The position numbers and the translations under genes were made by a program. Source: Pseudomonas sp. N040 (GTDB lineage Bacteria > Pseudomonadota > Gammaproteobacteria > Pseudomonadales > Pseudomonadaceae). From it: 64,000 nucleotides of DNA. Where the stretch lies: NCBI RefSeq assembly GCF_015637705.1, contig NZ_JADOBE010000001.1:372001-436000 (forward strand). Reading direction: 5' to 3'. Below, one piece after another: positions 1-64,000 of this stretch (its first letter is position 1; every line of letters starts with the position of its first letter). Below the pieces are notes generated by a model. That model was not told where the DNA came from. It saw nothing but the letters and a program-made list of their open reading frames with translations, and did not search any database.

Positions 1-709
1 ACTCGGCGGCCAGCGCCTGGCGCTGCTGCAGCTCGGCGAACACCGGGGTCTCCTGCAGCATGCGGCGCAGATAGACGGCGCACAGGCCGAACACCCCGCC
101 GAGCAGGAACGGCAGGCGCCAGGCCCAGTCCAGCACTTCCTGCGGGCTGTAGACACTGTTGATCAGCGTCGCGGTCAGCGAGCCGAGCAGGATGCCGCTG
201 GTCAGGCCGGCGGTCAGGGTGCCGCAGGCAAAGCCGACATGCCTGGCCGGCACGTGCTCGGAGACGAACACCCAGGCGCCCGGCACCTCACCGCCGATCG
301 CCGCGCCCTGCACGATGCGCAGCAGCAACAGCGCCAGCGGCGCCCAGATACCGATCTGCGCGTAGGTCGGCAGCAGGCCCATGGCCAGCGTCGGCACGCC
401 CATCAGGAAGATGCTCAGGGTGAACATGCGCTTGCGCCCGAGCAGGTCGCCGAAGTGCGCCATGATGATGCCGCCCAGCGGCCGCGCCAGATAACCGGCG
501 GCAAAGATGCCGAAGGTCTGGAACTGGCGCAGCCATTCCGGCATGTCCGCCGGGAAGAACAGCTTGCCGACCACCGCGGCGAAGAACACGAAGATGATGA
601 AGTCGTAGAACTCCAGGGCGCCACCCAGCGCGGACAGCGAGAGGGTCTTGTAGTCGCTGCGCTGCAGCGGGCGGGTGGCGGCGGTGGCGCTGGAAAGCAC
701 GGAGGACAT
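1..709 (-). CDS. MHS-family MFS transporter, 3' part beyond the window edge
   Basis: Inner-membrane major facilitator of the metabolite:H+ symporter type (relatives include ProP, KgtP and ShiA), probably importing a carboxylate or compatible solute by proton symport. The visible 236 residues start at the ATG read leftwards from 709 and cover roughly the first five to six membrane helices. The helix 1 motif LGGALEFYDF and the loop 2-3 signature GDLLGRKR (MFS motif A) are both visible, and the GAAIGGE helix 4 motif is typical of MHS members. The C-terminal half lies left of base 1, so the substrate cannot be refined. It is divergent from the thioesterase gene at 871, with 161 bp between them. 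Confidence 0.85.
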   Translation of the reverse strand, partial: MSSVLSSATAATRPLQRSDYKTLSLSALGGALEFYDFIIFVFFAAVVGKLFFPADMPEWLRQFQTFGIFAAGYLARPLGGIIMAHFGDLLGRKRMFTLSIFLMGVPTLAMGLLPTYAQIGIWAPLALLLLRIVQGAAIGGEVPGAWVFVSEHVPARHVGFACGTLTAGLTSGILLGSLTATLINSVYSPQEVLDWAWRLPFLLGGVFGLCAVYLRRMLQETPVFAELQQRQALAAE

Positions 710-870
710 GGCGGCGGGATTCTCGCTGGGTTCTTGTTGGAATTCTGCTGTCGGACGGCCGGCAGCCGCTGCCGCACGATAGCAAACTGCGGCGGTCGCG
801 AGCTATGCGCGCGCCCGATATACTGCGCAGCGCCCAGCCAACACAACAACAGGGCCGAGATCGTTGCGTC

Positions 871-1272
871 ATGTATGAAACCGAACAAGATGACCCTGTC
901 CCACAGGGCGAGCTGAACATGCAGATCACCGCCATGCCGCGCGAGACCAATGGTTTCGGCGATATCTACGGCGGCTGGCTGGTGGCGCAGATGGACCTGG
1001 CCGGCACCGCCATGGCCAGCCGGATTGCCGCGGGACGGGTCGCCACCGTGGCCATCGAGCGCATGGTGTTCCTGGTGCCGGTCGCGGTCGGCAGCCAGCT
1101 GTCCTTCTACACCCAGGTCATGGAGGTCGGGCGCAGCTCGATCCAGCTGCTGGTCGAGGTGTGGGACCGCGACCCGCTGTCCAGCCAGCGGCGCAAGGTC
1201 ACCGAAGCGCAGTTCGTGTTCGTCGCCATCGACGCCCACGGGCGCACCCATCCGCTGCCCGTGCGCAGCTGA
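871..1272 (+). CDS. Acyl-CoA thioesterase, hotdog fold (YciA-like)
   Basis: A 133-residue single hotdog-domain protein expected to hydrolyse acyl-CoA thioesters in the cytoplasm. The N-terminal NGFGDIYGGWLVAQMD segment corresponds to the conserved N-x-x-G-x-x-x-GG-x-x-x-x-x-D motif of the YciA/BACH-type thioesterases, in which the Asp near residue 40 is catalytic. A longer reading frame exists upstream, but the ATG at 871 gives the usual family length and places the first conserved residue correctly. The AraC-type gene follows after 12 bp and is probably co-transcribed. Chain-length preference cannot be read from sequence. Confidence 0.85.
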   Translation: MYETEQDDPVPQGELNMQITAMPRETNGFGDIYGGWLVAQMDLAGTAMASRIAAGRVATVAIERMVFLVPVAVGSQLSFYTQVMEVGRSSIQLLVEVWDRDPLSSQRRKVTEAQFVFVAIDAHGRTHPLPVRS

Positions 1273-1284
1273 CGGCCGCCCGCC

Positions 1285-2301
1285 ATGCCTGCCAGCCCCG
1301 TGCATGCCTCGGTCAGCGCCAGCCTGACCCAGGCCGTGCTGCAGGCGGCCGAACGCCTCGGCGTGGCGCGCAGCGAGCTGCTCGCGTACTGCGGCCTCGG
1401 CGAAGCGCAACTGGCCGACCCGGATGCGCGTATCCCGTTGCCGGCGCAGCAGCTGCTCTGGCAGGCCGTGCAAGCCCGCGTGGCACATCCCGAACCGGGT
1501 CTGGCGATCGGCCTGCAGTTGGCGCCAGGGCCGTTCAGCGTGCTCGGCTACCTGCTGCAATGCAGCCCGACCCTGGGTGCCGCGCTGGAAACCGCGCAGC
1601 GTTACCAGCGCCTGGTCGGCGAGGGTGGCCAACTGCAGGTCAGCGATGACGGCGAGCGCCTGCAACTGATCTACCAGCCCAGCCACCCGGGACACCCGGC
1701 CAACCGCCCGCGCATCCTCGCCCTGATGGCCTGCTGGGTGCAGTGGATGCGCCCGCTGCTCAGCGACTTCCGGCTGCTGGCGGTGCGCCTGGCGCATGCG
1801 CCCCCGGCACAGCTGGAGACCTACCAGGCCTGCTTCGGCTGCCCGCTGGAATTTGCCGCCGCCGACTACGCCCTGGTGCTGCCGGCGGCGCAGCGCGAAA
1901 CCCACCTGACCCAGGCCAACCCAGCCCTGCAGAGCCTGCTGCGCCAGCATGCCGAAGCGCTGCTGGCACGCCTGCCGAGTGAAAGCCTGAGTGCCCGCGT
2001 GGTCGCCCTGCTCAGCGCCCAGCTGGGCTTTGGCGAACCCGAGCGCGCAGGGCTGGCTGCCAGCCTGCAGCTGAGCGAGCGCACCCTGCAACGGCGACTG
2101 GCCGCGGAAGGCAGCAGCTACCAGCAACTGCTCAATGATACCCGCCGCCAGCTGGCCGAACGTCATCTGCGCGACGGCCAGCTACCGGCTGCGGAAATCG
2201 CCCTGCTGCTCGGCTACTCGGAGCCCAGCGTGTTCTTCCGCGCCTTCCGCCAGTGGACCGGGCTGACCCCCGGCGAATACCGCGCGCGCCTGAAACCTTG
2301 A
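1285..2301 (+). CDS. AraC-family transcriptional regulator
   Basis: A 338-residue regulator with an N-terminal AraC-type ligand-binding region of the OruR/ArgR-like class (about residues 20-200) and a C-terminal pair of helix-turn-helix motifs (about residues 235-335). The second HTH shows the signature GYSEPSVFFRAFRQWTG followed by TPGEYR, which is the canonical AraC C-terminal motif. The ligand is unknown. It starts 12 bp after the thioesterase stop, so the two may form an operon, and thioesterase or fatty-acid genes are plausible targets (inference from position only). It converges on a small lipoprotein gene five bases after its stop. Confidence 0.9.
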   Translation: MPASPVHASVSASLTQAVLQAAERLGVARSELLAYCGLGEAQLADPDARIPLPAQQLLWQAVQARVAHPEPGLAIGLQLAPGPFSVLGYLLQCSPTLGAALETAQRYQRLVGEGGQLQVSDDGERLQLIYQPSHPGHPANRPRILALMACWVQWMRPLLSDFRLLAVRLAHAPPAQLETYQACFGCPLEFAAADYALVLPAAQRETHLTQANPALQSLLRQHAEALLARLPSESLSARVVALLSAQLGFGEPERAGLAASLQLSERTLQRRLAAEGSSYQQLLNDTRRQLAERHLRDGQLPAAEIALLLGYSEPSVFFRAFRQWTGLTPGEYRARLKP

Positions 2302-2306
2302 CTGCA

Positions 2307-2606
2307 TCAGGTTTCCAGACTGCCCGCTGGCAAGTCCCGAGCTAACGGCTTTAGCTCTTCTGCAGGTTGATCCCGGGCCGTGTCTGGCTGTTTCGTCCAG
2401 TCTTCGGCTTTGCCTTGCACCTTGTCTACCTGTTCATTTAGCGCCTCGACGGACTCCCTGAGTTTTGCCTGCGCCAGTTCTTGCGCGGCCTGCTTGGCTT
2501 GACTCGCCAAGTCACGGGCAGACTGCTCCGCCGCATCACAACCGGCCAGACTGACCAGCGCCAGGCCAAGCAAACCCGCCAAAAACGTGTTTTTAAAGCT
2601 ATTCAT
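2307..2606 (-). CDS. Small hypothetical lipoprotein, helical
   Basis: A 99-residue secreted lipoprotein of unknown function. The signal peptide runs to a lipobox LAGC near residue 22, so the mature protein starts at Cys. The rest is Ala/Gln/Glu-rich with heptad-like spacing (SAR-DLASQAK-QAAQELAQAK) and looks like an amphipathic helix or coiled coil. The start at 2606 was chosen because AAAGGAG lies just upstream; a longer frame to 2696 would put extra residues before the signal peptide. It lies 70 bp downstream of terC on the same strand and could be transcribed with it. Confidence 0.75.
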   Translation of the reverse strand: MNSFKNTFLAGLLGLALVSLAGCDAAEQSARDLASQAKQAAQELAQAKLRESVEALNEQVDKVQGKAEDWTKQPDTARDQPAEELKPLARDLPAGSLET

Positions 2607-2676
2607 CCCAGACTCCTTTAACAAACCAGTTACCGCCGACCGCCCCGCCAGCTGATTGCTAGCGGGGTGGCGCAGC

Positions 2677-3681
2677 TTATTTGTCAGTGGCTGCATTGAG
2701 CTGCAGTGGTGGATCGTTGCGGGTTTTCCACAACGAGAACAGCACGCCGCCAGCCAGCAAGGTGAGGGTCACGCTCAGCGAAAATACCGGCGGGATCTTG
2801 CCGATGATGCCGACCAGGAAGATCTTCATGCCGACGAACACCAGGATCAGCGCCAGCGCATACTTCAGGTAAGCAAAGCGATGGATCAGCGCCGCCAGGG
2901 CAAAGTACAGGGCGCGCAGACCAAGGATGGCGAAGATGTTCGAGGTGTAGACGATGAAAGGGTCCTGAGTGATGGCAAAAATCGCCGGCACACTGTCGAC
3001 CGCGAATACCAGATCCGCTAGTTCGATGAGAATCAGCGCCAGAAACAGCGGCGTAATCCACAGCACGCTCTTTCCGGTCGCATCCGGCTGGCGCACAAAG
3101 AAACGCTGTTCATGCAAACGGTCGGTTACCCGCAGGTGTTTACGCAGGTACTTGACCATGAAGTTGTCTGCCAGATTCGGCGTCTCATCGATCTTGGCAA
3201 ACAGCATCTTCACGCCAGTGATCACCAGGAACGCGCCGAACACATACAGAATCCAGCTGTATTCATGAATCAGGGCGGCGCCCAGCGAAATCATGATGGC
3301 GCGCAACACGATCACGCCCAGGATGCCCCAGAACAGCACCTTGTGCTGGTACTGCCGCGGGATGGCAAGGAAGCTGAAGATGATCGCCATGAGGAACACG
3401 TTGTCCATCGACAGCGATTTTTCGATGAGAAAGCCCGTGTAGAAATCCATTCCGGCATCGCCGCCTTTCTGCAGCCACACCCACAGGCCGAACAACAGGC
3501 CAGCCGTGATGTAACCAGCAGACAGCAGCAGGCTTTCCTTGACGCCGATCTCGCGGTTATCGCGATGCAGCACACCAAGGTCAAACGCCAGCAGGGAAAT
3601 CACAACAGTGATGAAAACCAGCCACAGCCAGGTGGTGGTGCCGAGAAAATCGGCCATTAAGAACGCGTGCAGAGCTTCCAT
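2677..3681 (-). CDS. TerC/Alx-family integral membrane protein (putative Mn2+ exporter)
   Basis: A 334-residue inner-membrane protein with eight or nine predicted helices. The conserved acidic intramembrane motifs of the TerC family are present: SLSMDNVFLMA in the first half and ELADLVFAVDSVPAIFA in the second. E. coli Alx and MntP-like TerC proteins are linked to manganese homeostasis and alkaline response; that role is assumed here, not shown. Start at 3681 is preceded by a strong GGAGGGG Shine-Dalgarno. The 5' leader (3682-3759) can pair with that Shine-Dalgarno, suggesting translational control. A decayed copy of the gene start and leader lies at 9474-9810. Confidence 0.92.
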   Translation of the reverse strand: MEALHAFLMADFLGTTTWLWLVFITVVISLLAFDLGVLHRDNREIGVKESLLLSAGYITAGLLFGLWVWLQKGGDAGMDFYTGFLIEKSLSMDNVFLMAIIFSFLAIPRQYQHKVLFWGILGVIVLRAIMISLGAALIHEYSWILYVFGAFLVITGVKMLFAKIDETPNLADNFMVKYLRKHLRVTDRLHEQRFFVRQPDATGKSVLWITPLFLALILIELADLVFAVDSVPAIFAITQDPFIVYTSNIFAILGLRALYFALAALIHRFAYLKYALALILVFVGMKIFLVGIIGKIPPVFSLSVTLTLLAGGVLFSLWKTRNDPPLQLNAATDK

Positions 3682-3818
3682 GAGCCCCTCCTTAGTCGAA
3701 GTTGTACAAGCTGTAACTCCGACATGGCGGCGCTAGCCGTCAGAGGGGCCCGGTGTTACGCGACGCACCTTAGTAAATCCCAGCGCTGCACTCAACCATA
3801 CAGATTTTGCAAAGTATT
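3644..3818. repeat. Direct repeat copy A (terC start plus leader)
   Basis: About 175 bp covering the first 13 codons of terC, its leader and the sequence upstream. It is repeated in the same orientation at 9474-9810, where a roughly 165-bp insertion splits it. The homology begins at GAGAAAATCGGCC in both copies and fades after GATTTTGCA; by eye the half nearest the gene is about 90% identical and the distal half clearly less. The copies flank a 5.7-kb segment carrying sua5, the LysR/IDH cluster and cysD. Confidence 0.8.
3682..3759 (-). promoter_or_regulatory. Structured 5' leader of terC with Shine-Dalgarno-sequestering helix
   Basis: Read on the minus strand the leader holds four segments in the order a-b-a'-b'. 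a is GUAACACC (3759-3752), b is GGGCCCCUC (3751-3743), a' is GGAGUUAC (3720-3713) and b' is GAGGGGCUC (3690-3682), which ends at the AUG and contains the Shine-Dalgarno. a pairs with a' (five plus two base pairs around an A-A mismatch) and b pairs with b' (nine pairs including one G-U). This is either an H-type pseudoknot or two competing folds. Between b and a' a small CGGC-UAGC-GCCG hairpin is possible. Both pairings survive in the decayed copy at 9513-9753. The ligand or signal is unknown. Confidence 0.6.
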
Positions 3819-3883
3819 TCTGGCTGCCGAACCTGTGCTTATTCGGCAGAATGCGCGCCCTTTTCGCCTGACCGGTTTACGCG

Positions 3884-4831
3884 ATGCCGCTGCTGACAAC
3901 TTGCCCGCAACTCGCCTGTGAACGGCTCAAAGCCGGCGAACTGCTGGCGTTACCCACGGAAACGGTTTACGGACTGGCGGCCGATGCGCGCAACCAAAGC
4001 GCGGTGGCCAAGGTCTTTGCGCTCAAGGGTCGGCCGGCCAGCAACCCGCTGATCATCCATTTGGCCAGTGCTGAACAGGCACAGGAGTGGGCGCGCGATA
4101 TTACTGCTGCTGCGCAACGCCTGATGAAAGCCTTCTGGCCCGGCCCGCTGACGCTGGTCCTGCCGGCGCATGCGCATGTTTCACGCAGCATCACCGCCGG
4201 GCAGGACAGCGTGGCCTTGCGCGTACCCGCGCACCCCCTGGCGCTGGAAGTGCTGCGCCGGTTTGATGGAGGACTGGTGGCACCCTCGGCAAACCGCTAC
4301 ATGTCCATCAGCCCGACCTGCGCCGCCCATGTGGGGCAACAGTTTGCTGACAGCGACCTGCTGATTCTGGATGGCGGCGAAAGTGCGGTCGGGCTGGAAT
4401 CGACCATCGTCAGCCTGTTGCCCAACGATCAGCCCAGACTGCTGCGCGAAGGCATGCTCAGCCCCGGGCAGATAGAAGCAGTACTGGGCGCAATCCTGCT
4501 ACGGGGGGCAGACAGCGCGGTGCGCGTACCGGGTCAGCACAAGAAGCACTATGCGCCGACCACACCCAGCTGGCGCTTTGCCCAGACACCCGTTGCAGAC
4601 CTCGGTAACCCGCAGTACGCCTGGCTCTGGTGTGGCGAGGGCCTGGCCACTGCAGGGCCTTCCATCAGCCTGGGCAATGAGCCCAGCGCCTATGCCCAGG
4701 GCCTGTATGCCGCACTGTACCAACTTGACGGCCTCGGCCTGCAACGCCTATTGATCCAGCTGCCAACAGAGGCGCCTGCCTGGCTGGCCGTGCATGACCG
4801 ACTGGCACGCGCCAGCCAGTTGCTCGCCTGA
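3884..4831 (+). CDS. L-threonylcarbamoyladenylate synthase, Sua5 type
   Basis: A 315-residue cytoplasmic enzyme that makes threonylcarbamoyl-AMP from Thr, bicarbonate and ATP for the t6A37 modification of ANN-decoding tRNAs. The N-terminal YrdC/Sua5 domain (about residues 10-195) shows LPTETVYGLAADA, KGRPASNPLIIH and PSANRYMSISPTCA, the substrate-binding segments. A C-terminal Sua5 domain (about 210-315) follows a GQHKKHYAPTTP linker that closes the active site in characterised Sua5. Pseudomonads normally carry a shorter single-domain TsaC/YrdC elsewhere, so this long form is likely an additional copy (inference). No clear Shine-Dalgarno precedes the ATG. It converges on the DUF7352-like gene. 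Confidence 0.9.
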   Translation: MPLLTTCPQLACERLKAGELLALPTETVYGLAADARNQSAVAKVFALKGRPASNPLIIHLASAEQAQEWARDITAAAQRLMKAFWPGPLTLVLPAHAHVSRSITAGQDSVALRVPAHPLALEVLRRFDGGLVAPSANRYMSISPTCAAHVGQQFADSDLLILDGGESAVGLESTIVSLLPNDQPRLLREGMLSPGQIEAVLGAILLRGADSAVRVPGQHKKHYAPTTPSWRFAQTPVADLGNPQYAWLWCGEGLATAGPSISLGNEPSAYAQGLYAALYQLDGLGLQRLLIQLPTEAPAWLAVHDRLARASQLLA

Positions 4832-4840
4832 ATCAGGCGA
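4824..4840. terminator. Perfect palindrome spanning two convergent stop codons
   Basis: TCGCCTGA, one A, then TCAGGCGA form a perfect 8-bp inverted repeat that contains both the sua5 stop (4829-4831) and the stop of the convergent DUF7352-like gene (4833-4835). There is no T tract on either side, so intrinsic termination is possible but not supported by the usual pattern. A similar arrangement occurs at 55652-55670. Confidence 0.35.
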
Positions 4841-5132
4841 CCGCCGCCTCAGATCCCAGACGCAACTGATACAGGTGCCAGGCGTCCTGATCGAGGCTGT
4901 TGATCGCGGTATCCACATAGGCGTAAGCCTTGGGGATTCCATCGCCGCTACTGAACAGGCGCAGTTGCACCTCTTGTTTGGGCAGGCGCGGATCGGTCGG
5001 CACCTCAACCCAGCAGCAAACGGTCTTGGTATAGGGCAAGTATTCGGCCTTGAGTAGCCGGTGGCCTGCAGGTAAGGACAGCGTCAAGCCATCGCGGTGA
5101 TAAGGAACCTGATGCTTATGGACGGTTTTCAT
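4833..5132 (-). CDS. DUF7352-like small protein
   Basis: A 99-residue cytoplasmic protein without signal peptide or membrane segment. It begins MKTVHKHQVP and contains a TLSLPAGHRLLKAEY segment, resembling the short DUF7352-type proteins found scattered in phages and bacteria. Function is unknown. AAGGAGCGCGCCC provides a good ribosome binding site before 5132. It sits between convergent sua5 and the LysR gene, which is transcribed towards it and ends 75 bp upstream; a perfect TGATAATCGATTATCA-centred palindrome lies in that gap. Confidence 0.65.
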   Translation of the reverse strand: MKTVHKHQVPYHRDGLTLSLPAGHRLLKAEYLPYTKTVCCWVEVPTDPRLPKQEVQLRLFSSGDGIPKAYAYVDTAINSLDQDAWHLYQLRLGSEAAVA

Positions 5133-5184
5133 GGGCGCGCTCCTTGTGGGGGTACGAGTTGAAGCTAACCCTGAAGACTTATTA

Positions 5185-5202
5185 CTGATAATCGATTATC
5201 AG
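5185..5202. promoter_or_regulatory. 18-bp perfect palindrome, candidate LysR operator
   Basis: CTGATAATCGATTATCAG is a perfect dyad lying just 3' of the LysR gene and about 50 bp upstream of the DUF7352-like start. Its core ATAATCGATTAT recurs almost exactly at 6162-6174 (TAATCGATTATTA) and partly at 6185-6194 in the divergent lysR/IDH promoter. Shared AT-rich dyads in otherwise GC-rich DNA suggest a common DNA-binding protein, most simply the adjacent LysR regulator; this is inference. Confidence 0.5.
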
Positions 5203-5206
5203 GTAA

Positions 5207-6133
5207 TTATGTATTGTCTTTAGACAATAGATCGGCTTCGCGCACAAATTGCGCAAAGGTTTCCGCCACCGGCGAAAGCCGCTTGGTGCGCCAGCGCACC
5301 AGATACCAGCGGTTGGGAATGGGAAACTGCTGCACGTCGAGCTCGACCAGATTCCCCGGCGCGGTGTGCAGCAGGGTGTGCCGCGACACAATGGAGATCC
5401 CCAGCCCGGCGGCTACCGATTCCTTGATCGCCTCATTGCTTTCGATGGTCATGCGCGGCGAACAGTGCCAGCCAAAGCGCGCAAAGTGCTCTTCGATGGC
5501 ATGCCGGGTACCGGAGCCGCTTTCGCGGCTGATAAAAGGCTCGCCGGCCAGTGCTTCCCAGTTGATGGCGCGCTGGCCAGCCAACGGATGCCGCGCCGGG
5601 GCGATCACCACCAGCGGATTGTCGGCCAGCGGGATGGCGAGGATATCCAGCTGCTCGGGGGGCTGGCTGAACACATAGAGGTCATCCAGATTTTCCTGCA
5701 GACGGCGGATCACTTCCGAGCGGTTGGCGATATTGAATTGCACCTCGACCTCCGGGTACGCCTTGCAGAAAGGCCCGAGCAGGCGCGGCACCAGATACTT
5801 GGCGGTGGTCACCACGCCCAGCCGCAATTGCCCCAGCGTCATGCCGCGCATTTGTGCCAGACGCATTTCCAGGCTGTCCAGCGCACTGAAGATTTCCCGC
5901 GTGCCGGAGAGGACTTCTTCCCCGGCTTCGGTCAGGTAAAGACGCTTGCCAATCTGTTCGAACAGGCTGTAGCCCAACGCCTGCTCCATCTTGCCCAGCT
6001 GGGTAGACACCGAGGACTGGGCCAGATGCAAGTGGCGGGCTGCCTCGGTGACGCTCAGGCGCTCTGCCACTTCGCGGAAGATTTCCAGCTGGCGAAAGGT
6101 GGTCTGGCGGGTATGAAAGCGACTCTTTGTCAT
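5207..6133 (-). CDS. LysR-family transcriptional regulator, CbbR-like
   Basis: A 308-residue LTTR. The N-terminal winged HTH (about residues 12-72) shows FRQLEIFREVAERLSVTEAA and HLAQSSVSTQLGKME. The effector domain (about 95-300) has the two-lobed periplasmic-binding fold with GQLRLGVVTTAKYLVPRL and GTRHAIEEHF segments that are closest by eye to the CbbR/low-CO2 responsive subgroup. It is divergent from the isocitrate dehydrogenase gene with 98 bp between the starts, the classic arrangement for an LTTR and its target. The regulated pathway and co-inducer are unknown; the IDH substrate or product or a sulfur metabolite are candidates. Confidence 0.9.
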   Translation of the reverse strand: MTKSRFHTRQTTFRQLEIFREVAERLSVTEAARHLHLAQSSVSTQLGKMEQALGYSLFEQIGKRLYLTEAGEEVLSGTREIFSALDSLEMRLAQMRGMTLGQLRLGVVTTAKYLVPRLLGPFCKAYPEVEVQFNIANRSEVIRRLQENLDDLYVFSQPPEQLDILAIPLADNPLVVIAPARHPLAGQRAINWEALAGEPFISRESGSGTRHAIEEHFARFGWHCSPRMTIESNEAIKESVAAGLGISIVSRHTLLHTAPGNLVELDVQQFPIPNRWYLVRWRTKRLSPVAETFAQFVREADLLSKDNT

Positions 6134-6231
6134 TGCTTATCCACGATGATTTATCGGTAACTAATCGATTATTAACAATAAATTGATTAATCGACAATGC
6201 GCCCGTCAACCTGAATCCGACGAGGCGCTTC
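6134..6231. promoter_or_regulatory. Divergent lysR/IDH promoter region with dyad operator motifs
   Basis: The 98-bp gap is AT-rich against its surroundings. It contains TAATCGATTATTA (6162-6174) and ATTGATTAATCGA (6182-6194), two overlapping inverted-repeat motifs that could form an LTTR site of the T-N11-A type. The same TAATCGATTA core forms a perfect palindrome at 5185-5202, beyond the 3' end of the LysR gene. Promoter elements for both directions probably overlap the dyads. Confidence 0.6.
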
Positions 6232-7665
6232 ATGTCCAGAACCCCCATCACCGTCGCCTATGGCGACGGCATCGGCCCGGCCATCATGCAGGCCACCCTG
6301 CGCATCCTCGAGGCCGCCGGGGCGCAGATCGAACCCGAGGTCATCGAAATTGGCGAGCAGGTCTACCTGCGCGGCAACAGCAGCGGCATTGCTGACAGCG
6401 CCTGGGAATCCTTGCGGCGCACCCGGGTGCTTCTGAAATCCCCCATCACCACGCCGCAGGGCAGCGGCTACAAAAGCCTGAATGTCAGCACCCGCAAGGC
6501 GCTCGGCCTGTATGCCAACGTCCGCCCCTGCGTGGCCTACGCGCCCTTTGTGCCGACCCGCCATCCGCAGATGAATGTGGTGATCGTGCGCGAAAACGAG
6601 GAGGACCTGTACGCCGGTATCGAACACCGGCAAACCGAAGAAGTCTTCCAGTGCCTGAAACTGATCACCCGCCCGGGCTGCGAGCGCATCGTGCGCTACG
6701 CCTTCGAATATGCCCGGCAGCAAGGTCGCCAGCGCGTGACCTGCTTCGTCAAGGACAACATCATGAAGATGACCGATGGACTCTTCCATCAGGTCTTCAA
6801 CGAGATCGGCGCCCAGTATCCGGACATCGCCCGCGACAGCATGATCGTCGACATCGGCGCGGCGCGGCTGGCCGACACGCCCGAGCGCTTCGATGTGATC
6901 GTCATGCCCAATCTGTACGGCGACATTCTCTCGGATGTGGCAGCACAGATCGCCGGCTCGGTGGGCATGGCCGGTTCCGCCAATATCGGCGACCAGTGCG
7001 CCATGTTCGAGGCCATTCACGGTTCGGCACCGGATCTGGCCGACGATGTGGCCAACCCTTCCGGCCTGCTGCACGGCGCCATTCAGATGCTGCTGCACAT
7101 CGGTCAGGCCGGGGTCGCCGAGAGCATTCACAACGCCTGGCTGCGCACGCTGGAAGAAGGGCTGCACACGGCCGACATCTTCCGCGCCGGCCAGAGCCAA
7201 CAGCTGCTGGGCACCCGGGCCTTCGCTGACGCGGTGATCGAACGCCTCGGCGAGCTACCCAAAGTTCTGGCGCCGGTGACCTACAGCAACAGCGGCCCCT
7301 TGACGCTGCCCGAAGTGGTGCGCGCCAAGCCCAAGAAAAAGGATCTGGTCGGTGTCGACGTGTTCCTGCAGTGGCGCGAAGGGCCGCCGAATCAGCTCGG
7401 CCAGGCCCTCAAGCCACACGGCACGCAAGAGCTGCCGCTGCAACTGATCACCAACCGCGGCGTGAAAGTCTGGCCACAGGGTTTCCCGGAAACCTTCTGT
7501 GTCGACCACTGGCGCTGCCGGTTCAAGTCACCCGCCGAGCCGATCGGCTTCGATGATGTACTGGCCCTGCAGGTGCGCCTGCACGATGCCGGGTTCGATG
7601 TGGTGAAAACCGAGAACCTCTACAACTTCGACGGCGAAGCCGGGTTTGCTGCCGTGCACGGTTAG
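6232..7665 (+). CDS. Isocitrate dehydrogenase, Thermus/Rickettsia type, with C-terminal domain
   Basis: A 477-residue member of the isocitrate/isopropylmalate dehydrogenase family. The catalytic part (about residues 1-335) has the isocitrate-type segment GYKSLNVSTRKALGLYANVR, whose Ser, Asn and Arg contact isocitrate, then NEEDLYAGIEH, the Lys of VKDNIMK and NLYGDILSD. A roughly 140-residue C-terminal extension ending in KTENLYNFDGEAGF matches the extra domain of Thermus thermophilus IDH rather than the shorter E. coli Icd. Pseudomonads usually carry other Icd forms, so this is likely a supplementary enzyme. DUF6671 and cysD follow with gaps of 10 and 14 bp, so the three genes look like one operon. 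Coenzyme and true substrate are not certain. Confidence 0.88.
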   Translation: MSRTPITVAYGDGIGPAIMQATLRILEAAGAQIEPEVIEIGEQVYLRGNSSGIADSAWESLRRTRVLLKSPITTPQGSGYKSLNVSTRKALGLYANVRPCVAYAPFVPTRHPQMNVVIVRENEEDLYAGIEHRQTEEVFQCLKLITRPGCERIVRYAFEYARQQGRQRVTCFVKDNIMKMTDGLFHQVFNEIGAQYPDIARDSMIVDIGAARLADTPERFDVIVMPNLYGDILSDVAAQIAGSVGMAGSANIGDQCAMFEAIHGSAPDLADDVANPSGLLHGAIQMLLHIGQAGVAESIHNAWLRTLEEGLHTADIFRAGQSQQLLGTRAFADAVIERLGELPKVLAPVTYSNSGPLTLPEVVRAKPKKKDLVGVDVFLQWREGPPNQLGQALKPHGTQELPLQLITNRGVKVWPQGFPETFCVDHWRCRFKSPAEPIGFDDVLALQVRLHDAGFDVVKTENLYNFDGEAGFAAVHG

Positions 7666-7675
7666 GGAGACAAAG

Positions 7676-8485
7676 ATGCAGACACTGGCCTTTCTCACCA
7701 AACACGACAAGGCACCGCTGGTGGCTGACTGCCTGGCTGACATCGGCTTTGCAGTAAAGACCGTGGACAGCTTCGATACTGATCGGCTGGGTACTTTCAG
7801 CCGCGAAGTGGCGCGCACCGGCAGCGCCCATGAGACAGCCCTGACCAAGGCACGACTGGCCGCCCAACTGGCAGGAACGCGCTATGGCCTGGGCAGCGAA
7901 GGCAGCTTTGGCCGTGACCCTTACCTGCGCATGCTGCCCTGGGACAGCGAACTGCTGTGCTGGTGGGACGCCGAGCAGGGCTATGCGGTGTATGCCAGTC
8001 AGGGCGGCAGTGATACCAACTATGCCCAGCGCTGGGTCACCAGCCTGGAGGATGCCCGCGCATTTGCCAGCAAAGCCGGCTTTCCGGAGCATGCCCTGAT
8101 CATCGGCCAGAGCGGCGATGGCGTTTTTTGCAAAGGCCTGCGGGACCCGGCGCAATTCGAGCAAATCGTCCTGGCCATTCTGCACACGCAGGACCGGGTC
8201 TGGCTGGAAACCGACATGCGTGCGCACCTCAACCCAAGCCGACAGGCATTGATCAAGCGCGCCGCCAATCAACTGGCCATGCGCCTGGCGATCAACTGCC
8301 CTGCCTGTCAGGCCGCCGGATATTCGGTGCAACAGCTGCAACCAGGACTGGCTTGCCTGGATTGTGCCCACCCGACCGCGCAGACGCTCAGCGAACTCTG
8401 GTTGTGCGGTGCCTGCGGTCACGCCGAGACACGTTACCGGACAGGGTTCGCCGAGCCTGGTCACTGCCCGCAATGCAATCCATGA
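7676..8485 (+). CDS. DUF6671 family protein with C-terminal zinc ribbons
   Basis: A 269-residue soluble protein of unknown function. The N-terminal 200 residues match the DUF6671 type (ATLTKHDK-like start, [11 protein letters not shown] and [12 protein letters not shown] segments). The C-terminal 65 residues hold four Cys pairs, CPAC, CLDC, CGAC and CPQC, arranged as two likely zinc ribbons. The start at 7676 follows AGGGAGACAAAG, a good ribosome binding site. It sits between the isocitrate dehydrogenase and cysD with short gaps, so its role is probably tied to that pathway. No enzymatic motif was recognised. Confidence 0.75.
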
Positions 8486-8499
8486 ATAAGGAAACCTCC

Positions 8500-9438
8500 A
8501 TGCTCAAGCCCGCGCCAATGTCCTTCCCGCGCATGACCCACCTGCGCGCCCTGGAAGCCGAAGCCATGCATATCCTGCGCGAGGTCGTGGCCGAGAAGCA
8601 GAACCCCTGCCTGTTCTACTCCATCGGCAAGGACTCGACCGTACTCCTGCACTTGGCCCGCAAGGCGTTCTTTCCCGGTCCGATCCCGTTCCCGCTGCTG
8701 CACGTGGATACCACCTGGGAGTTCCGTGAAATGGGCGAATTCCGTGACCGGCTGGCAGCCAAACTGGGCCTGAACATGCTGGTGCATGTGAATCAGCAAG
8801 GCGTGGCGGCGGACATCAATCCGTTTTCGGTCGGCTCGGCCAAGTACACCGATGTGATGAAAACCGAAGCCCTCAAACAGGCACTGGATCACTACAAGTT
8901 CGATGCCTGCTTTGGTGGCGCCCGCCGCGACGAGGAAAAATCCCGTGCCAAGGAACGTGTGTTCTCCTTCCGCGACCGCCACCACCGCTGGGATCCGAAA
9001 CAGCAACGGCCGGAATTGTGGAATCTGTACAACAGCCGGGTCGATCCGGGCGAGAGCCTGCGCGTATTTCCGTTGTCCAACTGGACCGAACTGGATATCT
9101 GGCAATACATCCATCTGGAGAATATCGAGATCGTCGACCTGTACCGCGCGGCCGAACGGCCGGTGCTGGAATGGCAGGGCACGCTGATCTGCATTGATGA
9201 CGAACGCATCCTGCCGTACCTGAGCGCCGCCGAGCGCGCACGCATCGAAACACGCTGGGTACGCTTCCGCACGCTGGGCTGCTATCCGCTGACCGGGGCC
9301 GTGGAGTCAACGGCCCGCGACCTGCCGTCGATCATTCAGGAAATGCTCACCTGCACGACATCCGAGCGCCAGGGCCGGCTGATCGACCACGATCAGGACG
9401 GCTCAATGGAGAAAAAGAAAATCGAGGGGTATTTCTAA
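8500..9438 (+). CDS. cysD: Sulfate adenylyltransferase subunit 2 (CysD), orphan
   Basis: A 312-residue PAPS-reductase/N-type ATP pyrophosphatase fold protein very similar to CysD, the subunit that adenylates sulfate to APS. The PP-loop [35 protein letters not shown] and the C-terminal [12 protein letters not shown] are all intact. CysD needs its GTPase partner CysN or CysNC, yet no cysN follows; instead 43 bp later the decayed terC repeat begins. It therefore either partners with a CysN encoded elsewhere or has another role. The ATG at 8500 follows AAGGAAACC at a good distance; an ATG at 8482 overlapping the DUF6671 stop is the alternative. Confidence 0.9.
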
Positions 9439-9473
9439 AGAGAGCGCGCGAGCGGCTGGCGGGCCGTTCAGGC

Positions 9474-9810
9474 GAGAAAATCGGCCATTAACAACGCGTG
9501 CAGAGCGTCCATGAGCCCCCTCCCTGGTCGAAGGTGTGCAAGCTGTAACTCCTACCTGGCGGTATCAGTGACCTGTGTGGTTAGTCCAGTTAGTCAATTT
9601 CGGCGTCCGCAGCCCCGATACTGCGTTACCGCTCCTCGCCATAGCCCTGCTATGCCTCGTCACGGAGCCTTGTTTCAGGACCACGGCCATCCGAACTTGA
9701 GTTAACCAACTAACCGTACAGGCCACTAACCGTCAGCGGGGCCCGGTGTTACGGGGCGAGCGCTGGTAAGCCCGAGCGTTTCACTGAACTACAAGATTTT
9801 TGCACGGTAT
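9474..9810 (-). pseudogene. terC relic: leader plus first 14 codons (direct repeat copy B)
   Basis: Minus-strand sequence from 9512 reads MDALHALLMADFLA and then a TGA, closely matching the first 13 residues of the intact TerC at 2677-3681. Upstream the leader is also duplicated, including GGAGUUAC, GUAACACC and the GGGCCCC/GGGGCUC pairing segments, but is cut by a MITE-like insertion at about 9563-9728. No further terC sequence is seen between here and cysD, so only the 5' end was copied or has survived. The stretch 9439-9820 contains no convincing gene; this relic and the insertion account for it. Confidence 0.8.
9563..9728. mobile_element. MITE-like non-autonomous insertion
   Basis: Comparison of the two terC leader copies shows about 165 extra bases here. 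The ends are imperfect inverted repeats of roughly 35 bp: CAGTGACCTGTGTGGTTAGT on the left and, reverse-complemented, TAGTGGCCTGTACGGTTAGT on the right, continuing into GTTAGTCAATTT against GTTAACTCAAGTT. The interior holds no long reading frame but has a small dyad around CCATAGCCCTGCTATGC. TA dinucleotides abut both ends and could be a target duplication, which would suggest an IS630/Tc1-type transposase in trans, but the exact borders are ambiguous. Confidence 0.6.
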
Positions 9811-9820
9811 GTCGCCCCGC

Positions 9821-10198
9821 CTAGCCGGCGCGCCGCGCATCCAGGCTGTAGGCCCCGGCGCCCTGCACGTAGAGCAGGAGAAAGCCGCCGGCGATGGCCA
9901 GGTTCTTCATGAACATGACCATCTGTACCTGGTCGGCGAAATTGCTGTGGAAGATCAGCGCCGCCAGCAGGCAGAAGCCGGCCAGCGCCAGCGCTACCCA
10001 GCGGGTCAGCCAGCCGATGATCAGCGCCAGGCCGCCACCAGCCTCCAGCAGGATCACCAGCGGCAGCAGCATGCCGGGCACGCCCATGCTTTCCATGTAA
10101 CCCTGGGCGCCGGCATAGGCAGTCAGCTTGCCCAGCCCGGCCAGCAGAAACAGCTGCCCGAGCAACAGCCGGGCGAGCAGGGTGATTGCGTTGTTCAT
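9821..10198 (-). CDS. DoxX family membrane protein
   Basis: A 125-residue protein with four predicted membrane helices and the DoxX-type GQLFLLAGLGKL and LEAGGGLALIIGW segments. DoxX-like proteins are often linked to redox or thiol stress, but the function of this one is not known. The ATG at 10198 follows GGAGGTGTGT; a GTG two codons earlier is possible. The promoter-distal end lies ten bases from the terC repeat. Confidence 0.85.
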   Translation of the reverse strand: MNNAITLLARLLLGQLFLLAGLGKLTAYAGAQGYMESMGVPGMLLPLVILLEAGGGLALIIGWLTRWVALALAGFCLLAALIFHSNFADQVQMVMFMKNLAIAGGFLLLYVQGAGAYSLDARRAG

Positions 10199-10306
10199 AC
10201 ACACCTCCAGTCACGGGAATGCCACTAGCAGTGGCCGGTTACCCCGGCCAGTACTCGACTGACCTTAGCAACAGCCTCGGCAGGCTGCGAATCAATGCAA
10301 CCAGAC

Positions 10307-11497
10307 TCAGGCGTAGCTGCGCAGCAGCCGCAAACGCCAGATCGCCAGCACAAACAGCAGCGACAGGATGCCACCCACCAGCAGCAGGCCATGATTAGCC
10401 GGCAGCACTTCCAGCAGCAGACCCGCACCCAGCCCGCCAGCGGCCGGAATCACCTGGCTGGTGACGGTGTAGATGCTCAGCAGGCGGCCGCGCAGTGCCG
10501 GTTCACTTTCATGCTGCAGCAGCGCTACCACCAGACTGATGGCGGTGCCGGCGCAGATGCCGTTCAGGCCCAGGCACAACAGCGCCGTGCCCAGGCTTTC
10601 ACTGCTGGCCAGCAGGATCAGCCCGCCGCCGCTGATCAACGCGGCAATCAGCAGCACATGGCCCTGGCCAAAGCGTTTGGCCAGCGGCAAGGCGATGGCG
10701 CCGCCAATTAGGAAGGCCAGCGCCAGTGCGCCGAGAAACATGCCGCGCTGCATTTCCTGCAGATGCAGCACCTGCTGGGCAAAGCGCGGCAGCATGACCT
10801 GGATCGGGCCCATGGCCAGATAGATCAGGACGGCCGTGAGCAAAGCCTGCGTCAGCAACGGCGTACCCCGGGCATAGGCAAAGCCCTGACGGATGCGCTC
10901 GAACACATGGCCCTCGCCGCCCAGCGCCGGGACCTTGAGGCCGACCAGCATCAGGCTGGCCAGGCCAAACAGCAGCAAGCCGATCACCTGCACCGCGGTC
11001 CAGCCACCCTCGACCCGTGCCGCTGCCAGCAGCAAAGGCGCCAGACCAAAGCCAAGCATCACCAGCAGGTTGAACAGCACCGCCAGCCGGGCCTGTTGCA
11101 GGCCAGCCATGCGTCCGAGCAAGGCCATGCGTGCCGGCGCCAGCAGCGACCAGCCGATCCCGGTGGCGGTGGCGCCGAGCAGATACAGCTGCACGCCATA
11201 GACTTCGGCACGACTGGCTGCCGCCAGCAAGACCAGCGCGACAAAGAACGCGCCATGGGCAATCTGCGCAATGCGCTGCGGCGAGTACTGGTCGCACCAG
11301 GCCCCCGCCGGCCAGCCGAGCAGCAGCGGCACGCCAAAGCACAAACCAAAGCCGGCACCGGCCAGCGCATCACGCTGCCAGACATCCTGAGCAAACAGGA
11401 TCACCGAATAGTTGGTCAGATGCCCGGCAAGAAAGCCGGCCAGACAGGAGATGAAAAAGCGCGTCAGTTCGGTGCGGCTGTAGGTCTGTGCAGGCAA
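10307..11497 (-). CDS. MFS transporter
   Basis: A roughly 396-residue inner-membrane major facilitator with 12 predicted helices and an MFS_1/enterobactin-exporter-like pattern (GIGWSLLAPARMALLGRM in the middle of the first half, LRGRLLSIYTVTSQ in the second). Substrate is unknown; drug or siderophore efflux is possible. The frame is open far upstream into a repeat, so the start is uncertain: the TTG at 11497 is preceded by GGAG at good spacing and gives the usual length, with GTG at 11533 as the alternative. Confidence 0.8.
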   Translation of the reverse strand: MPAQTYSRTELTRFFISCLAGFLAGHLTNYSVILFAQDVWQRDALAGAGFGLCFGVPLLLGWPAGAWCDQYSPQRIAQIAHGAFFVALVLLAAASRAEVYGVQLYLLGATATGIGWSLLAPARMALLGRMAGLQQARLAVLFNLLVMLGFGLAPLLLAAARVEGGWTAVQVIGLLLFGLASLMLVGLKVPALGGEGHVFERIRQGFAYARGTPLLTQALLTAVLIYLAMGPIQVMLPRFAQQVLHLQEMQRGMFLGALALAFLIGGAIALPLAKRFGQGHVLLIAALISGGGLILLASSESLGTALLCLGLNGICAGTAISLVVALLQHESEPALRGRLLSIYTVTSQVIPAAGGLGAGLLLEVLPANHGLLLVGGILSLLFVLAIWRLRLLRSYA

Positions 11498-11535
11498 GGG
11501 AGGCTCCGGGAATGAGTACAGCGCAGGGGTCACAT

Positions 11536-11609
11536 GTAGGGTGGGTAACGGCGCAGCCTTACCCACCTTGCTCTGGTGGATAAGTCGCAAGCGACGTTAT
11601 CCACCCTAC
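11536..11609. repeat. 74-bp REP-like double hairpin element
   Basis: The outer ends are inverted repeats, GTAGGGTGGGTAACG (11536-11550) and CGTTATCCACCCTAC (11595-11609), matching in 14 of 15 positions. Inside are two further dyads, GGTGGGTAA/TTACCCACC and GTGGATAA/TTATCCAC. Related GTAGGGTGGA...TATCCACCC sequence is found at 19537-19616, which supports a dispersed repeat family. It lies just upstream of the MFS gene. Confidence 0.75.
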
Positions 11610-11633
11610 AAATCTGGCTCCAGCGTTTATCGT

Positions 11634-11723
11634 CCCCTCACCCCTCCGGGGAGAGGGTTAGGGAGAGGGGAAAGCTGACCGGAGCCCCTCTCCCCAGCCC
11701 TCTCCCGCACGCGGGTGAGGGGG
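11634..11723. repeat. CCCTCTCCC-type intergenic inverted repeat
   Basis: A 90-bp imperfect inverted repeat. The left arm begins CCCCTCACCCCTCCGGGG, the right arm ends CGCGGGTGAGGGGG, and both carry the CTCTCCCC/GGGGAGAG core that is common in dispersed proteobacterial intergenic repeats. It could form a long GC-rich hairpin 3' of the propeller gene and help end its transcript. A shorter related stretch lies at 59496-59536. Confidence 0.7.
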
Positions 11724-11734
11724 TTGGTGGCCAG

Positions 11735-13513
11735 TTACTTGCCGGGGGTGAGTTTGATCAGCGTCGGCTGGCCGTCTTCGATCTGCCAGCTGGGGAAGGC
11801 GCCGTTGGTTGTGTACACGCTGCCGTCTTTGGCAATTTCGATATCACGGGTAAAGGTCACCTTGCGCGTCATCGGGAAGGTCTCCCAGTCACCGCTGGCG
11901 ATATCCAGCCGCATCAGGGTGTCGGAGGAGGTGCCGGTGACCCACACCTGCTGCCGCGCACGGTCGACGTTCAGCGCATAGGGCGTTTCCACGTTGTTCA
12001 GCGCGCTCGGCAGCGGGTAATCGGTGAAGCTGCCATCCGCCGGGGAGTAACGCACGATCTTGCCTTCCGGGAACGCGGTGATCCACACATCGCCCACGGC
12101 ATCCACGCGCATGCGCCGCGGTGCCTGGAACGGCGTGTCGATGATCTGAACGCTGTCATCCTTGGGGTCGATCACGCCGATCGAATTGGCATGCAGGCGG
12201 GCGAACCAGACCTTGCCGTCCGGCGCGATATCGATGCCATAGGGCATCGGCATACCGGTGACACGCTGGTCGATCGGCAGCCAGTGCATCGGCAGGCCCC
12301 AGTTCATCAGCTTGCGCACCACATTACTCAGCGCCAGGCTGATCGATTCCTTGGTATCGCGCGCCGGCAGGGTATACAGGCGGAACTCGCCGGTCTTGCG
12401 GTCGAAGCGCGCCACCTGGTTGGACAGCGCCAGGGTGAACCAGACGTTGTCCTGCGCATCGATGCGCACGGTGTGCGGGTACAGGCCGTCTTCGAAGCGG
12501 TGCACCGTGAACGCCTTGGTTTCCGGGTCGAACTCGAACAGCCGGCGCTGCAGCGATGGCGTGATAAAGATATGGCCGTCCTTCGGCGATTCGGCGAAGG
12601 AGTGGATGCCGGCGGTGGTTTCCAGTTTCGGGAAGGTCTTCAGACGGCCGCTGAACATGCCGCCGATTTCATCGCCCGGATCAACCGGCGTCTTGTAGAC
12701 CACGGCCTGGCCGGTCTGCGGATCAATCTCCCACAGGCGGTCCTGCAGGTTGTCGCCGACATAGATCTTGCCATTGGCCGCCAGTAGCAGGTCGTGCATC
12801 TGCGAGAAGGGGTCGCCGAGCGGCCATTCGGTGATGGTCGAGCCGGCCAGCTGGTCTTCCCAGGCCTTGGCCTTGAGCACTTTCTCCGGGTGCTCGCGCA
12901 GGTCGGTGTAACCCTTCTGAAAGGTCTCGATCAACAGCGGCTGCATCTCGCTGGAAGGCCGCGCGCCATAACCGATCATGCGTTGCAGAACCTGTTCCCA
13001 CTCTTCCTTGCTGCGCTCGCGGCGCATAAAGAAGCTGCCCTGCTGGTGACAGAAGCCGCACTGCTCCAGCGCCGTTTTTTTAAGCTCTTCGTTGCCACCG
13101 AAATCCAGTGCGGCAAACCAGGCATTCGCCGGTTGCTGGGCGGCGAGGGCGGCTACATCGGTTTCCGCCTCCAGCTTCAGTTCCAGCCGCGCATTGCTGG
13201 CCACGGCGGTTTGCTGCAGATCCTTGTAGCCCGGCACCCGCACCCGCAGGTTCAGCGAACCCGGTTCCGGATAGGTGATGTGCAGCTGGCCATCGGGGCC
13301 GGCGAACCCGGTGATTTCCGGGCTGATGCGCTGCTCGGTGCGCTCGCGCGGGTAGCCATTATCGTCGGCGGCGGCGCGCAACGGCCGCTCGGCCTTGACG
13401 GTGACCATGGCCAGCGCCAGCGGCTTGCCGTCGGCGGCGGTGATGGTCAGATCCAGCGCACTGGCCGGCGCGGTGATGGCCAGCAAGGCCAGCGACAACA
13501 GACTCTTACGCAT
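11735..13513 (-). CDS. Periplasmic beta-propeller (Vgb-like) protein with c-type heme motif
   Basis: A 592-residue exported protein. A signal peptide ends at ASA-LDL. Residues about 20-120 look like a carboxypeptidase-regulatory Ig-like domain. C152-G-F-C155-H156 is a single c-type heme binding motif within a cytochrome-like helix region. From about residue 230 onward comes a six- or seven-bladed streptogramin-lyase-like propeller with repeated DIAPDGKVWFARL and VDAVGDVWITAF blades. Vgb itself lacks heme, so a lyase role is not assumed; an oxidoreductase or electron-transfer role is equally possible. It is the last gene of a coupled operon: its ATG overlaps the end of the epimerase gene by eight bases. 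Confidence 0.8.
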   Translation of the reverse strand: MRKSLLSLALLAITAPASALDLTITAADGKPLALAMVTVKAERPLRAAADDNGYPRERTEQRISPEITGFAGPDGQLHITYPEPGSLNLRVRVPGYKDLQQTAVASNARLELKLEAETDVAALAAQQPANAWFAALDFGGNEELKKTALEQCGFCHQQGSFFMRRERSKEEWEQVLQRMIGYGARPSSEMQPLLIETFQKGYTDLREHPEKVLKAKAWEDQLAGSTITEWPLGDPFSQMHDLLLAANGKIYVGDNLQDRLWEIDPQTGQAVVYKTPVDPGDEIGGMFSGRLKTFPKLETTAGIHSFAESPKDGHIFITPSLQRRLFEFDPETKAFTVHRFEDGLYPHTVRIDAQDNVWFTLALSNQVARFDRKTGEFRLYTLPARDTKESISLALSNVVRKLMNWGLPMHWLPIDQRVTGMPMPYGIDIAPDGKVWFARLHANSIGVIDPKDDSVQIIDTPFQAPRRMRVDAVGDVWITAFPEGKIVRYSPADGSFTDYPLPSALNNVETPYALNVDRARQQVWVTGTSSDTLMRLDIASGDWETFPMTRKVTFTRDIEIAKDGSVYTTNGAFPSWQIEDGQPTLIKLTPGK

Positions 13514-14465
13514 GTTTGACTCCCTGGGCATCAAGAAAGGCAATAAACGCCTCACGGCTGGTGTAGCGCGGGATGTAGCCGAACTCTTCCTTCAGTCGGC
13601 GGTTGGCCAACACCGGACGGTAGCGCAGGAAATCCAGCTGCTCCGGGCCGTACTGGGTCAGGCCGAGCGGCTTGAGCACGCGCAGGGCAAACTGCAGCAG
13701 GCCGGCGGGCAACGGGCGATAGGGCTTTTGCAATACACCGGCGATCTCGCGCAGGCTCAGTGCACCGTCACCGGCCAGATTGAAGATGCCGGAGCAGCCT
13801 TTTTCCAGACCCTTGGTGATGATGCTGACCACATCCTGGTCCCAGATGAATACGAAGCGGCTGTCGCTGCCGCTGATGCCCATCACCGCCTTCTTCTTGA
13901 ACATGTCGGTGATCTGGTTGTTGACGTGCTTGCCGAGGATGGTACCCGGCCGCAGGATCAGCTGGCGCAGTTCGGGGTGCTTGACGCGGGCCGCAGCGAG
14001 CATCTCTTCCACTTCGCGCTTGTGCTTGGCGTAGGCGAACTGGTCATGCCCACGCAGCGGATCCTGCTCGTCGATCCACTCGGCGTTTTCCGGGTAATAA
14101 CCGTAGGCCGCGCCGGAGCTGGTGACGATCAGTTGCTGCACACCATGCTCGACGGCTGCCTGCAGGATGCTGCGCGTGCCTTCGACGTCGATCTGGTGCA
14201 GCAGCGCCTCGCTCATGCCCGGCGGCGGGGTGACCACCGAGGCCAGGTGCACGATGGCATCCGGCTTGTGCCGGGCCACTGCGGCCATGACCGCTGCATG
14301 CTGGCTGATATCGAGCAGAATGCCCTCGACATTGCTGCGCAGGGCCTGCGCACTGAGCGGGCGAATGTCGCTGGCGATCAGCGTCCACTCCGGATGCTGC
14401 ACGGCCAGGGCTTCCATAAGCTGACTGCCGATAAACCCGGCAGCGCCAGTGATCAAAACCTTCAT
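13506..14465 (-). CDS. NAD-dependent epimerase/dehydratase (extended SDR)
   Basis: A 319-residue extended short-chain dehydrogenase/reductase. The Rossmann motif GAAGFIG is at residues 7-13, HLASVV marks the conserved strand, and the catalytic triad fits Ser in TSSGAAYG with Y-x-x-x-K in FAYAKHK. Substrate is unknown; nucleotide-sugar epimerases are one relative group, but the adjoining genes suggest a catabolic substrate. Its ATG overlaps the symporter stop (ATGA) and its end overlaps the propeller gene start, so translation of the three is probably coupled. Confidence 0.88.
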   Translation of the reverse strand: MKVLITGAAGFIGSQLMEALAVQHPEWTLIASDIRPLSAQALRSNVEGILLDISQHAAVMAAVARHKPDAIVHLASVVTPPPGMSEALLHQIDVEGTRSILQAAVEHGVQQLIVTSSGAAYGYYPENAEWIDEQDPLRGHDQFAYAKHKREVEEMLAAARVKHPELRQLILRPGTILGKHVNNQITDMFKKKAVMGISGSDSRFVFIWDQDVVSIITKGLEKGCSGIFNLAGDGALSLREIAGVLQKPYRPLPAGLLQFALRVLKPLGLTQYGPEQLDFLRYRPVLANRRLKEEFGYIPRYTSREAFIAFLDAQGVKHA

Positions 14466-15370
14466 GCCAAATGCTCCTTGTGTGGATGGGGCACGCGACC
14501 GCGCCAGATAAGAACCAGTAACAGACCGGAAACGATGTGCCAGGTACCCCAGAGCGCGGCGATCAACGCCATATCGGGCTGCGCGCCGAACTGGGTCAGA
14601 ATCAGCCCCAGGGCCAGACCGGAATTCTGCATGCCGACCTCGATGGTCAACGCGCGGCGATCCGCTTCCGGCACACGCGCCAGTGTCGACGCGCCCCAGC
14701 CGAGCAACAGCGCTGCCGCGTTCTGCGCAATCACCAGCAGGAATACCAGGCCGATGCTTTCCACCAGCATCTGCCAGTTGGTATAGATGGCGATCCCCAG
14801 GAACAGCCCGAAGGCACTCATCGACAGGCGCTTGAACAACGGCAGGATCATGTGCGTGAAACGCGGAAACAGGTTGCCTACCAGCATCCCCGACAACAGC
14901 GGCAGCACCAGCATCAGGACCAGGCCCATGACAATGCCGCCGGAGTCGACGTTCAAGGCGCCCATCTCACCTTTGAGGAAAGCCGCCGTTTCCGGGTTGA
15001 GGCTGGAAATCAGCGCGAAATTCAGCGGCAGGGTGATGATCGCCAACAGGCTCGACACGCTGGTCACGCTGACCGACAGCGCGGTGTTACCGCGTGCCAG
15101 GTGGGTGATGATGTTCGACATATTGCCGCCCGGGCAGCACGCCACCAGCATCATGCCCAGCTCCAGGCCCGGCTTGAGGTCGAGGAACAGCGTCGCCAGC
15201 AGGGTCAGCCAGGGCAACAGCAGGCACTGGCAGACCAGCCCGATCAGCACCGAGACCGGGCGCTTGAGAACGAAGAGAAAGTGCGCCAGCTTCAGTTCCA
15301 GAGCCACGCCAAACATCATTGAAGCGAGCACCAGGCCAAGGACAACCTGCTGGCTTTCGTCGTAATTCAT
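14462..15370 (-). CDS. Bile acid:sodium symporter (BASS) family transporter
   Basis: A 302-residue inner-membrane protein with about nine predicted helices and BASS-type segments VACCPGGNMSNIITHLARGN and EVGMQNSGLALGL, which form the two sodium and substrate crossover motifs. Bacterial members carry organic anions such as pantoate or other carboxylates rather than bile acids. The ATG at 15370 was chosen because it precedes the first membrane helix; a longer frame reaches 15463. It is the first gene of an operon with the SDR epimerase and the heme propeller, pointing to uptake and oxidation of one compound (inference). Confidence 0.88.
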   Translation of the reverse strand: MNYDESQQVVLGLVLASMMFGVALELKLAHFLFVLKRPVSVLIGLVCQCLLLPWLTLLATLFLDLKPGLELGMMLVACCPGGNMSNIITHLARGNTALSVSVTSVSSLLAIITLPLNFALISSLNPETAAFLKGEMGALNVDSGGIVMGLVLMLVLPLLSGMLVGNLFPRFTHMILPLFKRLSMSAFGLFLGIAIYTNWQMLVESIGLVFLLVIAQNAAALLLGWGASTLARVPEADRRALTIEVGMQNSGLALGLILTQFGAQPDMALIAALWGTWHIVSGLLLVLIWRGRVPHPHKEHLA

Positions 15371-15577
15371 GGAAGGACTCTCGCGGGGGTATTGGCACTG
15401 CAGCAAGCGTAGTCCGCTCACACCAGCACCACAGTGGCCATAGCGGCCAAAGAGCATGGCCATTTGCGCCAGCCCCGGACAATACCGGCACCGTTAGTCG
15501 CGGCCCGGCACAACCATCTTCACGCCACGGCAGGCGCCCAGTATCCTGCCCACCCCCAACGGATTCCCTGCCCCACC

Positions 15578-16630
15578 ATGCTGCACAAAGCCCCCTGGCT
15601 GGCGCAAAGCCGCCTTGCCATTTTCCTGCAGAAACAGCTGCTCGCCCTGATCGCCCTCAACCAGCGCTATCCGTGGGTGGTCGCCCTGTATGGCTTCCTC
15701 TCCGGGGTGGCGAGCTTCGTGATGGTCGACCGCCAGGCCCGGCTGGCCTCGCTGGTGGCCATCCTGATGCTGGCCAGCTGGCTGCTGCTGGTGCTGGAAA
15801 ATGCCTTCAACCAGCACCTGGCGCGCTGGTTCGGCATCGAGCTGCCGTCCTGGCTGGCGCGCTTCGTCACCCAGATGATCCACCAGCAGAGCCTGTTCTT
15901 CGTACTGCCGTTCTTCGCCATGAGCACCACCTGGAACAGCGGCCAGCTGGTGTTTACCTGCCTGCTCGGCGCGGCGGCGCTGATCTCGATCATCGACCCG
16001 CTGTACTACGACTGGCTGGCGCCGCGCCGCTGGCTGTACCTGGCCTACCACAGCCTGACGCTGTTTGCCGTGCAGCTCACGGCGATGCCGATCATCCTGC
16101 ACCAGACCACTGCGCAGAGTTACCAGCTGGCGCTGCTGAGCACCGTGCTGCTGGCGTTCCCGTCCCTGGTGGCCAGCCTGCAGCTACGGCGGCACTGGCG
16201 CTGGCTGGCAGTGCCGCTGCTGACCGCGGCACTGCTGCTGGCCGGCTGGCTGGCGCGGCCCTGGATACCGCCGGCGACGCTGCGCCTGAACGAGGTGGCG
16301 ATCAGCCTGGCGCTGAACGACCAGGCCCGCGTACCGGGCCAGTCGCTGCAGCAGCTGAGTTCGGCCGACCTGCACCGCCAGGGCCTGTTCGCCTTCACCG
16401 CGATCAGCGCCCCGCGCGGCCTGGCCGAGCGCATCTACCACGTCTGGCGGCGCAACGGCGTAGAGGTCGACCGCATCGCCCTCGACATCCAGGGTGGCAG
16501 CAATGACGGCTACCGCGCCTGGAGCCACAAGCAGAACTTCCCGCAGCAGGCCGACGGCAAGTGGACGGTGGAAGTGGTCACCGATGCCGGACAGATGATT
16601 GGCGTGCTGCGCTTTGTGGTAAGCCCTTGA
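15578..16630 (+). CDS. DUF5924/DUF2914 membrane protein
   Basis: A 350-residue protein with about seven predicted membrane helices in residues 30-230 (DUF5924-like) followed by a soluble C-terminal domain (about 240-350) with the DUF2914-type pattern HVWRRNGVEVDRIALDIQGG and KWTVEVVTDAGQMIG. DUF2914 domains are often found in periplasmic or extracytoplasmic positions; function is unknown. The ATG at 15578 begins just before the membrane region; the frame is open further upstream. It is divergent from the BASS operon. Confidence 0.78.
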   Translation: MLHKAPWLAQSRLAIFLQKQLLALIALNQRYPWVVALYGFLSGVASFVMVDRQARLASLVAILMLASWLLLVLENAFNQHLARWFGIELPSWLARFVTQMIHQQSLFFVLPFFAMSTTWNSGQLVFTCLLGAAALISIIDPLYYDWLAPRRWLYLAYHSLTLFAVQLTAMPIILHQTTAQSYQLALLSTVLLAFPSLVASLQLRRHWRWLAVPLLTAALLLAGWLARPWIPPATLRLNEVAISLALNDQARVPGQSLQQLSSADLHRQGLFAFTAISAPRGLAERIYHVWRRNGVEVDRIALDIQGGSNDGYRAWSHKQNFPQQADGKWTVEVVTDAGQMIGVLRFVVSP

Positions 16631-16694
16631 CCTGCGTCAGTTGAGCGCAGCGCGCGCGGATTGCCGGCGCGCGTGCCGCTGGTAGACTGCGCCG

Positions 16695-17060
16695 ATGTCG
16701 ATGATCCGCCAGCAGCGCCCCGTGATTGCCCTGTTGCTGTACAGCTGCATGCTGTTCAGCAGCTTTGCCTGTGCGCTCGCGCATGGACAAAGCAGCGGCC
16801 TGCAACTCAGCGGCCTCGACCAGCGCCTGTGCAGCAGCAGCGATAGCGGCAACCCGCAACCGGCCCTGCCCGGCGCGCAGGCCATGCTCGAATGCCCGGC
16901 GTGCGCCAGCCACAGCCCGGTGCCTGCGGCCACGGGCGGCTGGATAGTCGATCTGCAGGCCTGGCGGCCGAGCCCGCCAGCAGCGTCCCCCACCCCGGTT
17001 GCAACCCTCCCGACAAGCGCCTGGCCCCCCGCCAGCCCGCGCGCGCCGCCGCTTTTCTAG
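16695..17060 (+). CDS. DUF2946 family protein
   Basis: A 121-residue protein with an N-terminal hydrophobic signal (RPVIALLLYSCMLFSSFACA) and a later CPACASHSP segment typical of DUF2946 proteins. The C-terminal 30 residues are Pro/Ala/Ser-rich. DUF2946 genes often sit beside copper-responsive TonB receptors, and here the OprC-like receptor begins 136 bp downstream on the same strand. A role in copper handling is suggested by position and the Cys/Met/His residues, not demonstrated. Confidence 0.7.
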   Translation: MSMIRQQRPVIALLLYSCMLFSSFACALAHGQSSGLQLSGLDQRLCSSSDSGNPQPALPGAQAMLECPACASHSPVPAATGGWIVDLQAWRPSPPAASPTPVATLPTSAWPPASPRAPPLF

Positions 17061-17196
17061 CACCGCCCTGGCGGTCGCCGTGCGTCCGCCACCTCGCCCA
17101 GTCCCCGCTTGCGCCTGCCCGGCGACGCCCCTCCCGGCCGTCCCGGGTGCGCGCGCCACTGCGCGGCACTTCTGCTCCTGCACAGAGAACCAACCG

Positions 17197-19524
17197 ATGA
17201 AATACCCGCTTTCCGCTTGCCCGGCCTGGCTGCTGGCCGGCCTGCTCAGCCCCCTGATCGAGGCCGCCGACCGCCTGCCGACGCCCCCCGCCACACCCGC
17301 CAGCACCGCCGAGGCAGCACCGCTGCTGATCACCCACGGTTCAGCCGCGGTGGACAAACCCCGGCCACCGGGCCCGCTGGCGCCGATCAATGCCCAGCAG
17401 GTCCCGCCCGCCACGTTGGACAGCCTGCGCCCGGCCAGCAGTGACAGCGCCACCCTGCTGCGCGATGTACCTGGGGTCAGCCTCAACGGTGCCGGCGGCA
17501 TTTCCAGCCTGCCGGCCATCCGCGGACTGGGCGACGACCGCCTGCGCATCAAGGTCGACGGCATGGATCTGGTGGCATCCTGCCCCAATCACATGAACCC
17601 GGCACTGTCCTATATCGATCCGAGCAACGTCGGCAGCCTGACGGTGTTCGCCGGCATCACCCCGGTCAGCGTGGGGGGCGACAGCATTGGCGGCAGCATC
17701 ATCGCCGACAGCCTCGACCCGGAATTTGCCGCACCCGGTGCGGACAGCATCAACCAGGGTGAAGTGGGCGGTTTCTACCGCAGCAACAACAATGCCCGCG
17801 GCGGCAATTTCTCCGCCACCCACGCTGAAGAAAACTTCAACATCAGCTACGCCAGCAGCTACAACAAGGCCGACAACTACACGGCTGGCGGCGACTTCAA
17901 GGTCAGCGAATCCACCGGCCGGGCCGGCAAGACCCTGCCACTGGATGAAGTCGGCTCGACCGCCTACGAGAACATCAATCAGATACTCAGCCTGGCCGTG
18001 CAGAACGACAACCACCTGCTCGAGCTGAAGGCTGGCGAACAGCATGTCCCCGAAGAGCTGTTCGCCAACCAGCGCATGGACATGACCGACAACACCCAGC
18101 AGTGGTTCAACCTGCGCAGCCGCAGCAACTTTGACTGGGGCGATCTGGAAGCCAGTGCCTACCACGAGAAGGTCGATCACTCGATGGACTTCGGCCCGGA
18201 CAAGCGCTACTGGTATGGCGCAGCCTCCAACGTGGCCGGCGGCAACGGCAAGCCCTGCACGGTGTCCTACAACAGGATGACCTCCTGCGCCGCCGGCATG
18301 CCGATGGAAAGCGAAGGCAAGACCACCGGGGCCAAACTGCAGGCCAATATCGATCTGAGCGCCGCGGACCTCCTGCGCCTTGGCAGCGAATACCAGCGCT
18401 ATCGCCTCAATGACTACTGGTCGCCCTCCGGCGCCGGCATGGGCCCGGACACCTTCGAGAATATCGACGACGGCGAACGTGACCGCACTGCGCTGTTTTC
18501 CGAGTGGGAATCCAGACCCGGCAGCGACTGGCTGACCCTGATCGGCGTGCGCTACGAAGCCGTACAGATGGATGCTGACGACGTCAACGGCTATGGCGCG
18601 CCGCCCATGGGCATGCCGATGGGCCCTGACGAGGCAGCCCAGGCCGCCGCCTTCAATGCCAGCGACCGTAGCCAGACCGACAACAACTGGGACTTCACTG
18701 CGCTGGCCGCCTACACCGTCGACAGCCATCTGGATGTGGAATTCGGCTATGCGCGCAAAGCGCGCTCGCCCAACCTCTATGAGCGCTACACCTGGGCCGG
18801 TGGCTCGATGGCGGCGATCATGAACAACACCGTCGGCGACGGTAACGGTTATGTCGGTGACATCGAGCTGAATCCGGAAACCGCCAACACCTTCTCCACC
18901 ACCCTCGACTGGCACAGCGCCATGGGCGACCGCGAACTGCGCGTCACGCCGTTCTACACCCTGGTCAATGACTACATCGATGCCGTGGCCGCGCCTGACA
19001 CGATGTGGGCCGCAGACCAGTTCAACGTCCTGCAATACGCCAACCAGTCTGCGCGCCTGTATGGCGTGGATGTCTCCGGCAAACTGCCACTGGCCAGCAA
19101 CGAGCTGGGCAACTGGGGCTTGAATGCACTGGTGAATTACACCAACGGCAAAAACCGCGACACCGACGATGAGCTGTACAACATCATGCCGCTGAACGGC
19201 ACCTTCGCCCTGACTCGGGAAGTCGCCGGCTGGAGCAACAGCTTCGAGGTGGTCGCGGTGGCTGCCAAGAATCAGACCTCGGACATCCGCAACGAAGTGC
19301 AGACGGCTGGCTACACGCTGTACAACCTGCGCGCCAGCCACAGCTGGGCGCAGGTGCGGCTGGATTTCGGCGTGGAAAACCTCACCGACAAGTTCTACTA
19401 CCTGCCCACCGGCGGCGCCTATACCGGACAAGGCATCACCATGGGTATCAACAGCATTCCCTGGGGTGTAGGCGTACCGGGTATCGGCCGCTCGTTCTAT
19501 ACCGGGGTGAATGTGTCGTTCTGA
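17197..19524 (+). CDS. oprC: TonB-dependent copper receptor, OprC-like
   Basis: A 775-residue outer-membrane receptor with signal peptide, plug domain (about 60-185) and 22-stranded barrel ending in FYTGVNVSF. The plug contains C129-P-N-H-M133 and the barrel H328-S-M330, the CxxxM and HxM elements that together bind copper in structurally characterised P. aeruginosa OprC. Met-rich loops such as PPMGMPMGPDE also fit a copper ligand. The start at 17197 is chosen because it begins a plausible signal peptide; the frame is open upstream, and the ribosome binding site is weak. DUF2946 precedes it. Copper repression would be expected, but no CueR or CopR box was identified. Confidence 0.88.
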   Translation: MKYPLSACPAWLLAGLLSPLIEAADRLPTPPATPASTAEAAPLLITHGSAAVDKPRPPGPLAPINAQQVPPATLDSLRPASSDSATLLRDVPGVSLNGAGGISSLPAIRGLGDDRLRIKVDGMDLVASCPNHMNPALSYIDPSNVGSLTVFAGITPVSVGGDSIGGSIIADSLDPEFAAPGADSINQGEVGGFYRSNNNARGGNFSATHAEENFNISYASSYNKADNYTAGGDFKVSESTGRAGKTLPLDEVGSTAYENINQILSLAVQNDNHLLELKAGEQHVPEELFANQRMDMTDNTQQWFNLRSRSNFDWGDLEASAYHEKVDHSMDFGPDKRYWYGAASNVAGGNGKPCTVSYNRMTSCAAGMPMESEGKTTGAKLQANIDLSAADLLRLGSEYQRYRLNDYWSPSGAGMGPDTFENIDDGERDRTALFSEWESRPGSDWLTLIGVRYEAVQMDADDVNGYGAPPMGMPMGPDEAAQAAAFNASDRSQTDNNWDFTALAAYTVDSHLDVEFGYARKARSPNLYERYTWAGGSMAAIMNNTVGDGNGYVGDIELNPETANTFSTTLDWHSAMGDRELRVTPFYTLVNDYIDAVAAPDTMWAADQFNVLQYANQSARLYGVDVSGKLPLASNELGNWGLNALVNYTNGKNRDTDDELYNIMPLNGTFALTREVAGWSNSFEVVAVAAKNQTSDIRNEVQTAGYTLYNLRASHSWAQVRLDFGVENLTDKFYYLPTGGAYTGQGITMGINSIPWGVGVPGIGRSFYTGVNVSF

Positions 19525-19536
19525 CGGCATGCACCG

Positions 19537-19720
19537 GTAGGGTGGAAAACGCCGCTCGCGGCTTTTTCACCGAGCGGGCAAATGGTGGATAACGCTGCGC
19601 GGCTATCCACCCACACGCCGCAATCGTTGCCTTGTTGGGCTTCGCTGCGCTCAACCCAACCTACGGAATCAGCGCGCCGGACGTAGATTGGGTTGAACCG
19701 CAACGCGGTGAAGCCCAACT
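19537..19720. repeat. Mosaic of dispersed intergenic repeats
   Basis: The gap between the copper receptor and the Mla-like operon (19525-19798) is mostly repeat. It begins GTAGGGTGGAAAACGCCG, has GGTGGATAACGCTGCGCGG with TATCCACCCA, then TGTTGGGCTTCGCTGCGC with CAACCCAACCTACG, and finally GTAGATTGGGTTGAACCGC with GGTGAAGCCCAAC. The first part is related to the element at 11536-11609. No gene was seen in this gap. Confidence 0.7.
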
Positions 19721-19798
19721 GGCCGACATCACCGACGGTTCCGGATGACGGCACTCACACGGTGTTGCCGCTACTCAATCTCGGCTAACCTGTGCGCC

Positions 19799-20941
19799 AT
19801 GCAAACTGTCACTCCCGCCGAACTGCTGCGGCTCGATCCATCCGGTGCTGCGCCCAGGCTGCGCATCAGCGGCGAATGGACCTTGCCCCATTACACCCTG
19901 CTTGAAGGGCAGATTGCTGCCTTGCGGCTGCCACTGCCTGCCGCGCAGACAATCGATCTGAGTCAATTACAAGCCCTCGATACCGCAGGAGCTGCGTTGC
20001 TGGTGCGCTTGCTCGGAGTCGAGCGTGCCCGCGCCTTGCTGAATCAACCCGAGAGCCTGCCGGCGGCGCGGCTGGCGCTGCTGGAAACGGTAGTCAGCGC
20101 ACTGGAGAACGATCAGCCGGAGATGCCCGGCAAGCCAAGCCTGACGCCACTGCAAATGCTGGCCGATCTGGGCGCCAGCATGCAACGCTTTGCCGGGCAG
20201 CTGCTGGAGTTGCTCGGCTTTATCGGCCTGATCCTCGAAACCCTGCTGCGCAGCCTGCGCCACCCGCGGCGCTGGCGCGTCACGGCGCTGGTGGTGCAGA
20301 TGCAGGCCACCGGCCTGAATGCGGTGCCGATCATCGCCCTGCTGACCTTTCTGGTCGGCTGCGTGGTGGCCTTTCTCGGCGCAACCGTGCTGGAACGCTT
20401 CGGTGCCAGTATCTACACCGTGGCGCTGGTGGCACTGGCATTTTTGCGCGAATTTGGCGTGCTGCTCACCGCCATCCTGCTCGCTGGGCGCACGGCCAGC
20501 GCCTTCACCGCGCAGATCGGCTCGATGAAGGCCAATGAAGAAATCGACGCGATCCGCACCCTCGGCCTCAATCCGATCGAGCTGCTGGTGCTGCCGCGGG
20601 TGCTGGCCCTGCTGGTGACCCTGCCGTTGCTGACCTTCGTCGCCATGCTCGCCGGCATCCTTGGTGGCGGTCTGGTCTGCCTGCTGACGCTGGATATTTC
20701 ACCAACCCTGTTCCTCTCCATCCTGCACGATATCCCGGCACGGCATTTCTGGGTCGGCATCAGCAAGGCCCCGCTGTTCGCTTTCCTGATTGCCGCGATC
20801 GGTTGTCTGCAAGGTTTCCGCGTCCGCGGCAGCGCCGCTTCGGTCGGCGAGCACACCACCTCCAGCGTGGTGCAGTCGATCTTTGTGGTGATCCTGCTGG
20901 ATGCCGTCGCCGCGCTGTTCTTCATGGAGATGCACTGGTGA
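19799..20941 (+). CDS. MlaE-type ABC permease with N-terminal STAS domain
   Basis: A 380-residue inner-membrane permease. Residues 1-105 form a STAS-like domain (TIDLSQLQALDTAGAALLVRLL), and about 125-380 form the MlaE permease fold with FGVLLTAILLAGRTASAFTAQIG and NEEIDAIRTLGLNPIE, the family signature. The STAS-MlaE fusion is one of the known versions of this permease family. It is the first gene of a four-gene operon (permease, ATPase, MCE protein, lipoprotein), and the ATPase start overlaps its stop by four bases (GTGA). Probable role: moving phospholipid between inner and outer membranes. Direction of transport is not known. Confidence 0.9.
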   Translation: MQTVTPAELLRLDPSGAAPRLRISGEWTLPHYTLLEGQIAALRLPLPAAQTIDLSQLQALDTAGAALLVRLLGVERARALLNQPESLPAARLALLETVVSALENDQPEMPGKPSLTPLQMLADLGASMQRFAGQLLELLGFIGLILETLLRSLRHPRRWRVTALVVQMQATGLNAVPIIALLTFLVGCVVAFLGATVLERFGASIYTVALVALAFLREFGVLLTAILLAGRTASAFTAQIGSMKANEEIDAIRTLGLNPIELLVLPRVLALLVTLPLLTFVAMLAGILGGGLVCLLTLDISPTLFLSILHDIPARHFWVGISKAPLFAFLIAAIGCLQGFRVRGSAASVGEHTTSSVVQSIFVVILLDAVAALFFMEMHW

Positions 20942-21738
20942 ACCCGCCCGCCGGCAACAACGTGATCGTCGAGGTGCGCGGCCTGTGCAACCGCTTCGGC
21001 CGCCAGGCGGTGCACGAGAACCTGGACCTGGATATCCGGCGCGGCGAGATTCTCGGCGTGGTCGGCGGCTCCGGGACCGGCAAGTCGGTGCTGCTGCGCA
21101 GCATCGTCGGCCTGCGTGCACCCAGTGCCGGCTCGGTCAGGGTGTTCGGCGAAAACCTGCAGGCCCTGGCTCCGCCGCAGCGCGCCCGGCTTGAACGGCG
21201 CTTCGGCGTGCTGTTCCAGCAGGGCGCGCTGTTTTCCTCGCTGAGCGTGGCGGAAAACATCGAACTGCCGCTGATCGAGCATGCCGGCCTGACGCGCCGG
21301 GACGCGGCCAGCCTGGCCCGGCTCAAGCTGCTGCTCGCCGGCCTGCCGGCCAGTGCCGGGGCCAAGTACCCGGCCGAGCTGTCCGGCGGCATGATCAAGC
21401 GGGCGGCGCTGGCCCGCGCGCTGGCGCTGGATCCGGACATCCTGTTTCTCGACGAGCCCACCGCCGGTCTCGATCCGATCGGCGCCGCCGCCTTCGACCA
21501 GCTGATCCTGACCCTGCGCAACGCGCTGGGGCTGAGCGTGTTCCTGGTCACCCACGACCTGGATACGCTGTACCGCATCACCGACCGGGTCGCCGTGCTG
21601 TCGCAGCGGCGCGTGCTGGTAGCCGATACGCTGGCGCGTGTCGCCGCCACCGACGACCCCTGGATCCAGGACTATTTCCACGGCCCGCGTGGCCGCGCCG
21701 CCGAGCAGGCAGCCGAACGGCTGCAGGAGCACAACTGA
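20938..21738 (+). CDS. MlaF-type ABC ATPase
   Basis: A 266-residue ATP-binding subunit. Walker A GGSGTGKSV, signature LSGGMIKRAALARAL, Walker B DILFLDEPTAGLDP and the switch HDLDTL are all present. It starts with a GTG at 20938 that overlaps the permease stop; a longer frame upstream is ruled out by the overlap with the permease. The C-terminal tail with DPWIQDYFHGPRGR is typical of MlaF. It should pair with the STAS-MlaE protein in the inner membrane. Confidence 0.93.
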   Translation: MNPPAGNNVIVEVRGLCNRFGRQAVHENLDLDIRRGEILGVVGGSGTGKSVLLRSIVGLRAPSAGSVRVFGENLQALAPPQRARLERRFGVLFQQGALFSSLSVAENIELPLIEHAGLTRRDAASLARLKLLLAGLPASAGAKYPAELSGGMIKRAALARALALDPDILFLDEPTAGLDPIGAAAFDQLILTLRNALGLSVFLVTHDLDTLYRITDRVAVLSQRRVLVADTLARVAATDDPWIQDYFHGPRGRAAEQAAERLQEHN

Positions 21739-21739
21739 G

Positions 21740-22678
21740 ATGGAAACCCGCGCCCACCACGTTCTCATCGGCCTGTTCACCCTGCTCAGCGCCGGCGCTG
21801 CCCTGCTGTTTGCCCTGTGGCTGGGCAAGTCGAGCCTGGACAGCAGCTATGACAACTACGTGATCGTCTTTCACGAAGCGGTCACCGGCCTGTCCAGCGG
21901 CAGCCCGGTACAGTTCAACGGGATCAAGGTCGGCGAAGTGGTGCGCCTGCGTCTCGACGCCGCCGACCCGAGCAAGGTGCTGGCGACCATTCGCGTCGCC
22001 GCCAGCACGCCGGTACGCAGCAACACGCGGGCCCGGCTGTCGCTGGCCGGGGTTACCGGTACGGCCTTCATCCAGCTCAGCAGCGGCGCCGGCGCCAGCC
22101 TGCCGCTGACCGCCGCCAAGGGCCAGCTGCCGCAGATCAGCGCCACGCCGTCGTCCATCAGCCGCCTGCTCAACGACGGCAGCGACCTGCTGGGCAAGAT
22201 CAGCGAACTGCTGGACAACGCCAACCGGCTGTTCTCCGCGGAAAACTCGGCGAACTTCGGCAAGACCCTGAGCAATCTGGAACAGACCACCAGCGCCCTG
22301 GCTGCACAGCGCGAGGACCTGCATAAAGCCTTCGGTGACTTCGCCCGCGTCAGCGAGCAGGCCAGCAAGGCCCTGGAACAGGCGACCACGCTGCTGGCCA
22401 GCAGCAATCGGTTGCTGGAAGAGCAGGGCAGCAGCAGCCTCAGCGACCTGCAGCAGACCATGGCCGCCCTGCAGCGCAGCAGCGCCAGCGTGGAAAACCT
22501 GCTGAGCCAGAACCAGGGCGCGCTGAACCAGGGCCTGCAAAGCCTCGGCAGCCTGCAACCGGCGCTGGATGAGCTGCGCCAGACCCTGGCCAACCTGCGC
22601 GGCATCAGCCAGCGCCTCGAGGAAAACCCGGCCGGCTATCTGCTCGGCCGCGACCAAGCCAAGGAGTTTCAGCCATGA
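21740..22678 (+). CDS. MlaD-type MCE domain protein
   Basis: A 312-residue protein with one N-terminal membrane helix (about 8-30), one MCE domain (about 38-115, with GLSSGSPVQFNGIKVGEV and the TGTAFIQL segment) and a long C-terminal helical region (about 145-300) rich in Ala, Gln, Ser and Leu that may form a helical tube or coiled coil. It presumably binds the lipid and spans from the inner membrane into the periplasm. It is longer than E. coli MlaD, in line with the Mce-type subgroup. The next gene overlaps its stop by four bases. Confidence 0.9.
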   Translation: METRAHHVLIGLFTLLSAGAALLFALWLGKSSLDSSYDNYVIVFHEAVTGLSSGSPVQFNGIKVGEVVRLRLDAADPSKVLATIRVAASTPVRSNTRARLSLAGVTGTAFIQLSSGAGASLPLTAAKGQLPQISATPSSISRLLNDGSDLLGKISELLDNANRLFSAENSANFGKTLSNLEQTTSALAAQREDLHKAFGDFARVSEQASKALEQATTLLASSNRLLEEQGSSSLSDLQQTMAALQRSSASVENLLSQNQGALNQGLQSLGSLQPALDELRQTLANLRGISQRLEENPAGYLLGRDQAKEFQP

Positions 22679-23301
22679 CTGCGATGTCCAGCGTCCTGCG
22701 CCAGCTGGCTGCCATCGGCGCCCTGAGCCTGCTCGGTGCCTGCTCGATCCTGCCGAAAAGCCAGCCCGTGCAGGTCTACCTGCTGCCCGCGCAACTGACG
22801 GCGGCCAGCAAGGCCCCCGCAGTCAGCTGGTCGCTGCGCCTGAACACCCCGCAGGCCAGCCAGGCACTGAACAGCTCGCGCATCGCCGTGCTGCCCCAGG
22901 GCAACCAGTTCAGCACCTATGCCGCCAGCAGCTGGAGCGACCCGGCGCCGCGCCTGCTGCGCAACCACCTGCTCAACGCCTTCCAGGCCGATGGCCGGGT
23001 GCGCGCGCTGAGCACCGATGACGACAACCTGCAGGCCGACCTGCAACTGGGCGGCGAGCTGCAGGCGTTCCAGAGCGAATACCACGAGGGCAGCGTCAGC
23101 GTGGTGCTGCGCCTGCAGGCCCGGCTGGTCGACAACCAGCGGCGCATCCTCGCCAGTCAGCGCTTCGAGGTAATCCAGCCAGTCAGCGGCGACGCCGTTC
23201 CGGCGGTAGTCAGCGCCTTCGGCCAGGCCAGCGACCGGCTGGCCGCGCAGCTGCTGCAGTGGACGCTGGCGCAGGGCGCCGCTCAGCCAAAGAACCAGTA
23301 G
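22675..23301 (+). CDS. ABC transport auxiliary lipoprotein (PqiC/YmbA-like)
   Basis: A 208-residue outer-membrane lipoprotein with signal peptide and lipobox LLGAC (Cys near residue 23). The mature part has the ABC-type transport auxiliary component pattern: YLLPAQ at the start, SRIAVLPQGNQFSTYAASSW in the middle and LQADLQLGGELQAFQSEY later. PqiC-type lipoproteins dock MCE proteins at the outer membrane. It is the last gene of the operon and overlaps the convergent SpmA/B-like gene by 19 bases. Confidence 0.88.
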   Translation: MTAMSSVLRQLAAIGALSLLGACSILPKSQPVQVYLLPAQLTAASKAPAVSWSLRLNTPQASQALNSSRIAVLPQGNQFSTYAASSWSDPAPRLLRNHLLNAFQADGRVRALSTDDDNLQADLQLGGELQAFQSEYHEGSVSVVLRLQARLVDNQRRILASQRFEVIQPVSGDAVPAVVSAFGQASDRLAAQLLQWTLAQGAAQPKNQ

Positions 23302-24509
23302 CACACGCCGATTGCCGCCAGCACGCCGGCCAGGTCGGCAAGCAGGGCGCAGCCCACCGCGTGGCGGGCACGCTGGATGCCGACCGCGCCGAAATACACG
23401 GCCAGGACGTAGAAGGTGGTTTCGGTGCTGCCCTGGACCGTGGCCGCCACCAGCGCCGGGAAGCTGTCCACGCCGTGGGTCTGCATGGTCTCGATCAGCA
23501 TGGCGCGCGCCGCGCTGCCGGAGAACGGTTTGACCAGGGCGGTCGGCAGGGCCTCGACAAAGCGCGTGTCCATGCCCAGCCCGCTGACCGCCCAGCGAAT
23601 GCCGTCGAGCACTGCTTCCAGGGCGCCCGAGGCGCGCAGTACGCCCACCGCGCAGAGCATCGCCACCAGGTAGGGCAGCAGGCCCTTGGCCACCTCGAAG
23701 CCTTCGCGGGCACCTTCGACGAAGGCCTCGTACACGGGTACCTTGCGCAGCCAGCCACACAACAGGAACGCCAGGATCAGGCCAAACAGGGTGAGGTTGC
23801 CAAGCAGCGATGACAGGCTGGCCAGCGCGGTGGCGCTGAGGCCGGCGAGCAAGCTCATGAAGCCGCCGAGCAGCAGGGCGCCGGGCAGCAGGTAGGCCAG
23901 CACCAGCGGGTCCCACAGTTTCAGGCGCTGCATGAAGGCCACCGACAGCAGCCCGACCAGTGTCGAGGCGCTGGTGGCCAGCAGGATCGGCAGGAACACC
24001 AGCGTGGGGTCGACCGCACCCTGCTGCGCGCGGTACATGAAGATGCTCACCGGCAGCAGGGTCAGCGAGGAGGCGTTGAGCACCAGAAACAGGATCTGTG
24101 CATTGCTCGCCACGCTCGCACTGGGGTTGAGCTCCTGCAGCGCCTTCATCGCCTTGAGGCCGATCGGCGTGGCGGCGTTATCCAGGCCCAGGCCATTGGC
24201 GGCGAAGTTGAGGGTGATGAAGCCGAGCGCCGGATGGCCACGCGGCACGTCCGGCATCAGCCGCGCAAACAGCGGTCCAAGCAACCGTGCCAGCAGATCA
24301 ACCAGGCCGGCTTTCTCGGCGATGCGCAAAAAGCCCAGCCAGAGGGTGAGGGTGCCAAACAGCAGGATCATCACCTCGACCGACAGCTTGGCCATGCCGA
24401 ACAGGCTTTCCACCATGGCCGCCCACACCCCGGGATCACCACCGAGCCAGCGCGCCAGGGCGGCCACGGCGGCCACCACGAAAAAGCTCAGCCAGAGTCC
24501 GTTAAGCAT
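23283..24509 (-). CDS. SpmA/SpmB-like nucleoside recognition (Gate) domain membrane protein
   Basis: A 408-residue inner-membrane protein formed as a fusion of the two spore maturation proteins SpmA and SpmB, each with a Gate/nucleoside recognition domain. The N half has LNFAANGLGLDNAATPIGLKAM and the C half TALVKPFSGSAARAMLIE and AATVQGSTETTFYVLA, the family landmarks. Non-sporulating proteobacteria carry this fusion; function is not established, though transport is likely. The stop overlaps the end of the convergent PqiC-like gene. Confidence 0.88.
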   Translation of the reverse strand: MLNGLWLSFFVVAAVAALARWLGGDPGVWAAMVESLFGMAKLSVEVMILLFGTLTLWLGFLRIAEKAGLVDLLARLLGPLFARLMPDVPRGHPALGFITLNFAANGLGLDNAATPIGLKAMKALQELNPSASVASNAQILFLVLNASSLTLLPVSIFMYRAQQGAVDPTLVFLPILLATSASTLVGLLSVAFMQRLKLWDPLVLAYLLPGALLLGGFMSLLAGLSATALASLSSLLGNLTLFGLILAFLLCGWLRKVPVYEAFVEGAREGFEVAKGLLPYLVAMLCAVGVLRASGALEAVLDGIRWAVSGLGMDTRFVEALPTALVKPFSGSAARAMLIETMQTHGVDSFPALVAATVQGSTETTFYVLAVYFGAVGIQRARHAVGCALLADLAGVLAAIGVCYWFFG

Positions 24510-24524
24510 GCCGGTTGACTCCCT

Positions 24525-25376
24525 TCAGGGTTGCCCTGCCGCGTTGAGGGCGGCGAGCAGGGCGGCGGTTTCTGCATCGGCCACGCCATCGTAGCGGGCC
24601 GGGCGGTATTTCATCTGGAACGCAGCGAGGACGTTGCGCGTCTGTTCGTCAAACTCGCCACTGAAGGCAATCGAGTAGCCGCTGGCTGCCAGTTGTTGCT
24701 GGAACCACAGGGCGTCTGGTAACGCCGTGGCGTATCCCGGCTGCAGCCTGGCCACCTGCTGCGCGTCCGGCCAGCGGATCAGCCCGGCGTCGGCCAGTTG
24801 CCGCCAGGGAAACAGCGGCCCCGGATCGACCTTGCGCTGCGGGGCAATATCGCTGTGGCCGACGATGCTGTCGATGGGCAGCTGGTGGCGCTGGCGGATG
24901 TCCTGGAGCAGGGCGATCAAGCGGTCGATCTGCGCCTGCGGGTAACCGTACCAGACGCGCCCCGCGGCGGTCTGGCGATAGCCCGGGTTGACCAGTTCGA
25001 TGCCGATCGAGCTGGCATTCAGCCAGGTACGCCCGCGCCACTGGCTCTCACCGGCATGCCAGGCACGCCGCTCCTCGTCGACCAGACGGTAGATGGTCGG
25101 CGGCGTGGCGCCGATCAGGTAGTGGCTGCTGACGCCCTGGTCGGTGAGCATCTGCAAGGACTCCGGGAGATCGCTGGAGGTGTAGTGCAGCACGACGAAC
25201 TGTACCCGGCTGTCCTGGCCGCGGGAGACATGCGTGGTGTCGATCGGCAAACCGCCACAGGCGGCGAGCAACAGCGTGCCCAGCGCGGCCAGCCGGACAC
25301 GCCACGCGGGTGGCAGGCAGAACCGGCAGTGAGCGCGGGTGAGTTCAGCGGGCGGGGGGCTGGCAACGTTCAGCAT
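24525..25376 (-). CDS. N-acetylmuramoyl-L-alanine amidase, AmiD-like lipoprotein
   Basis: A 283-residue AmpD-family zinc amidase that cleaves the muramic acid to L-Ala bond in peptidoglycan. The catalytic domain (about 55-210) has VVLHYTSS and IVGHSDIAPQRKVDPG, which carry the two His and the Asp/Lys of the zinc centre. A C-terminal peptidoglycan-binding type 1 domain (about 225-278) follows. A lipobox-like LLAACGG after a hydrophobic stretch suggests an outer-membrane lipoprotein, as for E. coli AmiD. The start is uncertain because an extra 30 residues precede the hydrophobic segment; no clear Shine-Dalgarno was found for 25376 or 25397. Confidence 0.85.
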   Translation of the reverse strand: MLNVASPPPAELTRAHCRFCLPPAWRVRLAALGTLLLAACGGLPIDTTHVSRGQDSRVQFVVLHYTSSDLPESLQMLTDQGVSSHYLIGATPPTIYRLVDEERRAWHAGESQWRGRTWLNASSIGIELVNPGYRQTAAGRVWYGYPQAQIDRLIALLQDIRQRHQLPIDSIVGHSDIAPQRKVDPGPLFPWRQLADAGLIRWPDAQQVARLQPGYATALPDALWFQQQLAASGYSIAFSGEFDEQTRNVLAAFQMKYRPARYDGVADAETAALLAALNAAGQP

Positions 25377-25500
25377 GGGCTTGCCGCGGGTATCCATAAA
25401 CAACGTCAAAACGATCCGAGCAGTCTAACTGGCCGGCCAGGCTTGTGCTGCGCCTCTTCAGCGCCAGGCTGCCGCTGGCGACCGCCGCGGGCCGGTCGAT

Positions 25501-26361
25501 TCAATGGGCAGGCTGGAGTGCCCGGCGGGCAAACATGCTTTCCGGCAGGCGAATGTCCACCGCCACCGGCAGATGGTCGGAGATCGGCTGATCGAGCACG
25601 CGCACGCTTTCCAGGGTCAGTTCGGGGCTGAGCAGGATATGGTCCAGGCAGCGCTGCGGACGCCAGCTGGGGAAGGTGGCCGCCAGCTGCGGCGCCAGCA
25701 GGCCGAGGTCGCGCAGCGGCGAGTACAGCAGCAGGTCGGCCACGTGGGTATTCATGTCGCCCATCAGCACGATATGGCGATAACCGCCAATCAGCTCGCG
25801 GATGTAGGACAGTTGGCGGGTGCGCGCGCGACCGCCCAGGGCCAGGTGCATCATCACCACCGCCAAGGCATTGTCGCCCTCGCCCAGGCGCATGAGGATC
25901 GCCCCGCGTCCAGCCGGGCCGGGCAGCGGATGGTCTTCCAGCGCGGCTGGTTGCAGCCGGCTGAGCAGGCCATTGCTGTGCTGGGCGAAGCGTCCGTAGT
26001 TGCGGTTGAGCTGCTGGTACCAGAACGGGAAGTTGCCCAGCTGGGCGAGGCGCTCGACCTGATTGACGTAACCGGAACGCAGGCTGCCGCCATCGACTTC
26101 CTGCAAGGCCACCAGGTCATAATCGGCCAGCAACCCGGCGATCCGCTGCAGGTTGAGCGAACGCCCGGCATGCGGCAGCAGGTGCTGCCAGCCACGGGTC
26201 AGGTAATGATGATAACGCTCGGTACTGATGCCGACCTGGATGTTGAAGCTGAGCAGGCGCAGGTGCCCATTCGCCGGGAGCCCGCCCAGCGGTGTGCAGT
26301 CCGCGTTGATCCGGGCGCTGCACGGTGCAGCCACCCTTTCCGGCATCCAGCGTCGCAACAT
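25501..26361 (-). CDS. Endonuclease/exonuclease/phosphatase family protein
   Basis: A 286-residue metal-dependent phosphodiesterase-fold enzyme. The EEP landmarks are visible: LLSFNIQVG near residue 37, LQEVDGGS with the metal-binding Glu, HLALGG, LMGDMNTH with Asp and Asn, and SDHLPVAVDI with the catalytic Asp-His near the C terminus. Substrate may be nucleic acid, a lipid headgroup or another phosphodiester; nothing in the sequence decides. dsbA ends 10 bp upstream on the same strand, and the pairing of the two matches pseudomonad gene order. Confidence 0.85.
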   Translation of the reverse strand: MLRRWMPERVAAPCSARINADCTPLGGLPANGHLRLLSFNIQVGISTERYHHYLTRGWQHLLPHAGRSLNLQRIAGLLADYDLVALQEVDGGSLRSGYVNQVERLAQLGNFPFWYQQLNRNYGRFAQHSNGLLSRLQPAALEDHPLPGPAGRGAILMRLGEGDNALAVVMMHLALGGRARTRQLSYIRELIGGYRHIVLMGDMNTHVADLLLYSPLRDLGLLAPQLAATFPSWRPQRCLDHILLSPELTLESVRVLDQPISDHLPVAVDIRLPESMFARRALQPAH

Positions 26362-26371
26362 CGCTTGGCCC

Positions 26372-27001
26372 TTATTCCGCGGCGCGTTCCCGGTTGATCA
26401 ACTGGTCAGCTACGTCCAGTGCCTGCTCAGGGCCACCTGCCATGCCTATATCGAAACGGTACTTGCCATTCACCACCAGCACCGGCACCCCGCTGATCTG
26501 GTAGGCCGCAGCCAGCTTCTTGGCTTTTTCCACCTGCGCCTTCACGCCAAACGAGTTGTAGGCCTTGAGGAAGGCGTCCTGATCAACGCCCTGGGTCGCC
26601 AGGAACTCAGCCATTTCTTCGGGGGTTGCGAGCTTCTTGCCGTCCTTGTGGATGGCCTCGAACACGGCCGCGTGGACCTGTTGTTCGACATTCATCGATT
26701 CCAGCGCCAGGAACATCTGCCCATGCACGTTCCACACGCCGCCAAACATGGCCGGGATGCGCACGAAATGTACGTCTTCCGGGAGTTTATCGACCCACGG
26801 ATTCAGGGTTGGCTCGAACTGATAGCAATGCGGACAGCCATACCAGAACATCTCGACGACTTCGATTTTCCCCGGCACCGCTACTGGCACGGCACTGCCC
26901 AGCTCGATGTATTGCTTGCCTTCCTGGATTTCTTCGGCTTGCGCCGACAGGCCGAACAGACTGACACCCGCCAGGGCGAGGGAGAGGATCAATTGACGCA
27001 T
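26372..27001 (-). CDS. dsbA: Thiol:disulfide interchange protein DsbA
   Basis: A 209-residue periplasmic thiol oxidase that introduces disulfide bonds into exported proteins and is itself reoxidised by DsbB. The signal peptide ends at SAQA near residue 22. The thioredoxin-fold active site is C56-P-H-C59 within MFWYGCPHCYQFEP, and the cis-Pro loop is SGVPVLVVNG. Start at 27001 follows AGGAGTACCCC. It lies downstream of the cytochrome c4 gene but is separated from it by a strong terminator, so it likely has its own promoter in 27002-27130. Confidence 0.95.
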   Translation of the reverse strand: MRQLILSLALAGVSLFGLSAQAEEIQEGKQYIELGSAVPVAVPGKIEVVEMFWYGCPHCYQFEPTLNPWVDKLPEDVHFVRIPAMFGGVWNVHGQMFLALESMNVEQQVHAAVFEAIHKDGKKLATPEEMAEFLATQGVDQDAFLKAYNSFGVKAQVEKAKKLAAAYQISGVPVLVVNGKYRFDIGMAGGPEQALDVADQLINRERAAE

Positions 27002-27138
27002 GGGGTACTCCTGATAAGTGGGTGCGGCTGACGGCAAGCTTGAGTGAGACAAAACCGCCGGGGAAAGGTTCGCTCATTCTAGGCGTTGTTAAATCCCGGA
27101 TGCGAGCAATCCGCCAACTCGGTGCAATTCTTCTGGAC

Positions 27139-27162
27139 AAAAAAAGGTGGCCGAAGCCACCT
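27139..27162 (-). terminator. Intrinsic terminator after cytochrome c4
   Basis: On the minus strand AGGTGGC, a TTCG tetraloop and GCCACCT form a 7-bp stem (27162-27145) followed directly by a T run (27145-27139). This is a textbook rho-independent terminator that ends the cytochrome c5-c4 transcripts before dsbA. Confidence 0.93.
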
Positions 27163-27183
27163 CTTTTGCTGCATCAGCAACGC

Positions 27184-27789
27184 TTAGTGCAAGCCCTGGA
27201 TGTAGCTGGAGATCGCGGCGATATCCTTGTTGCTCAACTTCGCAGCGATGGCACGCATGGTCATGGTATCGCCATCGTTGGTGCGGTTGCCCTCGCGGAA
27301 ATCCGTCAACTGCTTGGCCACATACTGGGCATGCTGACCGCCAAGACGCGGAAAGCCGGCCGGCGCATTACCCGCGCCATTCGGCGAATGGCAGCCGCTG
27401 CAGGCCGGCATGCCTTCGTTGAGCTTGCCGCCGCGATACAGCGCCTGGCCAGCCGCCAGCAGGGCCGGATCGGTTGCGCCAATGCTCATCGACTGGCTGG
27501 AGAAGTACGCCGCCATGTCTGCCATGTCCTGCTCGCTGACATTGGTCAGGATCCCGGTCATTTCCAGCACCTGGCGATTACCAGCCTTGATGTCCTGCAG
27601 CTGCTTGAGCAGATAACGCTCGCCCTGGCCTGCCAACTTCGGGAAATTCGGTGCAGCACTGTTGCCATCCGCACCATGGCAGCCAGCACAGACCGCCACT
27701 TTCGCCTGACCTGCAGCGGCATCACCAGCAGCCTGGGCCACGCCGGTGATGCCAAGGGTCAACAGCAGACTCACGAGTAGTTTGTTCAT
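27184..27789 (-). CDS. Cytochrome c4, di-heme
   Basis: A 201-residue periplasmic di-heme cytochrome that passes electrons to terminal oxidases. The signal peptide ends at AQA. Two c-type heme motifs, CAGCH near residue 34 and CSGCH near residue 132, sit in two homologous domains with Met ligands likely in MTGILTNVS and TMTMRAIA. It lies just downstream of the small cytochrome c5 gene on the same strand. The convergent terminator at 27139-27162 ends it. In pseudomonads c4 donates electrons to cbb3- or aa3-type oxidases; the cox genes of this window are possible partners. Confidence 0.93.
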   Translation of the reverse strand: MNKLLVSLLLTLGITGVAQAAGDAAAGQAKVAVCAGCHGADGNSAAPNFPKLAGQGERYLLKQLQDIKAGNRQVLEMTGILTNVSEQDMADMAAYFSSQSMSIGATDPALLAAGQALYRGGKLNEGMPACSGCHSPNGAGNAPAGFPRLGGQHAQYVAKQLTDFREGNRTNDGDTMTMRAIAAKLSNKDIAAISSYIQGLH

Positions 27790-27838
27790 CAACTATTCCA
27801 ACTACGGCTAAGGGTATGAATTCGGTTTGGAGGGACGC

Positions 27839-28129
27839 TTACTTGGACATCCAGGCAATCACTGCCTCGTAGTCTTCCGCGCTGCAGTCCATGCACAGGC
27901 CGCGCGGCGGCATGGCATTGAAGCCTTCGGTAACGTGCTTGACCAGCGTCGGCATGCCCTGCTGCAGGCGCGGTTCCCAGGCAGCCACATCGCCCTTCTT
28001 CGGCGCTTGCGGGAGCTGCCCGTTGTGGCACATGCCACAGGACTTGTTGAAAATTGCTTCTGGATCCGCTGCGGCCTGAACATTCGCAGCCAACAGCAAA
28101 GCACCTGCAGCGATTAGCATTTTTTTCAT
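27839..28129 (-). CDS. Cytochrome c5
   Basis: A 96-residue single-heme periplasmic cytochrome. Signal peptide ends at VQA. The heme motif is CGMCH, the axial Met is probably in GFNAMPPRG, and CMDC provides the extra disulfide pair typical of c5-type cytochromes. Start at 28129 follows GAGGTGTGACC; a GTG two codons upstream is less likely. It is the first gene of a short c5-c4 group divergent from engB. Confidence 0.92.
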   Translation of the reverse strand: MKKMLIAAGALLLAANVQAAADPEAIFNKSCGMCHNGQLPQAPKKGDVAAWEPRLQQGMPTLVKHVTEGFNAMPPRGLCMDCSAEDYEAVIAWMSK

Positions 28130-28313
28130 GGTCACACCTCATCGGGGGGAAGCAGAGAGATCCGGTTACTGCCGCGCAGGTCAGCCATTGCAGCGCTAGC
28201 ACACAGGCTGTCGGGATAAAGCGCGCACAAATCCTGTGCCATTATATACTGGCCTCGCTTAAACGGAAACGAAACTACCCTCTGCGACGCTGCGTCGCAT
28301 CCGCGGAACCCCA

Positions 28314-28949
28314 ATGTCCATCAAGAATCCGATACTTGGCCTGTGCCAACAGGCCACTTTCATGATCAGTGCCGCCAAAGTCGACCAGTGCCCGAACGAC
28401 GAGGGCTACGAAGTGGCTTTTGCCGGCCGTTCGAATGCCGGCAAGTCCAGCGCCCTGAACACCCTTACCCACGCCAGCCTGGCGCGCACCTCGAAGACGC
28501 CCGGGCGCACGCAGTTGCTGAACTTCTTCCGGCTGGATGACCAGCGCCGCCTGGTCGACCTGCCCGGCTACGGCTATGCCAAGGTGCCGATCCCGCTGAA
28601 ACTGCACTGGCAGAAACACCTCGAGGCCTACCTGAGCAGCCGCGAAAGCCTGCGCGGGCTGATTCTGATGATGGACATTCGCCATCCGCTGACCGACTTC
28701 GACCGCCTGATGCTGGACTGGGCCTCGGCCAGCGGCATGCCCCTGCATGTATTGCTGACCAAGGCCGACAAGCTGGCGTTCGGGGCGGCCAAGAACGCCC
28801 TGCTCAAGGTGCAGCGGGACATTCAACAAGGCTGGGGCGAGGATGCCAGCGTGCAGTTGTTTTCCGCGCCGAAGCGCCTGGGCATCGATGAAGCCCTGGC
28901 GGTGCTGGCGAACTGGATGGAACTCGGCGCGGAAGCTGCTGCCGAGTAA
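28314..28949 (+). CDS. engB: Ribosome biogenesis GTPase EngB/YsxC
   Basis: A 211-residue cytoplasmic GTPase needed for large-subunit assembly. G1 [10 protein letters not shown]2 Thr in KTPGRTQ, G3 DLPGYG and G4 TKADK are all in place. It is the usual neighbour of cytochrome c4/c5 on one side and ersA-polA on the other in pseudomonads. The hairpin 3' of it (28977-29006) has its T tract on the other strand and is not a good engB terminator. Confidence 0.95.
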
Positions 28950-28968
28950 CCCGCAGCAATCCGCAGGC

Positions 28969-29006
28969 AAAAAAAACCCGAACTTCGATGGGGAGGGAAG
29001 TTCGGG
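28969..29006 (-). terminator. Intrinsic terminator of ersA
   Basis: On the minus strand CCCGAACTT (29006-28998) and AAGTTCGGG (28985-28977) form a perfect 9-bp stem with a 12-nt C-rich loop, followed by eight T residues (28976-28969). It ends ErsA and would also stop any readthrough from polA. Confidence 0.93.
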
Positions 29007-29092
29007 CTTCAAAATCCGCACCGCCTGCGCGGTCGGAATCTGCCAACACATGAATCACCAAAGGAGAAACGAATGGCCTCAGCAGCCATTCA
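28969..29092 (-). ncRNA. ersA: ErsA small RNA
   Basis: Between engB and polA the minus strand has a sigma-22-type promoter (29124-29098), a 5' hairpin GAATGGC/GCCATTC beginning a few bases after the expected start, a C/U-rich single-stranded stretch with GUUUCUCCUUUGG, and an intrinsic terminator ending at the T run 28976-28969. Position, promoter class, size of about 125 nt and structure agree with ErsA, the AlgU-dependent Hfq-binding sRNA of P. aeruginosa that controls envelope and biofilm genes such as algC and oprD. The terminator loop carries CCCUCCCC. The exact 5' end is estimated from the promoter. Confidence 0.85.
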
Positions 29093-29097
29093 AAATT

Positions 29098-29124
29098 TCT
29101 GACCGGGGTTCTTTGTGCAAGTTC
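29098..29124 (-). promoter_or_regulatory. AlgU (sigma-22/RpoE-type) promoter of ersA
   Basis: Minus strand GAACTT (29124-29119), a 16-nt spacer and TCAGA (29102-29098) match the sigma-22 consensus GAACTT-N16/17-TCTGA in ten of eleven positions. It predicts envelope-stress control of ErsA. Confidence 0.85.
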
Positions 29125-29174
29125 CGCGCAGCAGCGAATTATTTTGCCGAGCGCCCGTTCGACCACGCAGGCAC

Positions 29175-32015
29175 TCAGTGCGCCTCATCCCAGTTCTGCC
29201 CGACACCCGCAGCCACCAGCAGCGGCACCGAGAGTTCGGCGGCCTGGCTCATCAATCGGCAGACACTTTCGCGCACCTGCTGCAGCAGATCCTCGCGCAC
29301 TTCCAGCACCAGTTCATCGTGCACCTGCAGGATCACCTTGGCGTCCAGGCCGCTGTCCGTCAGCCAGCGATCCACGCTGACCATGGCGCGCTTCATGATA
29401 TCCGCCGCCGTGCCCTGCATCGGCGCATTGATCGCCGTGCGTTCGGCGGCCTTGCGCAGGGCCTGGTTCTTCGACTGGATCTCCGGCAGATACAGGCGCC
29501 GCCCGAACAGCGTCTCGACATAACCCTGCTGTGCGGCCTGCTCGCGGGTGCGCTCCATATAGGCCAGCACACCGGGATAGCGGTGGAAGTACACGTCGAT
29601 GTAGGCCTGCGCCTGCTTGCGGTCGCAGCCGATCTGCTTGGCCAAACCGAAGGCGCTCATGCCGTAGATCAGCCCGAAGTTGATCGCCTTGGCGCTGCGC
29701 CGCTGGTCGGGCGTGACCTGCTCCAGTTCAACGCCAAACACCTCCGCCGCGGTTGCCCGGTGCACGTCCAGATCGTGCCGGAAGGCGTACAGCAAGCCTT
29801 CGTCCTGGGCCATGTGCGCCATGATGCGCAGTTCGATCTGCGAATAGTCGGCCGCCACCAGCTTGTAGCCGGGCGGCGCGATGAACGCCTGGCGGATGCG
29901 CCGTCCTTCGGCGCTGCGGATCGGGATGTTCTGCAGGTTCGGGTCGCTGGACGACAGCCTCCCTGTGGCAGTGACCGCCTGATGGTAGGAGGTGTGGATG
30001 CGCCCGGTGCGCGGATTAATCTGTTCCGGCAGGCGGTCGGTATAGGTGCTCTTGAGCTTGCTCAGGGTGCGGTACTGCATCAGCACCTTGGGCAGCTCGT
30101 AATCCTGTTCAGCCAGTTCCGCCAGCACCGCTTCGGCGGTCGAGGCCTGGCCCTTGGCGGTCTTGCTCAGCACCGGCAGGCCAAGCTTTTCATAGAGGAT
30201 GGTGCCGAGCTGTTTGGGCGAGCCGAGGTTGAATTCCTCGCCGGCGATGGCGAAGGCCTGGCGCTCCAGTTCGACCAGCTTGTCACCCAGCTCGACGCTC
30301 TGTTCGCCGAGCAACCTGGCGTCCACCAGGGCGCCCTGGCGCTCGATGCGCGCCAGCACCGGCACCAGCGGCATCTCGATCTCGGTCAGCACCCGGGCCA
30401 GCGGCGGCACGGCCTGCAGCTGCGGCCACAGCGTCTGGTGCAAGCGCAGGGTGATATCGGCATCTTCGGCGGCATAGGGCCCGGCCTGCTCGATGGCGAT
30501 CTGGTCGAAGGTCAGCTGCTTGGCGCCCTTGCCGGCAATCTCTTCGAAGGAAATGGTCGTGTGATCGAGGTACTTCAGCGCCAGCGCGTCCATGTTGTGG
30601 CGGGTGGCGGTGGAGTCCAGCACATAGGATTCGAGCATGCTGTCGAAAGCCACGCCCTGCACGTTGATGCCATTGGCCGGATCGCCGCCAATCGCGCAGT
30701 TGGCCAGCACATTGATGTCGTACTTGGCGTGCTGGCCGAGCTTGGCCTTGTGCGGGTCCTCCAGCAACGGCTTGAGCGCATTCAGCACCTTGTCGCGATC
30801 CAGCTGCGCTGGCACACCCATATAAGAATGGGTCAGCGGCACATAGGCCGCCTCGCCAGCGGTGACCGCGAAGGACACGCCGACAATCTGCGCCTGCTGG
30901 GCATCCAGGCTGGTGGTTTCGGTGTCGAAGGCGATCAGTTCGGCCTGCTGCAAGCGGTCAAGCCAGAGCGCAAAGCGTTCGCCGTCGAGAATGGTTTCGT
31001 AGTGCTCGCTGACTGACCTGCTGGCAACCGCTTCCGCGGCAGCCGGCGCAGGTGCGGCAGCCTCCGGGCCGGGCGACTGCAACAGCTCGAACAGGCCCGC
31101 TGGTGGTGCTTGCGCGGCCTGCACCGGTGCCGCGAGCGCCTCCTGCGGCAAGGCCTCCAGCCAGCTGCGGAATTCCAGCTGGCGATACAGCTCGGCCAGC
31201 GCCGGCGCATCGACCGGGCCCATGTGCAGCGCCTCGATCCGGATATCCAGCGGCACATCCAGCTTGATCGTCGCCAGCTGGTAGGACAGGTAGGCCATCT
31301 CGCGCTGCTCGAGCAGCTTCGCCGGCAGGGTCTTGGCGCCGCGGATCGGCAGCTCGGGGACCTTGTCGAGGTTGGCGTAGAGCACATCCAGCCCGCCACC
31401 CACACCGACCAGCAGGCCCAGCGCGGTTTTCTCGCCGACCCCGGCGACCCCGGGGATGTTGTCGGCCTTGTCGCCCATCAGTGCCAGGTAGTCGATGATC
31501 AGCTCCGGGCCGACGCCAAACTTGCCCTTGACGCCCTCGACGTCGTAGACGCTGCCGGTCATGGTGTTGACCAGGGTGACCAGTGGGCAGACCAGCTGGG
31601 CCATGTCCTTGTCGCCGGTGGAGATCACCACCGCGCGGCCCTCGGCGGCGCACTGCCGGGCCAGCGTGCCGATCACGTCATCCGCCTCGACGCCCTCGAT
31701 GCACAGCAGCGGATAACCGAGGCCGCGCACGCAGGCATGCAGCGGCTCGATCTGCACGCGCAACTCGTCGGGCATCGGCGGCCGATGGGATTTGTAATGC
31801 TCGAACAACTCGTCACGAAAGGTCGGGCCCTTGGCATCGAAGACCACCGCAAAGGGACTGTCCGGGTACTGCTTGCGCAGGCTCTTGAGCATGTTCAGCA
31901 CGCCCTTGACCGCGCCGGTGGGCAGCCCTTTGGACGTGGTCAGTGGCGGCAGGGCATGGAACGCGCGGTACAGGTAGGAAGAACCGTCCACCAGGACGAG
32001 GGGCGCAAGACTCAT
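29175..32015 (-). CDS. polA: DNA polymerase I
   Basis: A 946-residue three-domain enzyme for Okazaki fragment processing and repair. The 5'-3' exonuclease (about 1-290) starts PLVLVDGSSYLYRAFHA with the metal-binding Asp residues in GVEADDVIG and DNIPGV. The 3'-5' exonuclease is intact in its first motif, D364-T-E366. The polymerase domain has DYSQIELR (motif A), the KAINFGLIYG O-helix (motif B) and VHDELV (motif C). An Ala/Pro-rich linker separates the first two domains. The ATG at 32015 matches known PolA starts; one further upstream at 32027 is less likely. It is divergent from the DUF2782-thrB pair. Confidence 0.97.
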   Translation of the reverse strand: MSLAPLVLVDGSSYLYRAFHALPPLTTSKGLPTGAVKGVLNMLKSLRKQYPDSPFAVVFDAKGPTFRDELFEHYKSHRPPMPDELRVQIEPLHACVRGLGYPLLCIEGVEADDVIGTLARQCAAEGRAVVISTGDKDMAQLVCPLVTLVNTMTGSVYDVEGVKGKFGVGPELIIDYLALMGDKADNIPGVAGVGEKTALGLLVGVGGGLDVLYANLDKVPELPIRGAKTLPAKLLEQREMAYLSYQLATIKLDVPLDIRIEALHMGPVDAPALAELYRQLEFRSWLEALPQEALAAPVQAAQAPPAGLFELLQSPGPEAAAPAPAAAEAVASRSVSEHYETILDGERFALWLDRLQQAELIAFDTETTSLDAQQAQIVGVSFAVTAGEAAYVPLTHSYMGVPAQLDRDKVLNALKPLLEDPHKAKLGQHAKYDINVLANCAIGGDPANGINVQGVAFDSMLESYVLDSTATRHNMDALALKYLDHTTISFEEIAGKGAKQLTFDQIAIEQAGPYAAEDADITLRLHQTLWPQLQAVPPLARVLTEIEMPLVPVLARIERQGALVDARLLGEQSVELGDKLVELERQAFAIAGEEFNLGSPKQLGTILYEKLGLPVLSKTAKGQASTAEAVLAELAEQDYELPKVLMQYRTLSKLKSTYTDRLPEQINPRTGRIHTSYHQAVTATGRLSSSDPNLQNIPIRSAEGRRIRQAFIAPPGYKLVAADYSQIELRIMAHMAQDEGLLYAFRHDLDVHRATAAEVFGVELEQVTPDQRRSAKAINFGLIYGMSAFGLAKQIGCDRKQAQAYIDVYFHRYPGVLAYMERTREQAAQQGYVETLFGRRLYLPEIQSKNQALRKAAERTAINAPMQGTAADIMKRAMVSVDRWLTDSGLDAKVILQVHDELVLEVREDLLQQVRESVCRLMSQAAELSVPLLVAAGVGQNWDEAH

Positions 32016-32089
32016 GAGCGAGATCAACCATTCAGGGTGTCGGGAGGCTAGAATGCCAATATCAATCGTGGAGATGGAGCAAGGTTATC

Positions 32090-32386
32090 ATGCGTTTACC
32101 TACCTACCTGCTGTTCAGCGGCCTGTTGGGCGCCAGTCTGCTGCTCGGCAGCCCGGCGGCCATGGCCGAAGACCCCACGCCTGGCGCCGAACCGGATGTA
32201 ACCATCCGCACCGAGGGCGACAAGACCATCTCCGAATACCGGATCAATGGCTTTCTCTACGCCATCAAGGTGACGCCGAAGCAGGGCAAGCCCTACTTCC
32301 TGGTGCGTGCCGACGCCAGCGAGATGTGGATGCGCTCCGACAAGCCGGAAATGCTGGTGCCGGCCTGGGAAATCTTCAGCTGGTAA
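32090..32386 (+). CDS. DUF2782 domain protein
   Basis: A 98-residue exported protein. A signal peptide ends at AMA near residue 26. The mature part carries the DUF2782 pattern with EPDVTIRTEGDKTISEYRINGFLYAIKV split across the middle and WEIFSW at the end. Function is unknown. In pseudomonads it regularly lies between polA and thrB, as here, and thrB starts 15 bp downstream. Confidence 0.85.
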   Translation: MRLPTYLLFSGLLGASLLLGSPAAMAEDPTPGAEPDVTIRTEGDKTISEYRINGFLYAIKVTPKQGKPYFLVRADASEMWMRSDKPEMLVPAWEIFSW

Positions 32387-32401
32387 CCCGCGGAGCCCGA
32401 C

Positions 32402-33352
32402 ATGTCGGTCTACACCCCGCTTGAGCGCGCTGAACTGGAGGCCTTCCTGGCCCCATACGGGCTCGGCCGGCTGAAGGATTTCCAGGGTATCGCCGAGGGC
32501 ACCGAGAACAGCAATTTCTTCGTCAGCCTGGAGGCCGGCGAGTTCGTCCTGACCCTGGTCGAGCGCGGCGCTCACCGCGACCTGCCGTTCTGCATCGCGC
32601 TGCTCGAGCGCCTGCACCAGGCCGGCCTGGCGGTGCCCTATGCGCTGCCCACCACGGCCGGCGAGGCCCTGCGCCAACTGGCCGACAAGCCGGCCCTGCT
32701 GCAGCCGCGGCTGCCCGGCAAGCACATCCTGCAACCCAATGCCCACCACTGCGCGGAGGTCGGCGCCTGGCTGGCGCGCCTGCACCTGGCCACCCGCCAG
32801 CGGATACTCGAGCACCCCAGCGACCGCGGCCTCGACTGGATGCTCGACGAAGGCCCGAGCCTGGCCCTGCAACTGGAAGAGCCGGGGTTGTCGCACCTGC
32901 GCGGCGCCCTCAGCGAGATCGACCGGCTGCGCCCGCGCCTCGACCAGTTGCCGCGCGCCAACCTGCATGCCGACCTGTTCCGCGACAATGTGCTGTTCGA
33001 CGGTCCGCACCTGTCCGGGGTGGTCGACTTCTACAACGCCTGCTCCGGGCCGATGCTCTACGACCTGGCGATTGCCCTCAACGACTGGTGCTCGCACGTC
33101 GATGGCCGCCTAGATGGTGCGCGCGGCCGGGCCCTGCTGGCCGCCTACGCCAGCCTGCGGCCCTTCACTGCGGTCGAGGCCGAGCTGTGGCCGATCCTGC
33201 TGCGCATCGCTTGCGTGCGCTTCTGGCTGTCGCGGCTGATCGCCGCCAGCGGCCCCCAGCGCCCCGGAGTGCTGGTCAAGGACCCTGACGAGTTCGCCCG
33301 GCGCCTGGCCTGGCGCCAGCGCAACGACCTGCCACTGCCGTTCGCCCTGTAG
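32402..33352 (+). CDS. thrB: Homoserine kinase, type II
   Basis: A 316-residue aminoglycoside-phosphotransferase-fold kinase that phosphorylates homoserine in threonine synthesis. It starts with VYTPLERAELEAFL and has the N-lobe loop GTENSNFFV, the catalytic loop LPRANLHADLFRDNVLF with Asp and Asn, and the DFYNACSGP metal-binding motif. This fold is unrelated to the GHMP-type ThrB of E. coli but normal for pseudomonads. It probably shares a transcript with the DUF2782 gene. Confidence 0.93.
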   Translation: MSVYTPLERAELEAFLAPYGLGRLKDFQGIAEGTENSNFFVSLEAGEFVLTLVERGAHRDLPFCIALLERLHQAGLAVPYALPTTAGEALRQLADKPALLQPRLPGKHILQPNAHHCAEVGAWLARLHLATRQRILEHPSDRGLDWMLDEGPSLALQLEEPGLSHLRGALSEIDRLRPRLDQLPRANLHADLFRDNVLFDGPHLSGVVDFYNACSGPMLYDLAIALNDWCSHVDGRLDGARGRALLAAYASLRPFTAVEAELWPILLRIACVRFWLSRLIAASGPQRPGVLVKDPDEFARRLAWRQRNDLPLPFAL

Positions 33353-33394
33353 TCCGCCCGCGGCGATCAGCCGCGACAGCCCGCCGTGGCCGCT

Positions 33395-34078
33395 TCACCC
33401 GCAGCTGGAATGCCCGCAGTTGAGGCAACTGGCGCAACCGTCGAGCTGCACCACCGCGCGGCTGTTGCACTTGCCGCACAGCCGCGCCCCGGGCGGAAAG
33501 CCCTCGCCCGGCTCGGCCTGGCGCAAACCCTGGGTCGCCTCATAGGCGGCGCGCTGCTCCGCCAGCAAGCGCTGCTGTGCCGGATCTTGCGTGGCGTCCG
33601 GCAGCAGACCGATGCCGATCAGGTGCCGCTCCAGCACCGCGCCGATTTCCGCGACGATGGAGGGCATATACTGACCGCCCCGCTTGCGGTAGCCACCGCG
33701 CGGATCGAACACGGCCTTGAGCTCCTCGACCAGAAAGGTGCAATCGCCGCCCTTGCGCAACACCGCCGACATGATCCGGGTCAGGGCGACTATCCACTGG
33801 AAGTGCTCCATGTTCTTCGAGTTGATGAAAATCTCGAAGGGCCGGCGCTGTTCATGCGGCGTGCCGGGGTTGAGCAGGATGTCGTTGATGGTCACGTACA
33901 GCGCATGCTCGAACAACGGTGACTTGATCTTGTAGGTGGCGCCGTGCAGCAGGTCGGGGCGCTGCAGCGTCTCGTCCAGCTGCACCGGCGCGGCCGTTGC
34001 GGCAGCCCTGCGGGCCGGCTCGGGAGGCCGCTCGAGGACCTCGAAGGCGGTGATCTTCTGGTCGATCCGGGTGTGCAT
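33395..34078 (-). CDS. nrdJb: Class II ribonucleotide reductase small chain NrdJb
   Basis: A 227-residue protein corresponding to the separated C-terminal part of the vitamin B12-dependent class II reductase of P. aeruginosa. The last 30 residues hold a zinc ribbon, CGKC and CLNCGHSSC, needed in related enzymes for reducing the active site through external thiols. It follows nrdJa with only nine bases between them. Both chains are expected to be required for activity. It converges on thrB. Confidence 0.92.
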   Translation of the reverse strand: MHTRIDQKITAFEVLERPPEPARRAAATAAPVQLDETLQRPDLLHGATYKIKSPLFEHALYVTINDILLNPGTPHEQRRPFEIFINSKNMEHFQWIVALTRIMSAVLRKGGDCTFLVEELKAVFDPRGGYRKRGGQYMPSIVAEIGAVLERHLIGIGLLPDATQDPAQQRLLAEQRAAYEATQGLRQAEPGEGFPPGARLCGKCNSRAVVQLDGCASCLNCGHSSCG

Positions 34079-34087
34079 GGCAACTCC

Positions 34088-36235
34088 TCAATACTTGCCG
34101 TAATAGCCTTCCTTCAGGGCCTCGAACAGGTTGGCTGCGGTGTGCAACTCACCTTCGTACTCGACCTCCTGGTTGCCCGCGAGCTCGACCACGCTGCCGT
34201 CTTCCAGGTGAAAGCGGTAGCGGGTCAGCGCCAGGTCGGCTTCCTTGACCAGCACCCCCTGGAACGCCTGGGGATTGAAGCGGAAGGTCGTGCAACCCTT
34301 GAGCCCCTGCCGCCAGGCCTGCAGGTAGATGTCCTGGAAACGCTGGTAGGGGAAATCCGACGGCACGTTGACGGTCTTGGAAATCGACGAGTCGATCCAC
34401 TTCTGCACCGCCGCCTGGGTGTCCAGATGCTCCTGCGGAGCGATGTCGTCGACCGTGACAAAGTAGTCCGGCAGGCTGTGCGCGCTGGCGCCGGTAGCGG
34501 GCAGAGCGTGCGCATCGACCAGCTGGCGGTAGGCCAGCAGTTCATAGCTGGACACCGTCACCTGCGCTTTGCTCTTGCGCCCCGGGCGAACCAGGTTGCG
34601 CGCGTATTGGTGGGCGAAACTCGGCTCGATACCGCTGGAGGCATTGTTGCCCAGACTCAGGCTGATGGTGCCGGTCGGGGCGATGGAGCTGTGGTGGGTG
34701 AAGCGCGCGCCACTCTGGGCCAGCGCCTCAACCAGCTCGGGCGCCACGCTGGCGAGCTGCTGCAGGTAGCGCGAATACCTGGCATGGAGAATCCGCCCGG
34801 GCACCAGGTCACCGACCCGGTAGCCATCGGTAGCCATCTCCGGACGTTTGCGCAGCATCTCGGCGCTGACCCGGAATTCCTCCAGCAGCAGGGGGGCCGG
34901 GCCCTTCTCCCGGGCCAGTTCCAGCGCCACCTGCCAGCCGACCAGCGCCATCTCGCGCGCCACTGCCTCGCTGAACTGGCAGGCCTGGGCACTGCCGTAG
35001 CGCATCCGCAGCAGCGTCAGGGCCGAGCCGAGGCCGAGAAAGCCCAGGCCGTGACGGCGCTTGGCGAAGAGTTCGTGGCGCTGCTGCGGCAGCGGCAAGC
35101 CGCTGATTTCCACCACGTTGTCGAGCATGCGGGTGAACACCCGCACCACTTCGCGGAAGCGCTCCCAGTCGAAGCACGCGGTTGCACTGAACGGTTCGCG
35201 GACGAACGCGGTCAGGTTGATCGAGCCGAGCAGGCAGGCGCCATAGGGCGGCAGAGGCTGCTCGCCACAGGGGTTGGTCGCGCGGATCTCCTCGCACCAC
35301 CAGTTGTTGTTCCACTGGTTGACCCGGTCGATGAAGATCACCCCGGGCTCGGCGAAGTCGTAGGTGGAGGCCATGATCAGCTGCCACAGACGGCGGGCCT
35401 TGAGCCTGGCATACACCCGGCAGGCCACCAGACCGTCCTCACGCACCAGATAGCCTTCCTGCAGCGGCCATTCGCGCCAGATGACCTGGGCCGCATCCTG
35501 CAGGTCGAGCTCGGCACGCTCCCGGGCGTGCAACGGGAACAGCAACGGCCAGTCGGCATCCTGCTCGACCGCCTGCAGGAAGGCGTCGCTGACCAGCAGG
35601 CTGAGGTTGAACTGGCGCAGCCGCCCAGCCTCGCGCTTGGCGCCGATGAACTCGCGCACGTCCGGGTGCGCCACGTCGAAGGTGGCCATCTGCGCACCGC
35701 GGCGGCCGCCGGCGGAGCTCACGGTGAAACACATCTTGTCGTAGATATCCATGAACGACAGGGGCCCGCTGGTATAGGCGCCGGCTCCCCCGACATAGGC
35801 CCCCCGCGGGCGCAGGGTACTGAATTCGTAGCCGATGCCGCAGCCGGCCTTGAGGGTCATGCCGGCTTCCTGCAGCTTGCCGAGGATGTCCTCCATGGCA
35901 TCGGGGATGCTGCCGGATACCGTGCAGTTGATCGCCGAAGCAGCCGGCCGCTGCGCCTGCGCGCCAGCGTTGGCGACTATCCGGCCCGCCGGAATGGCGC
36001 CGTTGCGCAAGGCCCAGAGAAAGCGCGGGTACCACTGCGCGCGCAGCTCGGCAGTCGTCTCGACCTCGGCCAGGGCACGGGCGACACGCTGCCAGGTGGC
36101 ATCCACATCGGCTTCCAGCGGCTTGCCATCCGCGCCCCTGAGGCAATACTTGCGCGCCCAGACATCCTGGGCAACGGCCTGCAGAGCGAGGAGTTGACCC
36201 TCGGCCACGGCAGGCTTTGCGCGACTCCTGGCCAT
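34088..36235 (-). CDS. nrdJa: Adenosylcobalamin-dependent ribonucleoside-diphosphate reductase NrdJa
   Basis: A 715-residue catalytic chain of class II RNR, which makes deoxyribonucleotides without oxygen using a B12-derived thiyl radical. Visible active-site features are NCTVSGSIPDAMEDIL near residue 100, TNPCGEQPLPPYGACLLGSINL, and the PTGTISLSLGNNASSGIEP phosphate loop. The C-terminal zinc-ribbon part is encoded separately as nrdJb, the same split known from P. aeruginosa. It allows growth under low oxygen. No cobalamin riboswitch was seen in the short gap upstream (36236-36300). Confidence 0.95.
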   Translation of the reverse strand: MARSRAKPAVAEGQLLALQAVAQDVWARKYCLRGADGKPLEADVDATWQRVARALAEVETTAELRAQWYPRFLWALRNGAIPAGRIVANAGAQAQRPAASAINCTVSGSIPDAMEDILGKLQEAGMTLKAGCGIGYEFSTLRPRGAYVGGAGAYTSGPLSFMDIYDKMCFTVSSAGGRRGAQMATFDVAHPDVREFIGAKREAGRLRQFNLSLLVSDAFLQAVEQDADWPLLFPLHARERAELDLQDAAQVIWREWPLQEGYLVREDGLVACRVYARLKARRLWQLIMASTYDFAEPGVIFIDRVNQWNNNWWCEEIRATNPCGEQPLPPYGACLLGSINLTAFVREPFSATACFDWERFREVVRVFTRMLDNVVEISGLPLPQQRHELFAKRRHGLGFLGLGSALTLLRMRYGSAQACQFSEAVAREMALVGWQVALELAREKGPAPLLLEEFRVSAEMLRKRPEMATDGYRVGDLVPGRILHARYSRYLQQLASVAPELVEALAQSGARFTHHSSIAPTGTISLSLGNNASSGIEPSFAHQYARNLVRPGRKSKAQVTVSSYELLAYRQLVDAHALPATGASAHSLPDYFVTVDDIAPQEHLDTQAAVQKWIDSSISKTVNVPSDFPYQRFQDIYLQAWRQGLKGCTTFRFNPQAFQGVLVKEADLALTRYRFHLEDGSVVELAGNQEVEYEGELHTAANLFEALKEGYYGKY

Positions 36236-36300
36236 GCGCCGGCGACCTCTTTGTGGCTACTCTCCCTTACCTTAGCCGCTGCTGCCGTCGCCTGCCCGCG

Positions 36301-37212
36301 CTACAACTGCTGCAGGCAATCGCCCAGGGTCGCCGCCAGATTCTCCAGCAAGCGCTCGTAGCCGCGGGCATCGACAGCCACCGCGCTGCCCATGGCGTCC
36401 AGTTCGGCCAGGTGGACCGGCAGGCCGGCGCTGAGGGTCTGTGCCAGCCGCGGTTGCAGCGGCGGCTCGCTGAACACGCAGCTGGGGCCGGCCCGCTGCA
36501 GCTGCTCGCGCAGTTCGGCGACATGCCGGGCACCGGGCTGCACCTCGCTCTGGATGCCGAACACTCCGGCATGCTGCAGGCCATAGGCTTGCTCGAAGTA
36601 GTCGTAGGTCTCGTGAAAGACGAAGTAGGGCTTGCCCTTGAGTCCGGCCAGACGCGCGCCCAGCTGCTGGTCGAGGCTATCGAGGCGGACGCTGAAGGCG
36701 GCGAGGTTGCGCTGGTAGCGCGCGGCGTTGAGCGGATCGGCCAGCGCCAGGTCGGCAGCCATCCGCGCGGCGATCATCCGCGCATTCGCCGGCAGCAGCC
36801 AGAGGTGGGCGTCCAGGCTGCCGGGGCGATGCGCATGGTCGTGCGGGTCATGCCCGGACTCGCCAGCAGCATCGGCAAAATGCCGCAGCTGCAGGCCCGG
36901 CAGAGACTGCAGAGCCAGGCTCGGCCCACTGCGCGTCGCCAGCGGCTTGCCGAGAAAACCCTCCAGGTCCGGGCCGATCCAGTAGAACAGCGTGGCCTCC
37001 TGCAGGCGGCGCAGGTCCGACGGGCGCAGGCTGTGGTAATGCGGCGAGGCGCCGGGCGGCAGCAACAGCGCAGGCTGGCCGACGCCCTCCTGCACAGCGG
37101 CGGCGATCAGTTGCACAGGCTTGATGCTGGTCAGCACGCGGACCTCGGCGCGCGCCGATGCAACACAACAGAGCAGGAGCAGGGCAAAGAACAGGCGATT
37201 CACGGGATGCAC
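36301..37212 (-). CDS. znuA: Zinc ABC transporter periplasmic binding protein ZnuA
   Basis: A 303-residue periplasmic zinc-binding protein of the cluster A-I family. Signal peptide ends near ASARA. Zinc ligands fit the His in SPHYHSLRPSD, His of the His-rich loop DPHDHAHRPG, and HETYDYF. The start is a GTG at 37212 or a second GTG at 37203; neither has a strong Shine-Dalgarno. It is divergent from zur-znuC-znuB, and a Zur box lies between them. It supplies zinc to the ZnuBC transporter. Confidence 0.93.
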   Translation of the reverse strand: MHPVNRLFFALLLLCCVASARAEVRVLTSIKPVQLIAAAVQEGVGQPALLLPPGASPHYHSLRPSDLRRLQEATLFYWIGPDLEGFLGKPLATRSGPSLALQSLPGLQLRHFADAAGESGHDPHDHAHRPGSLDAHLWLLPANARMIAARMAADLALADPLNAARYQRNLAAFSVRLDSLDQQLGARLAGLKGKPYFVFHETYDYFEQAYGLQHAGVFGIQSEVQPGARHVAELREQLQRAGPSCVFSEPPLQPRLAQTLSAGLPVHLAELDAMGSAVAVDARGYERLLENLAATLGDCLQQL

Positions 37213-37220
37213 CGAAAGCG

Positions 37221-37249
37221 GAAAAGGTTATAGAATAACGTCTCTTTTC
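37221..37249. promoter_or_regulatory. Zur box in the znuA/zur divergent promoter
   Basis: GTTATAGAATAAC at 37227-37239 is a near-perfect dyad around a central G, extended on both sides by GAAAAG and CTTTTC. It agrees with the GTTATA-N-TATAAC core of gammaproteobacterial Zur operators. It lies 15 bp from znuA and 28 bp from zur, so a single bound Zur could repress both directions when zinc is sufficient. Confidence 0.8.
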
Positions 37250-37266
37250 GCCAGCGTCGCCCTGCC

Positions 37267-37767
37267 ATGCTCAAGCCGCTTCCCGCCAGTACCCCGCTGG
37301 CCTGCCGCCCCCACGACCATTCGCGCTGTGTCAGCCACGCCCTGGCTGCCGCCGAAACGCTCTGTGCCGGTGCCGGCCTGCGCCTGACGCCCCTGCGCAA
37401 GCGCGTGCTGGAGCTGGTCTGGGACAGCCACAAGCCGCTCGGCGCCTACGACATCCTCGCCGTGCTGAGCGCGGCGGATGGTCGTCGCGCCGCGCCGCCG
37501 ACGGTCTATCGCGCCCTGGACTTTCTCCTCGAGCACGGCCTGGTGCATCGGCTGGCCTCGCTGAACGCCTTCATCGGCTGCAACCACCCCGGCGAGGTGC
37601 ACCAGGGCCAGTTCCTGATCTGCCGTCAGTGCCACACCGCCATCGAGCTGCAACACGGCGAGATCGCCACCGCGGTGCTGGCCAGCGCGCAGCGCGTAGG
37701 CTTCAGCGTGGAAGGGCAGACCGTGGAGATCGTCGGCCTCTGTGCCGGTTGCCGGGAGGCCGCATGA
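37267..37767 (+). CDS. zur: Zinc uptake regulator Zur (Fur family)
   Basis: A 166-residue zinc-sensing repressor. The N-terminal winged helix region has [16 protein letters not shown] and [20 protein letters not shown]. Metal ligands fit the His/Cys of [16 protein letters not shown] and the C-terminal CAGC pair. Its stop overlaps the znuC start (ATGA), so regulator and transporter are translationally coupled. It should repress znuA and its own operon through the box at 37221-37249. Confidence 0.95.
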
Positions 37768-38528
37768 GTACGCCGCTGTTGCGCCTGCAAGGCATCACCG
37801 TGCAGTTCGCCGGGCAAGCGGTGCTGCAGGATGTGCAGCTGCAGGTCGACGCCGGCGAGATCGTCACCCTGATCGGCCCCAACGGCGCCGGCAAGACCAC
37901 CCTGGTCCGCGCCGTACTCGGCCTGCTCAAACCCGACAGCGGCACGCTCTGGCGCAAGCCTCGCCTGCGCATCGGCTACATGCCGCAGAAGCTCACGGTC
38001 GACCCGACCCTGCCGCTCTCGGTATTGCGCTTCCTCCGCCTGGTGCCCGGGGTCGACCGTACCAGTGCCCTGGCGGCACTCGCCGAGGTCGGCGCCGAAC
38101 AGGTGATCGACAGCCCGCTGCAGCGTATTTCCGGCGGCGAACTGCAGCGCGTGCTGCTGGCCCGGGCCTTGCTGCGCAAACCGGAGCTGCTGGTGCTCGA
38201 CGAGCCGGTGCAGGGCGTCGACGTGGCCGGCCAGGCCGAGCTGTACCGGCTGATCACCCGCCTGCGCGACCGCTACCACTGCGGCGTGCTGATGGTCTCG
38301 CATGACCTGCATCTGGTGATGAGCACCACCGACCAGGTGATCTGCCTGAACCGGCATGTCTGCTGCTCAGGCCACCCGGAGCAGGTCAGCGGTGATCCGG
38401 CGTTTGTCGAGCTGTTCGGCCAGGACGCCAGGAGCCTGGCGATCTATCACCACCACCACGACCACAGCCACGACCTGCATGGCGCGGTGCGCCAACCCCA
38501 TAGCCACGGCCCGGACTGCAAACACTGA
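37764..38528 (+). CDS. znuC: Zinc ABC transporter ATPase ZnuC
   Basis: A 254-residue ATP-binding subunit. Walker [10 protein letters not shown], signature [15 protein letters not shown], Walker [13 protein letters not shown] and the switch His in SHDLH are intact. The last 30 residues are His-rich ([12 protein letters not shown] and HSHGPDCKH), a common feature of ZnuC that may sense or buffer zinc. It starts at the ATG overlapping the zur stop. Confidence 0.95.
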
Positions 38529-38533
38529 TCACC

Positions 38534-39322
38534 ATGCCCGACTTTCTTCTCAACGCACTGCTCGCCGGCCTGGCGCTGGCGCTGGTCGCTGGCCCGCTCG
38601 GATCCTTCGTGGTCTGGCGCCGCATGGCCTACTTCGGCGACACCCTGGCACACGCCGCGCTGCTGGGCCTGGCGCTCGGCCTGCTGCTGGAGATCAGCCC
38701 GACCCTGGCGGTGACCTTCGGCTGCCTGTTGCTGGCCGTGCTGCTGGTGCGCCTGCAACAGCGCCAGGCGCTGGCCTCCGATACCCTGCTCGGCATCCTG
38801 GCGCCGACCACCCTGGCCCTGGGCCTGGTGGTCCTGAGCTTCATGCGCGACGTGCGCATCGACCTGATGGGTTATCTGTTCGGCGACCTGCTGGCAGTCA
38901 GCAGCAGCGATTTGCTGTGGATTGTCGGTGGCAGCGCGCTGGTCCTGCTGGCCCTCGTTGCGCTCTGGCGCCCGCTACTGGCGATTACCGTGCATGAGGA
39001 GCTGGCCCGGGTCGAAGGCCTGCCGGTCGCCGCACTGCGCCTGGCGCTGATGTTGCTGATTGCCGTGGTGATTGCGGTGGCGATGAAAATCGTCGGCGTG
39101 CTGCTGATCACTTCGCTGCTGATCATCCCGGCGGCGGCGGCCCAGCGCCATGCCCGCACACCGGAGCAAATGGCCATCGGCGCCAGCCTGCTCGGCTTGC
39201 TGGCGGTCTGTGCCGGGCTGGCGCTCTCGTGGTTCGAGGACACCCCCGCCGGCCCCTCGATTGTGGTCTGCGCCGCGTCCGGCTTTGCCCTCAGCCTGGC
39301 TTTACCCCGGCGTTCGCGCTAA
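38534..39322 (+). CDS. znuB: Zinc ABC transporter permease ZnuB
   Basis: A 262-residue ABC-3 family permease with seven or eight predicted helices. MAYFGDTLAHAALLG near the start and LGILAPTTLALGLV in the middle are typical family segments, and MKIVGVLLITSLLIIPAA marks the conserved region near the C terminus. It follows znuC by five bases and completes the zinc uptake operon. Confidence 0.94.
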   Translation: MPDFLLNALLAGLALALVAGPLGSFVVWRRMAYFGDTLAHAALLGLALGLLLEISPTLAVTFGCLLLAVLLVRLQQRQALASDTLLGILAPTTLALGLVVLSFMRDVRIDLMGYLFGDLLAVSSSDLLWIVGGSALVLLALVALWRPLLAITVHEELARVEGLPVAALRLALMLLIAVVIAVAMKIVGVLLITSLLIIPAAAAQRHARTPEQMAIGASLLGLLAVCAGLALSWFEDTPAGPSIVVCAASGFALSLALPRRSR

Positions 39323-39429
39323 CCGCCAGGTTCCCCTGTGTTTTTACCACTGGCCGTTAGGGTAAACTGCCGGCCTTTGTCAGCCCGGCCGTTGCCGGGC
39401 ACTACACACTCAACCCGGTCACCCCCTAC

Positions 39430-40272
39430 ATGAACGCTATACGTCCCTGCATTATCTCTCTCAGCGCCGCCGCCTTGCTCTCCATCACCCTTGCTGGCGT
39501 GGCCGCAGAAGCAATCGATGAAACCGTCCTGGCGCTGCGCAATCTGGATCAAAGTGTCGCCAGCAATCAGCTGGATCAGGCAGAAAAGCAATTGCAGGCA
39601 CTGCAACAGCGCATTCCGGGCGATACCCGCCTGGAACAGGCGCAGCGTGAAATCAGCGCCAGCTATCTGCGCCAGGGTGAAAGCGCCTTGCAGAGCGGCA
39701 ACCTGCCCGCCGCCACCCAGGCGCTGCAGCAGGCACAGCGGGTGATGCCGGTCGGCAATGCGCAAGCCAGCGCACTGGCCAGCGCCATCCAGCAGACCGA
39801 GGAGCAGCAAGCCGCGGCCCTTGCCGCCCAGCAGGCAGCGGAAGCCCAGGCTGCGCAGGAGAAAGCCGAGCAGGCCCGGCAGCAAAAACTGGCGGCCGAA
39901 CGCAAGGCCGAGGAAGCCCGAAAAGCCGCGCAAGCGGTCGCCCCGGCAACCGCTGCTGGCGCCACCGAAGCGCCAAAGGCGGCTGTCGCGCAACTGATTG
40001 ACCCGCTCGCAGCCAGCTCCACGATTGCCCTGCCCATGCTGGCAGACAAGGACAGTGATGCACTGCGCGACCTGCTGGACAAGGTCGCCGCCGACGTAGT
40101 CGCGTTCAACTGCAAGGTGAGCATCGGAGTACAACAGGGCAAGGACTATCCGTGGGTGGCGGCCCTGCTGTCGGCACGGGTGAAGAAACTGGATCCGGCG
40201 TTCGAGCTGCAAGCAGCGCAGGTGATTGATCCGGCCAAGGAGCCCGAGCTGGTGCTTAGCCCGCAGTCCTGA
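39430..40272 (+). CDS. Exported coiled-coil protein of unknown function
   Basis: A 280-residue protein with a signal peptide ending near VAAEA. Residues about 30-115 have a TPR-like or helical repeat pattern (LDQAEKQLQALQQRIPGD, SGNLPAATQALQQAQRV). Residues about 118-170 are a long Ala/Gln/Glu/Lys coiled coil, and a small C-terminal domain contains a single Cys in FNCKVSIGVQQGKDYPW. It lies 107 bp after znuB on the same strand, as an equivalent gene does in P. aeruginosa. Function is not known; envelope organisation is a guess. Confidence 0.8.
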   Translation: MNAIRPCIISLSAAALLSITLAGVAAEAIDETVLALRNLDQSVASNQLDQAEKQLQALQQRIPGDTRLEQAQREISASYLRQGESALQSGNLPAATQALQQAQRVMPVGNAQASALASAIQQTEEQQAAALAAQQAAEAQAAQEKAEQARQQKLAAERKAEEARKAAQAVAPATAAGATEAPKAAVAQLIDPLAASSTIALPMLADKDSDALRDLLDKVAADVVAFNCKVSIGVQQGKDYPWVAALLSARVKKLDPAFELQAAQVIDPAKEPELVLSPQS

Positions 40273-40285
40273 TCGCTCAGCATTA

Positions 40286-40316
40286 ACAAAACGCCCGCAG
40301 ATCCGCGGGCGTTTTC
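40286..40316. terminator. Bidirectional terminator between coiled-coil gene and sco
   Basis: CGCCCGC, six bases and GCGGGCG form a 7-bp stem (40292-40311) flanked by AAAA on the left and TTTT on the right, so it can end transcripts from both convergent genes. Confidence 0.88.
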
Positions 40317-40329
40317 ATTGGTGGCGCAG

Positions 40330-40965
40330 TTACTGCTCCGCGGACAACAGCCCGGGTAGCTGCTCGAGCAGCTTCTGGTTGTTCAGCGGCTGCCGAATAA
40401 AGCCGCGTTGACGGCCGTCGGGGCCCAGCAGCACCAGATTGCCACTGTGATCGACCGTGTAGTTTTCCTGGCTGGTATCCGCCGGGATGAAAGGAATGCT
40501 GACCGCGTTGGCCAACGTCTGGATTGCCGGCAACTCGCCAGTCAGTCCGATAAAGCCGGCCTGGTAGAAGCCCAGGTATTGCTTGAGGTGCTCCGGCGTG
40601 TCGCGCTGCGGATCGATGCTGACGAATACCAGCTGCAGGTTGTCCCGCGCGGCCACTGGCAGCTTGCCGCGCAGCTCGCGCAGCTGCGCCAGGGTGGTCG
40701 GGCAGATATCCGGGCAGAAGGTATAGCCAAAAAACAGCAGGCTCCATTTGCCGTTGAGCTGTTGCAGCGCGAAGGGTGCACCATCGGTGCCGGACAGCTG
40801 CACCGCGGGTAGCGTCCGACTCTGCGGCAACAGCACGATACCCGCATCGAGCAGGGCCACCGGGTCACCCTCACCCTTGCCGTTGAGCACCTTGTTGACC
40901 GTCAGCCCGAGTACCAGGGCAATCAGCGCGGTCATCACCACCACAGTTTTTTGTACGCCAGTCAT
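40330..40965 (-). CDS. SCO1/SenC family copper chaperone
   Basis: A 211-residue protein anchored by one N-terminal membrane helix (about 7-25) with a periplasmic thioredoxin-like domain. The copper-binding motif is C84-PDI-C88 within FGYTFCPDICPTTL, and the third ligand is the His in YTVDHSGN. It delivers copper to the CuA site of cytochrome oxidase subunit II. It is the last gene of the oxidase assembly group that runs ctaA-cyoE-sco. Confidence 0.93.
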   Translation of the reverse strand: MTGVQKTVVVMTALIALVLGLTVNKVLNGKGEGDPVALLDAGIVLLPQSRTLPAVQLSGTDGAPFALQQLNGKWSLLFFGYTFCPDICPTTLAQLRELRGKLPVAARDNLQLVFVSIDPQRDTPEHLKQYLGFYQAGFIGLTGELPAIQTLANAVSIPFIPADTSQENYTVDHSGNLVLLGPDGRQRGFIRQPLNNQKLLEQLPGLLSAEQ

Positions 40966-41012
40966 GATGTTCCTTATTGGCTGGAAGCTTGCCGACAGCA
41001 GCCGGTATCAGC

Positions 41013-41912
41013 TCAGAGGTTCAACAGCAGATAGTGATCAGCCAGCAAGGCGATGAACAGGGCGAACAGGTACATGATCGAATAGTGAAAAGTCTTGATC
41101 GCTGCGTGCGCGCGGCTGTCGCGGTACAGCACCCAGGCCCAGTACAGGAAGCGCGCCCCCAGCAGCACGGCGCAGGCCAGGTAGAGCAGGCCGCTCATGT
41201 GGATCGCGAACGGCAGCAGGGTCACCGCAATCATCATGCAGGTGTAGAGCAGGATGTGCACCTTGGTGTAATGCTCGCCATGGGTCACCGGCAGCATGGG
41301 AATGTCGGCCTTGGCGTATTCCTCCTTGCGGTGGATGGCCAGCGCCCAGAAATGCGGCGGGGTCCAGGCGAAGATGATGAGCACCAGCAACAGCGGCTCA
41401 GCGCTCAGCTGGCCGGTCACCGCGACCCAGCCGAGCAGGGGCGGAGCCGCCCCGGCCAGGCCGCCGATCACGATGTTCTGCGGCGTGGCGCGCTTGAGAA
41501 AGCCGGTATAGATCACCGCATAACCCAGCAGCGAGGCCAGGGTAAGCCAGGCCGCCAGCTGGTTGGTGAAGGTCAGCAACAGGGCCATGCCGGTGACTGC
41601 CAGCAGCAACGCAAAGGTCAGGGCCGCGGCCGGTGACAGCCGGCCTGCGGTAACCGGCCGCTTGTAGGTGCGCGCCATGATCGAGTCGATGCGCCGGTCG
41701 ACCACATGATTGACCGCCGCCGCCGCACCGGCACACAGGCCGATGCCCAGGTTGCCGAACAGCAGGACCGTCCACGGCACCCCGGCACGGGTGGCGAGGA
41801 ACATGCCCACCAGCGAGGTGATCAGCATCAGCAGCACCACGCGTGGCTTCGTCAGTTCTAGATAGTCACGCCAGAGGGCGCGTTCCTGCTGGGCTTGCAG
41901 CACTGTAGTCAC
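41013..41912 (-). CDS. cyoE: Heme O synthase (protoheme IX farnesyltransferase)
   Basis: A 299-residue UbiA-family membrane enzyme with nine predicted helices that farnesylates heme B to heme O. The first Asp-rich motif is [19 protein letters not shown] and the second is YTDFLKR-like around [13 protein letters not shown]. It works before the heme A synthase encoded immediately upstream, which is consistent with a need for heme A in the aa3 oxidase of this window. Confidence 0.94.
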
Positions 41913-41978
41913 GGGGTTCTCCCTTTATTGTTCTGTTCCGCCGCGCCGCCGCGAGAGGGGTGCAGGTTGGGGTCGGGT

Positions 41979-43016
41979 CTAGGCCGGACTCGCGTCCGCC
42001 CTGACTGCTGTCGGCTCACGCAATGCGCCAGGCGCCCGCAGACGGTAGTTGATTAGTACCAGCGTCAGCAACAGGCAGGCACCCCCAATGTTATGCGCCA
42101 CCGCCACCGCCAACGGCAACTGCAGAAGCACATTACTGATACCCAGGCCGACCTGCACGGCCAGTGCCAGCAACAGCAGCCCGGCGAGTCCGGCCAGCCC
42201 CTGCTGGCGCAGCCGCCAGGCCAGCGGCAGCAGGACCAGCACGACCAGCAGGGCGCCGAGCCGGTGGGTGACATGGATAGCGGTGCGTGCATCGCTTTCG
42301 AGCTGGCCGCCCAGGTAATTCGGGCCGATGTGCTGGGTCAGGTGAAAGCCGTTGGCGTAGTCCATGGCCGGCAACCACTGGCCATGGCAGGTCGGGAAAT
42401 CCGCACAGGCCACCGCCGCATAGTTGGAGCTGACCCAGCCGCCTAGGGCGATCTGCGCGATGACCAGCAGCAATCCGCTCAGCGCCAGGTAACGCAGACT
42501 GGCCGGTAGCCGCCGTGGCGGAAATCTGCCGGACAGGCGCAAGCTGAGGAGGAACAGCAAGGCGAGGGTGGTGAAACCGCCCAGCAGGTGGGCGGTCACT
42601 ACCTGCGGCCAGAGCTTGAGGGTCACTGTCCACATGCCGAATGCCGCCTGCGCCAGCACGACGCCGAGCAGCAGCAAGGGCAATTTCAGCGGCTGTTGCG
42701 CGCGGCTGCGCAGGCGCAATGCCTGCAGTGCCAGCCCGAGGATCAGCAGGCCGAGAGTGCCGGCAAAGTAGCGATGGACCATTTCGTTCCAGCCCTTTTC
42801 CTCCTCCACCGGCGCCTGCGGAAAATGGGTTTCGGCATGTGCCAGCTGGGCCTCGCCCTGCGGCACACCGATAAAGCCATAACAGCCCGGCCAATCCGGG
42901 CAGCCCAGGCCGGCATGGGTCAGGCGGGTATAGGCCCCCAGCAGGACCACCAGCAGGGCCAGCAGGGTCGCCAGAACGGCCAGTCTGTAGCCGGGCTTGT
43001 GCAGTTGTATGGTCAC
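41979..43016 (-). CDS. ctaA: Heme A synthase, COX15/CtaA
   Basis: A 345-residue inner-membrane protein with eight predicted helices that oxidises heme O to heme A. Conserved His ligands are visible in NEMVHRYFAGTLG, VTAHLLGG, IHVTHRLGALL and VAHNIGGA, and a Cys pair in GCPDWPGC near the N terminus. The GTG at 43016 follows GAGGAACAAGC at good spacing, so the longer frame to 43040 is not used. It is next to cyoE, its substrate supplier. Confidence 0.93.
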   Translation of the reverse strand: MTIQLHKPGYRLAVLATLLALLVVLLGAYTRLTHAGLGCPDWPGCYGFIGVPQGEAQLAHAETHFPQAPVEEEKGWNEMVHRYFAGTLGLLILGLALQALRLRSRAQQPLKLPLLLLGVVLAQAAFGMWTVTLKLWPQVVTAHLLGGFTTLALLFLLSLRLSGRFPPRRLPASLRYLALSGLLLVIAQIALGGWVSSNYAAVACADFPTCHGQWLPAMDYANGFHLTQHIGPNYLGGQLESDARTAIHVTHRLGALLVVLVLLPLAWRLRQQGLAGLAGLLLLALAVQVGLGISNVLLQLPLAVAVAHNIGGACLLLTLVLINYRLRAPGALREPTAVRADASPA

Positions 43017-43057
43017 GCTTGTTCCTCTTTGCACCCGCAAGTCCGGGCGTCTATTGA

Positions 43058-43642
43058 TCAGCCAATATTCGACAGTTTGAGCAGATGGCGCAGGTCATTG
43101 AGGATCTGCTTGCCGTTGGCGTCCGCCGGGTAGCGCAGGACCAGATTGCCCAGCGGGTCGACGATCCACAGCTGGGCGGCCGGGTTGTCCTGCACCGCAC
43201 GCGCATAGACGTCGGGATCCAGCGGATAACGCAGCAGCTGCGGGTATTCCCGCTGCAGGCGCTCGTTCAGTTCGGCCGATAGGGGGCTGGCCAGCGCCAG
43301 CGCGTGGTTCGCCCGCGAGGCGTCGCGGCCCAGGCCGATGTGAATCTGCCGCGCCAGATAGATCAGCTGCTGGCATTCGGCCGCGCAGTCCTGGGGCGCA
43401 CTGACCAGCAATTGCCAGCCCTTGCCGGCGCTGAACGGCACGCCCAGCTCGACCAGGCTCTGCCGCCCGCCGATCAGTTCGCCGTGGTAGCTGCGGTCCT
43501 CGGGGATCCAGAATCGCCCGTAGAACATGGCCGTCGCCAGCAGCATCGGCCCGATGACCAGCGCCAGCAACAAGACCAGCTGCCAGCGTCCGGAACGGCG
43601 CTGTGCACTGCCTTCAGTCCGGTTCTGTGGAGAACTCGTCAT
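43058..43642 (-). CDS. Cytochrome oxidase-associated membrane-anchored protein, unknown function
   Basis: A 194-residue protein with one membrane helix (about 22-42) and a periplasmic domain that looks thioredoxin-like: VPFSAGKGWQLLVSAPQDCAAEC splits into a strand and a Cys pair, and IVDPLGNLVLRYPADANGKQIL resembles the end of a Sco-type fold. It may be a degenerate Sco relative. The ATG at 43642 lies inside the SURF1 gene, so the two overlap by 29 bases. The position between SURF1 and ctaA is conserved in pseudomonads. Confidence 0.8.
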   Translation of the reverse strand: MTSSPQNRTEGSAQRRSGRWQLVLLLALVIGPMLLATAMFYGRFWIPEDRSYHGELIGGRQSLVELGVPFSAGKGWQLLVSAPQDCAAECQQLIYLARQIHIGLGRDASRANHALALASPLSAELNERLQREYPQLLRYPLDPDVYARAVQDNPAAQLWIVDPLGNLVLRYPADANGKQILNDLRHLLKLSNIG

Positions 43643-44342
43643 TCCTTTCCCTCGCATTGCTAATACCCAGATAAATGAACAACCCCAGCAATGCCAGAGC
43701 AAGGGCAAACCACTGCACGGCATAACCGAGATGCTTTTGCGGATCCATCGCCACGACCGGCCAGTCTGCCCGATAGGCCAGCGGCCCCGGGTCCAGGCGC
43801 ACCTCGAAAGACGCACCGCCACGGCCCAGCAACTGCCACAGGGCCGGGGCATCCACTGCATTGACCAGTTTCGGCCAGCCGGATGATTCGCCCTGCCCGA
43901 GCAGAAAGCCCTCCCCGGGCGGCAGGTAGACCCAGCCGGTCAGACTGAGCGGCGCCTCCGGGGTGCTGAACTGCGGTGCGATGCGCCGGTCCGGCCAGGG
44001 CAGCCAGCCGCGGTTGACCAGCAGCCAGAGGCCGCTCGGCTGGTCATAAAAAGGCTGCAGCAATTCGACCCCGGCGACCCCGGCGCGCGTGCGGCTGTCG
44101 AGCAGCACGCTATGCGCGGCATCAAAGCTGCCCTGCAGGCTGACCCTGGTGTAGGCCAGCTGCGCTTGCCGCTCCAGTGCGCTGACCGGGAGGGGCTCGG
44201 CCGCCCGCCGCGCTTCGGCGGCGGCCATCAGCACACGCTTGTCCTCGGCACGCTCGAGTTGCCAGAAGCCGAGCCAGACCAGCAGCGGGAGCAAGGCAAA
44301 TACCACCAGCGAGGGCAGCAGACCCGGACGAAATCGGCTCAT
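43614..44342 (-). CDS. SURF1 family protein
   Basis: A 242-residue inner-membrane assembly factor of heme-copper oxidases with an N-terminal and a C-terminal membrane helix and a periplasmic loop. The family segments GFWQLERAEDKR near the start, LLVNRGWLPW in the middle and GYAVQWFALALALLGLFIYL at the end are present. SURF1 supplies heme A to subunit I. It lies upstream of the small Sco-like gene and ctaA. Confidence 0.92.
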   Translation of the reverse strand: MSRFRPGLLPSLVVFALLPLLVWLGFWQLERAEDKRVLMAAAEARRAAEPLPVSALERQAQLAYTRVSLQGSFDAAHSVLLDSRTRAGVAGVELLQPFYDQPSGLWLLVNRGWLPWPDRRIAPQFSTPEAPLSLTGWVYLPPGEGFLLGQGESSGWPKLVNAVDAPALWQLLGRGGASFEVRLDPGPLAYRADWPVVAMDPQKHLGYAVQWFALALALLGLFIYLGISNARERNDEFSTEPD

Positions 44343-44409
44343 GCGGCAAGCCCGGAGAAGAACTGTTGCTGGTTATACTTCATACATCCCCATGTTGCGG
44401 AGCCACACC

Positions 44410-44613
44410 ATGCTCAAAATAGCGATAGTCGTGCTACTGCTGGCCACCATCGCCAGCCTGTTCAGTGGCTTGTTCTTTCTGGTCAAGGACGAAGGGCACG
44501 GCTCGCGGCTGGTCAATGCGCTGACCGTGAGGGTGGTGCTGACCAGCATTACCGTGGCCCTGATCGCCTGGGGCTTTTACAGCGGACAACTGACCTCTTC
44601 GGCCGCCTGGTAA
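44410..44613 (+). CDS. DUF2909 twin-helix membrane protein
   Basis: A 67-residue protein with two membrane helices separated by a short KDEGHGSR loop. DUF2909 proteins are regularly found in the cox locus, transcribed opposite to the oxidase genes, as here. The role is unknown. Start at 44410 follows GCGGAGCCACACC. Confidence 0.85.
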   Translation: MLKIAIVVLLLATIASLFSGLFFLVKDEGHGSRLVNALTVRVVLTSITVALIAWGFYSGQLTSSAAW

Positions 44614-44616
44614 GCG

Positions 44617-44641
44617 GCGCCCGGCCCGCAGGCCCGGGCGC
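44617..44641. terminator. GC-rich hairpin between convergent genes
   Basis: GCGCCCGG and CCGGGCGC form an 8-bp stem with a 9-nt loop between the DUF2909 and coxC stop codons. There is no T tract, so the terminator role is uncertain. Confidence 0.4.
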
Positions 44642-44648
44642 TAGCGGC

Positions 44649-45536
44649 TCACAGCACGTAGACGAAGACGAACAGCCCGAGCCAGACCACATCGACGAAG
44701 TGCCAGTACCAGCTGGCCGCCTCGAAACCGAACTGATGATCGGCGTCGAAGTGGCCCTTCATGATGCGCACCAGCATGACTGTCAGCATGATCGCACCCA
44801 GGGTCACGTGGGCGCCGTGAAAGCCGGTCAGCATGAAGAAGGTCGAGCCATAGATGCCGGAACCCAGGGTCAGGCCCAGCTCCTGGTAGGCCTCGACATA
44901 TTCCGCCGCCTGAAAGCCGATGAAGGTCAGGCCCAGCAGGATGGTCAGCGCCAGCCACGCCTTGAGGGCACCACGCTTGTTGTGTTTCAGCGCATGGTGG
45001 GCAAAGGTCACGGTGAAACTCGAGCTGACCAGCAGGATGGTGTTGATCAGCGGCAGATGCCACGGATCTATGACCTCCTTGGGCGGGACAAAGGCCGCCG
45101 GATCAGGGTTCTGCAGCAACGGCCAGACGTACTCGAAGTTCGGCCAGAGCATGTTGGCAACCCCTTTGGCACCCTCGCCACCCAGCCACGGCCCGGCAAA
45201 GTGCCGGACGTAGAACAGGGCACCGAAGAAGGCGGCAAAGAACATCACTTCCGAGAAGATGAACCAGCTCATGCCCCAGCGGAACGAGCGATCCATCTGC
45301 GGACTGTACAGGCCGCCGCGGCTTTCCTTAATCACCGCGCCAAACCAGCCAAACAGCATGTAGGCCAGAAACAGCCCGCCAATCGAGAAGATCAGCGGCC
45401 CGCTGGACTCGGCACGCTGGGCGCTCATGTCATTGAACCAGGTGCCCAAGCCATAGAGGCTGGTCGCCATGCCGATGGTGGCAATGATCGGCCACTTGCT
45501 CTGGGCCGGAACGTAGTACTGCTCGTGGGTGGTCAT
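44649..45536 (-). CDS. coxC: Cytochrome c oxidase subunit III
   Basis: A 295-residue inner-membrane subunit with seven predicted helices. The N-terminal YYVPAQSKWP and the later FHGAHVTLGAIML and ASWYWHFVDVVWLGLF are characteristic of subunit III, which stabilises the oxidase and its proton uptake. It lies 15 bp after ctaG in the coxB-coxA-ctaG-coxC operon. Confidence 0.95.
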   Translation of the reverse strand: MTTHEQYYVPAQSKWPIIATIGMATSLYGLGTWFNDMSAQRAESSGPLIFSIGGLFLAYMLFGWFGAVIKESRGGLYSPQMDRSFRWGMSWFIFSEVMFFAAFFGALFYVRHFAGPWLGGEGAKGVANMLWPNFEYVWPLLQNPDPAAFVPPKEVIDPWHLPLINTILLVSSSFTVTFAHHALKHNKRGALKAWLALTILLGLTFIGFQAAEYVEAYQELGLTLGSGIYGSTFFMLTGFHGAHVTLGAIMLTVMLVRIMKGHFDADHQFGFEAASWYWHFVDVVWLGLFVFVYVL

Positions 45537-45551
45537 TTTTTATTGTTCTCC

Positions 45552-46103
45552 TTATCGGCCCGCTACGGGAACAGGCGCTTGGCGCGCGGTGATATCGAAC
45601 AGCGTGTAAGCCAGCGTGAGGTGATGCACATCCTTGGGCAGCTCACGGTCAACAATGAAACGTACCGGCATTTCGATCCGCTCGCCGGGTTGCAATACCT
45701 GCTGGGTAAAGCAGAAACATTCGGTCTTGTGGAAGAACGCCGCCGCCCTGGCCGGCGCGACGCTGGGGATGGCCTGCGCCGTCATCGGCTTGTCGGTCGG
45801 ATTGAAGGCGACGAACAGCATTTCCTGGGTCGCCCCCGGATGCACGGTCACTTCATCGGCCTTGGGCCGGAACTCCCAGACCATGTCCGCCGAGTTGGTG
45901 GCGAGGAACTGCACGCGCACCTGGCGCACCTCGTCAGCCTGCTGGCTGCCCTCGTAGGCCTTGGCGGTCTTGCCGTTGATGCCGAAGGCCTGGCACATCG
46001 CGTCGTAGAAGGGCGGCAGGACGAACACGCCAAAGCAGAACATCACCACCACGACCAGCAGCAGGCGGGTGATCAGGCGGCGATTGTCCAGGGCTGCGCT
46101 CAA
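45552..46103 (-). CDS. ctaG: Cytochrome c oxidase assembly protein CtaG/Cox11
   Basis: A 183-residue copper chaperone for the CuB site of subunit I. It has one N-terminal membrane helix (about 13-33) and a periplasmic Ig-like domain with the copper-binding Cys pair in FFHKTECFCFTQQ. It sits between coxA and coxC as in other proteobacteria. Confidence 0.94.
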   Translation of the reverse strand: MSAALDNRRLITRLLLVVVVMFCFGVFVLPPFYDAMCQAFGINGKTAKAYEGSQQADEVRQVRVQFLATNSADMVWEFRPKADEVTVHPGATQEMLFVAFNPTDKPMTAQAIPSVAPARAAAFFHKTECFCFTQQVLQPGERIEMPVRFIVDRELPKDVHHLTLAYTLFDITARQAPVPVAGR

Positions 46104-46113
46104 GGCCGTTCTC

Positions 46114-47706
46114 CTACTTCACTTCCGGCGGGGTCGTGAACGTGTGGTATGGCGCCGGCGAGGGCAGGGTCCATTCCAGTCCCTCGGCACCGTCCCACGG
46201 CTTGTCGCCGGCGGCCTTGCCGCCGCGGATGCACTTGATGACGATAAACAGGAAGAACAGCTGGGTGGCACCGAACATGAACGCACCCACGGTCGAAATC
46301 ATGTTGAAGTCGGCAAACTGCAGGTTGTAGTCGGGAATTCGCCGTGGCATGCCGGCCAGGCCGACGAAGTGCATCGGAAAGAACGCCAGGTTCATGCCGA
46401 CAAAGCTCATCCAGAAATGCAGCTTGCCCAGGGTCTCGTCATACATGTGTCCGGTCCACTTCGGCAGCCAGTAATAGACCGAGGCAAAGATGCCGAAGAT
46501 CGCGCCCGGCACCAGCACGTAGTGGAAATGCGCCACCACGAAGTAGGTGTCATGGTACTGGAAGTCCGCCGGCGCAATCGCCAGCATCAGCCCGGAAAAG
46601 CCGCCAATGGTGAACAGGATGACGAAGGCCACCGAGAACAGCATCGGCGTCTCGAAGGTCATCGATCCGCGCCACATGGTGCTCACCCAGTTGAACACCT
46701 TCACCCCGGTAGGCACCGCGATCAGCATGGTGGCGTACATGAAGAACAGCTCGCCGGTCAGCGGGATGCCCACGGTGAACATGTGGTGCGCCCAGACGAT
46801 GAACGACAGGAAGGCAATGCTCGCCGTGGCGTAAACCATCGAGGTGTAGCCGAACAGCGGCTTGCGCGCGAAGGCCGGGATGATCGAGCTGACGGCACCG
46901 AAAGCCGGCAGGATCATGATGTACACCTCGGGATGGCCGAAGAACCAGAACACGTGCTGGAACAGCACCGGATCACCACCACCAGCAGCACTGAAGAAGC
47001 TGGTGCCGAAGTGGATGTCCATCAGCATCATGGTCACGCAACCGGCCAGCACCGGCATTACCGCGATCAGCAGGAAGGCGGTGATCAGCCAGGTCCAGAC
47101 GAACAGCGGCATCTTCATCAGGGTCATGCCGGGGGCGCGCAGGTTGAGAATGGTGGCGATGATGTTGATCGCCCCCATGATCGAACTGATGCCCATCAGG
47201 TGCACGGCGAAGATGAAGTAGGTGACGCTTTCCGGCGCATAGGTGGTCGACAGCGGCGCATAGAAGGTCCAGCCGAAATTCGGGCCGCCGCCTTCACTGA
47301 ACAGGGTGCTGACCAGGATGGCAAACGCCGCGGGCAACAGCCAGAAGCTGAAGTTGTTCATCCGTGGCAAGGCCATGTCCGGCGCGCCCACCATGAGGGG
47401 CACCATCCAGTTGGCCAGGCCGACGAAGGCCGGCATCACCGCGCCGAAGACCATGATCAGGCCGTGCATGGTGGTCATCTGGTTGAAGAATTCCGGCTGC
47501 ACGATCTGCAGGCCGGGCTGGAACAGCTCGGCACGAATCACCATCGCCATGCTGCCCCCCAGCAGGAACATGGCGAAACTGAACCACAGGTACATCGAGC
47601 CGATGTCCTTGTGATTGGTTGTCAGTACCCAGCGCATCAGCCCCTTGGCCGGGCCGTGATGGTGGTCATGGCCGGCATGGCCATGCGAATCGATCACTGC
47701 ACTCAT
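46114..47706 (-). CDS. coxA: Cytochrome c oxidase subunit I
   Basis: A 530-residue 12-helix subunit that holds heme a, heme a3 and CuB. The CuB ligands fit HPEVY (the His-Tyr cross-link motif) and the VWAHHMFTVG segment; heme His ligands fit TTMHGLIMVFG and VAHFHYVLVPG. Start at 47706 begins the usual SAVIDSHGHAGHDHHHG, a His-rich leader. It lies four bases after coxB and is the core of the aa3-type terminal oxidase, which needs the heme A made by CyoE and CtaA. Confidence 0.97.
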   Translation of the reverse strand: MSAVIDSHGHAGHDHHHGPAKGLMRWVLTTNHKDIGSMYLWFSFAMFLLGGSMAMVIRAELFQPGLQIVQPEFFNQMTTMHGLIMVFGAVMPAFVGLANWMVPLMVGAPDMALPRMNNFSFWLLPAAFAILVSTLFSEGGGPNFGWTFYAPLSTTYAPESVTYFIFAVHLMGISSIMGAINIIATILNLRAPGMTLMKMPLFVWTWLITAFLLIAVMPVLAGCVTMMLMDIHFGTSFFSAAGGGDPVLFQHVFWFFGHPEVYIMILPAFGAVSSIIPAFARKPLFGYTSMVYATASIAFLSFIVWAHHMFTVGIPLTGELFFMYATMLIAVPTGVKVFNWVSTMWRGSMTFETPMLFSVAFVILFTIGGFSGLMLAIAPADFQYHDTYFVVAHFHYVLVPGAIFGIFASVYYWLPKWTGHMYDETLGKLHFWMSFVGMNLAFFPMHFVGLAGMPRRIPDYNLQFADFNMISTVGAFMFGATQLFFLFIVIKCIRGGKAAGDKPWDGAEGLEWTLPSPAPYHTFTTPPEVK

Positions 47707-47710
47707 GTCC

Positions 47711-48835
47711 TTACTCCTTAGCCTGTTGGGCTGCCAGCACATCTTGCGGGGTCAGCATGTCGCCCATGGCATTACCCCAGGCATTGCGCTCGTAAGTGAT
47801 GACCGCAGCGATATCGACGGGCGACAGTTGTTTGCCGAAAGCGGCCATGGCGGTACCCGGCTTGCCATGCAAGACGATGGACAGATGGTCAGCTATCGGA
47901 CCGGTAGCGATTTTCGAGCCCTTGAGCGCCGGGAACATCGGCGGCAGGCCTGCGCCAGTCGGCTGGTGGCAGGCGGCACAGTTGGTCTGGTAGGCCTGCT
48001 CGCCGCGGGCATACAACTCATCCTTGGTCCACTGCTTGCTGGTCAGCTCTTTTTCGGCCAGGGCCGCCTGCTTGCGCTCGGCCAACCAGGTGGCGAAGTC
48101 TTCCTTGGACTTGACCTCGACCACGATCGGCATGAAGCCGTGATCCTTGCCGCACAACTCGGTGCATTGGCCACGGTAGATGCCGGGTTCCTCGACCCGC
48201 GTCCAGGACTCGTTGACGAAGCCCGGAATGGCGTCCTTCTTCACCGCCAGGGCCGGCACCCACCAGGAGTGGATCACATCGGCGGCAGTCACCAGAAAGC
48301 GCACCTTGGTACCGGCGGGAATGACCAGCGGCTGGTCGACCTCCAGCAGGTAGTGCTCATCCTTGGTGGTCTGGTTGTGAATCTGGCTTTGCGGCGTAGC
48401 CAGGTTGCTGAAGAACTCGACATCCTGGCCCAGATACTTGTACTGCCACTTCCACTGATAGCCGGTGATCTGGACATCCAGCTCGGACTCGGTGGTGTCG
48501 TAGATATCGATCAGCGTCTTGGTCGCCGGCACCGCCATCACCACCAGAATCAGCAGCGGCACAATGGTCCAGAGAATCTCGACAGTCGTGCTCTCGTGGA
48601 AATGCGCGGCCTTCTGGCCAAGCGAGCGGCGGTGAACGAGCATCGACCAGAACATCGCACCGAATACCACCACGCCGATGACGACGCATATCCAGAAAAT
48701 AGTCATGTGCAGGTCAAAGACCGAGCGGCTGACCTCTGTTGCACCAGGCGCCATATTCACTGTCCAGGCAGCATGTGCCTGACCGAATACAGCCCACAGC
48801 ATCAGGCCCATCCAAGCCCATGGATGTCGCTTCAT
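47711..48835 (-). CDS. coxB: Cytochrome c oxidase subunit II with fused cytochrome c domain
   Basis: A 374-residue subunit with signal peptide, two membrane helices (about 40-65 and 90-110), the CuA domain and a C-terminal cytochrome c domain. CuA ligands are in QCTELCGKDHGFM, and the extra heme is attached at C286-AA-C289-H290. The fused heme makes this a caa3-like arrangement, as seen in Pseudomonas coxB. It is the first gene of the oxidase operon. A sigma-70-like promoter is proposed at 48926-48953. Confidence 0.95.
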   Translation of the reverse strand: MKRHPWAWMGLMLWAVFGQAHAAWTVNMAPGATEVSRSVFDLHMTIFWICVVIGVVVFGAMFWSMLVHRRSLGQKAAHFHESTTVEILWTIVPLLILVVMAVPATKTLIDIYDTTESELDVQITGYQWKWQYKYLGQDVEFFSNLATPQSQIHNQTTKDEHYLLEVDQPLVIPAGTKVRFLVTAADVIHSWWVPALAVKKDAIPGFVNESWTRVEEPGIYRGQCTELCGKDHGFMPIVVEVKSKEDFATWLAERKQAALAEKELTSKQWTKDELYARGEQAYQTNCAACHQPTGAGLPPMFPALKGSKIATGPIADHLSIVLHGKPGTAMAAFGKQLSPVDIAAVITYERNAWGNAMGDMLTPQDVLAAQQAKE

Positions 48836-48925
48836 TGCGGGTTCCCCTTATCGTTCTTGTTGTTCTTCCGGTTGCAGCTCTTCAGGCAACTGCACGGATA
48901 CATCAGGTAACACACTTCGCAGACG

Positions 48926-48953
48926 AGTATATACAGCAAGTTCGGGTCGACAA
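48926..48953 (-). promoter_or_regulatory. Candidate sigma-70 promoter of coxB
   Basis: Minus strand TTGTCG (48953-48948), a 16-nt spacer and TATACT (48931-48926) resemble a sigma-70 promoter, giving a leader of about 85 nt. The surrounding gap 48836-49152 is 317 bp long; apart from this promoter and an A run at 48969-48975 nothing else was recognised in it. Confidence 0.45.
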
Positions 48954-49152
48954 CTGTGCTTATTGCGAAAAAAACTGAAAGCTGTTTTCCCGATAGACGG
49001 CCGGCAGCCAGCCTCTCGCATACCGCCCGTTGATTTGCAGCCCATGGCCCGGCAACCCTGCTGATCGTCAGCCAATGCCGGGCGCGTCTTGAGCAAAGCC
49101 GAACCCCAGCTAAGGTTGATTGATATGCGTCTTCCGGAATGTCGGGGCAACA

Positions 49153-49818
49153 ATGGACACGGCCAACCTGCGTCAATTGATCACCAGCGCCTACCAGCAG
49201 GAAGCAGCCACCGGTCAGCTGCGCAAGCTGCTCAGCGGTCAGCTGGACAAGCTGCACCCAGCTATCCGCCTGCCTGCAGAAAACGACCTGAGCGTGCTCA
49301 CCGGGTTTGTCAGCGCCTACATCGAGCAGGTTCCGGATGTGCTGGATGCGGCCGCCAGTGTCGCCGCAGAGGCCGGCCTGGAAGCGCAGATCAAACCAAT
49401 CCTGCGCATGGCCGAGGGCTTCTTTGTCCGGCCACCGGCAGTAATGGAAGGCCACTCCGGCCTGGAAAGCCTATTGGACGAGGCCTATCTGGCCCACCGC
49501 CTGGTCGAAGAGGTGAATGACCTGTTCATCACCCATCTGGGCCAGCCGCTGATTCCGCTGGATACCACCATCGCCAACCTGGTTGCCCACCGGCTGATAG
49601 GCGAACCCTTTGCCAACCAGCTGGATGAAGCCGTGCACGAGGCAATGCAGGGGTTGATCCACCAGCCGGCTTTCAGCAGCCCCGCGGTGCAAGCCTATCG
49701 GGAGATTCTCTGCAGTGCGCAAACCAGCTCCGCCTGGCAGCGCTGGCCGTGCCTGTCGCGGCAGCTCGGCATCGAACTGGAACTGGGGCAGACGTCCCGC
49801 TCAAGCCTGGCGCCGTGA
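49153..49818 (+). CDS. Hypothetical soluble protein
   Basis: A 221-residue predicted mostly helical protein with no signal peptide and no recognised motif. An equivalent gene lies next to coxB in P. aeruginosa. The ATG at 49153 has only a weak upstream Shine-Dalgarno (CGGGGCAACA). The sequence includes SLLDEAYLAHRLVEEVND and ANLVAHRLIGEPFANQLDEA. It converges on the prenyltransferase gene 17 bp away. Function is not known. Confidence 0.75.
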   Translation: MDTANLRQLITSAYQQEAATGQLRKLLSGQLDKLHPAIRLPAENDLSVLTGFVSAYIEQVPDVLDAAASVAAEAGLEAQIKPILRMAEGFFVRPPAVMEGHSGLESLLDEAYLAHRLVEEVNDLFITHLGQPLIPLDTTIANLVAHRLIGEPFANQLDEAVHEAMQGLIHQPAFSSPAVQAYREILCSAQTSSAWQRWPCLSRQLGIELELGQTSRSSLAP

Positions 49819-49834
49819 CGCAACGGGGGCCCGA

Positions 49835-50818
49835 TCAGAACAGCCAATGCAGTGTGACTGCCACCAGCAAGGCCAGGCTGAAGGCGCGGTTGTGGTCGAA
49901 GGCAAAGGCCACCAGGTACAGCGGCCAGACACCGGCGGGCAGCTCCACTGGCGCCTGAGTCGGACGCGGCCGCAGGAATACCCGGATGGCCTTGATCAGC
50001 TTGGGCAGTGCCAGCCACACCAGCAGAAACGGCCAGCCGAGAATACCCAGCCACACCGCCAGGCTGATGCCTGTGTACTGCACCAGCCAGCAGGCAATGG
50101 TCAGCAGGCGGCTGGCACGCTCGCCGAGAATCACCGGCAGCGTATGCACGCGCTTGGCCCGGTCTTCCGCCAGCTTGTCGGTATGCTTGCCAAGCAGCAC
50201 GGTGGTCGGTCCAAGGCCGTAGATCAGCGAGAAGCAGATCGCCGCCGCGCTGAGGGCACCGCCGGCCACATGACAGCTGCCGAGCACCATCAGCGGCCCC
50301 CAGACCAGCCAGACCGCCGGCTCGCCGAGGCCGATGTATTTCAGCGGCCAGGTGTAGAACAGCACGAAGAACATCCCGGCGAGCAGCAGGTAGAGGGTGA
50401 GCAGGTCCGTGCGCAGCACCAGCCACACGCCACAGCCAAACGCAGCCAGACCGGTCAGCAGCACGTAGCCGAGCAGCGCAGACTCGCTCAGCAAGCCGCT
50501 CTCCAGCGGCTGCGGACCGTAGCGGGTGCGAAAGTAGTTATCCCGGTCCACGCCCTTGCGAAAGTCCACCCAGTCGTTCAGCAGGTTGTTGGTGGCATGC
50601 GCAAGCGTCAGCCCGAGCAGCGCCAGCAACGCATTCAGCGGGTCAACGGCACCCTGCTGCGCCGCAAGGGCAATGCCCAGGCCGGCGGAAACCAGGGTCA
50701 TGATGAACACCGCCGAGCGGCTCGCCACGAACCAGCGCTTGACCAGGCCCATGGCCTGCCAGTCCTGTGCGTCCAGGTGCGGCATGCGGGTCAGGATCGC
50801 GCCCCAGGACGGGATCAC
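49835..50818 (-). CDS. UbiA-family prenyltransferase (MenA-like)
   Basis: A 327-residue inner-membrane enzyme with eight or nine predicted helices. The first Asp-rich motif is NNLLNDWVDFRKGVD and a second acidic region is HTDKLAEDRAKR. By eye it is closer to MenA than to UbiA or CyoE, but most pseudomonads do not make menaquinone, so the acceptor is unclear. Its GTG start at 50818 overlaps the yheV stop (GTGA), linking it to yheV and prlC in one transcript. Alternative start: ATG at 50785. Confidence 0.82.
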   Translation of the reverse strand: MIPSWGAILTRMPHLDAQDWQAMGLVKRWFVASRSAVFIMTLVSAGLGIALAAQQGAVDPLNALLALLGLTLAHATNNLLNDWVDFRKGVDRDNYFRTRYGPQPLESGLLSESALLGYVLLTGLAAFGCGVWLVLRTDLLTLYLLLAGMFFVLFYTWPLKYIGLGEPAVWLVWGPLMVLGSCHVAGGALSAAAICFSLIYGLGPTTVLLGKHTDKLAEDRAKRVHTLPVILGERASRLLTIACWLVQYTGISLAVWLGILGWPFLLVWLALPKLIKAIRVFLRPRPTQAPVELPAGVWPLYLVAFAFDHNRAFSLALLVAVTLHWLF

Positions 50819-51081
50819 GGCGCCGGTTTCTTCAGTTTCGGGTTGGGGAAGAACTGCACCGTCTGCACCTTAGGATCCGCCGCCCTGGTGACCGGCTTGT
50901 TGACCCGCGTGCCCAGCTCGCCGGGTACCGACTGGCCCTGGGCGTTGAGCGTGTCGGCATAGCCGCAAGCCACGCACTCGCGATGCGGCACGCCATCGAC
51001 GTCCCACATCATGATGCGGTCCATCGCGCTGCACGCCGGGCACACCGCCCCGGCGATAAAGCGCTTCTTTGGCGCGCTCAT
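50815..51081 (-). CDS. yheV: YheV family putative zinc ribbon protein
   Basis: An 88-residue protein with the Cys pairs CPAC and CVAC forming a likely zinc ribbon, followed by the YADTLNAQGQ segment typical of YheV. The function is unknown. In many gammaproteobacteria it follows prlC directly, and here the start overlaps the prlC stop (ATGA) while its own stop overlaps the prenyltransferase start. Confidence 0.88.
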   Translation of the reverse strand: MSAPKKRFIAGAVCPACSAMDRIMMWDVDGVPHRECVACGYADTLNAQGQSVPGELGTRVNKPVTRAADPKVQTVQFFPNPKLKKPAP

Positions 51082-53126
51082 GCCGCCTCCTCGACCAGGC
51101 CGCTGTGGCGCAGCAACGCATCGATGCTGGGCTCGCGGCCACGGAAGTCGACAAACAGCAGCATCGGCTCCTGTGAGCCGCCGCGGGCGAGAATCGCCTC
51201 GCGGAAAGCCCGGCCGGTGTCGGCATTCAGCACACCCTCTTCCTCGAACCTGGAGAAGGCATCCGCGGACAGTACCTCTGCCCACTTGTAGCTGTAGTAA
51301 CCGGCCGCGTAACCACCGGCAAAGATGTGCGCGAAGCTGTTGGCGAAGCGGTTGTAGGCCGGCGGCCGCAGTACCGAGACTTCGTCACGGATGCTTTCCA
51401 GCACCGCCATCACACTGCGGCCATCGCCGTGACTGGCGTGCAGCTCGAAGTCGAACAGTGAAAACTCGAGCTGCCGCATCATCATCAATCCGGACTGGAA
51501 GTTCTTTGCTGCCAGCATCTTCTCCAGCAGGTCCTGCGGCAACGGCTCGGCCGTCTCGAAATGACCGGAAATCAGCGCCAGGCCTTCGGGCTCCCAACAC
51601 CAGTTCTCCATGAACTGACTGGGTAATTCGACCGCATCCCACGCAACCCCATTAATTCCTGATGCACCGGCGTGTTCAACGCGGGTCAGCAGGTGATGCA
51701 GGCCGTGGCCGAATTCGTGGAACAGGGTGGTGACTTCGTCATGGGTCAGCAGCGCCGGCTGGCCAGCCACCGCCGGAGTGAAGTTGCACACCAGGTTGGC
51801 CACCGGACTGATCAGCTCGCCAGTGGCGGTGCGGCGCTTGTCCCGGGCGCCGTCCATCCAGGCACCACCGCGCTTGTTGGCACGGGCATAGAGGTCGAAG
51901 AAGAAACGGCCGACGTGCTGGCCATGCTCGTTGATCTCAAACAGGCGCACGTCCGGATGCCAGCTGTCGAAACCGGACAGTTCCTTGATCTGGATGCCGT
52001 AGAGCTTCTCGACAATGGCAAACAGACCGGACAGCACCTTGTCGATCGGGAACCAGGCGCGCACCTGCTCCTGGGCGATGCTGTAGCGCTGCTGGCGGAG
52101 CTTCTCGCTGTAGTAGCCAACGTCCCAGCTGTGCAGCTCGCTCAGACCCTGCTCGGCAGCGAAGGCGCGCAATTCCTGCAAGTCACGGACCGCGAACGGC
52201 TTGCTGCGCACGGCCAGATCGCGGAGGAAATTCAGCACCTGCTCGGTCGACTCGGCCATCTTGCCGGCCAGCGACAGTTCGCTGTAATTGGCGAAACCGA
52301 GCAGCCGGGCCAGCTCCTGGCGCAGGTCGAGGATCTCGTTCATCAACGGGCCGTTGTCGAACTGGCCGGCGTTCGGCCCCTGGTCCGAGGCACGGGTGCA
52401 ATAGGCAGCGTACAGCTCTTCGCGCAGGGCACGGTCGTCGGCGTAGGTCATTACCGCGTAATAGCTGGGGAACTCCAGGCTGATCAGCCAGCCGTCCAGT
52501 TCCTTGGCCGCCGCGGCCTGGGCCATCTGTGCCTTGGCCGAGTCAGTGAGGCCGGCCAGCGCCGCCTCATCGGTAAGGTGCTTGCTCCAGGCCTGGGTGG
52601 CATCGAGCAGCTGGTTGGAGAAGCTGCTGGTCAGCTCCGAGAGCCGCATCTGGATCGCGCCATAACGCTGCTGCCCGGCCGGCGGCAGGTCGATGCCGGA
52701 CAGGCGGAAGTCGCGCAGGGCGTGCTCGAGGATGGTCTGCTGCGCCACGTCGAAACGGCTGGCTTGCGGACTGGCCGCCAGCGCCGCGTAGGCCTCGAAC
52801 AACGGCTTGTTCTGGCCCATCTCGGTCCAGTACTCGGACAGTTTCGGCAGGCAGGCCTCGTAGGCGGCGCGCAATTCAGGACTGTTGCACACCGCATTGA
52901 GATGGCTGACCGGCCCCCAGGCGCGACCCAGGCGCGCGTTCAGTTCGTCCAGCGCCAACACCAGGCCCGACCAGCTTGGTGCGGCATGCTGGGCCTCGAG
53001 CAGCTGGCTGATGGCGGCCCGGTTGTCGGCAAGGATCTGGCTGATGGCTGGCTCGACATGCTCGGGGCGAATGGCGGAGTAGGGTGGCAGGTCGAAGTCC
53101 TGCAGCAGGGGATTACTGACAGTCAC
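51078..53126 (-). CDS. prlC: Oligopeptidase A, M3 family
   Basis: A 682-residue cytoplasmic zinc metallopeptidase that degrades short peptides, including signal peptides cut from exported proteins. The HExxH motif is H470-EFG-H474 in TLFHEFGHGLHHLL, and the third ligand Glu is in VELPSQFMENW. The GTG at 53126 follows AAGGATGATTCC and is preferred over the longer frame to 53159. It heads an overlapping prlC-yheV-prenyltransferase transcript and is divergent from the carbonic anhydrase gene. Confidence 0.95.
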   Translation of the reverse strand: MTVSNPLLQDFDLPPYSAIRPEHVEPAISQILADNRAAISQLLEAQHAAPSWSGLVLALDELNARLGRAWGPVSHLNAVCNSPELRAAYEACLPKLSEYWTEMGQNKPLFEAYAALAASPQASRFDVAQQTILEHALRDFRLSGIDLPPAGQQRYGAIQMRLSELTSSFSNQLLDATQAWSKHLTDEAALAGLTDSAKAQMAQAAAAKELDGWLISLEFPSYYAVMTYADDRALREELYAAYCTRASDQGPNAGQFDNGPLMNEILDLRQELARLLGFANYSELSLAGKMAESTEQVLNFLRDLAVRSKPFAVRDLQELRAFAAEQGLSELHSWDVGYYSEKLRQQRYSIAQEQVRAWFPIDKVLSGLFAIVEKLYGIQIKELSGFDSWHPDVRLFEINEHGQHVGRFFFDLYARANKRGGAWMDGARDKRRTATGELISPVANLVCNFTPAVAGQPALLTHDEVTTLFHEFGHGLHHLLTRVEHAGASGINGVAWDAVELPSQFMENWCWEPEGLALISGHFETAEPLPQDLLEKMLAAKNFQSGLMMMRQLEFSLFDFELHASHGDGRSVMAVLESIRDEVSVLRPPAYNRFANSFAHIFAGGYAAGYYSYKWAEVLSADAFSRFEEEGVLNADTGRAFREAILARGGSQEPMLLFVDFRGREPSIDALLRHSGLVEEAA

Positions 53127-53225
53127 GGAATCATCCTTTGAGCGGTTGGCGCGGTGCAAACAGGCACCTGTATGGCCGCCATCTTAATTACAATCGGACA
53201 ATCCCGCAGCCAGAAGGACTCTATC

Positions 53226-53768
53226 GTGGCAATCAGAACGTATCAGGGCATGACACCGACGCTCGGCCAGCGTGCCTTCGTCGATGCCAGCGCGGTGGTG
53301 CTGGGCGACGTGCAGCTTGGCGATGACAGTTCGGTGTGGCCGCAGGCGGTGGTGCGCGGCGACATGCAGCGCATCCGCATCGGCGCGCGGTCCAGCGTGC
53401 AGGATGGCAGCGTGCTGCACATCACCCATGCCGGGCCGTATAACCCGGATGGCTTCCCGCTGCTGATCGGTGACGAGGTCACCATCGGCCACAACGTCAC
53501 CCTGCATGGCTGCACGCTCGGCAACCGCATTCTGGTTGGCATGGGCAGCATCATCATGGATGGCGCGGTGGTCGAGGACGAGGTGGTGATCGCCGCCGGC
53601 AGCCTGGTGCCGCCGGGCAAGCGGCTGCACAGCGGCTTTCTCTACGTTGGCAGTCCAGTCACCCAGGCCCGCCCGCTGAGCGACCGGGAGCGCACCTTTT
53701 TCAGCTACAGCGCCAGCAATTACGTGAAGCTCAAGGAGCTGCACCTGGCCGAAGGCTTTGACGGCTAG
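53226..53768 (+). CDS. Gamma-class carbonic anhydrase family protein
   Basis: A 180-residue left-handed beta-helix protein with hexapeptide repeats (VVLGDVQLGDDSSVWPQAVVRGD and VTIGHNVTLHGC, each continuing the pattern). Zinc-binding His residues fit VLHITHAG and TIGHNVTLHGC. Bacterial members are gamma carbonic anhydrases or CaiE/PaaY-like thioesterases; activity cannot be decided from sequence. The GTG at 53226 follows AAGGACTCTATC. In pseudomonads it is regularly next to prlC. Confidence 0.9.
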   Translation: MAIRTYQGMTPTLGQRAFVDASAVVLGDVQLGDDSSVWPQAVVRGDMQRIRIGARSSVQDGSVLHITHAGPYNPDGFPLLIGDEVTIGHNVTLHGCTLGNRILVGMGSIIMDGAVVEDEVVIAAGSLVPPGKRLHSGFLYVGSPVTQARPLSDRERTFFSYSASNYVKLKELHLAEGFDG

Positions 53769-53788
53769 CCGGCCTTGTCCGCGTGCGG

Positions 53789-54022
53789 CTAGTCGGAATG
53801 CCGCTGGTAAATGATCTTGCGGCTGCCGTTCTCGCAACTGCCGACCACCGTGGCCTGATCCTTGACCTCGTCGTTCGCCACGATCTCGAGGGTATAGGAG
53901 GGTACCCCGGCGGCCTGGATCTTCGCCTCGATTTCAGCCTTGAGTTCGGCACAGGGTTTCGGTGCCGCCTGCGCCAGGCCGGTGCAGGCCAGCAGCAACA
54001 GGGTAATCAGGGTTCTCTGCAT
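53789..54022 (-). CDS. DUF1161 family exported protein
   Basis: A 77-residue exported protein. Signal peptide ends at AQA near residue 20. The mature part has CAELKAEIEAKIQAAG, then YTLEIV and GSCENGSRKIIYQR, the DUF1161 pattern with one Cys pair. E. coli relatives are small periplasmic proteins of unknown function. It converges on the carbonic anhydrase gene. Confidence 0.88.
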   Translation of the reverse strand: MQRTLITLLLLACTGLAQAAPKPCAELKAEIEAKIQAAGVPSYTLEIVANDEVKDQATVVGSCENGSRKIIYQRHSD

Positions 54023-54063
54023 GATGGTATGTCCTGGAAAGAAAGCGCTGCGAAATGCGCCAG

Positions 54064-55194
54064 TCAGTGGCGCCCCGTAGCACAGTTTAGTCCAGCCGCC
54101 CGGTTGCTGCGGTGCGCGGCCAGCAGTTCGTGCAAGCGCTGCTGGCGAGCCGCCGGCGGCTGTTCCGCGAGGCGCTCCACCGCCGTGTAGAATGCCGGCC
54201 AGCGCCGTCCCGAGCGCTCGAACAGTTCGGCAAACGCCGGCACCCACTGCTCGTACAAGCCAAAGGGCAGCAGCTTGGCATTGTTCAGCGGCCCGTCGAT
54301 CCAGGCGTCATAGCGCCCGTCACCCTGCCAGCGGGTGTCACGCAGCTGCCGGTATTCCGCCCGCAGCCGCTCGAACTCGGCCTGTTTGGCCAGACGCATC
54401 CGGGCTGCGGGTTGTCCGCTGGCATACACCCGTTCCAGCCGCGCCCGGGTATCCAGCACCAGCGTCGTCAGTTGCTGGCGGCGGCAGGCCTGCCAGGGAT
54501 TGCCAGGGGCCTCTCCACGACTGGCCAGCCACTGCCGCAAGCCTTCCTGCTCGACAAAGCTGGCAAAGGATTCATTAAAGGCACTGTCGTCGCCGACATA
54601 CAGCTGCTGGTGGGCCAGCTCGTGGAAGATCACTGCGGCAACGTGCTGATCGTCGCGCAGCAACATGCTGCTGAGCAGCGGGTCGTCGAACCAGCCAAGT
54701 GTCGAATAGGCTTCGACCCCGCCGATCCAGACATCCTTGCCGGCCAGCTGCTGCACGGCGGCGGCACCGCGGGCACGGCTCTGCTCATAGTAGCCGCGAT
54801 AGGCCACGCAACCGGCGAACGGAAAGCACTGCTCCTCCGCTGAGAGGGAAAACTCTGCGGTGACGTAAACATTCCACAGCACCACCGGCCGCTGGATATC
54901 GGCAAACACGCGGTAACTCTGGTTATCCGGCAGGGCCAGCGCACTGCTGGCAAAACTGCGCGCCTGCAGCGCCAGCACCAGACGCTGGCGCAACAAGGCG
55001 TCGCGGGCGGGATCCGCCAGCACCTGCTCGATCGGTTCGCGCTGTTGCATCAGCTGCAAATGACCGCGGCTCACCTGGACGTAGTAATCCACTGTAGAGC
55101 AGCCGGCCAGCAGACCGCCCACAGCCAGCGCCGCAAGCTTCTGGCGGATCTGGCGTAGACCCGCTGCAATTCGGGGACGATACTTGTTGTTCAT
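54064..55194 (-). CDS. Putative zinc aminopeptidase lipoprotein (PF10023-type)
   Basis: A 376-residue lipoprotein with lipobox LLAGC near residue 32. The zinc motif H191-ELA-H195 and a later Glu in FNESFASFVEQEG fit a gluzincin-type metallopeptidase of the Aminopep family. YYVQVSRGHLQLM near the start is a typical segment. The substrate is unknown. It is divergent from the G-rich lipoprotein gene, the starts being 30 bp apart. Confidence 0.87.
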   Translation of the reverse strand: MNNKYRPRIAAGLRQIRQKLAALAVGGLLAGCSTVDYYVQVSRGHLQLMQQREPIEQVLADPARDALLRQRLVLALQARSFASSALALPDNQSYRVFADIQRPVVLWNVYVTAEFSLSAEEQCFPFAGCVAYRGYYEQSRARGAAAVQQLAGKDVWIGGVEAYSTLGWFDDPLLSSMLLRDDQHVAAVIFHELAHQQLYVGDDSAFNESFASFVEQEGLRQWLASRGEAPGNPWQACRRQQLTTLVLDTRARLERVYASGQPAARMRLAKQAEFERLRAEYRQLRDTRWQGDGRYDAWIDGPLNNAKLLPFGLYEQWVPAFAELFERSGRRWPAFYTAVERLAEQPPAARQQRLHELLAAHRSNRAAGLNCATGRH

Positions 55195-55223
55195 TGCACA
55201 ACTGTCGTAGGCGGAGCCAGAGC

Positions 55224-55655
55224 ATGCCACGAATACTTTTCTGCAGCCTCCTGCTACTGCTGACCGCCTGCGCCCAGGTGCGGCCGGCAGCGGATCCGGC
55301 CAAGGCCTGGATCGACCTCTACAGCATTGCCGGCAATCAGCTCAGCGCCCAGGAAGTGGATGGCCGCCAATGGAACGATGCACGCTATTTCGAAGTATCT
55401 CCCGGCAAGCACCGCCTGCAGGTACGCCTGCAGTTCGAGGTCAGTGGCGGAGGCGGGAGCGGCACCGAGAACAGCGGTGGAGGCGGGAGCGGAACACGCA
55501 CCTGCATACTGGCCCTGGACTACGACCACTTCGAGGCCGGCCAGCACTACCGGCTCAAGGCGGGCACCGTTTCGCGGCGCGGCTGGCTGCGCCTGTATGA
55601 CCGCGACGGCAATCTGCTGAGTCGTGGCCAGCAGCTGCGCTGTGGGGCGTTCTGA
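55224..55655 (+). CDS. Lipoprotein with natural GGGGS-like tandem repeat
   Basis: A 143-residue lipoprotein with lipobox LLTAC near residue 17. The mature domain resembles small pseudomonad lipoproteins with a PEGA-like beta fold (RYFEVSPGKHRLQVRLQF, then a later YDHFEAGQHYRLKAG). Between them is SGGGGSGTEN followed by SGGGGSGTRT, encoded by two near-identical segments of about 27-30 bp, which would form a flexible loop. Function is unknown. It converges on the dodecin gene with a palindrome spanning both stops. Confidence 0.78.
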   Translation: MPRILFCSLLLLLTACAQVRPAADPAKAWIDLYSIAGNQLSAQEVDGRQWNDARYFEVSPGKHRLQVRLQFEVSGGGGSGTENSGGGGSGTRTCILALDYDHFEAGQHYRLKAGTVSRRGWLRLYDRDGNLLSRGQQLRCGAF

Positions 55656-55670
55656 TCGCGACGCGATCAG
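55652..55670. terminator. Perfect palindrome spanning two convergent stop codons
   Basis: CTGATCGCG, one A, and CGCGATCAG form a perfect 9-bp inverted repeat containing both the lipoprotein stop (55653-55655) and the dodecin stop (55667-55669). No T tract follows. The same arrangement is seen at 4824-4840. Confidence 0.35.
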
Positions 55671-55882
55671 CTGTTGGCAATCCGGAAGCCGATTTTCAGG
55701 GTTACCTGGTAGTGCCCGACGCCACCATTGACGATATGCCCGCGGGTCTCCACCACCTCGAACCACTCCATCAGCTTGATGCTCTTGGCCGCCTCGGCCA
55801 GCGCACTGTTGATGGCGTCTTCGATGCTGAGTGGCGATGAACCGACCAGTTCGACTTTTTTGTAGGTGTGATGATTTGACAT
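55667..55882 (-). CDS. Dodecin family flavin-binding protein
   Basis: A 71-residue protein of the dodecin fold, which assembles into hollow dodecamers that store or buffer flavins or CoA. The pattern YKKVELVGSSPLSIEDAINSAL continues through WFEVVETRG, whose Trp stacks on the flavin, to GHYQVTLKIGFRI. The ATG at 55882 is chosen over a longer frame to 55942 because it begins the family sequence and follows AGGAGCACGGCA. Confidence 0.93.
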   Translation of the reverse strand: MSNHHTYKKVELVGSSPLSIEDAINSALAEAAKSIKLMEWFEVVETRGHIVNGGVGHYQVTLKIGFRIANS

Positions 55883-56054
55883 TGCCGTGCTCCTGCCGCG
55901 CCATGGTTCTTCAACGCTAGTCAAGGCGGCCTGTACAAGCAACTCTTGCAGGCGTGCAAGGCAGATTTTTCAGACAGTTCCTGCAATACTCAGAGCCTAG
56001 TCGCCGGCCTTGGACCGGCGTCAGCCGCTGCAAACACTCACCGGAATTTCGTCT

Positions 56055-58397
56055 ATGACCGACACGCCTCCTGCCTTGCCCAAAGCCCGCGTCAAACCGG
56101 CCAGCAACTGGTCCGCCATCTGGGTACTACCGATCATCGCCCTGCTGATTGGCGGCTGGCTGGGCTGGAAAGCCTACACCGAGGCCGGGGTCGTGATCGA
56201 CATCCAGTTCGACGGCGGTGACGGCCTGCAGGCCGGCAAGACCGAGCTGTTCTACAAGGGCATCGCGCTGGGCAAGGTGCAGAGCGTCAACCTTGACCAG
56301 AAAACCCAGAAAGTGCACGTCAGCCTCGAGGTGGATCGCCATGCCGAAGACTTCCTGCGCGAAAAGACCATTTTCTGGCTGGTGAAGCCGAATATTTCGC
56401 TGGCCGGGGTGACCGGACTGGAAACCCTGGTTTCCGGCAATTACATCGCCATCAGTCCCGGCGAAGGCAAACCCCGGCGCAAGTTCATCGCACTCAGCGA
56501 TCCGCCGCCACTGGCCGATGCGCTACCGGGCCTACACCTCAAGTTGCGGGCCAAAACCCTCGGGTCGCTGACCGAGGGCAGCCCGGTCTACTACCGGCAT
56601 ATCCAGGTTGGCTCGGTGACCGGCTACGCCCTCGACAACAATGACCAGTCGATCCTGATCAAGGCGCATATCCGGCCTGAATACGCCCAGCTGGTGAATG
56701 CCGAGACACGCTTCTGGAACGCCAGCGGCTTCAGCGTAACCGCGGGGCTGTCCGGAGTGAAAGTGGATGTCGAATCCCTGCTCAGCGTCGCCGTAGGTGG
56801 TATCGCCTTCGACAACGACCCGTTGCCGCCTGGCGGTTTTAACCGGGAGGCCAGTAAAACGTCGCTGATGCCGCTGGATTACCCCAGCCATGAGTACCCC
56901 CTCTTTGAGAACTACCAGGATGCCCAGACGGGGGTAAGCATCGATGTGGAGCTGCCCAATTTTGCCGGCCTCGAGGCGAACAAGACCCAGGTGCGCTGGA
57001 ATGGCTTCCCCGTGGGGTTGGTCAAGGGTGGCAAGGTCAGCAAAGACCTGAAGAGCTTCATGGCCGAACTGGATATCGACCCGCGAGCCAAGGCCTGGCT
57101 GACCGAGGACGCCGCCTTCTGGCTGGTGCAGCCGGAGATCTCGCTGAATGGCATCCGCGGGTTCGATGCGCTCCTGCGCGGCAACTATCTCGAGTTCAAA
57201 CCCGGAGCACTGGACAAACCGGCACGCCGGCAGTTCACCGCGCTATCCGGGCCACCGGCGATCAACTTCACCACCCCCGGTCTGCACCTGATCCTGACCA
57301 CCAAACAGGCAGCCTCGCTCAAGGCCGGCAGCCCCGTCATGTTCCGTCAGCTGGTGGTGGGCTCCATCACTAATGTGACACTGACACCCGACCATCAGGA
57401 AGTGCGGGTTGGTGTGCTGATCAACCCCGAGTACAGCCAGCTGGTCAACAGTTCCTCGCGCTTCTGGAATGCCAGTGGCGTCACCCTCAGCGGCGGGTTC
57501 TCGGGCTTTGAGGTCCGCAGCGAATCCTTGGCAGCCCTGGTTAACGGTGGTATCGCCTTCGAGACACCCGAGCCAAAGGCCGCTGCGGTGCATAACGGCA
57601 GCAACTTTGCCCTGCATGCCGATCAGGCCAGCGCCACCCGGGTCGCCGAAATGATCGAGCTGGAGGTGCTCAATGCCGATGGCCTGCGGGCCGGCACTCC
57701 CGTGCGCTACCGCGGCTTCCAGGTCGGCGAAGTCAATGGCGTCGAACTCAGCGCCGACCTGAAAACCCTGAAGCTGCAGATCATGCTTACCCAGGCCGCT
57801 GCACGCATTGCCCGCCAGGGCAGCACCTTCACGGTGATTCGGCCGGAACTCAGCCTGATGAAGGCCGCCAACCTGGACACCCTGATCACCGGGCCCTACA
57901 TCGAGGTACAGCCAGCCAGCAACCCCGCCGCGGGCAAGCAGACCCGGTTCAAGGGTGAGGCCCTGGTCAGGGTTGAAGCGGAAAAGAAGGCCGGGCTGAA
58001 CCTGAGCCTGAGCACCCTGCAACGCAAGTCACTGAAAGCCGGCATGGCGGTTACCTATCGCGGCATGGCCGTCGGCACTGTCACCGATCTTGAACTGAGC
58101 CCGGATGCTGCCAGTGTTCTGGTGCACATCCAGATCCTGCCGCGCTACGGCAAGCTGGTGTACAGCGGCAGCAAGTTCTGGAACGAAAGCGGCCTGAACG
58201 TCGACTTCTCGCTGTTCAAGGGCGCGCAGGTGCGCACTGACTCGGTGGAGTCCCTGCTGCAAGGCAGCATTGCCTTTGCCACTCCGGCAGGTGCGCTCAA
58301 GGGTGCGCCGGCGCACGCCGGGCAGGTGTTCGATCTGCACCCAGAGGCGCAGGACGAGTGGTTACAGTGGCGGCCAAGGTTCGCCCTGGATCGCTAG
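56055..58397 (+). CDS. Multi-MCE protein (PqiB/LetB-like, six MCE domains)
   Basis: A 780-residue protein with one N-terminal membrane helix (about 20-42) and six tandem MCE domains. They begin near residues 49, 165, 290, 405, 540 and 650, each with a GL-x-x-G-x-x-V-x-(Y/F)-R-G-x-x-V-G-x-V core. E. coli PqiB has three and LetB seven, so this is intermediate. Such proteins stack as hexameric rings and form a lipid tunnel between the membranes. The usual PqiA/LetA membrane partner is not encoded beside it: upstream is dodecin and downstream trpI, so the partner must be elsewhere. Start at 56055 (MTDTPPALPKAR) follows a weak ribosome binding site. Confidence 0.9.
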   Translation: MTDTPPALPKARVKPASNWSAIWVLPIIALLIGGWLGWKAYTEAGVVIDIQFDGGDGLQAGKTELFYKGIALGKVQSVNLDQKTQKVHVSLEVDRHAEDFLREKTIFWLVKPNISLAGVTGLETLVSGNYIAISPGEGKPRRKFIALSDPPPLADALPGLHLKLRAKTLGSLTEGSPVYYRHIQVGSVTGYALDNNDQSILIKAHIRPEYAQLVNAETRFWNASGFSVTAGLSGVKVDVESLLSVAVGGIAFDNDPLPPGGFNREASKTSLMPLDYPSHEYPLFENYQDAQTGVSIDVELPNFAGLEANKTQVRWNGFPVGLVKGGKVSKDLKSFMAELDIDPRAKAWLTEDAAFWLVQPEISLNGIRGFDALLRGNYLEFKPGALDKPARRQFTALSGPPAINFTTPGLHLILTTKQAASLKAGSPVMFRQLVVGSITNVTLTPDHQEVRVGVLINPEYSQLVNSSSRFWNASGVTLSGGFSGFEVRSESLAALVNGGIAFETPEPKAAAVHNGSNFALHADQASATRVAEMIELEVLNADGLRAGTPVRYRGFQVGEVNGVELSADLKTLKLQIMLTQAAARIARQGSTFTVIRPELSLMKAANLDTLITGPYIEVQPASNPAAGKQTRFKGEALVRVEAEKKAGLNLSLSTLQRKSLKAGMAVTYRGMAVGTVTDLELSPDAASVLVHIQILPRYGKLVYSGSKFWNESGLNVDFSLFKGAQVRTDSVESLLQGSIAFATPAGALKGAPAHAGQVFDLHPEAQDEWLQWRPRFALDR

Positions 58398-58424
58398 GCC
58401 CGGTTGCAGCCTGACGGCAGGCTA

Positions 58425-58466
58425 AAACCGCAAAGGGCCGGCAGGTATGCTGGCCTCTTGCGGTTT
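58425..58466. terminator. Long hairpin after the six-MCE gene
   Basis: AAACCGCAA (58425-58433) and TTGCGGTTT (58458-58466) form a 9-bp stem extended by GGCC/GGCC inside. The outer A and T runs allow termination for both the MCE gene and the convergent trpI gene. Confidence 0.75.
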
Positions 58467-58520
58467 GTAGCGAGCAGAAAGCAACTCGCTCAATAGCTGT
58501 GCCCCTGCCGCAGCGATGGA

Positions 58521-59408
58521 CTACCCAGCCAGCTCCCGACGCAACCAGTCCAGCAGGCGGCTGGCACGCGGGTCGGAACTACGTGCCGAGGTCCAGAAAC
58601 TCAGGCGCGCCGGGCTCTCGACAAAGCCCCAGGGGGCCACCAGGCGACCGGCGGCCAGATCGTCCGCGACCAGCTGCTCCGGCGCGATGGCAATGCCCAG
58701 CCCGGCGACTGCGGCTTCCAGCAAGTAATACAGGTGCTCGAAGCCTTGTCCCAGACGCAAGGCTGTGGCGTCCAGCCCGCATAGCGCCAGCCATTGCGGC
58801 CAGGCCTGGGGGCGCGAAGTGGTGTGCAGCAGCGCTTCGCCCAGCAGCCGCGCTGGCGTCGCTGAGGCCAGCTCGGCAAAGCGCGGATGCCGGGGACTGA
58901 GCACCGGACCAATGCGTTCCGGCGCCAGTTCATGCACCTGCATGCTTGCCGGCCACGGCGGGGTGGCGAAGCACAGGGTGGCGTCCACCCCGGCGCGCAG
59001 CGGATCGAGTTCGCCGTCACTGGCCGACAGTTGCAGGCGCAGTTCGGGCAATTCGCGATGCAAACGGTCCAGCCGCGGAATGAACCAGCGCGCCAGCAGG
59101 CTGCCCGGACAACCCAGCACAAAGGGCGCATCGAGGGTTTGCCGTTGAATGCCGGCACACGCCGTGCGCAAGCGCTCGAACGCATCAAAAGCCACATCGC
59201 GCAGACGCACGCCAGCATCCGTGAGTTTTACGCCGCGCCCGTCCTTGACGAACAAGGTCACGGCAAGCTGTTCCTCCAACGCCCGTATCTGCCGGCTGAC
59301 TGCACCGTGCGTGACATGCAGTTCATCGGCTGCAAGGCTCATGCTTTGCAATCGAGCGGCGGCTTCAAAGGCCTTGAGAGCATTCAGCGGGGGCAGTTCT
59401 CGGTTCAT
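58521..59408 (-). CDS. trpI: LysR-family regulator TrpI
   Basis: A 295-residue LTTR that activates trpBA in pseudomonads when indoleglycerol phosphate accumulates. The N-terminal HTH has [20 protein letters not shown] and [16 protein letters not shown]. The effector domain (about 95-290) starts [18 protein letters not shown]. It is divergent from trpB with 149 bp between the starts, the known TrpI arrangement, and an LTTR dyad is present at 59414-59430. Confidence 0.93.
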
Positions 59409-59413
59409 TTATA

Positions 59414-59430
59414 TGTGAGTTTTTCTGACA
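59414..59430. promoter_or_regulatory. Candidate TrpI operator
   Basis: TGTGAGTTTTTCTGACA is a near-perfect inverted repeat (five of six positions per arm) with the LTTR T-N11-A spacing, lying six bases from the trpI start. TrpI of P. aeruginosa binds such a dyad to repress itself and activate trpBA. Confidence 0.6.
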
Positions 59431-59476
59431 GGTATGTGCAATCTAATCGCTTTTCTGTCTGGCTGCACGGGTTTAG

Positions 59477-61578
<2,102 letters not shown>

Positions 61579-61820
61579 GTCTGGCGCCAGCGCCCGATCC
61601 TGAATGCTTGCACGCATGGATAGCCGTTCCAGCCGGAATGGCTGCAATGCCATGCCTGGGCGAAATTGGCCGTGGAACAACTGCAGGCAGGGCTGCGCAG
61701 ACAGCCATGCCTGCGCGACCAACGGCAGCAAACGCCGCGCGCACTGCAGTCGAACCAACTACCCTGAGAGAAGGTCCGCCGCCATGCGTGTGCGACAGGA
61801 TGCCTGCTGGAGATTTCTAG

Positions 61821-62057
61821 ATGGCCAATGAAGAAAAACCCGAGTTTTCCTTTGCAGGGCTGAGCCTGCTGCCTCTGGAAGAGGACACGCCAGCCCCTGT
61901 CGCGCCAGCGGCCAAGCCACTGCTCGATACCCGCCACACGGCGGACCGGCGCAGCCTGCCGGATCGGCGCAGTAGCGTGCGTTTTCAGGAGTCCCGGCGC
62001 AGCGGCAAGCCGCGTCGTCCCGGGGATAATCCCTGGGCTCCGGGCAGTGGCGTCTGA
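61821..62057 (+). CDS. Small basic hypothetical protein
   Basis: A 78-residue protein with an acidic and hydrophobic N-terminal half (EEKPEFSFAGLSLLPLEED) and a strongly basic C-terminal half (DRRSLPDRRSSVRFQESRR). It has no signal peptide or recognised domain and is probably unstructured in part. Start at 61821 follows TGGAGATTTCTAG, a good ribosome binding site. It converges on pbpG. Conservation could not be checked. Confidence 0.5.
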   Translation: MANEEKPEFSFAGLSLLPLEEDTPAPVAPAAKPLLDTRHTADRRSLPDRRSSVRFQESRRSGKPRRPGDNPWAPGSGV

Positions 62058-62066
62058 TCGTGGCTT

Positions 62067-62972
62067 TCAGCGCTGGCTGATTTGCGCCTGGCGAAGTTTC
62101 TGCTGCTTGTAGCTCAGCGCCGCCGCCGGCACTGGGCTGACCTTGCCGGTTTCCAGCCACTTCTTCAGGCGGTTGGCATCGGCCATGTGAGTGTATTTGC
62201 CGTAGGCATCCAGCACCACGAAAGCCACCGGCTTGCCGGCCATGCGGGTACGCATCACCAGGCAATGCCCGGCTTCGTTGGTAAAGCCGGTCTTGGTCAG
62301 CTGGATGCTCCAGTCGGGCTTGTACACCAGCCGGTTGGTGTTGCGGAAACCCAGACTGTAGGCCGGTTTGCGAAAATACGCGGTCTTTTCCGGGGTAGTG
62401 CTGTACTGGTCGATCAAGGGATATTGCTGGCTGGCCTTGAGCAGTTTGACCAGATCATTGGCGCTGGAAACGTTCTTCTCCGACAGCCCGGTGGGCTCGA
62501 CATAATGCGTATGAGTCATGCCCAGTGCGCGCGCCTTGGCATTCATCGCCGCCACAAAGGCCGGCACACCCCCCGGATAATGATGCGCCAGACTGGCCGC
62601 CGCGCGATTCTCCGAAGACATCAGCGCCAGCTGCAGCATGTCCTTGCGGCTGATCTCGCTGCCAATCCGCACCCGCGAATACACCCCGCGCATTTCCGCC
62701 ACATCGCGAATGATGATCGGCAGCTGCTGATCCATCGGCAACCTGGCATCCAGCGCCACTACAGCCGTCATCAGCTTGGTCACCGAAGCGATCGGTGCCA
62801 CCTGATCCGGATTGCTGGCATACAGCACCTGGTTGGTTTGCAAGTCGACCACCAGGCCACTGCCTGAGGCGATCTGCTGCGTCACCGGGTTGGCCGCCTG
62901 CGCCGCGCCGCTAGCAAGAGCAAGGCTACTGGCGCAGAACAGCAGGGCCAGCAAGGAATGACGAATCTTCAC
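62067..62972 (-). CDS. pbpG: D-alanyl-D-alanine endopeptidase (PBP7)
   Basis: A 301-residue periplasmic low-molecular-mass penicillin-binding protein that cuts peptide cross-links in peptidoglycan. Signal peptide ends near AAQA. The catalytic motifs are SVTKLM (SxxK), SSENRAA (SxN) and [12 protein letters not shown] (KTG). It converges on the small basic gene and lies 115 bp from ppk2. Confidence 0.94.
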
Positions 62973-63087
62973 GGCGACGGGCTCCGGCAGAGTGACAGGG
63001 AGGCCGCATTATACCCGGACGGTCGCGGCCGACGACCGGCAAAACAGCGTTTGCGCGCCGCTGGTCTGCCCGTATCCGGAAGTGGCC

Positions 63088-64000
63088 TTACAGAATCGGC
63101 ACGTCCGCAATTTTTTCGCCACGCTCGTAAACCACGTTGGCGCGGCCGACGATCAGCGGATCGAGGCTGTCGATCTGCTTCAGGTCCTTGCCGGTATACG
63201 GCAGCTTGTGCAGCACGTAGCGCATGGCATTCAGCCGCGCACGCTTCTTGCAGTTGGACTTGATCACCGTCCACGGTGCATCGGCAGTGTCAGTGTAGAA
63301 GAACATGGCCTCCTTGGCCTTGGTGTAGTCGTCCCACTTGTCCAGCGACGCCAGGTCGATCGGGCTGAGCTTCCACTGCTTGAGCGGGTGCTTTTCGCGC
63401 TCCTTGAACCGCCGGCGCTGCTCGTCACGGCTGACCGAGAACCAGAACTTGATCAGGTGCACATTGTTATGCGCCAGCATGCGCTCGAATTCCGGCGCCT
63501 GGCGCATGAACTCCAGGTACTCGGCTTCCGTGCAGAAGCCCATGACCCGCTCGACACCCGCGCGGTTGTACCAAGAGCGGTCGAACATGACGATCTCGCC
63601 GGCAGTCGGCAAGTGCTGCACATAGCGCTGGAAATACCACTGTCCGCGCTCGACCTCGGTGGGCTTTTCCAGGGCGACGATGCGCGCGCCACGCGGATTG
63701 AGGTGCTCCATGAAGCGCTTGATCGAGCCGCCCTTGCCCGCCGCATCGCGGCCTTCGAAGAGAATCACCAGTTTCTGCCCGGTATCCTTGACCCACGCCT
63801 GCAACTTGAGCAGCTCGACCTGCAGGTGATACTTCTCCTGCTCGTAGCGCTTGCGCGACATCAGGTTCTTGTAGGGGTAGCCGCCCTGGCGCCAGTCCGC
63901 GGCCAGCTCGTCATCCGGATCCGCGTGGTGCCCATGAAACTCCTTGCCGCCCCTGGCGGCCAGCGCCTTGCCCAGCGCCTCGGCATCGTCGCCGGACAGG
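63088..64000 (-). CDS. ppk2: Polyphosphate kinase 2, 5' end beyond the window edge
   Basis: The visible 304 residues belong to PPK2, which transfers phosphate between polyphosphate and nucleotides. Walker A FEGRDAAGKGG, the DRSWYNRAGVERVMGFC region with the Walker B Asp and the lid SRDEQRRRFKER are present. The frame is open to base 64000, where it reads LSGDDAEALGKALAARGG before the known part, so an N-terminal extension lies outside the window. An internal ATG at 63861 is not the start. Class assignment (one- or two-domain PPK2) needs the missing end. Confidence 0.92.
   Translation of the reverse strand, partial: LSGDDAEALGKALAARGGKEFHGHHADPDDELAADWRQGGYPYKNLMSRKRYEQEKYHLQVELLKLQAWVKDTGQKLVILFEGRDAAGKGGSIKRFMEHLNPRGARIVALEKPTEVERGQWYFQRYVQHLPTAGEIVMFDRSWYNRAGVERVMGFCTEAEYLEFMRQAPEFERMLAHNNVHLIKFWFSVSRDEQRRRFKEREKHPLKQWKLSPIDLASLDKWDDYTKAKEAMFFYTDTADAPWTVIKSNCKKRARLNAMRYVLHKLPYTGKDLKQIDSLDPLIVGRANVVYERGEKIADVPIL

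Follow-up and report, generated by a model that had tools for sequence, protein, structure and literature searches.

A Catalogued terC RNA Upstream of a Pseudomonas terC Gene: A Likely Translational Switch Whose Core Strand Is Complementary to the Shine–Dalgarno Sequence

Results and Discussion

The terC Locus and Its Leader

We analyzed a 64,000-nt stretch of DNA from Pseudomonas sp. N040 (herein referred to as the window), in which a terC gene on the minus strand is preceded by a leader at 3682–3759. An earlier reading of this DNA from its letters (herein the sequence-only reading) had described two complementary pairs of segments in the order a–b–a'–b' upstream of terC, the last segment holding the Shine–Dalgarno sequence (SD) and touching the start codon. 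The minus-strand coordinates agree: a (GUAACACC) lies at 3759–3752, b (GGGCCCCUC) at 3751–3743, a' (GGAGUUAC) at 3720–3713, and b' (GAGGGGCUC) at 3690–3682, directly adjoining the AUG at 3681–3679. Segments a and a' form seven of eight pairs with one A·A mismatch, and b and b' form nine pairs, one of them G·U. The features of the leader and gene are as follows.

3767–3795, minus strand: inferred sigma-70-like promoter, TTGAGT-N17-TAAGGT, identified by eye
3710–3761, minus strand: match to all 59 positions of the RF03067 terC RNA model (cmscan, 45 bits; gathering score 39.9)
3750–3759, minus strand: 5' strand of helix P1 (a at 3752–3759 plus the GG of the core), its outer pairs covarying with the 3' strand in relatives
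3741–3751, minus strand: 5' strand of the core, GGGCCCCUCUG (including b at 3743–3751), near-invariant and SD-complementary, from the strict core pattern and core–SD pairing
3727–3740, minus strand: inner hairpin P1b, from covariation; its loop would form a kissing pair in other lineages but not here
3713–3726, minus strand: 3' side of the core, CAUG, and 3' strand of P1, UCGGAGUUAC (including a' at 3713–3720), from the RF03067 alignment and covariation
3700–3712, minus strand: short hairpin-like AGCUUGUACAACU in the interval from P1 to the SD, weak here and clearer in relatives
3682–3692, minus strand: SD AGGAGGGGCUC, including b' at 3682–3690, from the sequence and core–SD duplex energies
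2677–3681, minus strand: terC, an open reading frame of 334 aa (Pfam PF03741, 182.3 bits)

The inferred promoter would start the RNA near 3760 and thereby place both a and b inside the transcript. Its 17-nt spacing is identical in the related leaders L012, L186, and L194 and is not evident by eye in more distant leaders; a scan of the leader region with a stricter promoter consensus found no promoter. Upstream of the inferred promoter lies a TTTGCAAAAT box (3804–3813, minus strand), which recurs by eye in sister terC leaders such as L012, L186, and L189 and could be a UP element or the site of a regulator. We also considered an intrinsic terminator for the leader region and rejected it, as a scan of 3640–3900 gave no terminator-like site.

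Taken alone, the helix of the window's leader is borderline: its longest run, 10 contiguous pairs, was equalled 103 times when the 78 nt underwent 2000 mononucleotide shuffles, and the leader's folding energy has a z score of −2.13, with 8 of 200 dinucleotide shuffles equally good. The weight of the evidence for the predicted leader structure is carried by its relatives.

The window also contains a second, diverged copy of this region, in which the sequence-only reading had found both pairings kept.

9476–9562, minus strand: decayed second copy, 3' half of the leader and first terC codons, from alignment
9727–9826, minus strand: decayed second copy, promoter region and 5' half of the leader, from alignment
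9567–9728, no strand assigned: inserted repeat element (about 160 bp) bounded by imperfect inverted ends, one of four copies in the genome

Both pairs are indeed present (GTAACACC/GGAGTTAC and GGGCCCC/GGGGCTC), but the repeat element splits this copy, which is a decayed remnant and cannot count as independent support for them. It comprises only promoter region, leader, and first codons (9476–9826), with no terC gene and a frame that, by eye, stops after 14 codons; it is changed at near-invariant core positions (CCCCUCUG to CCCCGCUG and AUGUCGG to AGGUAGG); and RF03067 does not match it up to E = 10. The insertion point is the inner-hairpin loop of this second leader, and the other three copies of the repeat element are 81–84% identical. 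Elsewhere in the window, 28961–29069 on the minus strand matches the Rfam Pseudomon-1/ErsA sRNA (RF01719, 68.9 bits).

The Leader Belongs to the RF03067 terC RNA Family

A covariance-model search identifies the leader as a member of RF03067, "terC RNA", a bacterial RNA element already catalogued but unexplained. The match covers model positions 1–59 of 59 at 45.0 bits, above the curated gathering score of 39.9, and is the sole match within 3600–3900 up to E = 1; it precedes terC in the same orientation, with 28 nt from its end (3710) to the start codon (3681), and in it P1 and the inner hairpin frame the core GCCCCUCUG / RAUG, as seen from alignment and covariation. The family reportedly originates with Weinberg et al. 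in 2017, as a candidate cis-regulatory RNA. The yybP-ykoY element (RF00080) has no match in the window at its gathering score and none within 3600–3900 up to E = 1, so that this identity was rejected for the leader. The sequence-only reading was right to expect a structured leader distinct from yybP-ykoY; its further suggestion of a different, undescribed riboswitch class falls with the RF03067 match.

At E ≤ 0.001, and with stricter search filters under which weak matches are lost, RF03067 occurs in at least 34 of 99 genomes sampled from the genus, at least 7 of 194 from the order, at least 64 of 398 from the phylum, and at least 98 of 297 from the order of genome G488. One genome (G407) carries five elements (L052, L199, L214, L219, and L249), which may constitute a small regulon under one signal.

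For comparative analysis we kept 311 of 349 loci, 209 of them non-redundant (2 of the 311 records are without flanks). The 38 dropped for mismatch to the core pattern were 29 of the 120 from a loose pattern scan and nine RF03067 hits, and the repeat-element and control loci (L252–L305) stand outside the 311-locus set by design. Selection therefore accounts in part for the invariance of the core among the retained loci; the strict core pattern was present in 122 of an earlier set of 131 RF03067 loci.

The pairing of a with a', which the sequence-only reading had proposed, emerges from these relatives as a real helix, on the strength of covariation in P1 and the inner hairpin. P1 pairs 4, 5, 6, and 7 are formed in 192, 175, 166, and 136 of the 209 non-redundant loci, against shuffle means of 117, 134, 95, and 84 and maxima of 131, 145, 119, and 107, each with all four Watson–Crick types (the shuffles treat loci as unrelated; an earlier set of 195 loci also covaried). 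Inner-hairpin pairs 3, 4, and 5, also with four Watson–Crick types, are formed in 196/209, 184/208, and 175/203 loci (shuffle means 113, 89, and 81). P1 pair 3 (model pair 8–51) does not covary, being paired in 76 of 209 loci against a shuffle mean of 73. Comparison of the loci shows the predicted P1 and inner hairpin framing a near-invariant core, CCGGGCCCCUCUG opposite RAUG, and since b lies inside this core and hardly varies, the b/b' pairing is left without a covariation signal. Beyond P1, a hairpin of at least five Watson–Crick pairs within 40 nt occurs in 67 of the 209 loci (shuffle mean 33, maximum 42 in 20 shuffles).

Complementarity between Core and Shine–Dalgarno Sequence

In Pseudomonadales, comparison and energy calculation show the core strand to be complementary to the SD, such that it can bury the SD in about 10 pairs. 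The duplex between core and start region averages −19.8 kcal/mol over 62 leader-bearing Pseudomonadales terC genes (56 distinct leader sequences, 22 distinct SD 14-mers), as against −9.8 kcal/mol over 22 leaderless terC genes of the genus, which have no core within 400 nt and mostly belong, judged by their N-termini, to a different TerC subgroup. These controls remain of 27 loci after five without a TerC hit (L301–L305) were dropped; their 17 distinct start regions average −9.5 kcal/mol, and one outlier (L290) reaches −18.6 kcal/mol. They include L300, in which a leader core looks decayed (CCAGGUCCUGCUG) and the start region pairs with an intact core at only −6.4 kcal/mol. Within the window itself, 38 long open reading frames with an SD-like motif average −10.6 kcal/mol, and terC alone lies beyond −18. 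The leader thus has the SD complementarity, in excess of control genes, of an SD-sequestering leader.

Any SD is partly complementary to the CCUC of the core. We therefore compared loci with dinucleotide shuffles of their downstream 52 nt. The 17 Pseudomonadales terC loci of the non-redundant set average −19.3 kcal/mol versus −12.9 shuffled, with 12 of 17 at p ≤ 0.05 and five failing (L060 at −11.6); the group was labeled without use of AGGGG or GGGAGGGC, labels that would have been circular. Loci of the YjbE type average −17.0 versus −12.8 kcal/mol shuffled (11 of 28 at p ≤ 0.05), and 11 of 82 other TerC loci reach the same level. None does before DUF475 (0/12), TerB (0/5), DUF4112 (0/7), or DAG kinase (DAGK, 0/5) genes, and the whole non-redundant set gives 40 of 209.

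Core–SD pairing is accordingly lineage-specific, strong in Pseudomonadales terC leaders and frequent in those of the YjbE type. The sequence-only reading had b/b' masking the SD, and that view gains from a complementarity beyond both leaderless terC and other window genes, but it does not generalize across lineages. Many alphaproteobacterial starts lie 100–400 nt away, a distance at which it is difficult to envisage the SD being masked directly. Being lineage-specific, SD complementarity is not the cause of core conservation everywhere; we infer that the core has another role, most simply that of a sensor.

A Putative Kissing Pair in Other Lineages

In many other loci the inner-hairpin loop complements bases immediately before the SD, and the sequences involved differ from locus to locus: GGUCGGCGC/GCGCCGACC (L327), CAGCCGGC/GCCGGCUG (L044), UCGGCAC/GUGCCGA (L046), GCCGGUC/GACCGGC (L078, a Rhizobiaceae MAG), UGCCGGA/UCCGGCA (L074, a gammaproteobacterium labeled as an Arenimonas MAG), and CGUCGCC/GGCGACG (L357). 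Summed stacking over the 209 loci, with no position filter, is −1998 as against −1733 in 2000 partner permutations (SD of permutations 49, minimum −1907). At least six Watson–Crick pairs at an offset of 6–16, a range chosen after the unfiltered stacking result, occur in 37 of 201 loci versus 8.0 expected (standard deviation 2.7, maximum 19 in 1000 permutations), so that some of the 37 must be chance; a few of them are in Pseudomonadales (L002, L011). Weaker results place 8 of 32 TerC loci at p ≤ 0.05 and, among the 209 loci, 25 at p ≤ 0.05 (10.5 expected) and nine at p ≤ 0.01. The window's own leader (L001) has no such pair, with no run of four or more Watson–Crick pairs.

These comparisons suggest a covarying kissing pair that occurs often, and mainly in alphaproteobacteria. 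It is found in 5 of 34 loci with strong core–SD pairing versus 14 of 30 with weak pairing (Fisher p = 0.007), in a comparison of 64 non-redundant loci with the start 20–60 nt away and a −14 kcal/mol cut set after the core–SD results. As the kissing pair is collinear with core–SD pairing, the two could bury the SD together. At a DUF4112 locus (L141), the segment UACGGACC of the inner hairpin has its complement in GGUCCGUA, a stretch overlapping both the SD and the first nucleotide of the start codon.

A Two-State Model and Its Alternatives

We consider it likely that the leader is a terC RNA acting in cis as a translational switch, in which the core strand either buries the SD or takes part in a sensor fold. 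In the OFF state the core strand would pair with the SD and terC would not be translated; in the ON state P1 and the core would fold as a sensor, freeing the SD so that terC is made. The two states would be mutually exclusive at least in part, and the sensor fold could be stabilized by a ligand, an ion, pH, a protein, or slow transcription. Because P1 is transcribed first, the natural two-state reading would be a sensor fold that gives way to the SD afterwards if nothing stabilizes it. In other lineages, mainly alphaproteobacteria, the kissing pair between loop and pre-SD bases may do a similar job.

How the two helices relate was left by the sequence-only reading as a pseudoknot or two competing helices, and modeling favors the latter part. 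In the nested ensemble, core–SD pairing has a probability of at least 0.9 in 58 of the 62 Pseudomonadales leaders (it is near zero in L056 and L157) and P1 one of at most 0.014; the minimum-free-energy fold of the window's leader agrees with this dominant core–SD state. Competing helices thus appear to fit better than a pseudoknot within a calculation that represents nested pairs, leaving aside pseudoknots, tertiary contacts, and co-transcriptional order. A true pseudoknot, with P1 formed while core positions 13–20 (GCCCCUCU) pair with the SD and the compact, signal-bound form being OFF, would suit the a–b–a'–b' order, and a compact form is conceivable given that just two P1 pairs overlap b and the kissing pairs are collinear with the core–SD pairing. 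Folds in which P1 is forced are 11.2 kcal/mol worse on average, although both helices cannot coexist in such a calculation. In some lineages the CCGG of P1 is itself the pairing partner of the SD side (GGUCCGG in L309, L342, and L368), an arrangement that is incompatible with P1 and requires it to open. We judge the pseudoknot unlikely.

Returning to the switch as a whole, the near-invariance of the core even where no SD partner stands out, together with gene starts that can be hundreds of nucleotides away, would also suit a core that binds a protein or ligand and acts by another route, such as transcript stability or termination, with SD complementarity a by-product of a CCUC core near a strong SD. 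Leaderless terC genes of the genus and the other window genes lack this complementarity, the kissing pair near the SD covaries, and 3640–3900 yielded no terminator-like site; on this evidence such a route seems quite improbable. Fortuitous complementarity in a G+C-rich leader, with no regulatory role, might be read into the frequency with which shuffles match the window's 10-pair helix, but the Rfam match and the covarying pairs of P1 and inner hairpin over 209 non-redundant loci leave chance with hardly any credibility.

The genes downstream of the 311 loci bear on the signal of the proposed switch. They comprise TerC (167), YjbE-type TerC (34), DUF475 (16), TerB (12), Tim44 (10), DAG kinase (9), DUF4112 (8), TFIIB zinc ribbon (5), Na/Ca exchanger (4), Bax-inhibitor (3), NhaA (2), HtpX-like M48 (2), MrpE-like (1), and carbonic anhydrase (1) genes, two families without a Pfam match (7), and 30 loci to which no family was given. 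Calls were made with phmmer, using one to three representatives per family against open reading frames starting within 600 nt and taking the best score; the main representatives were checked against Pfam, and related genomes are counted more than once. We read the common ground of these genes as pH, ion, and envelope homeostasis, and on the basis of these shared functions we guess that the signal is alkaline, ionic, or envelope-related; the target genes suggest pH, ion, or envelope stress. In the window, terC is probably switched at the level of translation by a signal such as pH or ions.

We advance more tentatively, as a possibility somewhat short of an even chance, the generalization that terC RNAs are translational switches opened by pH or ion stress, in which a near-invariant strand is both half of a sensor and an anti-SD, and lineages swap core–SD pairing (Pseudomonadales) for a kissing loop (mainly alphaproteobacteria) on a platform absent from the catalogued model. 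A two-state model with named bases, coupled with non-homologous targets in pH, ion, and envelope functions, makes both the signal and the direction of control testable, and the kissing pair would allow a better RF03067 family model.

Comparison with Known Systems

The window's leader shares its core, P1, and inner hairpin with the RF03067 family and likewise lies ahead of terC. The model has 59 positions and ends six positions after P1, without the SD partner or the kissing partner, so that core–SD pairing and the kissing pair are both absent from it; among the matches listed in the open-licence literature, no paper names a signal for the family.

The yybP-ykoY manganese riboswitch sits before TerC-family genes, a placement it shares with the terC RNA; it differs from the window's leader in that the RF00080 model has no match here. 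A passage of PMC10898510 deals with ykoY. A parallel in behavior may be offered by the leader of alx, a TerC-family gene. The alx pH-responsive element (PRE) of Escherichia coli is described in PMC3874183 as shifting between two folds, one translationally inactive and one active. The PRE is characterized by pause-dependent refolding at alkaline pH, and no sequence common to it and the window's leader was noticed. It is like the proposed terC RNA switch in being a TerC-family leader with one translationally inactive and one active fold, a likeness of functional analogy only.
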